From the NCBI GenBank assembly GCA_021736135.1, contig JAIPGO010000030.1:1-37536 (forward strand): 37,536 nt of DNA, in the 5' to 3' direction. The notes beneath the pieces were generated by a model, which had not been told where the DNA came from, searched no databases, and worked only from the letters and a program-made list of their open reading frames with translations. Position numbers and translations under genes: made by a program. Shown piece by piece: positions 1 through 37,536 of the stretch. The stretch is from Candidatus Cloacimonadota bacterium (GTDB lineage: Bacteria > Cloacimonadota > Cloacimonadia > Cloacimonadales > TCS61). Every line of letters begins with the position of its first letter. Position 1 is the first letter of the stretch.

Positions 1-77
1 ACATTTATCATTTTGAATGCAAATTATCGAAATTGACAAAACGATCTAATTCTATTACAAGCAAAGGATATTATTTT

Positions 78-216
78 AGTCCGTAGGACTTATCTATTTG
101 TAGAATATAATGTTGCCAGCTCTCGCACCCCCACTCCGGTGACCGGCTCCGCCGGTCGCCGGGGTGGGGGCTACGTGATGATCTCATTTCTACAATTGGA
201 TATCCCCTACAGGGGA
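78..216. repeat. Nested palindromic element, copy A
   Basis: The outermost parts are two small hairpins: agtcc/ggact at 78-90 and tcccc/gggga at 203-216. Inside them, arms at 91-105 and 188-202 pair at 13 of 15 positions. The centre is a GC-rich hairpin with a 19-nt arm at 128-146 and its partner at 152-170, separated by a 5-nt loop, with only two wobble positions. The flanks are AT-rich. The same plan (terminal hairpin, arm, GC-rich apex, arm, terminal hairpin) recurs at 34900-35086 with different primary sequence. No ORF lies inside. It could be a MITE or REP-like mobile repeat or a structured RNA. Confidence 0.6.
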
Positions 217-246
217 AAAAATAATCAAAGGCAATATCCGCTTCAT

Positions 247-299
247 AATGCCTATTTATGGCATTGACTTATACCATATTTGTTGAAAAATGTTAACAT
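247..299. other. Small hairpin and 10-bp palindrome upstream of first gene
   Basis: A hairpin (aatgcc, 7-nt loop, ggcatt) occupies 247-265 and a perfect 10-bp palindrome, atgttaacat, lies at 290-299. Either could be an operator for the gene beginning at 483, but no partner regulator is visible. The rest of 217-398 shows nothing recognisable. Confidence 0.25.
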
Positions 300-398
300 G
301 TGCACTATTATTGTTTATATCACATATAAGTTATTGAAAGGGGGTGTCTGATGTTGAACAGTCTCGGGAGGATGCCAGTATTTATTTTGTTTTTTTAC

Positions 399-428
399 TT
401 GACAGATAATTTTAGATTTTCATATCAA
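399..428 (+). promoter_or_regulatory. Sigma70-like promoter
   Basis: TTGACA at 399-404 is followed after 18 bp by TATCAA at 423-428. This lies about 55 nt before the ATG at 483, in an AT-rich stretch. Several other isolated genes in the window also have a TTGACA hexamer upstream. Confidence 0.45.
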
Positions 429-482
429 ATCATTATTCAATGATAGTTGAATTTTATGTCATTTAATTACAAAGGGGGCAAA

Positions 483-1973
483 ATGGAAAAGAAATTTACT
501 TTTATCGTGCTATTACTTGTTAGTGTTATGTGTTTTGCAGAAATCAGTTTTGAACAGCAGTTTTCGATTCCCATAGAATGGGAAGGCTGTTTTAAAACAA
601 GCATGTGGATGGATAATATTGATAATGATGAACAGGATGAACTTTATGTTTCTTATTGTGGCTGGGAAGAGGACTGCTGGTATCTGGTGAAATATAGTCT
701 TCAGGGTGACACCTTAGACGTTTTTGCCATAGAATTAGATAATGAAGAAGGTAACTGGGAAACTTTTTCCGGCTGCACTTTCTATAAAACAGAAGATACC
801 AGTTACTTAGTTACTGTTTATGACCAGTGTGACTGGAGTTCCAGGAATTGTAGATTGAAAGTCTATGATTTTAATACCATGACCTTGCTGGATACTTTTA
901 CCAGTGTGATCAGTGGTGGCGCGATGAGTGATGATTATTTTATGACAAAATATATCAAACTGGTTGATTATAATGAAACAGAATACCTATACGTCGGTCT
1001 GGAAACCCAGTATAATATGGCCGGAGCAAGCGGATGGGATTCGTTTACTTATAAATTTATCTTTGATGAGGGTTCATTAAGCTATTTAGAAGAATTGCCA
1101 GATTGTGGACGTGACCTGATACAGCCGAATGGTGCGGATTTTATGCTTAGTATTGGTAAAGAAGGTTACTACTGGAGTGGATCAGGCACACATAACAACT
1201 ATATTTTGAATAGGATTAGTTATAATACACCGGCAGGGTTGGAAGAGATCATCAACGTTTATGAAGATGATCAGCTTTATCTGAATTATCTAACCATGAA
1301 TGACGAGTATTACCAGGATTATGGACCGGTGATCTGGGAATCTTTAAATAATCTGTATTATGGCTATAGTCCGGATCTGACGGAAATACTCTGGCAACAA
1401 CCTCCGGCAATAGATTACAGTTATTTCATGATATATACTTCTACCTGTATAAATACTAACCTGGGTGATAATTATTTACTGACATTTTATACTGATCATA
1501 ATATTAAAAAAGCCGAAGTTAGAAACAGGATGACCGGTTACATCAATCTGACAGAAGGTGTTGATTTCATTCCTTCTCAGATCAGTCGTGGTTCCACGGG
1601 TGAGTTATTTTTCTTTAATGAATATGAGAACTTGATTGAGGTCTATACTCTGGCAGAGGAAATCCAGGTTAGCAGAGACGAATGTGAAATTGAGCATATA
1701 ACATATAATTTGAGTAATTATCCCAATCCATTTAATCCAACCACAACGATTTCTTTCAATCTGGCGGAAGAAAGCGAGATCGAGTTAGCCGTTTTCAATC
1801 TGAAAGGGCAGAAAATAGTGACCTTAGCAGATGGAAATTATAAAATGGGCGTACATGAAATAATCTGGAATGGGGAAAATGAGAGTGGGAAAATAATGGC
1901 TTCAGGAGTTTACTTTTACCGTCTGCGGGTGAATGATAAAGCTGAAATGAAAAGGCTGCTGATGTTGAAATGA
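483..1973 (+). CDS. Secreted protein with Por-type C-terminal sorting domain
   Basis: The protein has 496 residues. I chose ATG 483 because an AAAGGGGG ribosome-binding site lies just upstream and the N-terminus is then a clean signal peptide (MEKKFT followed by a hydrophobic core ending CFA). A TTG at 447 in the same frame would only add residues in front of the signal peptide. The body is rich in Asp, Tyr and Trp, with an early DNIDNDEQDELYV stretch resembling FG-GAP/VCBS calcium-binding loops; I recognise no enzyme domain. The last ~85 residues have the typical order of this sorting domain: YPNPFNPTTTISF, a FlgD-like Ig fold with W-N-G, then SGVYFYRL and a basic tail. In the families that carry it, this domain directs export and surface attachment by a type IX-like machinery. 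A surface or secreted role is inferred; the substrate is unknown. Confidence 0.85.
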   Translation: MEKKFTFIVLLLVSVMCFAEISFEQQFSIPIEWEGCFKTSMWMDNIDNDEQDELYVSYCGWEEDCWYLVKYSLQGDTLDVFAIELDNEEGNWETFSGCTFYKTEDTSYLVTVYDQCDWSSRNCRLKVYDFNTMTLLDTFTSVISGGAMSDDYFMTKYIKLVDYNETEYLYVGLETQYNMAGASGWDSFTYKFIFDEGSLSYLEELPDCGRDLIQPNGADFMLSIGKEGYYWSGSGTHNNYILNRISYNTPAGLEEIINVYEDDQLYLNYLTMNDEYYQDYGPVIWESLNNLYYGYSPDLTEILWQQPPAIDYSYFMIYTSTCINTNLGDNYLLTFYTDHNIKKAEVRNRMTGYINLTEGVDFIPSQISRGSTGELFFFNEYENLIEVYTLAEEIQVSRDECEIEHITYNLSNYPNPFNPTTTISFNLAEESEIELAVFNLKGQKIVTLADGNYKMGVHEIIWNGENESGKIMASGVYFYRLRVNDKAEMKRLLMLK

Positions 1974-2565
1974 CAGGCAGGCGGCGAAGTAATTGATTAA
2001 TGATTAATAATTGGCTTCGCAGTGATAAGTGAAAAGAAATCAGAGAGTTAAATATGAGAAGCACAGGAGAGTGGAAATAAAGCGATTGAGGAGGGGAATG
2101 GAGAGCGATACCGGGAAATTGTGAAGAAATCGTGATCGGTAATCAGTGATCAGTGTCGGAGTTAAAATTGAGGGAGGGACTGATAGAGGGATTGAAGGAG
2201 TGAAAGAGTGGTTACCTTTTCGATTATTAGTTTATCTGTGTGATAGGATTTCGAACATTATAATTTATAAGCTGGTATTGGCAGGTTCTAGATATTGCTC
2301 AATGTTGGTGTTTTTTTTCTAACACACTAGATAAAAAAGAAAAAATTCTTGACTGAAAATATTTTTGTATAAGCTTTTACTTAAATAGTATTTCAGGAGT
2401 TAAATTGATAGCAAACTGTGATTATATCGGAATGGAGGGAATACAGCTTGAGCCATGGAAATCATTTCAACGAATTCACATAAAAGAAACGACACATCCG
2501 GAAAGAAAAAATAAATCGAAAAAATACACGTTTAATAAAAAAAATTAAAAGGGAAGGAAGAAATT
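1974..2565. repeat. Non-coding stretch with 7- and 8-bp periodic islands
   Basis: There is no credible gene here. Three short islands of near-repeats are visible. At 1989-2016 the 7-bp units read gtaattg, attaatg, attaata, attggct. At 2132-2159 they read gtgatcg, gtaatca, gtgatca, gtgtcgg. At 2174-2213 there are five 8-bp units, each starting ga. A TTGACT at 2349-2354 has no well-spaced -10 (TATAAG follows after only 13 bp). The stretch ends with a purine-rich ribosome-binding site, GGGAAGGAAG, before the ATG at 2566. Confidence 0.6.
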
Positions 2566-5500
2566 ATGAGAAGAAACTTATTTTTAATGATTTTCATTTT
2601 GATCAACCTGTCATTATCAGGACGCTGGATAGAAGTAAATCCTGCCCAGCAGCCAGAGCTGATTGAATGTGATCAGCAATCGCGCAGTGCCTCAGAAGTA
2701 ACTTTTACTCTGGATGGTTATGATTTTGAAGAAAAAGAATATCAAGGTGAAAAATACCTGGTTTTAAGCCATTCTGAGGCAGGTAAAATGATGGAAACCG
2801 GTATGCCTGATGTTCCGGTTTTTACTAAAGGCTTGATCATTCCCGATGAGGGAACACCGATATTGGAAGTTATTGGATATGATATGATAGAAATAACTGA
2901 CGTTCTGGTATATCCGCAGGAAGAGATGCAGCTAGATAGTGATGAACCGGGACGTGATTATTTTGCCATTGATGAGGATTTTTACCAAAGCCGCAGTCTT
3001 TACCCTTCAATGGTTGCATTTGCGGGAGAACCCGTTCTTATGCGTGATTTTAGGCTTGTTCCCGTAACATTCTGTCCTTTCCAGTATAATCCGGCAAGTC
3101 GAAGTCTTACAGTGTATAGTAATATCCAGGTGCAGGTAACAGTTGAAGGTAGTGGTGGAGTTAATTCGCGAGTATCAACTCCACGAAAGCTTTCCCGTGC
3201 TTTTGAGCCATTATATAGAGCTAATACCATCAATTATGAGCAAATGCGGGAACGTGATGAATATCAGAGACCCAGTATTCTTTTTATTTGCGATGATGAC
3301 GATGATGTATTAGATAATCTTGCCTATCTGGTGGAATGGAAACGTCAGAAAGGTTTTGAAGTAACTGTAGCCACAAATTCAGAAACAGGGACAACAACCA
3401 CATCAATAAAAAACTACATTCAGGATGCTTATGATGATTGGGAGAACCCGCCTGAATATGTGAATATAATTGGTGATGGCAGTGGAACCTACTCAATACC
3501 GACCTGGTACAATAATGGCGAAGGAGATCATCCCTACAGTCAGTTAGACGGAACAGATATATTGGCTGATGTATTTATGGGCAGAATGACATTTTCGACT
3601 GAATCAGTATTACAAACCGTATTATTCAAAGCTATGACATACGAGAAAACACCTTATATGGCTGATACAGACTGGTATACGCATGCAGTATTAACCGGAG
3701 ACCAGACGACTTCCTCGGGGTATTCCTGCGTTACAGTATGCAAGGCAGCCAAGGAGATGATGCTTATTCATCCGGACGGGTTCTGGGGAGATAACAATTT
3801 TACGGAAATATATGTGGGTCCATTTCCAGCTCAAATGAATGGAGGAATAAATCAGGGTGCATCTTATTTTGGTTATCGCGGTTATTTAGGTATGTCCGGC
3901 TGGAATTACGGCAGTACCAATAATGGATATATGATGCCTTTTGCGTGTATCCCGACCTGCAGCTCCAACAACTGGGAGAGCGGAACGGGCAGAGCAGAAG
4001 GTTTCTACCTGATGGGATCAACGACTTTACCAAACGGCGGCATCGGAGCAGTGGGAACAACTAACTCCGGGACACACACGCCCTTTAATAATGCATTTGC
4101 TTATGGAGTCTGGGGCGGTATTTTCCGTGATGAATTATATACTATGGGAGGTGCTGTTACTGAGGGGAAAAACTGGATATATTATTCCTTCCCACAGAAT
4201 CCGAGTGGTTACGTAACCTATTTCTCACATTGGAATACTTTGATGGGAGACGGTAGTCTGGAATTATGGACGGGAGTGCCTCAACCGATGACGGTTTTAT
4301 GTGAAGAAGTGATACCAAGCGGAGCAAACTATTATGAAGTAGCAGTATTGGATTCCATAGGACTGCTTGCTGAAGGCGCCTGGGTAACCTTATACGAAGA
4401 TGACGGTGATTTTGTGGCTTCAGATTTTTGCAATTCATCCGGAACAGTGATCCTTGATCTGGAAGGAGCCTCCGATGGAGAATATACGCTTACTGTAACC
4501 AGACATAATCATATTCCAAATATTCAGACTATAACGATTGAACAGGTTGACCAGTATGTTGATTACAGTGATGTTATTTATGATGATGCCACCGGAAATA
4601 ACAACGGAATAGTCAATCCAGGAGAAAGCATTGAAGTGCTTTTAACTTTGGAGAATATGGGCACAATCGGTGTTACCGAAGTAAACGGCGTTATAGAAAG
4701 CAATAATGACCAGGTAACTGTGATCACTTCAGAAGTAGATTTTGGTGATATTCCGGCAGGCGGAACAGTGACATCAGCTATCGGATTTGAGCTGGAGTTT
4801 GCCGCAGCAATTCAAGGTGGCGTTGAAATTAGAACAGAGTTGGAGTTTTCTGATAACTCCGGGAATACCTGGACAACCTGGCTTTACATCCCGGTTGAGG
4901 GACCCAGCCTTTACGCCAGCGGATATAACGTATCCGGCGGCGGAGTGGTCAATCCAGGCGAGACAGAGGATATTTACTTCACGTTATCTAACATTGGAGA
5001 TCTTCAGGCAGCGTCTGTGGAAGGCATTCTGATCTGCAATAACAGAAGGATCACCATAGTGGACAGCGTAGGGGATTTTGGAACAATTACAGCTGGTGGT
5101 TCCGGTAATAACTCCAACAACCGCTTTACGATCACGGCAAGTGAGGCAATTTTGCCGGGAACTTATATAACGTTTATTATCCATCTGAGCAATGCGGATG
5201 GTTATGACGGTTATACAACTTACAGAATTCCCATTGGAGCACCAGGATTAACGGATCCATATGGTCCTGATGAGTATGGTTACTGGTGTTACGATGATGG
5301 GGATACTGATTATGATAAATGCCCCGAATATGACTGGGTTGAAATAGACCCGGGCTATGGCGGAGACGGATCTACCCTAACCTGGGAGACTGGCCCCGGA
5401 ACGGGATTAGGCGCAGGTACTGGTAAATGTTCTAATATTGAATTTCCGGCAGGATTCTCCTTTGTCTTCTACGGAGAAGAATATGATGAGCTCTGTATCT

Positions 5501-7362
5501 GTTCTAACGGCTGGATAGCCCCAGGATACCACGAAACTGCCGGTTTTATGAATTATCCCATACCCGGACCGCAGGGTCCCAGTCCGATGATTGCGGTATT
5601 CTGGGATGACCTTTCGGTGAGCAGCGGTAACGTTTACCGATACTATGATGACGATCTGCATTATTACGTGGTGCAGTGGTCAAGAATAACAAATGGAGAT
5701 ACGGGAGCAGGAGAAACCTTCCAGGTGATATTATATGATCCTATTTATTATCCGACGACAACAGGAGACAGCGAGATAAAGATGCAGTACCTGGATGTTA
5801 CCAATAATAATATGGGATCATATCCCAGTAATCATGGTCAATATGCTACGGTTGGTCTGGAAAATGAAGATTCACTTATTGGTCTGCAATATACTTTCAA
5901 TAATACTTATCCAACAGCCTGTAAGCAACTGACAGATGGCTTGGCAATTTTGTTCACTCCTCCGCCGATACCACCGGATGGGCCTTTCCTCAGCGTAGAT
6001 AGTTTCACGGCTTTTTCCGGAGATGATTATTTCATCGAATCTGGTGAAACTGCTATGATCTCACTCGTTCTGGAAAACATGGGAGCTGAAACTGCCCATA
6101 ATATTGAAGTTGAAATATCTATAACTGATCCTTATGTGACTGTTATAGATAATTCCACAACTTATCCGGAAATACCTGCCAATGGATTTGGAATTCTGGA
6201 AAATGGATTTACGATTGAGATTTCAGAGAACGTTCCAGATTTCTATATTTTCTATATGGAAACAATCATAAGTTGTGATGAAGATAGCTGGAATTGGATG
6301 CTGCCCTTCACTGCCTACTGGGAAAACACATTTGAGGTTGATCAGGATAGTATTTATTATGAAATGCTGTTGCTGGAAACAGGCAGTCACCAATTTGATC
6401 TGACCAATAGCGGTGACCTCCCTGTCAATTTCTATATTAGAACAGATGAAACAACACAACGAGGCAGAGATGTTGGTGGTTCCCTGATCGAGATTGACAC
6501 GGATTCTTTCACTCCCGGGGAAGAAACGACCTGGACTTTCACAGTTTATAATGCTTCCATTGATAGTGAATGGCTGACTGATGTCTGGGTGGATTTTCCG
6601 CTGGGAGTAACAGTTGTTGATGCTGAAGATGTAGTAGGCGGTTCCGGTGGAAATATGGTCTGGGATGGAACAACCGGAGCCGGCCAGCGGATTAACTGGC
6701 ATGGAGAAACTGCAAATGGCTGGGGTGTGATCCACGATGGTGAAATTGGACATTGGGAAGTTGATGTGCAGCTCAGTACGGAATTTGCGGGTGATATGAC
6801 TATCGGCTGGGAAATAGGCGGCGACGGTTACGGTGAAGAACCTCATAATATTACCGGAGAACTGTATCTTCTTTATCCCCTCAGATGGATAAACCTGGAT
6901 ACTTCCTCTGGAACCCTGGGTGCCGGAGAGTCACAAACTATCACTGTCAATTTCGATTCCAACGATATTGAAGAAGGAATTCATACCGGAGACATAGTAA
7001 TTACCTGTGACAGCTGGGATACAAAGATCATTAACGTGGTTCTGAACGTGATTGTAGTTGGTGATGACGAAGAATCTCTGCCGGAGGCAGTGAGATTGTC
7101 CGGTAATTATCCTAATCCGTTCAATCCGGAAACTAAGATCAATTTTCAGCTCCCTGATGCTATGAAAGTTAATCTGCGGGTTTATAACAGTAAGGGTCAA
7201 GAGGTTCGCCAGCTTGCTGATAATTATTTCCCGGCAGGATCACACTCCCTGCTCTGGAATGGAAAAGATAACGCTGGTGTCACTGTAGGCAGTGGAATAT
7301 ATTTCTACACATTAAAAACAGATAACGAAGTACTAACCCATAAAATGGTTCTAATCAAGTAA
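2566..7362 (+). CDS. Gingipain-like C25 family protein with C-terminal sorting domain
   Basis: The protein has 1598 residues: a signal peptide (1-19), a propeptide-like region (about 45-230), a peptidase C25-like domain (about 236-575), several Ig/CARDB-like repeats with NPGE motifs (about 680-920 and 1180-1280), and a C-terminal YPNPFNPETKINF sorting domain. The C25 assignment rests on RPSILFICDD, EYVNIIGDG, the DVFMGR strand, the cysteine region FACIPTCSSNNW (Cys461/Cys465) and a terminal GDGSLELW resembling the family's GDPSL-LW. The stretch expected to carry the catalytic His of gingipains (usually GHG) reads SYFGYRGY here, so activity is uncertain. In the family this is a cysteine endopeptidase exported to the cell surface. 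A purine-rich ribosome-binding site precedes the ATG. It may be a degenerate or non-peptidase surface protein. Confidence 0.85.
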   Translation: MRRNLFLMIFILINLSLSGRWIEVNPAQQPELIECDQQSRSASEVTFTLDGYDFEEKEYQGEKYLVLSHSEAGKMMETGMPDVPVFTKGLIIPDEGTPILEVIGYDMIEITDVLVYPQEEMQLDSDEPGRDYFAIDEDFYQSRSLYPSMVAFAGEPVLMRDFRLVPVTFCPFQYNPASRSLTVYSNIQVQVTVEGSGGVNSRVSTPRKLSRAFEPLYRANTINYEQMRERDEYQRPSILFICDDDDDVLDNLAYLVEWKRQKGFEVTVATNSETGTTTTSIKNYIQDAYDDWENPPEYVNIIGDGSGTYSIPTWYNNGEGDHPYSQLDGTDILADVFMGRMTFSTESVLQTVLFKAMTYEKTPYMADTDWYTHAVLTGDQTTSSGYSCVTVCKAAKEMMLIHPDGFWGDNNFTEIYVGPFPAQMNGGINQGASYFGYRGYLGMSGWNYGSTNNGYMMPFACIPTCSSNNWESGTGRAEGFYLMGSTTLPNGGIGAVGTTNSGTHTPFNNAFAYGVWGGIFRDELYTMGGAVTEGKNWIYYSFPQNPSGYVTYFSHWNTLMGDGSLELWTGVPQPMTVLCEEVIPSGANYYEVAVLDSIGLLAEGAWVTLYEDDGDFVASDFCNSSGTVILDLEGASDGEYTLTVTRHNHIPNIQTITIEQVDQYVDYSDVIYDDATGNNNGIVNPGESIEVLLTLENMGTIGVTEVNGVIESNNDQVTVITSEVDFGDIPAGGTVTSAIGFELEFAAAIQGGVEIRTELEFSDNSGNTWTTWLYIPVEGPSLYASGYNVSGGGVVNPGETEDIYFTLSNIGDLQAASVEGILICNNRRITIVDSVGDFGTITAGGSGNNSNNRFTITASEAILPGTYITFIIHLSNADGYDGYTTYRIPIGAPGLTDPYGPDEYGYWCYDDGDTDYDKCPEYDWVEIDPGYGGDGSTLTWETGPGTGLGAGTGKCSNIEFPAGFSFVFYGEEYDELCICSNGWIAPGYHETAGFMNYPIPGPQGPSPMIAVFWDDLSVSSGNVYRYYDDDLHYYVVQWSRITNGDTGAGETFQVILYDPIYYPTTTGDSEIKMQYLDVTNNNMGSYPSNHGQYATVGLENEDSLIGLQYTFNNTYPTACKQLTDGLAILFTPPPIPPDGPFLSVDSFTAFSGDDYFIESGETAMISLVLENMGAETAHNIEVEISITDPYVTVIDNSTTYPEIPANGFGILENGFTIEISENVPDFYIFYMETIISCDEDSWNWMLPFTAYWENTFEVDQDSIYYEMLLLETGSHQFDLTNSGDLPVNFYIRTDETTQRGRDVGGSLIEIDTDSFTPGEETTWTFTVYNASIDSEWLTDVWVDFPLGVTVVDAEDVVGGSGGNMVWDGTTGAGQRINWHGETANGWGVIHDGEIGHWEVDVQLSTEFAGDMTIGWEIGGDGYGEEPHNITGELYLLYPLRWINLDTSSGTLGAGESQTITVNFDSNDIEEGIHTGDIVITCDSWDTKIINVVLNVIVVGDDEESLPEAVRLSGNYPNPFNPETKINFQLPDAMKVNLRVYNSKGQEVRQLADNYFPAGSHSLLWNGKDNAGVTVGSGIYFYTLKTDNEVLTHKMVLIK

Positions 7363-7574
7363 AAGATTTTATGCGGGGGAGGAGACTTCGTCAATTGAAA
7401 ATTGAAGAAAGAGAGATTGAGTGAGGGACTGATAAACAGATAGATGTAACGACAAAGCGAGGCTGAAAAGAAGCGACATCGGGGAAATACGAATAAAATT
7501 TCGTATAATCCGTGAAGCTCGGTGTGATCTGTGGCAAAATCTTCTGCTCGTTATGTTTGCTGCTAAGATTGAAT
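7363..7574. repeat. Intergenic spacer with 8-bp periodic island
   Basis: This spacer separates two genes whose stop codons face each other. Four loosely similar 8-bp units (gagattga, gtgaggga, ctgataaa, cagataga) lie at 7413-7444, and gtcaattgaaaattgaag lies at 7391-7408. The words gagggact and ctgata also occur in the 2174-2213 island. No clear terminator hairpin was found for either gene. Confidence 0.4.
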
Positions 7575-8345
7575 TTAGAATGTCACTCTTTGCAACAGGT
7601 TTTCTTCTACCCAGCCACCGATGCCGTTGGGGAGTTTAATGAGGAGCCAGTTATCATTGGCATCTTCAACACGGCAGGTCATTCCTTCATGTATGGTGAA
7701 AACTCTTGTATATTCTTCTCCGGGGCCACTGTAGCCAATAGCTGTAGCAGCAATGATCACGGCATCTTTAGTATCATGGAAGCTGGTGTATTTGAGATAT
7801 GATACGGTAGCAGAGCAGGTTAGCAGAATGAGGACGAGAAAGATGAGGAAAACCGGCAGCGATTTATCACGCTGACGAAAGAGTGTATTCATAATGATGA
7901 GCAACAGAATGAGCAATGCAAAGAGGATGATGTCTAATAGGGCAACAGAGTTCAAATCAAAGGAATTATAAAGTTTGGTCAGGAGTTTTTCCAGTGCGCT
8001 AGGTTCTTCCTGATCAATTTTATCACGGGTGAGAGTAAGAGCAAAATCACGGTTCTTCCTGGCAGCAGCGTGATCCGGTTTCATCTTCAGGCATTTTTCA
8101 TAATAGAGAATGGAAAGTCCCAGTGAACCCTGACGGAAATAGCAATTGGCGATGTTGTAATAGAGATTGGCATTGATAATGCCATTATTATCAACGATGA
8201 GGAATTTTTCAAGGGCAGTATCGTAATCCTTATTCTGGTAAGCCTGAATTGCCTCATTATTGATCTGGTCAAGAGACATTTCAAGGGCATTTAACCAGCC
8301 AAAGCTGAATAGGGCAACAAGTATAATAAGCAGTGATTTCTTCAT
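7575..8345 (-). CDS. batE: BatE-like TPR and SH3 membrane protein
   Basis: The protein has 256 residues and is the last gene of the Bat cluster. It has a signal peptide (1-21), two to three TPR helix pairs (about 24-105, with YYNIANCYFRQG and YYEKCLKMKPDH), two membrane segments (about 138-153 and 164-183), and a C-terminal bacterial SH3 fold (about 195-250, ending GIGGWVEENL). This TPR-TM-SH3 order is that of BatE proteins from aerotolerance (Bat) operons. The biochemical role of BatE is not established; a scaffold for the BatA/BatB membrane complex is usual speculation. Its ATG overlaps the batD stop by one base (TGATG), implying translational coupling. Confidence 0.8.
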   Translation of the reverse strand: MKKSLLIILVALFSFGWLNALEMSLDQINNEAIQAYQNKDYDTALEKFLIVDNNGIINANLYYNIANCYFRQGSLGLSILYYEKCLKMKPDHAAARKNRDFALTLTRDKIDQEEPSALEKLLTKLYNSFDLNSVALLDIILFALLILLLIIMNTLFRQRDKSLPVFLIFLVLILLTCSATVSYLKYTSFHDTKDAVIIAATAIGYSGPGEEYTRVFTIHEGMTCRVEDANDNWLLIKLPNGIGGWVEENLLQRVTF

Positions 8346-10126
8346 CAGTTTTTCCTCTTGAGCTTGAATCTGGTAAGTTCGGTGATGATATGTTTCAATT
8401 TATCAAAATCCTGATTAATATTCTCCGCAGAAAATCCGCCTGGCATAAAGCGTGCTTCATTACAGCGCAGGAAAAGAGCCTGGATTTGCGCAATAAGTTC
8501 AGCAGGCATACTATAAGCGGCAGCAATATTTATAATTTCTTCACTGCGGCTGCCTTTGGCAATTTTCAGTTTATCCGTGAGATAGTTTGACATTCCGCTC
8601 TGGGCGGCAGCATAAAAATCTTTGTTACTGGTTTTCTGGTATTCAGTAGCCAGCTTCAGATATTTTTTCAGGATACGGGCAGCTTTTTTCTGACGCTGGT
8701 AATCGAAATCGGCAGCCAGGGAATCATGCCGCTTTTGCAGCATCAGCGTAAAGGGGAAAGTAATAAAGAGCAAAAGTATCAGCAGCCAGTAATACAGGGA
8801 ATCAAACCACAATTGCAGACTGGAGAGTTTATGATTGATAATGAAGCCTATATCTGAACCTTCCAGATGCACCGCAGATTGAGATGTGGAACCGGCAATA
8901 ATAATCTTATCACCTTCGGTTACATCCAATTGATAAGTGGAAGTTCTCAAGGTCCGGTATTTCTTCTGTTTATAATCAAAATAACTGAACGAGAGCGGCG
9001 GTACAGAAAAAGAACCTGGTTCCTGTGCAATTACCAGATAGCGGATAGTTTTGGAACCGGATATTTTATCGGAATTGACCTGAGTGGAAATTTCCGGATC
9101 CAGGAAACGCAAGTGGTTTATTTCTGACAGACGGCCTAATTCCAGATTATTAAAATTGCCCTGCCCGGTTAAAGTAACCGACCAGGTGAAAGAATCACCG
9201 ACTTTCAGTTTCGATTCACTAATACTGGAATCCATGCTGAAACTGCCAACTGCTCCGTTGAAATTATCCGGGGCTCCTTCCGGCAAAGGTTTCACCTTAA
9301 ACTTGAGGGATTTGCTTTTAATCGTATAGGTTTTAGATGATCCGAAATCAAAGAAACTGCGTGATTCCGTTCTGATATCAACATTCATTGCCAGTGGTTC
9401 GACAGTGATATCACCGGTTTGGGAAGGGAATATCGTAACTTTCTTCAGCACCATGGAATTGAATATTTGCCCATTTCTATTTGATCTTGTAAAATTAATC
9501 TTATTAGGAGTAAACACATCCTCTTTCCAGAATCCGGTATAAGCCGGTTCATTTTGAAAAGATAATGACGTCACCTGATATTTGGAATAGAGTGTGTAAT
9601 TGACTGTAACTGGCTCATTCTGGTAAGGTTGCTGGTTTGAGACCTGGACGTCTATAAAGAGATTATCTGCCAGGGTTTCGCTGCCGGAGGTAGATGAAGA
9701 GGTGCCTGGATTACTGGTTGCCGGTGCCGGTTCATTACTTCCTGGAACAACATTGATCATAATTGACCGTGTTTTATATTGCTGTTTCTTATACTTGATG
9801 GTGATGGAGGGAATAGATATTCTACCGGTTTTCTGAGGGAGAAGAGTATAGATATATTTCTTTGTGACAGAAGACTGAAAGCTGCCATTAACGAGAGTAT
9901 AACTGGAAGAAGAAGAGGTGGAAACACCGGAGTTTGTGAAACCATCAATTTCGGGAAGGCTGGGAGTTCCAATCTTATCCGCGCTGGAACCAGTTACTTC
10001 AATAGTATATTGCAGAGCATCCTGCACACCGATAGTTGTGCGGTCTGCATATGCATCCACTTCCAGCTCTGCTGCCTGAAGCAAAAAAGAACAGGACATA
10101 AACAGGAAAAAGAGCAAGTATTTCAT
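8345..10126 (-). CDS. batD: BatD family protein
   Basis: The protein has 593 residues, a usual BatD length. A signal peptide (1-18) is followed by a long beta-rich periplasmic part with repeated strands such as ADRTTIGVQDALQYTIEVTG, YIYTLLPQKTGRISIPSITIKY and a second copy near YLVIAQEPGSFSVPPLSFSYF, which is the family's oxygen-tolerance (BatD) pattern. One membrane segment (LYYWLLILLLFITFPFTLML) lies near residue 450, followed by a cytosolic helical domain. A Ser/Thr/Pro-rich linker is present near residues 130-150. It probably lines the periplasmic face of the Bat complex. The gap to batC upstream is 5 nt. Confidence 0.85.
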   Translation of the reverse strand: MKYLLFFLFMSCSFLLQAAELEVDAYADRTTIGVQDALQYTIEVTGSSADKIGTPSLPEIDGFTNSGVSTSSSSSYTLVNGSFQSSVTKKYIYTLLPQKTGRISIPSITIKYKKQQYKTRSIMINVVPGSNEPAPATSNPGTSSSTSGSETLADNLFIDVQVSNQQPYQNEPVTVNYTLYSKYQVTSLSFQNEPAYTGFWKEDVFTPNKINFTRSNRNGQIFNSMVLKKVTIFPSQTGDITVEPLAMNVDIRTESRSFFDFGSSKTYTIKSKSLKFKVKPLPEGAPDNFNGAVGSFSMDSSISESKLKVGDSFTWSVTLTGQGNFNNLELGRLSEINHLRFLDPEISTQVNSDKISGSKTIRYLVIAQEPGSFSVPPLSFSYFDYKQKKYRTLRTSTYQLDVTEGDKIIIAGSTSQSAVHLEGSDIGFIINHKLSSLQLWFDSLYYWLLILLLFITFPFTLMLQKRHDSLAADFDYQRQKKAARILKKYLKLATEYQKTSNKDFYAAAQSGMSNYLTDKLKIAKGSRSEEIINIAAAYSMPAELIAQIQALFLRCNEARFMPGGFSAENINQDFDKLKHIITELTRFKLKRKN

Positions 10127-10131
10127 AATTT

Positions 10132-10875
10132 CTACCAGTATCTGCCAGACTTGGCTTTTTGGGCAGTCTGTTTTTCTTTTTCTTTTTTCATATCTTCTTT
10201 TTCTTTAGCAAGCAGAGCTTTCAACATTTGTTCTGCTTCTTCTTTATCTTTTGCTTCCTTCATCTGTTGCTGCTGTTGTTCTTTTTTTTGTTCTTCAGAT
10301 TGTTGCTGCTGTTGTTGTTCCTCTTTTTTTTCATCATTGTTTTCATCAGATTTTTGTTGTTGCTGCTGTTGTTGATCATCCTTTTTATCTTTGTCTTGAT
10401 CTTGATCTTGATTCTGGTTCTGTTGTTGTTGCTGCTGTTGCTGTTTTTGCAGATAGCGGGCTGCTAGTTCGTAGTTATATCTGGCATCTGGATTCAAAGG
10501 ATCCTGCTGCAGAGCTTTCTTATAATATTCAAGGGCATTCTTATAATTCTGCTGCTGAAAATTCACATTTCCCATATTATGATATAAAGGAGAAAGATCT
10601 TTGAAATCCTTATCCCGCAACGCCATTTTATATTCAGCAGCAGCCTCATCTAGTTTCTGCTGTTTATAGAGGGCATTACCCAGATTATAATGTAATTCAC
10701 CATCCTGGGGATATTTGATGGCATTATCCTGATATTTTTCAGCAGCCTCATCGAGCTGGTTCTTTTTCAGTTCAGAATTAGCCTGATTGTTTTTGATCAC
10801 CTTATCATAAGTAAGGAATTCCGCCTGTAAGGGAAGAAACAGGAGGAACAGAAGAATTACAGATAAATAGCGCAT
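10132..10875 (-). CDS. batC: BatC-like TPR protein with Gln/Lys-rich tail
   Basis: The protein has 247 residues. A signal peptide (1-18) is followed by TPR repeats (about 25-140: LHYNLGNALYKQQKLDEAAAEY, LYHNMGNVNFQQQNYKNALEYY, ARYNYELAARYLQK). From residue 143 it becomes a low-complexity Gln, Lys, Glu and Asp tail with at least four poly-Gln runs. TPR followed by a charged tail is common for BatC, but the density of glutamine is striking. The tail may be disordered or coiled coil. It sits in canonical order between batB and batD, with gaps of 11 and 5 nt. Confidence 0.8.
   Translation of the reverse strand: MRYLSVILLFLLFLPLQAEFLTYDKVIKNNQANSELKKNQLDEAAEKYQDNAIKYPQDGELHYNLGNALYKQQKLDEAAAEYKMALRDKDFKDLSPLYHNMGNVNFQQQNYKNALEYYKKALQQDPLNPDARYNYELAARYLQKQQQQQQQQNQNQDQDQDKDKKDDQQQQQQQKSDENNDEKKEEQQQQQQSEEQKKEQQQQQMKEAKDKEEAEQMLKALLAKEKEDMKKEKEKQTAQKAKSGRYW
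10264..10446 (-). repeat. CAG/CAA repeat tract inside batC
   Basis: On the coding strand this is a mosaic of CAG and CAA codons interrupted by Lys, Asp and Glu codons, giving poly-Gln runs of 4-8 residues around residues 144-204. Mixed synonymous codons suggest selection for glutamine rather than pure slippage, though length variation between strains is likely. Confidence 0.75.
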
Positions 10876-10886
10876 ATAACCTCCGG

Positions 10887-11900
10887 TTACAAAGCTCTTT
10901 GAAAGGGTCTGGCAAGAGTTACCGTTATCACTGCTTCCAGTAGAAGCAGAATTAGAGCTGCGATAACGAAATAATGATATTGATCCTTATATCTGGTAAA
11001 CTGTCTGGAGTCAAATTTCTTTTTTTCCATAGTTTTGATATCAGTCAATATCTGGAATATTTCCGACTGCTGCGGTGTGATGGGGAAGAAGCGACCGCGA
11101 GTTTCCTGAGCAATTTTAGTGAGAATATTCACATCGAGTTTGGAAAAGATGATATTACCCTGGTCATCTTTGGCATAAACAGTATTACCGGATTCGTCTT
11201 TAATGGGAATCGTGCTGCCTTCCGGTGAACCTATACCCAGTGAATAAATAATTGCGCCCTGTTTTCGGATCTCAGTAGCGATATCAATGGCGTTTTCTTC
11301 CAGGTCTTCACCATCGGAAACCAGGATGATGATCTTATGTTTATCTTCTTTATCAAAAACAACGAGTGAGGTTTGCAGTGCTTTACCGATATCTGTTCCA
11401 TAAACCGGCACTGTTTCCGTATCCAGCAGATTCAGGAAAAGTCTTGCTGCACCATAATCATCCGTTAACGGGCATTGCACAAAACTGCGACCGGCAAAGG
11501 CGACAATGGCAATACGGTCACCCTGAAGCTGGTCAATAAATAGTGATATCTGATCTTTCGCCCGGTCGATACGGCTGGGTTCAATATCTGTGGCAGCCAT
11601 ACTTTTGGATACATCCATGCAGATCACGATATCCACCCCTTCCTTCTTAATGATTTGCACTTCTCTATCCCATTGAGGTCTTGCCAGAGCGATGATGAGA
11701 AACATCATAGCCAGAAGCAGAAAGATATTTTTCAGATCAAAACGGAAGTGGGAGAATTTCTGATAATAAAAATCATAGAAGCGGTCATCGCCAAACTTGT
11801 GGAATGCCTTCCGGCGAATCCGCGCAGTAAAGGCAATTAGAATAAATCCTGCCGGTAATATAAGTAGTAAGAATAAGGCGTTTGGATTTCCCCAGTGCAT
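10887..11900 (-). CDS. batB: BatB, VWA-domain membrane protein
   Basis: The protein has 337 residues. Two N-terminal membrane segments (FLLLILPAGFILIAF and NIFLLLAMMFLIIALARP) precede a von Willebrand A domain (about 87-250), and one more membrane segment lies near the C-terminus (YFVIAALILLLLEAVITV). The metal-ion-dependent adhesion site is intact: the DxSxS motif is DVSKS, the Thr lies in YGTDIG, and the distal Asp in LVSDGED. In Bat clusters, paired VWA proteins are thought to form a membrane complex with the MoxR ATPase. It is a paralogue of the adjacent batA, 9 nt upstream. Confidence 0.9.
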   Translation of the reverse strand: MHWGNPNALFLLLILPAGFILIAFTARIRRKAFHKFGDDRFYDFYYQKFSHFRFDLKNIFLLLAMMFLIIALARPQWDREVQIIKKEGVDIVICMDVSKSMAATDIEPSRIDRAKDQISLFIDQLQGDRIAIVAFAGRSFVQCPLTDDYGAARLFLNLLDTETVPVYGTDIGKALQTSLVVFDKEDKHKIIILVSDGEDLEENAIDIATEIRKQGAIIYSLGIGSPEGSTIPIKDESGNTVYAKDDQGNIIFSKLDVNILTKIAQETRGRFFPITPQQSEIFQILTDIKTMEKKKFDSRQFTRYKDQYHYFVIAALILLLLEAVITVTLARPFQRAL

Positions 11901-11909
11901 AATGTGCTC

Positions 11910-12887
11910 CTATGGTAATTGTTTGATGATGAAGAAGCGCAGCAGCAGTTCCAGCAGCAGCATGGTTACAGCAAAAAGCAGCCAAAGCGGAAACAGCTCT
12001 TCATATTCATAATAGTTTTTAACGTTGATCTCGGTTTTTTCCATATTATCTATATAATTCATGATTTCGATGAGTTCTTCAGTATTTTTTGCCTGACGCG
12101 CTTTTTGCGTTCCGCAGGCTTCGGCAATACTGTTCAACATATCAAGATCAATCTCAATATTGACCTTGCGATAACCGTTTCCATAGGGATAATCCACCAG
12201 GCCTTTTCTTCCAACACCGATAGCATAAACTTTGATACCCAGTGTTTTTGCCAGATTAGCCGCGGTGAGCGGATCTATTTCACCGGCATTATTCCGTCCG
12301 TCTGTGATCAGGATAATGACCTTTGATTTAGCCTGGGAATCTTTTAAGCGTGCTACGGCAGTAGCTAAACCCATTCCAATCGCAGTTCCCTGTCCCTCCT
12401 CATCGATAGCTGTTTTATCCAGAATGGCCATCAGCATATTGTAATCAAGCGTAAGCGGGCATATCGTAAATGCATGGTCAGAGAATACAATCACGCCCAT
12501 ACGGTCATTCACACGCTTTTCGATGAATTCTTTAGCAACTTTCTTCGCTGCTTCCAGACGGTTTACCGGTTGAAAATCAACTGCCTTCATACTGCCGGAT
12601 ACGTCAATGGCAAGGATTATATCTATCCCCTGTCCTTTCACTTCCTGCTGTTTATGCGCCAGACGCGGACGTGCCAGGACAATGAATAAAGAGGCTATAA
12701 GTAGAGTCCGCATAATAACGGGCAGAAAACGCAGCCAGGAACTATAACCGCCAATTTTTCGGAGCAGCCGCGTACGGTTATGAATGAACCTTACGCGATG
12801 CCGGTCTTTATAGAATATCTCCCAGATCAGATACGGAATTACGATCAGTATTCCCCAGAGGTATAAAGGCTTAAAATACTCAAGCAT
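11910..12887 (-). CDS. batA: BatA, VWA-domain membrane protein
   Basis: The protein has 325 residues with the layout of BatB: N-terminal membrane segments (LWGILIVIPYLIWEIFY and FLPVIMRTLLIASLFIVLARP), a VWA domain (about 88-270), and a C-terminal membrane segment (LFPLWLLFAVTMLLLELLLRFF). The MIDAS residues are present: DVSGS, GQGTAIG and LITDGRNNAG. Its start overlaps the preceding gene by 8 nt. A function with MoxR in envelope maintenance or stress tolerance is inferred from family and context. Confidence 0.9.
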   Translation of the reverse strand: MLEYFKPLYLWGILIVIPYLIWEIFYKDRHRVRFIHNRTRLLRKIGGYSSWLRFLPVIMRTLLIASLFIVLARPRLAHKQQEVKGQGIDIILAIDVSGSMKAVDFQPVNRLEAAKKVAKEFIEKRVNDRMGVIVFSDHAFTICPLTLDYNMLMAILDKTAIDEEGQGTAIGMGLATAVARLKDSQAKSKVIILITDGRNNAGEIDPLTAANLAKTLGIKVYAIGVGRKGLVDYPYGNGYRKVNIEIDLDMLNSIAEACGTQKARQAKNTEELIEIMNYIDNMEKTEINVKNYYEYEELFPLWLLFAVTMLLLELLLRFFIIKQLP

Positions 12888-13788
12888 CCTGAACCTCCGT
12901 TGATCTTACTGCAAAGGATTTCAAGTAAGCATCCAGCCAGGAGAGAAATTCGCGTGCAGTTGTGCTGTCCGGTATATGTTTGGCAAATTTAACTTTATCC
13001 GCTTCCTGCAAGAGATTGAGGATATCACCTTTTTCCCTGGGATTAGGAACCAGCAGATACATTCTGATCTCACTGGTAGTCATTTCCAGAGCATTTATGA
13101 GATAGTGCAATTCAATAAAATAGCGCAGGACAATGGAAAGCTGGAAATAGTATTCCACATAATTACCGCTCTGCAGCAAGGCCTCAAAATCGATACCGGT
13201 AAGCATTTCCAGTGCTTTAATATAGGCAGGTCTGCTATCTTTGACAATTTTGACCGGTTCTTCACTTTCCGGTCTGCGAAGAAGCTTCCGCAGCAGGATT
13301 ATCAGCGCAGTAAGGACGATAATCCCGAAAACAGGTATGAAATAATCCCAGAAATTGAAATTCAGTTTCAAGGGTTTGGCAATATCACGAATTGCCTGGG
13401 CAGAATCCGACAGTACTGATTGAACTATAACTACGAATTCTCTTGTTTTCAGAATTTCGGAACCATTATCTTTTTTAACCAGAAATTCCAGCGAAGGGAA
13501 TGTATATTCTCCTGTATCAAAGGACTGAAATGTAAGAGTCAGGCTGGTTTTTCTAATTCCTTCTTCCACCGTATCAGACTGTTCCGGTTCTTTCATGAGA
13601 AAGAAAACATCAAGACTGTCATATTGAGGTGAAAATATGCTGTCTTCGGGAGCAGTTTCCAGATTTATATGAATTTTAAAAGGGGTTCCCACAAAAACGT
13701 TAGCAGGTTTTTCCAGTTGCTGGTCCAGTTTCTGGGCAGCCAGAAACAGAGGTAACAGCATTATGACAAAGATGATTACTTTCTTCAT
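12880..13788 (-). CDS. Membrane protein of the MoxR-Bat cluster
   Basis: The protein has 302 residues. A signal peptide ends at LAAQ (about residue 18). An extracytoplasmic beta domain follows (about 25-125, with SFDTGEYTFPSLEFLV, recalling the BatD/oxygen-tolerance strand pattern). One membrane segment lies near 150-168 (YFIPVFGIIVLTALIILL), then a cytosolic helical domain of about 130 residues ending ATTAREFLSWLDAYLKSF. This is the position and layout of the DUF4381-type or small BatD-like proteins between DUF58 and batA in other genomes. I cannot assign a specific function. It follows DUF58 by 1 nt and overlaps batA by 8 nt. Confidence 0.7.
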   Translation of the reverse strand: MKKVIIFVIMLLPLFLAAQKLDQQLEKPANVFVGTPFKIHINLETAPEDSIFSPQYDSLDVFFLMKEPEQSDTVEEGIRKTSLTLTFQSFDTGEYTFPSLEFLVKKDNGSEILKTREFVVIVQSVLSDSAQAIRDIAKPLKLNFNFWDYFIPVFGIIVLTALIILLRKLLRRPESEEPVKIVKDSRPAYIKALEMLTGIDFEALLQSGNYVEYYFQLSIVLRYFIELHYLINALEMTTSEIRMYLLVPNPREKGDILNLLQEADKVKFAKHIPDSTTAREFLSWLDAYLKSFAVRSTEVQDA

Positions 13789-13789
13789 A

Positions 13790-14662
13790 TCAATGTCGCC
13801 TTTTCCGGGAACGGAATAGTTCCATCAGCTTTTTAATATAGGTTTCATCGGTAGTAAAGGTGCGGGATTCCACTTTCATTTTCTTTAATTTTTCTGCAAA
13901 CAGCTCATTTTCCTGTTCTATTTCTTTGAGGAAAGCTTCCTTTTTCTTTTTGCTGCCCAGGAAACTGTAGTTTTTTCCGGTTTCGGGATCAGTTAAATGA
14001 TAAATCCCCTCATCCGGTATGATTATATCGGACTGGTCAAAAACCCGTAAGGCAATTACGTCATGTTTCCCAGCCAGGATTTTCAGACTATCTTCATAGC
14101 CTTCATCCATAAAATCTGAAATTATAAAGATAATGGAGCGTTTCTGCATGATGTGGTAAGTATATTCAATGGCGCTTTTCAGGTCTGTTTTAAGACCGGC
14201 CGGTTCATGGAAAAGTACGTCTCGAATTAAGCGTAAAGCGCTTTTTTTACCCTTGCGCGGAGGTGAATATTTCTCAATCCGATCAGAAAAAAGGATCAAA
14301 CCCACTTTATCATTGTTGGAAAGAGCTGAAAATGACAATATTGCACACAGCTCCGTGATATATTCAGATTTCTGACTACCACGGGTACCTACGGCATTGG
14401 AAGCACTCACATCAATGAGAAAGATCACGTTCAGTTCACGGGTTTCTTCGAATTTCTTGATGTAGGGATGCCCCATACGGGCAGAAACATTCCAGTCTAT
14501 CTGCCGGAAACTGTCTCCTGACTGATATTCTCTTACTTCCGAAAATTCCAGACCCTGCCCTTTGAACATGCTGTGATATTCACCGGAAAACATCTCAGTG
14601 ACGAGGTTGCGGGTGGTGATCTCTATTTTACGGATTTTTGCTATTATTTCAGCAACATCCAT
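13790..14662 (-). CDS. DUF58 family protein
   Basis: The protein has 290 residues with no signal peptide. It shows the DUF58 hallmark GLEFSEVREYQSGDSFRQIDW followed by N-SARMGHPYIKKFEETRELNVIFLIDVSASN. The latter begins a VWA-like fold whose first metal motif is DVSAS. A later acidic strand reads IFIISDFMDEG. Proteins of this family are almost always encoded next to MoxR ATPases and Bat proteins, as here, and are presumed adaptors or clients. The spacing is 3 nt after moxR and 1 nt before the next gene. Confidence 0.9.
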   Translation of the reverse strand: MDVAEIIAKIRKIEITTRNLVTEMFSGEYHSMFKGQGLEFSEVREYQSGDSFRQIDWNVSARMGHPYIKKFEETRELNVIFLIDVSASNAVGTRGSQKSEYITELCAILSFSALSNNDKVGLILFSDRIEKYSPPRKGKKSALRLIRDVLFHEPAGLKTDLKSAIEYTYHIMQKRSIIFIISDFMDEGYEDSLKILAGKHDVIALRVFDQSDIIIPDEGIYHLTDPETGKNYSFLGSKKKKEAFLKEIEQENELFAEKLKKMKVESRTFTTDETYIKKLMELFRSRKRRH

Positions 14663-14665
14663 GTT

Positions 14666-15649
14666 TTAGGGCACCTCGATTTCATCAAAGAGACGGTTGA
14701 CAATATCTTCCTGAGTGACCTGTTCCGCTTCCGCTTCGTAAGTTAATATCACTCTATGTCTCAGTATATCCTTTCCAATAGCTTTAATATCATCGGGGAT
14801 CACATAACCTCTGTGTTCCAGAAAAGCATGTGCTTTTGCCGCCTGCGCCAGATAGATAGTGGCTCTTGGAGAAGCGCCGCAGTCTATCATATAATCAAGG
14901 TCTTTTATCTTGTATTTAGCCGGTTCTCTGGTCGCAAAAACCAGGTCAAGGATGTATTCCTTGATCTTGTCTTCCATATAAATTTCTTTCACAAGCTGGC
15001 GCAGTTCCAGGATGTCTGCAGGAGTCATTAATCTGCTTAATAATATTTCTTCTCCTTTAACCATACGGTCAAGGATCAATCTTTCTTCATCACGGCTGGG
15101 ATAGCCTACTATCAGCTTGAGCATAAAACGGTCAACCTGGGCTTCCGGTAAAGGGTAAGTGCCTTCCTGTTCCAGCGGATTCTGAGTCGCCATAACCAGA
15201 AATGGTTTAGGTAGAGGATATGTGGTGTCACCGATGGTAACCTGACGTTCCTGCATCGATTCCAGCAAGGCGGATTGCACTTTGGCAGGTGCCCGGTTGA
15301 TCTCATCTGCCAGGATGAAATTGGCAAATACGGGACCTTTCTTTGCTATGAATTCCGCTGTCTTCTGATTGTATATCAATGTTCCCATTAAATCTGCCGG
15401 CAATAAATCCGGCGTAAACTGGATGCGGTTGAAACTGGCATTGATAGTTCTGGCAATAGTGCTTACAGCAAGTGTTTTCGCTAATCCCGGCACACCTTCC
15501 AGAAGAATATGTCCGTCTGCCAGCAGACCTACCAGCAGACGACTGATCATATATTTCTGCCCTACGATCACCTTGCTGATTTCGGTTATAACATCATCGA
15601 TTACGGGACTTTTTTCCATTACTTTCTGATTAATCTGCTCTATCGTCAT
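14666..15649 (-). CDS. moxR: MoxR family AAA+ ATPase
   Basis: The protein has 327 residues, typical for MoxR. Walker A is GVPGLAKTL, Walker B is ILADEINRAPAKVQSALLESMQE, sensor 1 lies in LVMATQNPLEQEGTYPLPEAQVDRFMLKL, and the C-terminal lid has GASPRATIYLAQAAKAHAFLEHRGYVIPDD. In characterised systems MoxR acts as a chaperone-like ATPase working with VWA proteins; here the partners would be DUF58, BatA and BatB downstream. The ATG directly follows the stop of the upstream gene (TAAATG), and that gene's last two codons, GGAGGA, serve as the ribosome-binding site, so translation is probably coupled. Confidence 0.93.
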   Translation of the reverse strand: MTIEQINQKVMEKSPVIDDVITEISKVIVGQKYMISRLLVGLLADGHILLEGVPGLAKTLAVSTIARTINASFNRIQFTPDLLPADLMGTLIYNQKTAEFIAKKGPVFANFILADEINRAPAKVQSALLESMQERQVTIGDTTYPLPKPFLVMATQNPLEQEGTYPLPEAQVDRFMLKLIVGYPSRDEERLILDRMVKGEEILLSRLMTPADILELRQLVKEIYMEDKIKEYILDLVFATREPAKYKIKDLDYMIDCGASPRATIYLAQAAKAHAFLEHRGYVIPDDIKAIGKDILRHRVILTYEAEAEQVTQEDIVNRLFDEIEVP

Positions 15650-16165
15650 TTATCCTCCAATTCTGTTTATGATTTCTAACGGGAATTCTTCTATGAGGTT
15701 ACACATGTAATCTCTAAAAATAATTTTTATTGTATTACCCTTGATCTCAATAACACAATATGATGCCTTATAACCACGGTCGGTCTCATTTTTTAAGTGT
15801 CCCGGATTTATATATATATTCTGCTCTTTTTTAAATAATTCCCGTTGATGGGTATGCCCGAATAATATTATATTCCCTTTTACAGGAATCCGTTTTATAT
15901 CCATGTAGGCATGCACGCAGGAAATTTTTATCTTTTCCACCTTAAAAGTCTGGTAGAATGGTACCTGCTGCGAGTAATAACCGGGATGAAATACCCCCGG
16001 AACTCGAATTATAACTTTACCGTCCGTCAGATCATTATTATACTCAATATCTTCATAAAAATCCCCCAGATGCACTATGTGAGTTAATTCTTTTTCTTTC
16101 TGCATAACGCTGCGCATCAGTCGCTGATTACCATGAGTATCTGAAATGACCAGAACTTTCTGCAT
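15650..16165 (-). CDS. YfcE/MJ0936-type metallophosphoesterase, variant motifs
   Basis: The protein has 171 residues, usual for this short calcineurin-like phosphodiesterase family. Visible metal motifs are SDTHGN (7-13), HLGD, GHTH and a terminal NPGH. Two motifs differ from the family pattern: the expected GN(H/C)D is VPGVFHPG, and the expected HGH is VHAYMD. The enzyme may have altered metal binding or specificity. Its physiological substrate is unknown; relatives hydrolyse phosphodiesters in vitro. The gene lies 8 nt after argS and abuts moxR. Confidence 0.75.
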   Translation of the reverse strand: MQKVLVISDTHGNQRLMRSVMQKEKELTHIVHLGDFYEDIEYNNDLTDGKVIIRVPGVFHPGYYSQQVPFYQTFKVEKIKISCVHAYMDIKRIPVKGNIILFGHTHQRELFKKEQNIYINPGHLKNETDRGYKASYCVIEIKGNTIKIIFRDYMCNLIEEFPLEIINRIGG

Positions 16166-16173
16166 TACTTCGG

Positions 16174-17838
16174 CTATTTCTTGCTCTTCTTTTTCATGGA
16201 AGTAGGGGCGGATATACCCATAAGTTCAAGAGATATTCCGAGAATATTCTTTATACAGGAAATTAAAAATATCCGGCAGCGTGAAATATCTTCATAGCGT
16301 GGATTTATTATTTTATGGGCATTATAATACTTGTGGAACATACCTGCCAGTTCTAGAGTATATGAAGCCAGCCGGTGAGGTTCGCGTTTATCAGCAATGA
16401 GGATTAATACATCGGTAAAAGAAAGCATTTTCTTGATAAGCTTGATTTCTTCTTTCTTATCCAGTTTCTTTAATGACTTCAAATCAAAATTATCCAGTGA
16501 CATCTTTGCTTTCTTAGCCTTTACCATAACCGAACAGATACGGGCATGGGCATATTGAATATAATAAACCGGGTTTTCGGCAGAAGCTTTTTTTGCCAGA
16601 GAAAAATCAAAGTTAAGATGTGAATTAGGTTTACGATCAAGAAAGAAATAGCGCGCCGCATCTTTGCCTACATCATCTATGAGTTCCTGCATGGTAACTA
16701 TTCGCCCGGTTCGTTTGGACATTTTCACCATCTCTCCGTTACTCAGCAGATTTATATGCTGCAGAAAAACGATTTCCAGTTTATCTTTGTCATAATTCAA
16801 GGCTTCCAGAGCTGCCATCAGACGTGGCACATAACCATGATGATCCGGTCCCAGAACATCGATAATAATATCAAAACCACGCTGGTACTTGGTTAGATGA
16901 TAGGCGATATCAGGAACGATGTAAGTTATGGTGCCATCAGCCCTCATGAGTACGCGGTCTTTTTCATCGCCGAATTTAGTTGATTCAAACCAGATGGCAT
17001 CATCTTTTTCGTATGTTACATTCGCTTCCGATAGATAACTGAGTACTTCCTCGATAGAGCCTTCCTGACGCAGTTTCTGTTCGCTCATCCAGTTCTCAAA
17101 ATCAACTCCAAAATTATCCAGACTGCTTACCTGCATATTGTGTATTTCGTCCAGAGCGAAATTCTTCATTCGTTCCAGGCGGTCTTTTTCTGAATAATGC
17201 AGAAGTTTTGAACCATCAATTGCGTTTAAATGTGCGGCAATATCCTTGATATACTCGCCATTATACGCTTCTGCCGGAAATTCTCTGATTTTTTCCCCAT
17301 GCAACTCACGGTAGCGTAATTCTACTGATTCCGCCAGTATGTCAACCTGATTTCCAGCATCATTTACATAGTATTCCCGAAAAGGCTCAAATCCGATGTA
17401 TTGCATCACTCTGAAAAGTGTATCGCCATATGCAGATGCACGGGCTGACACTACGTTCAGGGGACCTGTGGGATTTGCAGAAACGAATTCCAGAATAACT
17501 TTCTTCTTTTCGCCATAAGTACTGGTTCCATAATCAGAATACATCAGAACCGGCATCAACTGGTGAAAAACATAATTGCTCATTGTGAAGTTAATAAATC
17601 CCGCTCCTGCTATTTCCACAGATTTATAATCTCTTTTTCGGGAAAAGGCAGCTGCGATTTTCTCTGCCAGGTCAATAGGTCTCATCTTATTCAGTTTGCA
17701 GGTTACCATGGCAATATTAGTCGAGAAATCCCCATGTTCGGGATTTTTTGGCTCTTCCACCGTATAACGGTCATTGAAAATAAAACCGAGAGTCTTCATT
17801 ACCTGTTCGATATCAGCACGAATTTTATCTCTCAACAT
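16174..17838 (-). CDS. argS: Arginyl-tRNA synthetase with altered HIGH motif
   Basis: The protein has 554 residues, the usual length. It charges tRNA-Arg. The N-terminal tRNA-recognition domain (1-110), the Rossmann core (SANPTGPL at 120-127, VNDAGNQVD at about 158-166), VLGPDHHGYVPRL, an intact KMSKR loop (372-376) and the DALR anticodon domain (PVYYIQYAHARICSV onward) are all present. The HIGH signature that normally follows PTGPL (HVGH or HIGH) reads NVVS at 128-131, losing both histidines. The rest of the sequence is intact, so this looks like a lineage variant rather than decay, but that is inference. Confidence 0.93.
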   Translation of the reverse strand: MLRDKIRADIEQVMKTLGFIFNDRYTVEEPKNPEHGDFSTNIAMVTCKLNKMRPIDLAEKIAAAFSRKRDYKSVEIAGAGFINFTMSNYVFHQLMPVLMYSDYGTSTYGEKKKVILEFVSANPTGPLNVVSARASAYGDTLFRVMQYIGFEPFREYYVNDAGNQVDILAESVELRYRELHGEKIREFPAEAYNGEYIKDIAAHLNAIDGSKLLHYSEKDRLERMKNFALDEIHNMQVSSLDNFGVDFENWMSEQKLRQEGSIEEVLSYLSEANVTYEKDDAIWFESTKFGDEKDRVLMRADGTITYIVPDIAYHLTKYQRGFDIIIDVLGPDHHGYVPRLMAALEALNYDKDKLEIVFLQHINLLSNGEMVKMSKRTGRIVTMQELIDDVGKDAARYFFLDRKPNSHLNFDFSLAKKASAENPVYYIQYAHARICSVMVKAKKAKMSLDNFDLKSLKKLDKKEEIKLIKKMLSFTDVLILIADKREPHRLASYTLELAGMFHKYYNAHKIINPRYEDISRCRIFLISCIKNILGISLELMGISAPTSMKKKSKK

Positions 17839-17841
17839 TTC

Positions 17842-18231
17842 TTACTCCTCTCCTCCGTTAAGATCGGTTTCACTATTCTGTTGAGTCTGCTGGCGTAATT
17901 TCAGGGATGCATCCCAGAGTTTTTCAATATCATAGTAGGCCCGCGTTGATTCATCAAAAATATGAACGATGACGTTCCCCATATCTATTAAAATCCAGGT
18001 GCCTTGAGTATATCCTTCTTTTCCCATAATATAGATGCCGTTTTCTCTGGCATGTCCCAGAATGTTATCTGCTATGGCGCGATTATGCAATTCTCCACTT
18101 CCTTCGCATACAAGAATGGCATCAGTGTAATCAGATTTCCCTTCAACTACGTAACTGCGGACATTTTCTGCTTTCTTCTCTTCTGCCCACTCTGTAATTC
18201 TGGCAATTTGTTCCTTCAATGAAATCTCCAT
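17842..18231 (-). CDS. rsfS: Ribosomal silencing factor RsfS
   Basis: The protein has 129 residues. The RsfS/Iojap core is clear: DAILVCEGSGELHNRAIADNI, GYTQGTWILIDMGNVIVHIFD and RAYYDIEKLWD. RsfS binds ribosomal protein uL14 and blocks subunit joining, typically in starvation. It lies 3 nt before argS and 7 nt after the LytR_C gene, whose usual neighbourhood (LytR, rsfS) it matches. Confidence 0.93.
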   Translation of the reverse strand: MEISLKEQIARITEWAEEKKAENVRSYVVEGKSDYTDAILVCEGSGELHNRAIADNILGHARENGIYIMGKEGYTQGTWILIDMGNVIVHIFDESTRAYYDIEKLWDASLKLRQQTQQNSETDLNGGEE

Positions 18232-18238
18232 AATACCT

Positions 18239-18685
18239 CTATTTTTTAAAATAATTTATATAATCTTTGCCCAGTATAAGTTCGAATTCGGTTAACGAAT
18301 TTTCCTTATGGGCTATAATAAATTCTTTGATCCCGGTTACTTTTTGCAAATACGCAAGTTTAGCAGCCTGGTTTTCAGATTCCTGTCTTACAACGATCTG
18401 CGTCTTCTGGTGAATACAGTTCGGATTATCCGTATTTCCCCAGGTCATAGCGTTAACTCCCTGGTCAAGAAGCTGTTTTGACACTTCCTGAGCTATATTG
18501 GCAATCCCGCAGCCATTTAAAACCACAATATATATTTCCGGTTTTGGCAGATCATTTGCTTCCTGCTGCGGCTGCTTATAAGGATAAAATATATAAATAA
18601 GCATTATCAACAGCGCCAGCACAAAAAAGAGCTGCATTCCATTCTGGGACTTACCCGGATTCTCTGTCAGATTTTTTTTAGTCAT
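18239..18685 (-). CDS. LytR_C domain membrane protein
   Basis: The protein has 148 residues. I chose ATG 18685, which gives an 8-nt overlap with the preceding HIT gene; an in-frame upstream start at 18730 would give a 53-nt overlap and an unlikely hydrophilic extension. A basic N-terminus is followed by one membrane segment (18-34) and a LytR_cpsA_psr C-terminal domain (about 50-140: IYIVVLNGCGIANIAQEVSKQL). The catalytic LCP domain is absent, so this is a stand-alone LytR_C protein of unknown role, probably periplasmic and anchored. Confidence 0.8.
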   Translation of the reverse strand: MTKKNLTENPGKSQNGMQLFFVLALLIMLIYIFYPYKQPQQEANDLPKPEIYIVVLNGCGIANIAQEVSKQLLDQGVNAMTWGNTDNPNCIHQKTQIVVRQESENQAAKLAYLQKVTGIKEFIIAHKENSLTEFELILGKDYINYFKK

Positions 18686-19169
18686 CGCTCTTGTCAAACT
18701 GTTCCTGTAAACGCTTAAATGCCTGTTCAAATTTCTCCGGTATTACCCGCGTCCCGGCTATGGCGGTCATAAAATTCAAGTCTCCTTCCCAGCGTGGCAC
18801 AATATGCATGTGCAGATGCTGTTCGATTCCGGCGCCCCCTGCTTTTCCCAGGTTCATACCGAGATTCATACCGTCAGGTTGATAGGCTGTTTCCAAAACT
18901 TTTACTGTCCGCTGGACAAGTTCGAATAAGTCTCTGCTTTCCTCAGCACTCAATTCATCTAATTTACTTACATGACGCAACGGGACCACCAGCAGATGAC
19001 CATTGTTATAGGGATACATATTCATGATCACAAAACTGTGTCTGGTTCGATGAATAACCAGGTGCCGGCTGTCTTGCGCTGTATCTTCCGGCAGACAGAA
19101 TATGCAGCGTTTTTCCTTTTCACCTATTATATATTGCAATCTCCAGGGTGAATATAAAATATCATTCAT
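18678..19169 (-). CDS. HIT family hydrolase/transferase
   Basis: The protein has 163 residues. The histidine triad is HLHMHIVPRW (118-127), preceded by the nucleotide-binding NNGHLLVVPLRH. The N-terminus has the SPWR start and a CxxC (22-25) seen in the Ap4A-phosphorylase-like branch of bacterial HIT proteins. It probably acts on dinucleoside polyphosphates or nucleoside phosphoramidates; the specific substrate cannot be read from sequence. It lies 15 nt after the pyrophosphorylase gene. Confidence 0.9.
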   Translation of the reverse strand: MNDILYSPWRLQYIIGEKEKRCIFCLPEDTAQDSRHLVIHRTRHSFVIMNMYPYNNGHLLVVPLRHVSKLDELSAEESRDLFELVQRTVKVLETAYQPDGMNLGMNLGKAGGAGIEQHLHMHIVPRWEGDLNFMTAIAGTRVIPEKFEQAFKRLQEQFDKSDD

Positions 19170-19184
19170 ATTCTCAGCCTCTTC

Positions 19185-19928
19185 CTAATTCTCAACTTCG
19201 TTAATAAAATGCTTTTCCAGTTCTTCTAACTGCTCCAGAGAATTCACGCCTGTTGCTTCCGTAAAATCATCCAGAATTACCGATGCTATGTGGTTCCCTT
19301 TTTTACGCAGGATTTCCAGAGTATCTGTAAGATAATACTCTTTCTGTTTGTTATCATTTGTCAGCTCTTCAAGGCTTTCCCGCAGACTGCCGGAATTAAA
19401 ACAGTATATACCGGTATTGATTTCTTTGATCTTATGTTCTTTTGGGCTGGCATCTTTAAATTCCACGATCCTTAAAAATTCCCCTGCTTCATTTCGCACT
19501 ATTCTACCGTATTGCGCAGCGTCTGATATTACTGCCGTCAATACTGTGCAGGCAGCCTGTTCTTTAAGGTGCACTTCCTGCATTTGCTGCAGAGTATGCA
19601 CTTTTAACATTGGAACATCACCATAGAGTATGAAAACAATGCCTTCAAAATCCTTTAGTGCTTCCCGGCAGACCATAACGGCATGCCCTGTTCCCATCTG
19701 GGGTTCCTGCACGGCATATTCAATATTAGCCTGGTTCCCGATTTCGGCTTTTACCTGCTCTCTTTTATATCCCACCACCACAATAATCTTTTCACTGTTG
19801 ATCTGGTTTGCCGTTTCGATTACCCGGTTGATCATCGCTTTACCGGAGAGCTTAAACACGACTTTGGGCAGATCGCTTTTCATACGGGTTCCTTTACCCG
19901 CTGCCAGAATTACAGTAGCTGTTCTCAA
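19185..19928 (-). CDS. GlmU-type nucleotidyltransferase, pyrophosphorylase domain only
   Basis: The protein has 247 residues. VILAAGKGTRMKSDLPKVV is the nucleotidyltransferase signature and QEPQMGTGHAV, ILYGDVPML and EINTGIYCF match GlmU, so it probably makes UDP-GlcNAc from GlcNAc-1-P and UTP. The left-handed beta-helix acetyltransferase half of GlmU (about 200 residues) is absent and the ORF simply ends. I chose a TTG start at 19928 because it forms a TTGA overlap with the folK stop and has GGGGG six bases upstream; the in-frame ATG at 19943 lacks a ribosome-binding site. A different sugar-1-P substrate is possible. Confidence 0.8.
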   Translation of the reverse strand: MRTATVILAAGKGTRMKSDLPKVVFKLSGKAMINRVIETANQINSEKIIVVVGYKREQVKAEIGNQANIEYAVQEPQMGTGHAVMVCREALKDFEGIVFILYGDVPMLKVHTLQQMQEVHLKEQAACTVLTAVISDAAQYGRIVRNEAGEFLRIVEFKDASPKEHKIKEINTGIYCFNSGSLRESLEELTNDNKQKEYYLTDTLEILRKKGNHIASVILDDFTEATGVNSLEQLEELEKHFINEVEN

Positions 19929-20392
19929 TTTTTTCCCCCGCATAACGTTTTATATAATTCATTGACTGTCTTTTTTAATATGGGATGCAGCAGTTCAGGA
20001 TTCAGTTCATCTAATGACTCCAGAACAAAATGTCGGTTATGAAGATCAGGATGTGGGATTATCAATTCTTCCCTATTTATGATCTCATCACCCCAGAACA
20101 GGATGTCAATATCAAGAGTGCGTGCTCCCCATTTCTCGTTTCTCTGCCGTCCAGCGCTCTTTTCTATCTCCCGGATTAAGGTCAGCATGGCAAGAGGGGA
20201 GAGGCTTGTTTCCAGTTCCAGCACCTGGTTCAGAAATTCCGGCTGATCCGTATTTCCATAAGGAGCTGTTTTGATTATTCTGCTTTCCCGTAAAATTGTC
20301 AGATTACCGTTATTAGGCAGTGCCATTCTGGCTAAGTTCAGAAATTCTTCCCGGTTTCCCAGATTTGATCCGAGTCCCAGATATACTAACAT
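19925..20392 (-). CDS. folK: HPPK, folate biosynthesis pyrophosphokinase
   Basis: The protein has 155 residues. It transfers pyrophosphate from ATP to 6-hydroxymethyl-7,8-dihydropterin. The start LVYLGLGSNLGNRE and the signature KWGARTLDIDILFWGDE with IIPHPDLHNRHFVL are diagnostic. It directly follows folB (7-nt overlap), so the two consecutive pterin steps are co-translated. No folP or folE is in the window. Confidence 0.95.
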   Translation of the reverse strand: MLVYLGLGSNLGNREEFLNLARMALPNNGNLTILRESRIIKTAPYGNTDQPEFLNQVLELETSLSPLAMLTLIREIEKSAGRQRNEKWGARTLDIDILFWGDEIINREELIIPHPDLHNRHFVLESLDELNPELLHPILKKTVNELYKTLCGGKN

Positions 20393-20745
20393 CTGCTCCT
20401 GTCCATTACTATTTCTGCTGAATCAAGAGAGCCGCTTATTGCCACGGAAGGTTTCCTGATCGAAATCTCGGCATGTAATACTTCGGGAAACTGCTTGAAA
20501 AGTTCATTTAATACCTGATTGGCACAATTCTCCATCAAATGATAGGAATGTGTTTCCATTACATTCCTGATCAGTTCAAATACCTGCGTATAGTCAACTG
20601 TATCTTCCAGTTTCCTTATTTCCTGGTCATGAACAGGATCTGTCTCCAGAATTATATCCACATTATAACGCTGACCCAGCTTACGTTCTTCGGCATGAGT
20701 GCCATGATAACCATAAAATACCATATTGTTCAGCTTGATTTTCAT
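20386..20745 (-). CDS. folB: Dihydroneopterin aldolase
   Basis: The protein has 119 residues. It cleaves 7,8-dihydroneopterin to hydroxymethyl-dihydropterin and glycolaldehyde. Visible family features are FYGYHGTHAEERKLGQRYNVDI at the N-terminus, DTVDYTQVFELI, and the IRKPSVAI strand with its active-site Lys. ATG 20745 is preceded by a good GGAAGAGG site; a TTG six bases earlier would overlap the rseC stop and is less likely. The 3' end overlaps folK. Confidence 0.93.
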   Translation of the reverse strand: MKIKLNNMVFYGYHGTHAEERKLGQRYNVDIILETDPVHDQEIRKLEDTVDYTQVFELIRNVMETHSYHLMENCANQVLNELFKQFPEVLHAEISIRKPSVAISGSLDSAEIVMDRSRC

Positions 20746-20747
20746 TC

Positions 20748-21170
20748 TCAATCCTCTTCCGAAAGCTTTTCCACTATTTCAAATCTTATCCGCTTACCCC
20801 AGCTTTTATCCAGAATATAAATCACCAGTCCGCTTACTCCCAAAGATAATATTGAGCTCAAAATGGAAATATTCTCGGTGGCAGACAGCAGGAAACGCGG
20901 TATTAAATAAAATATCAGCATTATAAAAACCGGCAGAAGAAAAATGATGATTCCTGAGGTGATGCGTAATGCGGGTGAGATAAACAGTTTCACATAATCT
21001 CCCTTTTCCAGCTTTAGATCACTGGTTATCCAGTGAGTCGCCGGCTCTTCACCTTTATGGCATAGTCCATGTGCTGCACAGCTTTCACAGCTTTCACTGC
21101 GTGGTATTGCCACCAGTACCTGCTTATTTCTCACTTCTTTCACGATGGCAATATCTTCAATTATTTCCAT
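20748..21170 (-). CDS. rseC: RseC/SoxR-reducing system family protein
   Basis: The protein has 140 residues. A short N-terminal domain carries the family cysteine cluster (Cys28, Cys31, Cys37 in SCESCAAHGLC), followed by two membrane segments (about 72-93 and 100-118). RseC relatives act with the Rnf/Rsx electron-transfer complex or in sigma-E regulation. No rnf genes are present here, so its role in this organism is open. It lies 2 nt after the heptose nucleotidyltransferase gene. Confidence 0.85.
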   Translation of the reverse strand: MEIIEDIAIVKEVRNKQVLVAIPRSESCESCAAHGLCHKGEEPATHWITSDLKLEKGDYVKLFISPALRITSGIIIFLLPVFIMLIFYLIPRFLLSATENISILSSILSLGVSGLVIYILDKSWGKRIRFEIVEKLSEED

Positions 21171-21172
21171 TA

Positions 21173-21643
21173 TTAAGCCTTTGTTTTTTTTATTATTTCT
21201 GTAGTGGAATAACCGGCGTAATAATTCAGGCTGATCACTTTACCTTTTCGGGCAAGCACAATGTCACTGCCTACAATTTCCTCCGGCTGCCAGTCTCCGC
21301 CTTTTACCAGGATATCCGGCTGGAGTGCTTTAATCAATTCATAAGGTGTATCTTCTTCAAATATGGTCACAAAATCCACCATCTGCAAGGCTGAAAGAAC
21401 CACTGCCCGGTCATTCTCCGAATTCACAGGTCGCGAGTTTCCTTTAATTCTTTTCACGGAAGCATCACTGTTTAAGCCGATTACCAGCACATCACCCAGT
21501 TCTCGGGCTTCCTGCAGGTAAAGCACATGCCCTTTATGCAGAATGTCAAAACAGCCGTTAGTAAAGACGACTTTCTTGCCTTCTTTTTGCTGTTTACGGC
21601 AGATTAGCTGCAATTCTTCCCGGTTATGTATTTTATCTTTCAT
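21173..21643 (-). CDS. rfaE2: D-glycero-beta-D-manno-heptose 1-phosphate adenylyltransferase
   Basis: The protein has 156 residues, corresponding to the C-terminal (HldE-C/RfaE2) domain alone. VFTNGCFDILHKGHVLYLQEA carries the HxGH nucleotidyltransferase motif, and LNSDASVKRIKG, RPVN and ILVKGGDW are typical. It makes ADP-heptose for LPS inner core, supporting a diderm envelope. The kinase half, normally fused in enterobacteria, is not in the window. Its ATG overlaps the purF stop (ATGA). Confidence 0.92.
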   Translation of the reverse strand: MKDKIHNREELQLICRKQQKEGKKVVFTNGCFDILHKGHVLYLQEARELGDVLVIGLNSDASVKRIKGNSRPVNSENDRAVVLSALQMVDFVTIFEEDTPYELIKALQPDILVKGGDWQPEEIVGSDIVLARKGKVISLNYYAGYSTTEIIKKTKA

Positions 21644-23061
21644 CTATGATAACTGAAATCACATTCTTTATAGATAATTTTACGTCTTATATTTTCTTCA
21701 ATTTCGACCGGATATTTTCCACTGAAACAGGCAAAACAGTATTTTTCCGGAAAAGCAACTGTTCTGCCAAGCATTTCCTGACTCATATACATCAAACTAT
21801 CTACTCCCAGAAAATCTACTATCTCACGATAATCCTTCTGAAATGCTATAAGCTCGTCCTGGCTGGGCGTATCAATACCATAAAAACATGAATACTGCAC
21901 TGCTGGTGATCCTATACGTAAATGAATCTCTGTTGCACCTTTCGATTTGATCAATTTAACTATTTTCCGCAGCGTGGTGCCGCGGACAATGGAATCATCT
22001 ATCAGGATTACTTTCTTACCCGTGAAAAAATTGGAGAGGGGATTAAACTTGTGATATACGCTTTCATCACGCACAGTTTGATCAGGCTGGATAAATGTTC
22101 TCCCCACGTAATGGTTCCTGATCAGTCCCATTTCATAAGGTATCCCGCTTTTTTCTGCATATCCCAGGGCAATAAAATTTGCCGAATCCGGCACAGGTAC
22201 TACTACATCTGCTTTAACGTCATCAGCCAAAGCAAGCTCTGCCCCGATGCGTTTGCGTACGTCATAAACGTTTTCACCATATTCAAAGCTGTCGGGACGG
22301 GCAAAATATATGTGCTCAAAAATACAGTGTTTTTCACTGTCACCCTCACGCATTTCTCTGGCGTTGTTCTCATATATCTGTAATCCCTGCTTATTGATCC
22401 TGATGATCTCTGCCGGTTTCACTTCTCTTTTCCATTTCACTCCCAGAAGATCAAGAGCACAACTTTCACTGGCTGCCACATAACTGCCGTCTGAAACTTC
22501 TGCTACACTCAAAGGACGGATGCCATAAGGATCACGGAAGATATATAGTTCATCCCGGTTCATAAAAACTGTGGAATAGGCACCCTTGATCTCAGCCATT
22601 AATTCCCGGATAGCGGCTATGGTTGTTTTATGTTCATATACGATCTTATAGACGATGTATCTTATGAGCAATTCTCCGTCATTATTGCTGTGAAAGAAGA
22701 CTCCCTTTTCCTGAAGTTTTTCTTTCACAGAATTATAATTAGTGATATCTCCGTTGCTTGCCAGGGCAAAAACCGGACCAAACAATGTCTCTACCACGTG
22801 AGGCTGTGAATTATATTCACTCGAACTGCCACAGGTAGGATAGCGAACATGACCTATGGCGACTCTGCCTTTTAAACCCTCGAGCACTTCATTGCTGAAT
22901 ACTTCCTTGACCAGTCCCATCTGTTTGCAAAGCTTGATATATGAACCATTAGAAGCAGCGATTCCGCAGCTTTCCTGTCCCCGGTGCTGCTCTGCAAATA
23001 AACCCAGAGCTGCTATCTCTGCTGCCCGGTCGCTGCCAAATACTCCGATTATCCCGCACAT
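21640..23061 (-). CDS. purF: Amidophosphoribosyltransferase
   Basis: The protein has 473 residues. It makes phosphoribosylamine from PRPP and glutamine, the first step of purine synthesis. The catalytic Cys2 follows the initiator Met directly (MCGIIGVFG), so there is no long propeptide. The Ntn-glutaminase part (about 1-230) precedes the PRPP-binding loop VILIDDSIVRGTT (351-363). Four cysteines at 246, 392, 442 and 445 (CIFEHIYFARPD, SCFYGID, CFACF) match the iron-sulfur ligands of the Bacillus-type enzyme, implying oxygen-sensitive regulation. Confidence 0.95.
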   Translation of the reverse strand: MCGIIGVFGSDRAAEIAALGLFAEQHRGQESCGIAASNGSYIKLCKQMGLVKEVFSNEVLEGLKGRVAIGHVRYPTCGSSSEYNSQPHVVETLFGPVFALASNGDITNYNSVKEKLQEKGVFFHSNNDGELLIRYIVYKIVYEHKTTIAAIRELMAEIKGAYSTVFMNRDELYIFRDPYGIRPLSVAEVSDGSYVAASESCALDLLGVKWKREVKPAEIIRINKQGLQIYENNAREMREGDSEKHCIFEHIYFARPDSFEYGENVYDVRKRIGAELALADDVKADVVVPVPDSANFIALGYAEKSGIPYEMGLIRNHYVGRTFIQPDQTVRDESVYHKFNPLSNFFTGKKVILIDDSIVRGTTLRKIVKLIKSKGATEIHLRIGSPAVQYSCFYGIDTPSQDELIAFQKDYREIVDFLGVDSLMYMSQEMLGRTVAFPEKYCFACFSGKYPVEIEENIRRKIIYKECDFSYHR

Positions 23062-23070
23062 ATTTCCTCT

Positions 23071-23691
23071 TTATTTCTTCTTAAAAGATATTTTGTTCTC
23101 ATTTCCCTGCAGCAACCTTTGGATATTACTCTTATGACGGATGATAATGAATCCTGCCACCAGGGTTACTACTGCCAGTGAAGGCAAATTAGTAAAATTA
23201 TTCCTGATTGCCACAACCAGCATGTAGCTGAAAAGGAAAAATGCTGCTGTTATCGATCCTAATGATACATAACGTGTAATGCTGACTATAATGATAAAAA
23301 GCAGGAGTGCCAGAAGACAGGGTATTGGTAGTAAATCTATAAATACACCTGCAGATGTGGCGACACCTTTTCCGCCTTTAAATCTTAAAAATATGGTAAA
23401 GATATGACCTGCAATTGCGGCTACTGCCACTAGCACAAGTTGCCATTCAATGCCGGAACCCAGCAGCATCCTGCCAATTTCCACTGCCAGTAATCCCTTG
23501 CCCATATCCAGCAGCAGAGTAATGATGCCGGTTTTTGTCCCTAATACCCGCAAGGCATTTGTAGCTCCCACGTTGCCGCTGCCATGCTCCCTCAGGTCTA
23601 TTCCTCGTAGCTTGCCAAATATGAAGCTGAATGGAATACTGCCGATCAAGTAAGCAATCATCAGACTGATAATAAAATATAACCAGTTCAT
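23071..23691 (-). CDS. plsY: Glycerol-3-phosphate acyltransferase PlsY
   Basis: The protein has 206 residues with five or more membrane segments. The three PlsY loops are visible: SIPFSFIFGKLRGIDLREHGSGNVGATN, FLRFKGGKGVATSAG, and a terminal basic segment HKSNIQRLLQGNENK. It uses acyl-phosphate to acylate glycerol-3-phosphate in the inner membrane, the first step of phospholipid synthesis. It is 4 nt after der and 9 nt before purF. der-plsY adjacency is common in bacteria. Confidence 0.95.
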   Translation of the reverse strand: MNWLYFIISLMIAYLIGSIPFSFIFGKLRGIDLREHGSGNVGATNALRVLGTKTGIITLLLDMGKGLLAVEIGRMLLGSGIEWQLVLVAVAAIAGHIFTIFLRFKGGKGVATSAGVFIDLLPIPCLLALLLFIIIVSITRYVSLGSITAAFFLFSYMLVVAIRNNFTNLPSLAVVTLVAGFIIIRHKSNIQRLLQGNENKISFKKK

Positions 23692-23695
23692 TTAT

Positions 23696-25036
23696 TTACT
23701 TCCTCTCAGACTCTTCGCCGCTTCTGCCACGGAAATGCATCCTGAAAGATACTCCTTCCAGATCAAAGGTTGCCCGTAACTGGTTCTCTATAAATTTCTG
23801 ATAATGCTTGGTTATCAGTTTTTCATCATTACAAAAGAATACAAAAGTTGGAGGATTTACTTCCGTTTGCGTGCAGTAATATATTTTTGTATGTTTTCCG
23901 GAAGAATGCGCCGGAGCAAAACGTTGAGTCGTTGTTGACAGAAATTTATTCAATTCTGCCGTGGATATCCTTTTCTTACTGTTTGTTTTTATCTTGATCA
24001 CTCTTTCCAGTATATGTGATACTCGTTGACCGGTCAAAGCAGATACAAACATGACCGGGGCATAAGATAGAAACGGCATTTCATAGCGTATCTCTTTGAC
24101 GAATTCCCCAAATGTTTTGTTATCTTTCTCGATCAGATCCCATTTATTCACGAGCAGCATCACATCACGTTTATGACGTTCTGCAAAAGAGGCAATCTTC
24201 AATTCCTGAGTAGATACCTTTTCCTGAGCATCAAGAACAAGTATCACCATATTCGATTCGTGTATGGCTTCTATAGTCCGCATAGAACTGAAATAATCCA
24301 CACCATATTTGATCTTCGTCTTGCGACGTAAGCCGGCTGTATCCACAAATATGAAATCTTCTCCATGATAGCGCAGCGTCTGATCAAGTGAATCTCGCGT
24401 GGTGCCTGGTATATCTGTGACTATATTAGCTTCTTCTCCTAATAACCGGTTGATCAATGAGGATTTCCCCACATTAGGCTTGCCCACTATGGCAATCTTG
24501 ATCTGATCCCGGGGAACCTCAACATCTTCTTCTTTTACAGGATTCAGAAGTGGTACCAGTTCATCAAGAAAATTTCCGCAATTACGCCCATGGGCTGCTG
24601 CTATACCAATCGGTTCTCCAAAACCAAGCTGCATAAATTCATACAATTCCAGCTCATCTTTTTCATTATCTACTTTGTTAACCACCAGCATCACTTTTTC
24701 CCGATGTAAAGATAATATCCTGCTTATTTCCAGATCAATATCGGTTATTCCTGTTTTCAGATCTAACAGAAATATGATCTGATCTGCCTGCTCGATGGCA
24801 ACTTCTGCCTGCAGCCTCACTGCCATATCCATTTTATCATCCGAGCGTTGTACTATACCACCCGTATCTACTAAGGTAAAATATATGCCGTTCCATTCGG
24901 CAGCCTGATATTTACGGTCACGTGTGATCCCTTCTTCAAAATCCACTATGGCGCTCCGTTCACGGCATATCCGGTTAAATAATGTAGATTTACCTACATT
25001 CGGACGCCCTACTATTGCTACGATACTTTTTCTCAT
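23696..25036 (-). CDS. der: Ribosome biogenesis GTPase Der (EngA)
   Basis: The protein has 446 residues. It contains two tandem GTPase domains: first GRPNVGKS (10-17), DTGG (57-60) and NKVD (120-123); second GKPNVGKS (185-192), DTAGLRR (232-238) and NKWD (297-300). A KH-like domain follows (about 355-440). It assists 50S subunit maturation. It is the first gene of the 21-gene minus-strand series; AGGA lies just upstream of its ATG. I could not find a convincing promoter in the 60 bases before it. Confidence 0.95.
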   Translation of the reverse strand: MRKSIVAIVGRPNVGKSTLFNRICRERSAIVDFEEGITRDRKYQAAEWNGIYFTLVDTGGIVQRSDDKMDMAVRLQAEVAIEQADQIIFLLDLKTGITDIDLEISRILSLHREKVMLVVNKVDNEKDELELYEFMQLGFGEPIGIAAAHGRNCGNFLDELVPLLNPVKEEDVEVPRDQIKIAIVGKPNVGKSSLINRLLGEEANIVTDIPGTTRDSLDQTLRYHGEDFIFVDTAGLRRKTKIKYGVDYFSSMRTIEAIHESNMVILVLDAQEKVSTQELKIASFAERHKRDVMLLVNKWDLIEKDNKTFGEFVKEIRYEMPFLSYAPVMFVSALTGQRVSHILERVIKIKTNSKKRISTAELNKFLSTTTQRFAPAHSSGKHTKIYYCTQTEVNPPTFVFFCNDEKLITKHYQKFIENQLRATFDLEGVSFRMHFRGRSGEESERK

Positions 25037-25420
25037 TATTTCCTGTGACCTTATTTATTTTATTTCCACTTTTCCCCAAAAAATACCTTATATTCAATAT
25101 CTTCACCAACTTGCATAAATTTCTAAACCCTCCTGAATGTCAAACGAAAACGTGAGATTCTGCAAAACATAAAACTTTCCCTCAAACCACTTCTCCCTAA
25201 AGTCGGTTAAGTCTGCTAAGTCCGCTATGTCCGCTGCCTCCCAAACCCAAACCAGAACCTGGCGAAAGTTCTTCAGACCTTCGCAATCCTGAATAATTAT
25301 CAATCATCAATTATCAATTATCAATTGAATAGCTGCTCTGACCTGAAATATTTCTTGACAAGAGATAACGATTCTGGACTGTAAAAAAGTAATAAAGAAC
25401 AGAGTTTTAAGGGAATCAGT
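25037..25420. repeat. Divergent intergenic region with 9- and 7-bp periodic islands
   Basis: The region separates der (-) from the lipoprotein gene (+). At 25200-25235 four 9-bp units read aagtcggtt, aagtctgct, aagtccgct, atgtccgct. At 25296-25323 four 7-bp units read attatca, atcatca, attatca, attatca. Nothing protein-like is convincing. A TTGACA at 25355-25360 is the only promoter-like hexamer. Confidence 0.6.
25355..25386 (+). promoter_or_regulatory. Possible promoter for the lipoprotein gene
   Basis: TTGACA at 25355-25360 is followed 19 bp later by TGTAAA. The -10 is a weak match, so this rests mainly on the -35 and on position, about 35 nt before the ATG. Confidence 0.3.
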
Positions 25421-26041
25421 ATGAACTGGAAAAAAGGCATCATATATTTTCTGACTGGATTAAGTTTATTGATAATATTTGCATGTGCACGCACAATCAC
25501 TTTTTCACACGAAATGCGGACCCGCATAAATCTACTGAATGATGACCTGAAGAAGGTGCAATTTTATGTTTCGGAGAAAATTATCATCCAGCGGGAATTT
25601 GTGAACTGGAAAACGGAGATCAATACGGAGCATGATCTGCGGCAGATAGGTAACCACTATCTGGAAACCGTGGTTATCAATACCAATACTCCCGGTATTG
25701 TGGTTGAGGCAACTGACGATGAGCTGCATGTCAGCTTTGAACCTGATCCCAATTTCTACCTGGTTTTCTGCCGTAACTGCAGTGAGAAAAAAACCGATTC
25801 CGATTTATATTCTCTGCTCTCCTGGAAAGTGAAAGGTAAAGATGTGGAAAGAATTGAGAATACCGTACTCTTTGACAATGTTTCCGATAATGCCAAACTA
25901 TATTTCACGGATTATGGGAATCAGGATTTTTATATTGCTAATAACAGTCATGGTGCTTATCTGAAACTGAAAGATAAAGTTGTTGAGAATTTTAAAAGAA
26001 CCAAAAGAGTATTGCCCGGTATAACTATCCCCAATGATTAA
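25421..26041 (+). CDS. Putative lipoprotein of unknown function
   Basis: The protein has 206 residues. A basic start and hydrophobic core lead to a lipobox-like IIFAC with Cys22, suggesting lipid anchoring. The mature part is mixed alpha/beta with no domain I recognise. It has one CxxC (FCRNCSEKK) near residue 118 and ends IPND. An AGGG ribosome-binding site lies 8 nt upstream. Its stop codon and that of the opposing gene share the palindrome TTAA at 26038-26041, leaving no spacer or terminator between the convergent genes. Confidence 0.7.
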   Translation: MNWKKGIIYFLTGLSLLIIFACARTITFSHEMRTRINLLNDDLKKVQFYVSEKIIIQREFVNWKTEINTEHDLRQIGNHYLETVVINTNTPGIVVEATDDELHVSFEPDPNFYLVFCRNCSEKKTDSDLYSLLSWKVKGKDVERIENTVLFDNVSDNAKLYFTDYGNQDFYIANNSHGAYLKLKDKVVENFKRTKRVLPGITIPND

Positions 26042-26970
26042 TCAAGCCGGAACCGGTTGACAATCATTCTTACCGAGTCGTATAGATAAACTTTATCACC
26101 CTCAAGCGTCCAGGCATCTGCCAGCCAGACATCTGCCGGTAATTTATATATCTTTTCCAGTTCACCTTTCTGAGTATAATAACCCAGAAAACCTTCATAA
26201 TTGATCTTTGTCTGAGTAGTATCTGCCATACTGTGATCGTTGGCAGTTCCCAGCAGCAAAAAACCATCCTGCCAGGCGCAGGGTTTGCCATATAAAGTAT
26301 TAGGCATTGAAAAGGGAAGAGGTTCCACGCGATTGCGTTTTTTTTTCCCATTACGGTTAAAAATAACAACTTCGTCCCTGCCACTGAAACTGAGAACGAA
26401 ACCCCAGTCCGTTGCACACCAGGAATAGTATTTTTCTAATATGGACTTGAAGTTCTCCTTCTCAAAAAAACGTCCCAGGTCAACTACTTGCGCAAGTTCA
26501 TTGTTATCTATCACATATATGCCGGCTTCCGGAATTCCGGGAAACAGGTCTGCATAAAGTTCACCACTGTTATTTGATAATCTCCAGGGGTATATTTGGG
26601 TAATTTCTCCTAAGAATTCACCATAAGGTGAAATAATCTGAATCCGGTCATTACTATAATCTGATACTGCCAGATTACCGTTACCATCTGCACAAATGCT
26701 CATCGCTTTGCTGAATTCAACTGGTTGACTGCCTAAACCGCCAAACTTCCTATCCGGAGTGAGTGATGCGGCATCAAAAACATAGATTATGCCGGAAGTC
26801 TGGTCCAACACATAGAGTTCATTTTCCATTACCATAAGATCAATTGGAAAACTCAGGGAATACCCTTTTCCGGTACCGGAAAGCTGTGTGTCAGGAATTA
26901 GAGAATACTGTTCCTGGGCAAACACGGATAGTGTGACATTAAGAAAGATGAGGATTATAAACCAGCGCAC
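26038..26970 (-). CDS. Secreted six-bladed beta-propeller protein
   Basis: The protein has 310 residues. A signal peptide ends near residue 18 (SVFAQ). The body shows NHL/6-bladed-propeller repeats: FPIDLMVMENELYVLDQTSGIIYVFD, FSKAMSICADGNGNLAVSDYSNDRIQIISPYGEFLGEI, AWQDGFLLLGT and LADAWTLEGDKVYLYDSVRMIVNRF. Such proteins are usually binding or scaffold proteins; no catalytic residues are evident. It starts with GTG and overlaps the lplA stop by one base, so it is the last gene of a four-gene group. Confidence 0.75.
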   Translation of the reverse strand: MRWFIILIFLNVTLSVFAQEQYSLIPDTQLSGTGKGYSLSFPIDLMVMENELYVLDQTSGIIYVFDAASLTPDRKFGGLGSQPVEFSKAMSICADGNGNLAVSDYSNDRIQIISPYGEFLGEITQIYPWRLSNNSGELYADLFPGIPEAGIYVIDNNELAQVVDLGRFFEKENFKSILEKYYSWCATDWGFVLSFSGRDEVVIFNRNGKKKRNRVEPLPFSMPNTLYGKPCAWQDGFLLLGTANDHSMADTTQTKINYEGFLGYYTQKGELEKIYKLPADVWLADAWTLEGDKVYLYDSVRMIVNRFRLD

Positions 26971-27950
26971 TAAAAAAGTCCTTCCATAATATCTTCTATA
27001 TCAATATTGATCAATATCTCACTGATGGGAACTTTTTCCAGTTGCTTTTTTACCTGTTCCGGTTCATGCTTACAGTTTTCCAGAGCTCTTTCCAGAATAT
27101 CAATATCCCCGCAGGCAAAGAAATCACCCTGTAACTCACATTTACGGATCATTCCATTATCAACTATTAGATTAAATTCCAGACTGCCGCCTTTGCTGCG
27201 TATTGTTTTTGTAAAGTTATACTGGGGAGATTTGCCGAAATTCCATTCCCAGGTGTCATATTTTTCAGTGACTTTATTATTAATAGCAAGCATATCGGCT
27301 GCACTGAATTCATAATAAGTGGAATCAGGATAATGACCGGTTATGAACTGCACCAGTCCTTTCTCGAAATCAACCACACTCAAAGTTTTTGCCAGATGTT
27401 CACTGATATTCGTTACGCGACTCTGGATGGATTTTACAGCTTTATCCTTAAATTTTAAGGGACTCGCCTGCAAAGCTTGCGAAAGATCACTCAAGCGTGC
27501 TTGAAAGAGAAGTGTGCCGTGCTGCAATACCTTTTCTGCTGTTACCAGTCTGGCATTGCCGCTGAATTTCCTGCCGTCTATCAAGAGATCGTTTCTTCCT
27601 TCCAGATAAGCATTTACATTAAGTGACTTCAAGTATCTTATGATGGGCTCCGTATAGCGGATAAAGCTGCGTTCCTCTTCTTCCTGGCGCTGACAGATAA
27701 AGGAGAAATTCAGGTTGCCCAGGTCATGAAAAACTGCTCCACCGCCGGTTAAACGGCGGACTACTTTTATCTTATTTTTCTGCACATAATCCAGATTGAG
27801 TTGGGACATAGTGTTTTGATATCTGCCCACAATGATGGAAGGTTCGTTTATATAGAGCATAAACACGTCTTCAGAGAAATTTTCCAGGATATATTCTTCG
27901 GAAGCAATATTAAAATAGGGATTGCTCTCAGGCGATTTAACTATCAGCAT
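26970..27950 (-). CDS. lplA: Lipoate-protein ligase A
   Basis: The protein has 326 residues. It attaches free lipoate to lipoyl domains by an ATP-dependent reaction. The catalytic core has NEPSIIVGRYQN, the signature RRLTGGGAVFHDLGNLNFSF, and DGRKFSGNARL. The C-terminal accessory domain (from about residue 225: WEWNFGKSPQYNF, IRKCELQGDFF) is present, as in full-length LplA. It lies 2 nt after the transketolase gene. Confidence 0.93.
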   Translation of the reverse strand: MLIVKSPESNPYFNIASEEYILENFSEDVFMLYINEPSIIVGRYQNTMSQLNLDYVQKNKIKVVRRLTGGGAVFHDLGNLNFSFICQRQEEEERSFIRYTEPIIRYLKSLNVNAYLEGRNDLLIDGRKFSGNARLVTAEKVLQHGTLLFQARLSDLSQALQASPLKFKDKAVKSIQSRVTNISEHLAKTLSVVDFEKGLVQFITGHYPDSTYYEFSAADMLAINNKVTEKYDTWEWNFGKSPQYNFTKTIRSKGGSLEFNLIVDNGMIRKCELQGDFFACGDIDILERALENCKHEPEQVKKQLEKVPISEILINIDIEDIMEGLF

Positions 27951-27952
27951 AT

Positions 27953-29869
27953 TTACCCGTTAACCTTCTCTGCAATTGCCTTTACGATGGAATCTGCATC
28001 AAGTCCAAAGCAGGCATATACGTCAGAGCTGCGCCCGGAGATGGGATAATCGCGCACTCCGAATGCCATAAAATCCACGGAGAGCTTCTCATTTACAAGC
28101 TCTGCCTGAAGGCAGGCTGCCAAACCTGTTGCCGGATTATGATCTTCGTAAGTGAATATCCTGCCGGTGGCTGCTGCCTGATGCAGCATTTCCTTATCAA
28201 GTTCCTGGGGACAGCTTATATTCCAGACCTGAATAGCAATGCCCTGTTCCTTTAAAATATCGGCAGCTTTCACAGCATCCGGTGTAAGCGTTCCCATAAC
28301 CAGTAATGCTCCTTGACTGCCGGAGCGCAGTTTATCGGCTTTTCCATATTCAAACACATATTCTTCATCATAAAATATCTTACCGTTTTCAGTACGGATA
28401 ATATCCAGTTTTGATCTTCCCATTGGTACAAGGAAATTCCCCTCTCTGCCAGCCACCCAACGGGTTATCAGGTCCGTTTGATTCGGATCACCCGGTATGA
28501 TACACTTGAAATGGAACATATTACGCGCCTGCCCCAGATAATCTACACACTGATGTGTTTTACCGTCTTCACCCACATCAATACCCACATGAGTAAGCAT
28601 CACTTTCAGATTAGTCCGGTTAATATCATTCAATCTCTGCTGATTATAGGTTTCATCAATTCCGAATACGCCAAAATCACTGAAAAAAGTCTGAAATCCG
28701 CATTTTGATAAGGCTCCGGCACAAACTGCCGTGTGATGTTCCATAATTCCTGACTGAATAAAATTCTGCGGGGCAGTTTTGGCGAACCGGGCAGTTTTCA
28801 CACTGCCTGCCAGGTCACAGTCAAATACGGCTATCGGCAAAAAATCTTCACCGGCATTCAATTCAGCTATTTCTGCCAGGGCATTACCCCAGGCGCTACG
28901 GTTATCAGTTTTTGCTTCATATACTTTATGCTTACCTGTACTGAGGGGATAGGTTTTGATTTCGTCTTGCTGCCAGGTTATTTTTGGCTTACTGAGCTGT
29001 GCCCTTGCCTGTCTGTATTTTTCCAGATCATCTTTTATGCCCAGTTCCTGCAGGGCATTTATGAGATCAATTCCATTTTCCTGCTGATAGGGGAGAGCCT
29101 GTCCATGCCATTTTTCGTCATTTTCCATAAAGCTCACACCCTTGCCCATAACCGTATGTGCGAGGATGAGTACTGGTGCAGAAATTGTTTTTGCTTCTCT
29201 AATTGCTTCAATGATCTGAACAAAATCATGGCCGTCAATATCCAGCACTACCCACCCGTCAGCTTCATATTCAGCTCGAATGTTCTGGGGCATTACCATA
29301 TTACATTTTCCGGAAATCTGCAGTCCGTTAAAATCACAAAAACCGGTTAAATGATGCAGCCCGAATTTCACTGCAAAACGCCGTGCTTCGCTGAGCTGAC
29401 CTTTCTGCTGCTCACCGTCTCCCATCAGAACGTAAACCTGGCTGGGGATCCCCTTGATCTTATTCGCCAGCGCAAAACCACAACCGGCAGATAAACCTTG
29501 TCCCAGATTGCCGCTTGCCCATTCGATGCCTGGAACATCCGGTTCCACGTGCCCTTCAAAGATACTTCCGGCAAACCGAAAACCGGCTATCGCCTCTGCT
29601 AGATCAAAATAACCGTTTATCGCCAAAGCTGAGTAAGCTGCCGGGGATACATGCCCGTGAGATATGACAATCCGGTCGCGATGGGGTAGAAGTGGATTTT
29701 GGGGATCATGGTTGATCTCGCTGTAAAGACTTAACAGTAGATCAATAGTTGACATCGAACCACCAGGATGTCCACTGCCTGCCAGGGTCGTCATTTTCAA
29801 TATTGCACCACGGGCTACTATGCTTTGTTCCTGCAGTTTTTGCGACTTGCCGGTTTTCTCTATATTCAT
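27953..29869 (-). CDS. tkt: Transketolase
   Basis: The protein has 638 residues, slightly short for a full-length single-chain transketolase (about 660). It transfers two-carbon units in the pentose phosphate pathway using thiamine diphosphate. Visible parts are GSGHPGGSMS (31-40), SHGHVSPAAY (70-79), the TPP motif GDGEQQKGQ (150-158) with DFNGLQ about 30 residues later, a central domain with FSDFGVFGIDETYNQ and HVGIDVGEDGKTHQ, and a C-terminal domain. A GGAGATATA site precedes the ATG. It lies 10 nt after the DUF4476 gene. Confidence 0.93.
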   Translation of the reverse strand: MNIEKTGKSQKLQEQSIVARGAILKMTTLAGSGHPGGSMSTIDLLLSLYSEINHDPQNPLLPHRDRIVISHGHVSPAAYSALAINGYFDLAEAIAGFRFAGSIFEGHVEPDVPGIEWASGNLGQGLSAGCGFALANKIKGIPSQVYVLMGDGEQQKGQLSEARRFAVKFGLHHLTGFCDFNGLQISGKCNMVMPQNIRAEYEADGWVVLDIDGHDFVQIIEAIREAKTISAPVLILAHTVMGKGVSFMENDEKWHGQALPYQQENGIDLINALQELGIKDDLEKYRQARAQLSKPKITWQQDEIKTYPLSTGKHKVYEAKTDNRSAWGNALAEIAELNAGEDFLPIAVFDCDLAGSVKTARFAKTAPQNFIQSGIMEHHTAVCAGALSKCGFQTFFSDFGVFGIDETYNQQRLNDINRTNLKVMLTHVGIDVGEDGKTHQCVDYLGQARNMFHFKCIIPGDPNQTDLITRWVAGREGNFLVPMGRSKLDIIRTENGKIFYDEEYVFEYGKADKLRSGSQGALLVMGTLTPDAVKAADILKEQGIAIQVWNISCPQELDKEMLHQAAATGRIFTYEDHNPATGLAACLQAELVNEKLSVDFMAFGVRDYPISGRSSDVYACFGLDADSIVKAIAEKVNG

Positions 29870-29879
29870 TATATCTCCA

Positions 29880-30587
29880 TTACTGATTGATTATCTGTTC
29901 CGCCTGCTCTTTTTCATCTTCAAATGTATATCTGCCGATAAGGTTAAAGCCATTCTCCTTATCTATAACCTTAGGATAAGTAATACGCAGGCAGTCAATT
30001 TTATCTTCACTGAAAGTGAACTCATCTATTAACTGACCCACCTGATTAACACTGAAATAGTAATTTTTACTGGCTGTGCGGATGTATCTCATCTGATCCT
30101 CTGAAAAAGACTCACTTCTGATCTGACTTATGAGATTATTGAATGAGCCATTATCCATAGGTTCGTTTACAACTACCTGTTTAACCGGTGGAGCAGCCTG
30201 CTGAGTTACTACCGGTTCTTCTTCTTTAGGTACGCCAAAATCGCCAAAATTCATATTGATATTTACACTTTGAGCTGTTTCGTTCTGGGTAGATACCTGA
30301 GTGGTTACTTCTTCCTGCACTGACTCTTTTCCTAAAAGTGCCTTGATCTCTTCCACGAGCTTGACGGCATCTTTATAATCACTCTTGTCCAGTTTCTTCA
30401 AATAACTATACTGCAAAACGTTAAGATTTTCCATGATCTGCTCGATCCGCTCATCATTAGTGAGTTTGGAATTGCTAGTATCACTCACCTGCACACTGCT
30501 GGAAAATCCAAACTGAGCAGATGTGTTTTGTGCCCATATCATTGACACTGTTACAATTAGGAATAATATAAAATACTTTTTCATCAT
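29880..30587 (-). CDS. Secreted DUF4476-like protein
   Basis: The protein has 235 residues from ATG 30587, chosen because AGAGAGGG lies 5 nt upstream; a farther in-frame start at 30614 would put a hydrophilic tail before the signal peptide. The signal peptide ends at IWAQ. A coiled-coil-prone central part and a Gln/Val/Pro linker precede a C-terminal domain (about 145-230: FNNLISQIRSESFSEDQMRYIRTA, QVGQLIDEFTFSEDKIDCLRITYPKVID) that I read as DUF4476. Its function is unknown. It leads the tkt-lplA-propeller group. Confidence 0.75.
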   Translation of the reverse strand: MMKKYFILFLIVTVSMIWAQNTSAQFGFSSSVQVSDTSNSKLTNDERIEQIMENLNVLQYSYLKKLDKSDYKDAVKLVEEIKALLGKESVQEEVTTQVSTQNETAQSVNINMNFGDFGVPKEEEPVVTQQAAPPVKQVVVNEPMDNGSFNNLISQIRSESFSEDQMRYIRTASKNYYFSVNQVGQLIDEFTFSEDKIDCLRITYPKVIDKENGFNLIGRYTFEDEKEQAEQIINQ

Positions 30588-30640
30588 ACCCTCTCTTAAA
30601 ATATTTCCCGTCAAATCTCCTGATATTAACCAGATGTCAA

Positions 30641-30672
30641 GGTATACTTTTGGATTAAATTGAACATGTCAA
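30641..30672 (-). promoter_or_regulatory. Possible promoter for the DUF4476-tkt-lplA group
   Basis: On the minus strand TTGACA occupies 30672-30667 and TATACC follows after 20 bp at 30646-30641. The spacer is long, but the hexamer and its placement about 55 nt before the start fit. A second TTGACA lies at 30640-30635 without a good -10. Confidence 0.35.
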
Positions 30673-31320
30673 TTTATAGAAAATGAAGTTTTCTATATTC
30701 CCGAAATCCGAAACTCGAGATCGAACGAAGAGAAGATTTTCTCAGCTACGGATTTCACGGATTTACACGGATAAGGGGGAGAATAATTGAAAATGTAAAA
30801 TTGGATACGTCTGCTGACGAATTAATTATTTATTAAGTTTTTTCATCTCAGATAAATAATTAACTACTTACAATTAACTACTTAAAATTAACTACTAACT
30901 ATTATATTATGACTGGAATTTTATAGAACAAGTGTAATAATGTATTGCTGTAAGTTAAAATAAGAAATCTTACATCTAAGACAAGCCATTAGAGATGCGA
31001 ATAAGAGGGTACCGGGAAACAGGAAAGGATGATATTTAATTATATATTATAGAGATAGATAGATTTTGCCGGAAATTAGAGATAAATGAAAGTGAAAATA
31101 AGTTACGAGATTCAAATTCTGCGGAAAGAGGAGGAACGTTTGTATTTTATCATTAGCCGTTAATCGTAAAGAGTTAAGAATAATTAAGAACGCCGAGTCC
31201 CAACTCGGTACTTATTATCAATAATCTGTGAGTCGTAAGAGAAAGAGAAGATTTTTTAACTTTTAACTACTTACTGCGAAGCCCAGAGAATCCTTTTACA
31301 TTTTACATTATTTAATATCC
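30673..31320. repeat. Gene-free region rich in 7-bp periodic islands
   Basis: No gene is credible. The 7-bp islands are at 30701-30728 (ccgaaat, ccgaaac, tcgagat, cgaacga), 30858-30899 (aattaac and tacttac alternating, six units), 31159-31179 (gttaatc, gtaaaga, gttaaga), 31254-31274 (ttttaac, ttttaac, tacttac) and 31294-31314 (ttttaca, ttttaca, ttattta). A 9-10 bp series built on acggatt lies near 30745-30776. A small hairpin (ccgagt, 4-nt loop, actcgg) sits at 31193-31208. The remainder is AT-rich without visible structure. Confidence 0.6.
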
Positions 31321-31322
31321 TA

Positions 31323-31466
31323 CAAGCTCCATGCTTACTTTTTCTCAAGCTTGACCCCTTCATCAAACCATGCATGCGGTTTTCTGCAATCGGCTTTCCG
31401 ACAAAGTTCGGTCCAAGCTTTCATTGGTTCATCAACCGACCTGCTTAAGAGATCGTCCAGACCTAA
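31323..31466 (-). other. Possible degenerate group II intron 3' end (domains V-VI)
   Basis: Reading the minus strand after the dockerin gene stop, positions 31397-31365 hold AAGCCG, a GAAA-containing loop region and a closing TGGTTT. These can pair as a 6-bp lower stem with wobbles and resemble domain V. The next bases, GATGAAGGGG, resemble the joiner seen in many bacterial introns. They are followed by a hairpin at 31353-31323 with 6-bp ends (caagct/agcttg) in the place of domain VI. The upper domain V helix is poor and no reverse transcriptase is present. Alternatively the same strand holds a 42-codon open frame ending in WFDEGVKLEKK, which could be the tail of a decayed gene. Confidence 0.3.
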
Positions 31467-31473
31467 TATTTAA

Positions 31474-34400
31474 CTATTTCATTCTTCTCATCAAGCTATC
31501 TACTGGAAATTCATCAATATACCCCACACAAAATTGCAATATCAATGAAGCATCATAAGCCTCAACCATTCCATTACCATCAACATCAGCAACCTCAATC
31601 CGCCATTCCTCCCAGGGCAAAGTTGTACCCTCCGGCTCCATTAAACAAAAATACTGCAATACAAGAGAAGCATCTAGAGCATCAACTACGAGGTTATTAT
31701 CCGGATCACCATAAGGATACCCTCCTGTTATAATTTCTGACATCTGACTTGCATTACCATGACAATCATAAGCGCAAACGCATAATTCTCCCATTATTCC
31801 AACTATGCAGATCTCTGGTTCAATGCAGTTATTCAATAAATCATCATCTCGAAAAACACTGAAATATTCAAAATCACTATCAATTGGTTCACTCCAAAGA
31901 AGATATCCATTTTCAAATCGAAGCTCTGTTGGCACTATTGGAGCCAGATTATCTACTGAGTAACCTTGCTCAATAGCACTCACCCAGTTGCCTTCTTCCA
32001 TAGCTGCTATAATTCTGAAATTTATCAAACCATTATTAGCAGCGGTGGAATCATAAAGTGTATGTGCAATTACATTATATTCTTCCGCTCCATAACCATA
32101 AATCGAGTTAACTCCTGTCCACTCGTTATCAGTCTCTATTTCTATAGTGTAACCTTCTGCTGTTCGCAAAGTGTCTGTATCATAAAAACTTCTGGTAAAA
32201 TTGACATTTACCCAGCCACCCTGGTCTTCAGGTATATCCGTTATCGCCAGAATAACCGGCTCTACTAATTCCACTGTTATTGTTTCAGTATCTATAGCTG
32301 TATTAAATTGACCATATACAGTTAAAACAGCTTCATAAATTCCGGCACCGTCATATGTATGAAAAGGATTTTCCTCTACACTGATATCTCCATCTCCAAA
32401 ATCCCAAAGCAAAGAATCTATTGTACCAACAGAATGATTTATAAAAGTTACAGGATAAGGTGAACATCCATAATTACCGGATACATCAAAAGATGCTATT
32501 ACTTCTTCCGGTTCTATTACTTCAATGTAATCTTCTTTAGTTTCTGTATCTGTTCCATAAGGTCCATAAATTGTCAGAGATATTGTATATATCCCTGAAT
32601 TTTGATATTCATAAGCAGGATTTATCTCTGTACTAAATCCTCCATCCCCAAATTCCCAGAATAAACTATCTACTTCACCAGATGACATATTGATAAAATC
32701 AACTACTAAAGGCATTACTCCCAACAATGGTGTTGCAGAAAATTCAGCATCTGGCGGAATCTGTAACTCTAAAACTGTGATATAATCCGTCTTGGTCATT
32801 AAGTCGGTTCCGCCAGGTCCAGTAGCGGCTAAGCTTACACTGTAAGTTCCGGGAAAGGGATATATTTTAACAGGGTTAGGCAAAGAAGATGTTCCTCCAT
32901 CTCCAAAAAACCAGTGGTATTCAGTTACAGGTCCCGTTATATCCTGAGTAAATTGCACCACAAGTGGAGCTGAACCTTCTACTGGTTCCCCCGTAAAATC
33001 ATTAATAACAGGAGCTAGAGAACCCTGGTCAAAATAGAAAGCACCAATATCGGCAATAGTTCCATCAGGATCAGTATAGAGCGAATCAGGATCACCGGCA
33101 TCAATACAAGGTGAATCCTCTGTAATAGTGAAATCTAGATTTCCAGGATCTTCAAACATTGGGTCCATAAACAGATTACAATAAGTATCACAGGAATCTC
33201 CATTAGTATTTACAGCTACGATTTCCCCAAATGCTAGTGGCATTTCATTACCAGAACCATAACCGTTATAATTGTTTAACCAGAATATATTGTATTCCAG
33301 TGCAGATGTTACATTTTCAAGAAAAAGACTTATTTCATTAACATTAAAAATATTATTCCTGATCCTCAGGTGGGAATCATAATTGCAGGAGATTCCTCTA
33401 GTATTATCACTGATCGTGTTATTTCTAATGGTAGAGGAAGAACCATCGCAGGAGATTCCAATAAAACTATTATTGATCGTGTTATTGCTGATAGATGGGG
33501 AAGAAGAATGGCCTTTGAATCCCCGATAGTTGTAACTGATTTTATTGATGTTAATGACTGGGTTAGACCAAAGGCAGTAGATTCCATCGCTATTATTACT
33601 GATCGTGTTATTGCTGATGGTCGGAGTAGAATAATCGCATTGGATTCCATCATCACTATTATAACTGATCGTGTTATTGTCTATGATAGGGGAAGAAGAA
33701 GAATAGCAAGCAATGCCGTCATTATTATTATTATTGATAGTGTTATTGCTGATGTTCGGGGAAGAATGATCGCAGTGGATTCCAATAGTATTATTGCTAA
33801 TCGAGTTATTAGTAATAGTAGGGTAAGAATGAAAACAGAAGATTCCACGATTATTATTACTGAGAGCATTATTGCTGATGGTCGGGGAAGAGTAATCGCA
33901 ATAGATTCCAGTATCACTACTATCTAAGATCAGGCAATTATTGATAGCTGGATATGAACAATTACAATAAATTCCCCTATTTGCATATTCGATAATTGAA
34001 TAGGATATTACGCTGTTATCATCAGAATCGTTTTCAAATATAATACTATTCCAGTCATTAGGATTTAATGTTGGCTGCCCGGAAGTAAACCGGATACTGT
34101 CAGTTTCAGTTCCGATTGCAACCAGTTTTCCATAAATTGTGAAAGAACCATGATCCATAAATTTAACAGTTACACCAGGTTCGATTGTGAGTGAATCTCC
34201 ATTACTTATAGAGATATCACCCATTACATTATAAGTATATCCTGCCAGCCAAACCCCGTTTTGTGACCCGGTTATTTCAATCCCCAATGCCAGGAGTGTT
34301 ACCACTTCCAGTGTAGTATCGACAAAAAATTCAATTTCTCCTGGTATTGCACTAGTCTGCCAGCCTTCAAGTGAATATTGGACATTGTAAATACCTTCAT

Positions 34401-34623
34401 TAAGACCCATCAGAAATGAGCCGTCTGCATTTGTGTAAGTACTATCAGTATTTGCAGAAGCACTGGCAGCAGTGAAAAGAATTTTAATCCCTTCATGATT
34501 TTCTTCTCCATCCAGGTAACAAAAGCCGTCAATTGCTGCAAAACGAGTATCAGCAAACACCGATTGTGAACCAACTAATAATAGTGTCAAAATGATAAAG
34601 TAAATAATTTCTCTCTTTTTCAT
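31474..34623 (-). CDS. Beta-helix, PKD and dockerin surface protein
   Basis: The protein has 1049 residues. In order it has: a signal peptide (1-24); a carboxypeptidase-regulatory-like Ig domain (about 28-110, NADGSFLMGLNEGIYNVQYSLEGW); a right-handed parallel beta-helix (about 140-450) of NosD-type repeats such as SSPTISNNTISNNSDGIYC; a CIDAGDPDS...DIGAFYF segment (506-531) common after such helices; three PKD domains (about 538-617, 622-703, 708-785, with FGDGG or FGDGD motifs); a further beta domain; and a type I dockerin (about 971-1035) with two calcium loops, DPDNNLVVDALDASLVLQYF and DVDGNGMVEAYDASLILQF. It is probably exported. No cohesin partner is in the window, and it lacks the YPNPFNP sorting domain used by the two plus-strand proteins. 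Confidence 0.88.
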   Translation of the reverse strand: MKKREIIYFIILTLLLVGSQSVFADTRFAAIDGFCYLDGEENHEGIKILFTAASASANTDSTYTNADGSFLMGLNEGIYNVQYSLEGWQTSAIPGEIEFFVDTTLEVVTLLALGIEITGSQNGVWLAGYTYNVMGDISISNGDSLTIEPGVTVKFMDHGSFTIYGKLVAIGTETDSIRFTSGQPTLNPNDWNSIIFENDSDDNSVISYSIIEYANRGIYCNCSYPAINNCLILDSSDTGIYCDYSSPTISNNALSNNNRGIFCFHSYPTITNNSISNNTIGIHCDHSSPNISNNTINNNNNDGIACYSSSSPIIDNNTISYNSDDGIQCDYSTPTISNNTISNNSDGIYCLWSNPVININKISYNYRGFKGHSSSPSISNNTINNSFIGISCDGSSSTIRNNTISDNTRGISCNYDSHLRIRNNIFNVNEISLFLENVTSALEYNIFWLNNYNGYGSGNEMPLAFGEIVAVNTNGDSCDTYCNLFMDPMFEDPGNLDFTITEDSPCIDAGDPDSLYTDPDGTIADIGAFYFDQGSLAPVINDFTGEPVEGSAPLVVQFTQDITGPVTEYHWFFGDGGTSSLPNPVKIYPFPGTYSVSLAATGPGGTDLMTKTDYITVLELQIPPDAEFSATPLLGVMPLVVDFINMSSGEVDSLFWEFGDGGFSTEINPAYEYQNSGIYTISLTIYGPYGTDTETKEDYIEVIEPEEVIASFDVSGNYGCSPYPVTFINHSVGTIDSLLWDFGDGDISVEENPFHTYDGAGIYEAVLTVYGQFNTAIDTETITVELVEPVILAITDIPEDQGGWVNVNFTRSFYDTDTLRTAEGYTIEIETDNEWTGVNSIYGYGAEEYNVIAHTLYDSTAANNGLINFRIIAAMEEGNWVSAIEQGYSVDNLAPIVPTELRFENGYLLWSEPIDSDFEYFSVFRDDDLLNNCIEPEICIVGIMGELCVCAYDCHGNASQMSEIITGGYPYGDPDNNLVVDALDASLVLQYFCLMEPEGTTLPWEEWRIEVADVDGNGMVEAYDASLILQFCVGYIDEFPVDSLMRRMK
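33350..33930 (-). repeat. Degenerate tandem repeat encoding beta-helix rungs
   Basis: About eight units of roughly 69 bp (23 codons) encode the rungs of the parallel beta-helix, with a core of SSPTISNNTISNN and GIYCD. The units are divergent but in register. The repeat also leaves long open frames on both strands, which are by-products of its composition. Confidence 0.75.
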
Positions 34624-34805
34624 TTTCTTTTCCCTCCTGAATTTATTCTTTATTTTCCCTATTTTATTTTATATATAATTAATTCTGTTTATTATGAAGA
34701 TCATAAAGATAATTTTCTGGTATTTAAATTTATTATATTTAGCAAAATCATGATCACAAGATGCATCAGAACTAATTTCACTATCGTTTTACAACTTATA
34801 GAAAA

Positions 34806-34832
34806 ATAATATTTCCTATTCAATCTTGTCAA
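34806..34832 (-). promoter_or_regulatory. Possible promoter for the dockerin gene
   Basis: On the minus strand TTGACA at 34832-34827 is followed by TATTAT at 34811-34806 after 15 bp, or TTATTT after 17 bp. It lies about 185 nt before the start codon, implying a long AT-rich leader (34624-34805) in which I see no other feature. Confidence 0.35.
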
Positions 34833-34899
34833 ATATAATTAAGATTAATTTAACATCCCCCGAAATTTTTAAATATCTCTCCTATTGTTGAGTTTCATT

Positions 34900-35086
34900 T
34901 CCCTGAAAGGGATATATTCGTATAGCGTAAGGTTGGCTCGGTACTCCGAGACTACCTTATGAATGATGCATTTCCTCCCACCCCATCGGCGCGCAGCGCC
35001 GATGGGGTGGGGGAGGGGCTCATTTTTTACATAAGGTAGCACCTTCTGTGCAACCTAACGCTATACAAATATATCCCGTACCGGGA
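34900..35086. repeat. Nested palindromic element, copy B
   Basis: A symmetric structure. Outer hairpins are at 34900-34912 (tccct/aggga) and 35074-35086 (tcccg/cggga). The 27-nt arms at 34909-34935 and 35051-35077 pair at 25 positions. Small hairpins lie at 34937-34950 (ctcgg/ccgag) and 35039-35051 (gcac/gtgc). Inner arms at 34952-34961 and 35030-35039 match perfectly over 10 bp. The apex has a perfect 13-bp stem (34980-34992 with 34996-35008) extended on both sides by C- and G-rich runs to about 34974-35016. The outer hairpins overlap the long arms by 3-4 bases, so the two pairings are mutually exclusive. The plan matches copy A at 78-216. No ORF lies inside. Confidence 0.7.
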
Positions 35087-35207
35087 ATTATAAGAGATAA
35101 ATCCTAAATATTACTCTATTAAATAACAAGTTAACCCATAGGATGAATAATTAAAACGTGGGGATGCCTGTTTATCTCTCTCTCGAAAAATACAAGTGAT
35201 TTCGTCT

Positions 35208-35300
35208 CCGAAATCCGATACTCGAAACTTGATATTCGTGAAAAGAATTGATTAACGACACACGAAGTGAAGCTTAATTTTCAATTTTCAATTTTCAATT
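35208..35300. repeat. 7-bp periodic islands
   Basis: At 35208-35242 five units read ccgaaat, ccgatac, tcgaaac, ttgatat, tcgtgaa. At 35278-35300 ttttcaa occurs three times. The first island has the same opening word as that at 30701. The stretch 35087-35207 shows nothing recognisable. Confidence 0.6.
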
Positions 35301-35329
35301 AAAAAAAGGGGCTTCCGCCCCCTTTTTTT
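35301..35329 (-). terminator. Strong intrinsic terminator
   Basis: A run of seven A, a GGGG stem, a short loop around cttccg, a CCCCC stem and seven T. It overlaps the stop codon of the 162-residue gene on the minus strand. The A and T tracts make it usable from both directions. Confidence 0.9.
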
Positions 35330-35816
35330 AAGCTGCCACTATCGGATTATTCAAAGTAGCCAGATCAAGACCGCAGGTTGGCAGTCCTGCTGCAATGATC
35401 AGGTTACCCACGTTAGGTGCTGCGGTACCCAGAAGGTCACCGGCTTCACCACCGAAATTATCAACGGTTAAGGTCTTAAGATCAAAGCTCGATGCCTCAC
35501 CGGCGGCAAAGCATCCTTTAATAAAAAGATTGAAATCACTAAGATCTCGAATCTCATTATGACCGGGCTGCTGCGTTTCATTCCAGGCATCTGCATATAG
35601 CTGCATATCTGCCTGGAAACTGGCATCTGCATCAGGCCACGTCGTGGTTACTGCACGACATTCATTTCCGAACTCTACTTGATGGTCAGTGAAACTTTGC
35701 GGGTAAACATATATCCGCATGTACGTTAATCCGAACTTGTTCTTGTAAGGCATTGCTACATGTCCTTGCGTATAGCCGGAATAGTACTGGTACAGTAAGC
35801 TTGGTTTGGCGAACAT
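35328..35816 (-). CDS. Unrecognised 162-residue protein
   Basis: I chose ATG 35816 because a GGAGG ribosome-binding site lies just upstream; an in-frame start at 35888 would add 24 residues (beginning MKLKCHQNDF) from what looks like the leader. There is no signal peptide or membrane segment. The protein is aromatic-rich at the N-terminus (LLYQYYSGYTQGHVAMPYKN), has a conserved-looking centre (WPDADASFQADMQLYADAWN) and ends in a small-residue tail (AAPNVGNLIIAAGLPTCGLDLATLNNP). I recognise no family. A strong ribosome-binding site, a hairpin-rich leader and a perfect terminator suggest an independently and perhaps highly expressed gene. It stands alone in a gene-poor region; a structural or mobile-element role cannot be excluded. 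Confidence 0.7.
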   Translation of the reverse strand: MFAKPSLLYQYYSGYTQGHVAMPYKNKFGLTYMRIYVYPQSFTDHQVEFGNECRAVTTTWPDADASFQADMQLYADAWNETQQPGHNEIRDLSDFNLFIKGCFAAGEASSFDLKTLTVDNFGGEAGDLLGTAAPNVGNLIIAAGLPTCGLDLATLNNPIVAA

Positions 35817-35970
35817 TTTTTCCTCCAGGTTATTGCCCCAAAAATGACTTCGTGCACTAAAATCATTTTGATGACATTTTAGCTTCATTACATCTTACCG
35901 AAAGTCGGTACCTGCTTCCGGTGTTAACGAAGCCGGATCAATAGCAATTTTATAGTCAAAAATATGTCAA
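35817..35970 (-). promoter_or_regulatory. Promoter and hairpin-rich leader of the 162-residue gene
   Basis: On the minus strand TTGACA at 35970-35965 has only a weak -10 (TGCTAT after 18 bp). Downstream are two inverted repeats: gcttc/gaagc at 35914-35933, flanked by two CCGG, and a perfect 6-bp hairpin taccga/tcggta with a 3-base loop at 35896-35910. A 3'-proximal GGAGG precedes the start. The leader could be a regulatory RNA, but neither hairpin has a U-tract, so it is not a simple attenuator. Confidence 0.4.
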
Positions 35971-36002
35971 GTACTATATTTAATAATGATTTAAGCCTTC
36001 AT

Positions 36003-36042
36003 ATAAATTCATAAGAATTCATATAAATTCATAATATTTCAT
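36003..36042. repeat. 10-bp periodic island
   Basis: Four units read ataaattcat, aagaattcat, ataaattcat, aatatttcat. It is AT-rich and non-coding. Confidence 0.6.
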
Positions 36043-36069
36043 AGAAAAAAGTTTTTAAAAAAAGTGAGA

Positions 36070-36214
36070 CTTCACTTCGTTCAGCGTGAGTAGTGAGAAG
36101 TGAGAAGTGAGAAGTGAAGATTGTAACCACGAATAACACTAATCTTCACGAATAATCTTCTATTGTCTTTTTATTACAAATCACGAATCACTAATCACGC
36201 TGAACGAAGTGAAG
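36070..36214. repeat. 20-bp perfect inverted repeat enclosing periodic DNA
   Basis: The 20-nt arm at 36070-36089 is the exact reverse complement of 36195-36214 (core cgctgaacgaagtgaag on the right arm). The 105 bp between hold gtgagaa units at 36086-36120 (period 7), a word pair built on cacgaataa near 36129-36155, and aatcacg/aatcact units at 36179-36199 (period 7). A third copy of the right arm with two mismatches is at 36957-36976. It resembles a small non-autonomous element but shows no obvious target duplication. Confidence 0.55.
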
Positions 36215-36275
36215 CCCCTTTTACATTCTTGACTCATGAAATGCGAAGCATATTTCACTGGGTTTACATTTCCTT

Positions 36276-36416
36276 CTCACGACTCACGACTTACGATTCT
36301 TAACCATTAACGATTAACGACTAACAACTAACGATTAACGACTAACGATTAACGACTAACGATTAACAACTAACCATTAACGACTAACGATTAACGACTA
36401 ACAACTAACGATTAAC
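36276..36416. repeat. Heptanucleotide tandem array
   Basis: The core at 36306-36416 is 15 full 7-bp units plus a partial one, all of the form a(t/c)taac followed by g, a or c. The array decays leftward through attctta, acttacg and actcacg while keeping the 7-bp register. It is the longest such array in the window and ends 13 nt before a promoter. Confidence 0.9.
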
Positions 36417-36429
36417 TTCCAAAATGTTA

Positions 36430-36459
36430 TTGACAAACTTTGCATATACAACATATTAT
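36430..36459 (+). promoter_or_regulatory. Sigma70-like promoter of the HTH gene
   Basis: TTGACA at 36430-36435 and TATTAT at 36454-36459 are separated by 18 bp, about 100 nt before the ATG of the small helix-turn-helix gene. This is the best promoter match in the window. Confidence 0.55.
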
Positions 36460-36557
36460 TGTTTCGCGTTAAATATAGCACTGCCATAAGTGTTAATTTG
36501 CATTGCGAGGGGTTTGTTTTTCATATTTATCAGAATTAATTTAGAGGATGGTGCAAA

Positions 36558-36737
36558 ATGGAGCGCAATGCATTTTTGACAGTTGGTGAAGCAGTGAAAA
36601 TTCTGCACGTCACCAGAAGAACAATATATAAATATTGTTTTTCCGGACGACTGGAAAGCACAAAACCAGCAGGAAAAATCTACATCACCCTGGAAAGCGT
36701 TTTAAGATTCCTAACCGAACAAACAACAGAGAAATGA
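36558..36737 (+). CDS. Small excisionase-type helix-turn-helix protein
   Basis: The protein has 59 residues. The sequence FLTVGEAVKILHVTRRTIYKY followed by SGRLESTKPAGKIYIT and LESVLRFL is the HTH_17/MerR-like excisionase fold: helix-turn-helix, a wing with the usual G-K/R-I-Y-I strand, then a short helix. A GAGG ribosome-binding site lies about 11 nt upstream. Such proteins are excisionases of mobile elements or small regulators. No integrase is next to it in the window. It stands alone between periodic repeats. Confidence 0.75.
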   Translation: MERNAFLTVGEAVKILHVTRRTIYKYCFSGRLESTKPAGKIYITLESVLRFLTEQTTEK

Positions 36738-36789
36738 TCACACTTGTGTAAAATGAGGGGCAAAGGAATGCTTATGGGAATTGATATTG

Positions 36790-37079
36790 ATTCGTGATTC
36801 GAGACTCGTGACTTGTGATTCGATAATTTCACAATTTTCGCCTCTTCGCCTCTTCGCCTCTTCTCTTCTTTCTCCCTTTCGATTTGTCAATCCTCCAACA
36901 ATCTAACCTTCCAACCCTCCAACCCTCTGGTTTTTAAACGACTAACGATTCACGATTCACGCTGAACAAAGTGAGGACATTTTCGCACTTTCGTGTCTTC
37001 GTGCCCTCGTGATTTCGTCTCCCGTCTCCCGTCTCCCGGTTTTGTATTTCATTTTACTTTTTACATTTTACATTACTTC
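36790..37079. repeat. Run of 7- and 8-bp periodic islands
   Basis: Consecutive islands: 36790-36824 period 7 (attcgtg, attcgag, actcgtg, acttgtg, attcgat); 36839-36862 period 8 (cgcctctt three times); about 36893-36925 period 8 (cctccaac, aatctaac, cttccaac, cctccaac); 36941-36968 period 7 (actaacg, attcacg, attcacg, ctgaaca); 36981-37020 period 8 (tttcgcac, tttcgtgt, cttcgtgc, cctcgtga, tttcgtct); 37021-37041 period 7 (cccgtct twice, cccggtt); 37052-37079 period 7 (ttttact, ttttaca, ttttaca, ttacttc). No gene is credible here. Confidence 0.7.
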
Positions 37080-37105
37080 AACTCCCGCCGAACGCAGTGA
37101 GGCAA

Positions 37106-37536
37106 TCATACCTCCGAAAATGGCGAATCAGCATCATTATATCCAAAGGGATCAACGAAATGGTCTCTTGTATTTCTGGTTAATGCCCGCGCCCTGTTTT
37201 TATGAATGTTATCTAATTCACTAAGATAATGCCAGTTGGGTATATCTATCCTGAAATCATTCAAAATTGTGTCCAGATTAAGATGCATCTGTTTTGGTAT
37301 CTTCCAGGCTGTTTTAGAAACACGATATACTAAGGAAAGCAATTCTTTTTCTGAGAGCGGCTCATGAATTTGTAAAATATCATTAAGCGTAGGAGGAGTA
37401 GTTATATGTGCATAATCATAATGGCAATAACGGCTGGTATAAGTTAAAAGTAATCTGTCCCAGGTCAAAAATATCTGTGCCCTGTTATTCTGCAGAGAAT
37501 TATATTTTAGATATGTCAGCAGATTTATATCATTAA
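37106..37536 (-). CDS. Partial ORF of unknown function (5' end beyond window)
   Basis: The frame is open from the right edge of the window to a stop at 37106, about 142 codons, so the true start lies outside. A TTG at 37468 is only an internal leucine. The visible C-terminal part is rich in Leu, Tyr and Asn (ILQIHEPLSEKELLSLVYRV, IPNWHYLSELDNIHKNRARAL) and looks like a real, mostly helical protein. I recognise no domain. The sequence ends SPFSEV, close to periodic DNA. Confidence 0.6.
   Translation of the reverse strand, partial: NDINLLTYLKYNSLQNNRAQIFLTWDRLLLTYTSRYCHYDYAHITTPPTLNDILQIHEPLSEKELLSLVYRVSKTAWKIPKQMHLNLDTILNDFRIDIPNWHYLSELDNIHKNRARALTRNTRDHFVDPFGYNDADSPFSEV

Follow-up and report, generated by a model that had tools for sequence, protein, structure and literature searches.

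What is the large nested palindrome at positions 34900-35086 of the DNA analysed here (a stretch of 37,536 nucleotides from a Candidatus Cloacimonadota bacterium, hereafter the window), and why does it stand where it does? The preliminary description of the locus reported several stacked levels of symmetry and every one of them is found in the letters: a left end hairpin TCCC-TGAAA-GGGA (34900-34912) and a right one TCCCG-TAC-CGGGA (35074-35086), the two 27-nt arms of a long cruciform (34909-34935 and 35051-35077, which pair with 2 mismatches in the window copy), one side hairpin on each flank (at 34937-34950 and at 35040-35050), a pair of 10-bp inner arms (34952-34961 and 35030-35039) and a GC-rich apex hairpin of 16 bp with a 3-nt loop (34977-34992 and 34996-35011). 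The end hairpins and the long arms have four bases in common (GGGA in the left hairpin, TCCC in the right one), so that the two forms exclude each other, as had been proposed. Local pairings are also present further inside: a left half-hairpin TAAGGT/ACCTTA (34928-34933 and 34954-34959, spanning 34928-34959) encloses the hairpin CTCGG-TACT-CCGAG (34937-34950), and the right inner arm CATAAGGTAG (35030-35039) can take part in the long form, by pairing with 34952-34961, or in a right half-hairpin. Folded as single-stranded DNA, the palindrome reached -66.9 kcal/mol on the plus strand (z = -12.9) and -67 kcal/mol on the minus strand (z = -14.4), and none of 200 shuffles was as stable, which bears out the earlier opinion that it is no random sequence. 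No Rfam family matched the window at gathering score.

The copy number of the palindrome provided the beginning of an answer. In its own genome (4.14 Mb in 148 contigs) it is repeated in at least 40 copies with 85-98% identity, so that the further copies on which the preliminary description had made its reading depend do exist. Aligning 40 copies with their flanks showed that the repeated unit is longer than the palindrome: it starts with (TTAA/TTCG/CTGG)CATCCCCCCGAAATTT, finishes with CGGGGGGATGCCAG, carries at its two ends, in nearly all copies, the terminal inverted repeats CATCCCCCCG and CGGGGGGATG, and measures about 310-320 bp. In the window, this unit extends from about 34850 to 35170, has no assigned strand and contains no open reading frame of 80 amino acids or more; the interval first singled out, 34900-35086, is thus its palindromic core and not the repeated unit. 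The left end TTAA-CATCCCCCGAAATTT (34850-34868, plus strand) is kept across copies, and the right end CGTGGGGATGCCTG (35157-35170, minus strand) corresponds to the family consensus given above. Direct target duplications of 11-18 bp, with a mode of 15, accompany 33 elements; in the window the left duplication site, TAATTAAGATTAAT, is found at 34836-34849, beginning 3 nt after a TGTCAA, and no matching duplication is recognisable on the right side of this copy. Because of these duplications and of the terminal inverted repeats, we consider the element as mobile, and because it is short, non-coding and multicopy, with common ends and direct duplications, we assign it to the MITEs. The palindrome is the interior of a MITE family. 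The earlier expectation of a processed or recognised structure is thus borne out in part: recognition is evident for the ends and the target site, and the palindrome itself is the inside of a mobile element and not an isolated processed structure.

The same two ends also delimit further short elements (150-660 bp) without coding sequence, single or in tandem. Tandem MITE runs with copies of the duplication between the units are seen in contigs C97, C105, C121, C141 and C109 of the same genome, as if new copies had repeatedly entered beside the same TTGACA. The window itself has another terminal end of the MITE superfamily (CGGGAGGATGCCAG) at 365-378, with TGTCAA outside it; the interior of this element, which begins GAGACTGTTCAACATCAG, is interrupted by the start of the contig, and GAGACTGTTCAACATCAG also follows MITE-type ends in contigs C97, C117, C131 and C57. 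Minisatellite-like tandem repeats of a short unit such as AACGATTAACGACT occupy the intergenic DNA at 36280-36420. None of 39 relatives contained the palindromic core, and searches of phage and plasmid records at the DNA level did not find the palindromic element.

Which of the two forms has been kept among the copies was examined on the alignment of the 40 copies from the window's own genome, where a model combining the two half-hairpins with the apex and the end hairpins paired 96.8% of the cells with a covariation score of 0.068, against 94.3% and 0.046 for the long cruciform and at most 0.021 for slid controls. The compensatory changes that had been named as a sign of selection on structure are present in the apex stem (97.8% of cells paired, four pairs changed on both sides, with several pair types) and in one pair of the left half-hairpin, pair 34:61 in alignment columns, which passes from A-T to T-A in 8 of the 40 copies, all of one subfamily. 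Since this double change destroys two pairs of the long cruciform, it favours the local half-hairpins as the form that is kept; the alternative pairings described at the outset are both real, but they are unequally supported. The 40 copies are related, so that the covariation counts do not represent independent events, and the same compensatory pattern could arise without any selection on structure if a quasi-palindrome served as the template for its own repair.

The origin of the mobility was found in related genera, by extending the loci matched by the target-site pattern described below. Full-length parents occur there as insertion sequences (IS) of 1.5-1.7 kb with MITE-type ends and a single open reading frame for a transposase of 431-465 amino acids, whose stop codon falls within the terminal repeat. 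The IS at locus L226 (1653 bp, ends CATCCCCCCGTTTT/CATCCCCCCGAAATTTT) is flanked by a perfect 17-bp duplication with TTGACA beyond it, and its terminal sequences CATCCCCCCGTTTTTTTT and CATCCCCCCGAAATTTTAG are the two MITE ends, the latter being the inner part of the left end in the window and also terminating the IS at L232; the IS at L211 (1585 bp) has a 13-bp duplication. The parent transposase matches DDE_Tnp_1 in Pfam, and the motif Y-(2)-R-(3)-E-(6)-K (YREK) is exact in 11 of 12 transposases, the twelfth reading frame being truncated at that place. The predicted structure (AlphaFold pLDDT 79) matches the Tn5 transposase over its whole length (Foldseek E 5.6e-13), so that the enzyme, as modelled, is a member of the IS4 family with a Tn5-like DDE fold. 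The curated IS4/IS701 models of NCBIfam were not reached (best scores 44 and 50 bits for cut-offs of 150-152), and the parent probably constitutes a new subgroup of the IS4 family.

Within the order, 34 of the 107 genomes carry homologues of this transposase, as do three genomes from another family of the class. The assembly of the window's genome holds no complete parent transposase; a C-terminal piece of 95 codons is found there at a contig end, beside TGTCAA. In the assemblies of relatives G041, G051, G078 and G079, many contigs break 20-125 bp inside such an element, and full-length copies are therefore probably under-counted. Viral contigs searched with the parent transposase returned nothing useful, and a protein search of plasmids retrieved only Thermus transposases with 23-24% identity.

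The most constant feature of these elements lies outside them. On one side only, in nearly all flanks, the duplication begins about 3 nt away from a TGTCAA, and the hexamer is conserved at this position in 61-63 element flanks; the order is thus, for MITEs and full-length IS alike, element, duplication, about 3 nt, and a TTGACA reading away. Among the full-length IS, seven of eight carry a duplication of 9-17 bp followed, after 2-4 nt (mostly 3), by TTGAC. In a set of IS loci collected by protein similarity and not by the TTGACA pattern (aligned transposases 31-57% identical to the query), TTGAC was found 15-25 nt beyond the GGATG-type 3' end at 24 of the 25 loci with a readable 3' end. Searching the 107 genomes of the order for TGTCAA-N14-26-CATCCCCC gave 262 matches, distributed over 58 genomes and 28 of 43 genera, against 5 for the reversed pattern. 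The window's own site (34827-34861) fits the pattern. Ends and targeting are therefore shared across the order, whereas the palindromic core is not. The MITEs mostly face the TTGACA with their CCGAAATT end, and the full-length IS (L226, L232, L239) with the CCGTTTT (3') end.

Judged from their position, the targeted hexamers are most likely -35 boxes, a reading based on the placement of genes and tRNAs, on orientation and on the window itself. There, the hexamer (34827-34832, minus strand, TGTCAA on the plus strand) begins a promoter-like match TTGACA-18-TATTTT and points to the gene at 31474-34623 on the minus strand, 200 nt further on, which encodes a surface-type protein of 1049 amino acids containing PKD and beta-helix domains. 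The statistics for the window's genome rest on about 445 kb of sequence pieces, 62% of it coding; only 5 of 61 targeted sites touch coding sequence. Where the downstream gene is visible (n = 48), it runs in the direction of the hexamer within 200 nt in 33 cases and in the opposite direction in none, while 142 non-coding TTGAC[AT] controls gave 57 in the same direction, 7 opposite and 78 far. The distance from hexamer to the start of the gene or tRNA is mostly 27-112 nt in this genome, and at three sites ARAGORN placed a tRNA gene directly downstream: tRNA-Thr (L031:3309-3384), tRNA-Leu (L100:1592-1678) and, after an IS, tRNA-Ala (L256:1320-1395). A clean -10 box was sought behind the hexamers and a weak AT-rich motif alone, AAATATT at 15-17 nt after TTGACA, was found (log-likelihood 55.6 versus about 30 for three shuffles).

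Together, these observations lead us to a reading we hold with high confidence: the palindrome is the core of a MITE that is moved by an IS4-family parent and targeted just upstream of -35 hexamers. The transposase of the IS would supply, in trans, the cut-and-paste activity that mobilises the MITE. Of the two strand transfers, one would take place at a constant spacing from the -35 hexamer, the second 9-18 bp further upstream, where UP-element DNA would lie. Positioning is most likely achieved by direct reading of the hexamer sequence, since TTGAC is almost invariant and the -10 signal weak. Placed just upstream of promoters, the element would disrupt neither gene nor promoter, and presumably benefits from sparing both. 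Its interior can extrude hairpins, and the palindrome is in our view most likely either a by-product that maintains itself or an aid to transposition through its folding. Several points speak against the reading as a whole: no complete parent transposase in the assembly of the window's genome, no recognisable right duplication in the window copy, the different ends with which MITEs and full-length IS face TTGACA, the weak -10 signal and the kinship of the 40 copies.

Other explanations were considered for the element itself. It might be a functional structured RNA or a regulatory element (attenuator, sRNA or processed cruciform) which happens to be repeated, and the strong fold on both strands as well as the four compensated pairs of the apex would suit this idea. 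We regard it as improbable: it finds no Rfam family, the element lies upstream of the promoter and outside the predicted transcript, target duplications and terminal inverted repeats mark a mobile element, and covariation can also arise through quasi-palindrome repair. As for the parent, the first candidate was another IS4-type transposon (NCBIfam NF049925, with one in-frame TAG) found at C3:31437-33248 (L121:437-2248) inside the ends of a diverged copy of the palindromic MITE, with terminal inverted repeats loosely similar to those of the MITE (CTGACATTTCC). This transposon has its own internal terminal repeats, AACTCATATTTCCGAG and AACTGACATTTCCGAG, and is therefore nested in the MITE, while the exact MITE ends are carried by the L226/L211 type; the candidate was rejected, and that the MITE belongs to it is very doubtful. 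Homologues of this transposon at L160 and L165 end 14-18 nt from TTGACA, too few cases for a conclusion.

The fixed placement beside the hexamer could also be explained in other ways than by its direct reading. Loose insertion into AT-rich intergenic DNA, followed by selection for the copies that spare promoters, would agree with the 5 of 61 sites falling in coding sequence although 62% of the DNA is coding; yet such a process cannot fix the spacing to about one base at 24 of 25 independent insertions in many genera, nor yield 262 pattern matches versus 5, and we give it almost no credence. More serious, though we consider it rather unlikely, is the guidance of the transposase by promoter-bound RNA polymerase/sigma instead of by the hexamer, insertion then depending on promoter occupancy. 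The insertions lie where the upstream edge of a bound polymerase would be expected, the site has one fixed and one loose edge, close-range downstream genes point away in 33 of 48 cases and never the other way, and tRNA promoters are among the targets, all of which would suit such guidance. However, the -35 boxes known in bacteria are less strict than the near-invariant TTGAC of the targeted sites, which together with the weak -10 signal favours reading of the DNA, and the predicted transposase shows the Tn5 fold alone, without additional domains. There is only a modest chance that we are dealing with a polymerase/sigma-guided cut-and-paste group whose members all insert the same way round, about 3 nt to the upstream side of the -35 box, and that would be the bacterial counterpart of Ty elements.

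If the favoured reading is confirmed, these elements would constitute a group of bacterial transposons that insert in a defined direction and at a constant spacing relative to promoter -35 boxes, a behaviour conserved throughout the order Cloacimonadales and extending to other members of its class. This would account for the multiplication of the elements without damage to genes; their insertions could be used to chart promoters in an uncultured phylum, and their transposase would become available for placing DNA upstream of promoters. The case also illustrates that a striking palindrome can turn out to be the interior of a MITE.

Several known systems resemble this one in part. Like REP/BIME and ERIC sequences, the palindromes are intergenic, imperfect and present in tens of copies, but they possess terminal inverted repeats and target duplications, have a DDE-type parent in the place of a RAYT, and match nothing in Rfam; REP/BIME are defined by a Y1 transposase of the RAYT type and by the absence of target duplication, whereas here duplications and a DDE partner are present. 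The yeast elements Ty1, Ty3 and Tf1 insert at a safe site just upstream of promoters, with tRNA genes among their targets. Our elements share both features, in a bacterial cut-and-paste DNA transposon for which no tether protein is known. With the bacterial MITEs Correia, MITEAba12, QMITE and BrickBuilt (reviewed in PMC10969869) they have in common a short, non-coding sequence, terminal inverted repeats, duplications, many copies, a frequent position near genes and, for some of those MITEs, palindromic parts; the differences are that the nested palindrome of 190 nt forms a sequence family of its own and that those MITEs act via internal promoters or sites, while here the relation is a fixed one to a pre-existing promoter motif outside the element.

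The parent agrees with the IS4 family (PMC2266710; subgroups IS231, ISH8, IS4, IS10 and IS50) in its YREK motif, single-ORF DDE transposase, size of about 1.5-1.7 kb and Tn5 fold, and in ends of the 5'-CAT type like those of IS231 and ISH8. Its duplications (9-17 bp in seven full-length IS, 11-18 bp in the MITEs) both overlap and exceed the 7-13 bp, about one helix turn, described for that family. It differs from the family by an oriented insertion about 3 nt from TTGACA; the words promoter and TTGAC are both absent from the text of that review. A fixed, oriented insertion adjacent to the -35 box was found in no report of the literature searched, ISfinder and most subscription journals lying outside its scope. 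The nearest described behaviour is that of IS1202/ISAjo2 beside dif sites (PMC10132070), which insert in one orientation 5 bp from the XerC site of dif/pdif and thus, like the present elements, at a constant distance of a few bases from a short motif of the host. Those IS have a TnsB-like transposase, other terminal repeats, a 5-bp duplication and a dif/pdif target, whereas our target is TTGACA and the duplication 9-18 bp. The parts of the system are therefore of known kinds, a MITE and an IS4-family IS, and what appears as new with respect to the literature searched is their fixed and oriented placement next to the -35 hexamer.
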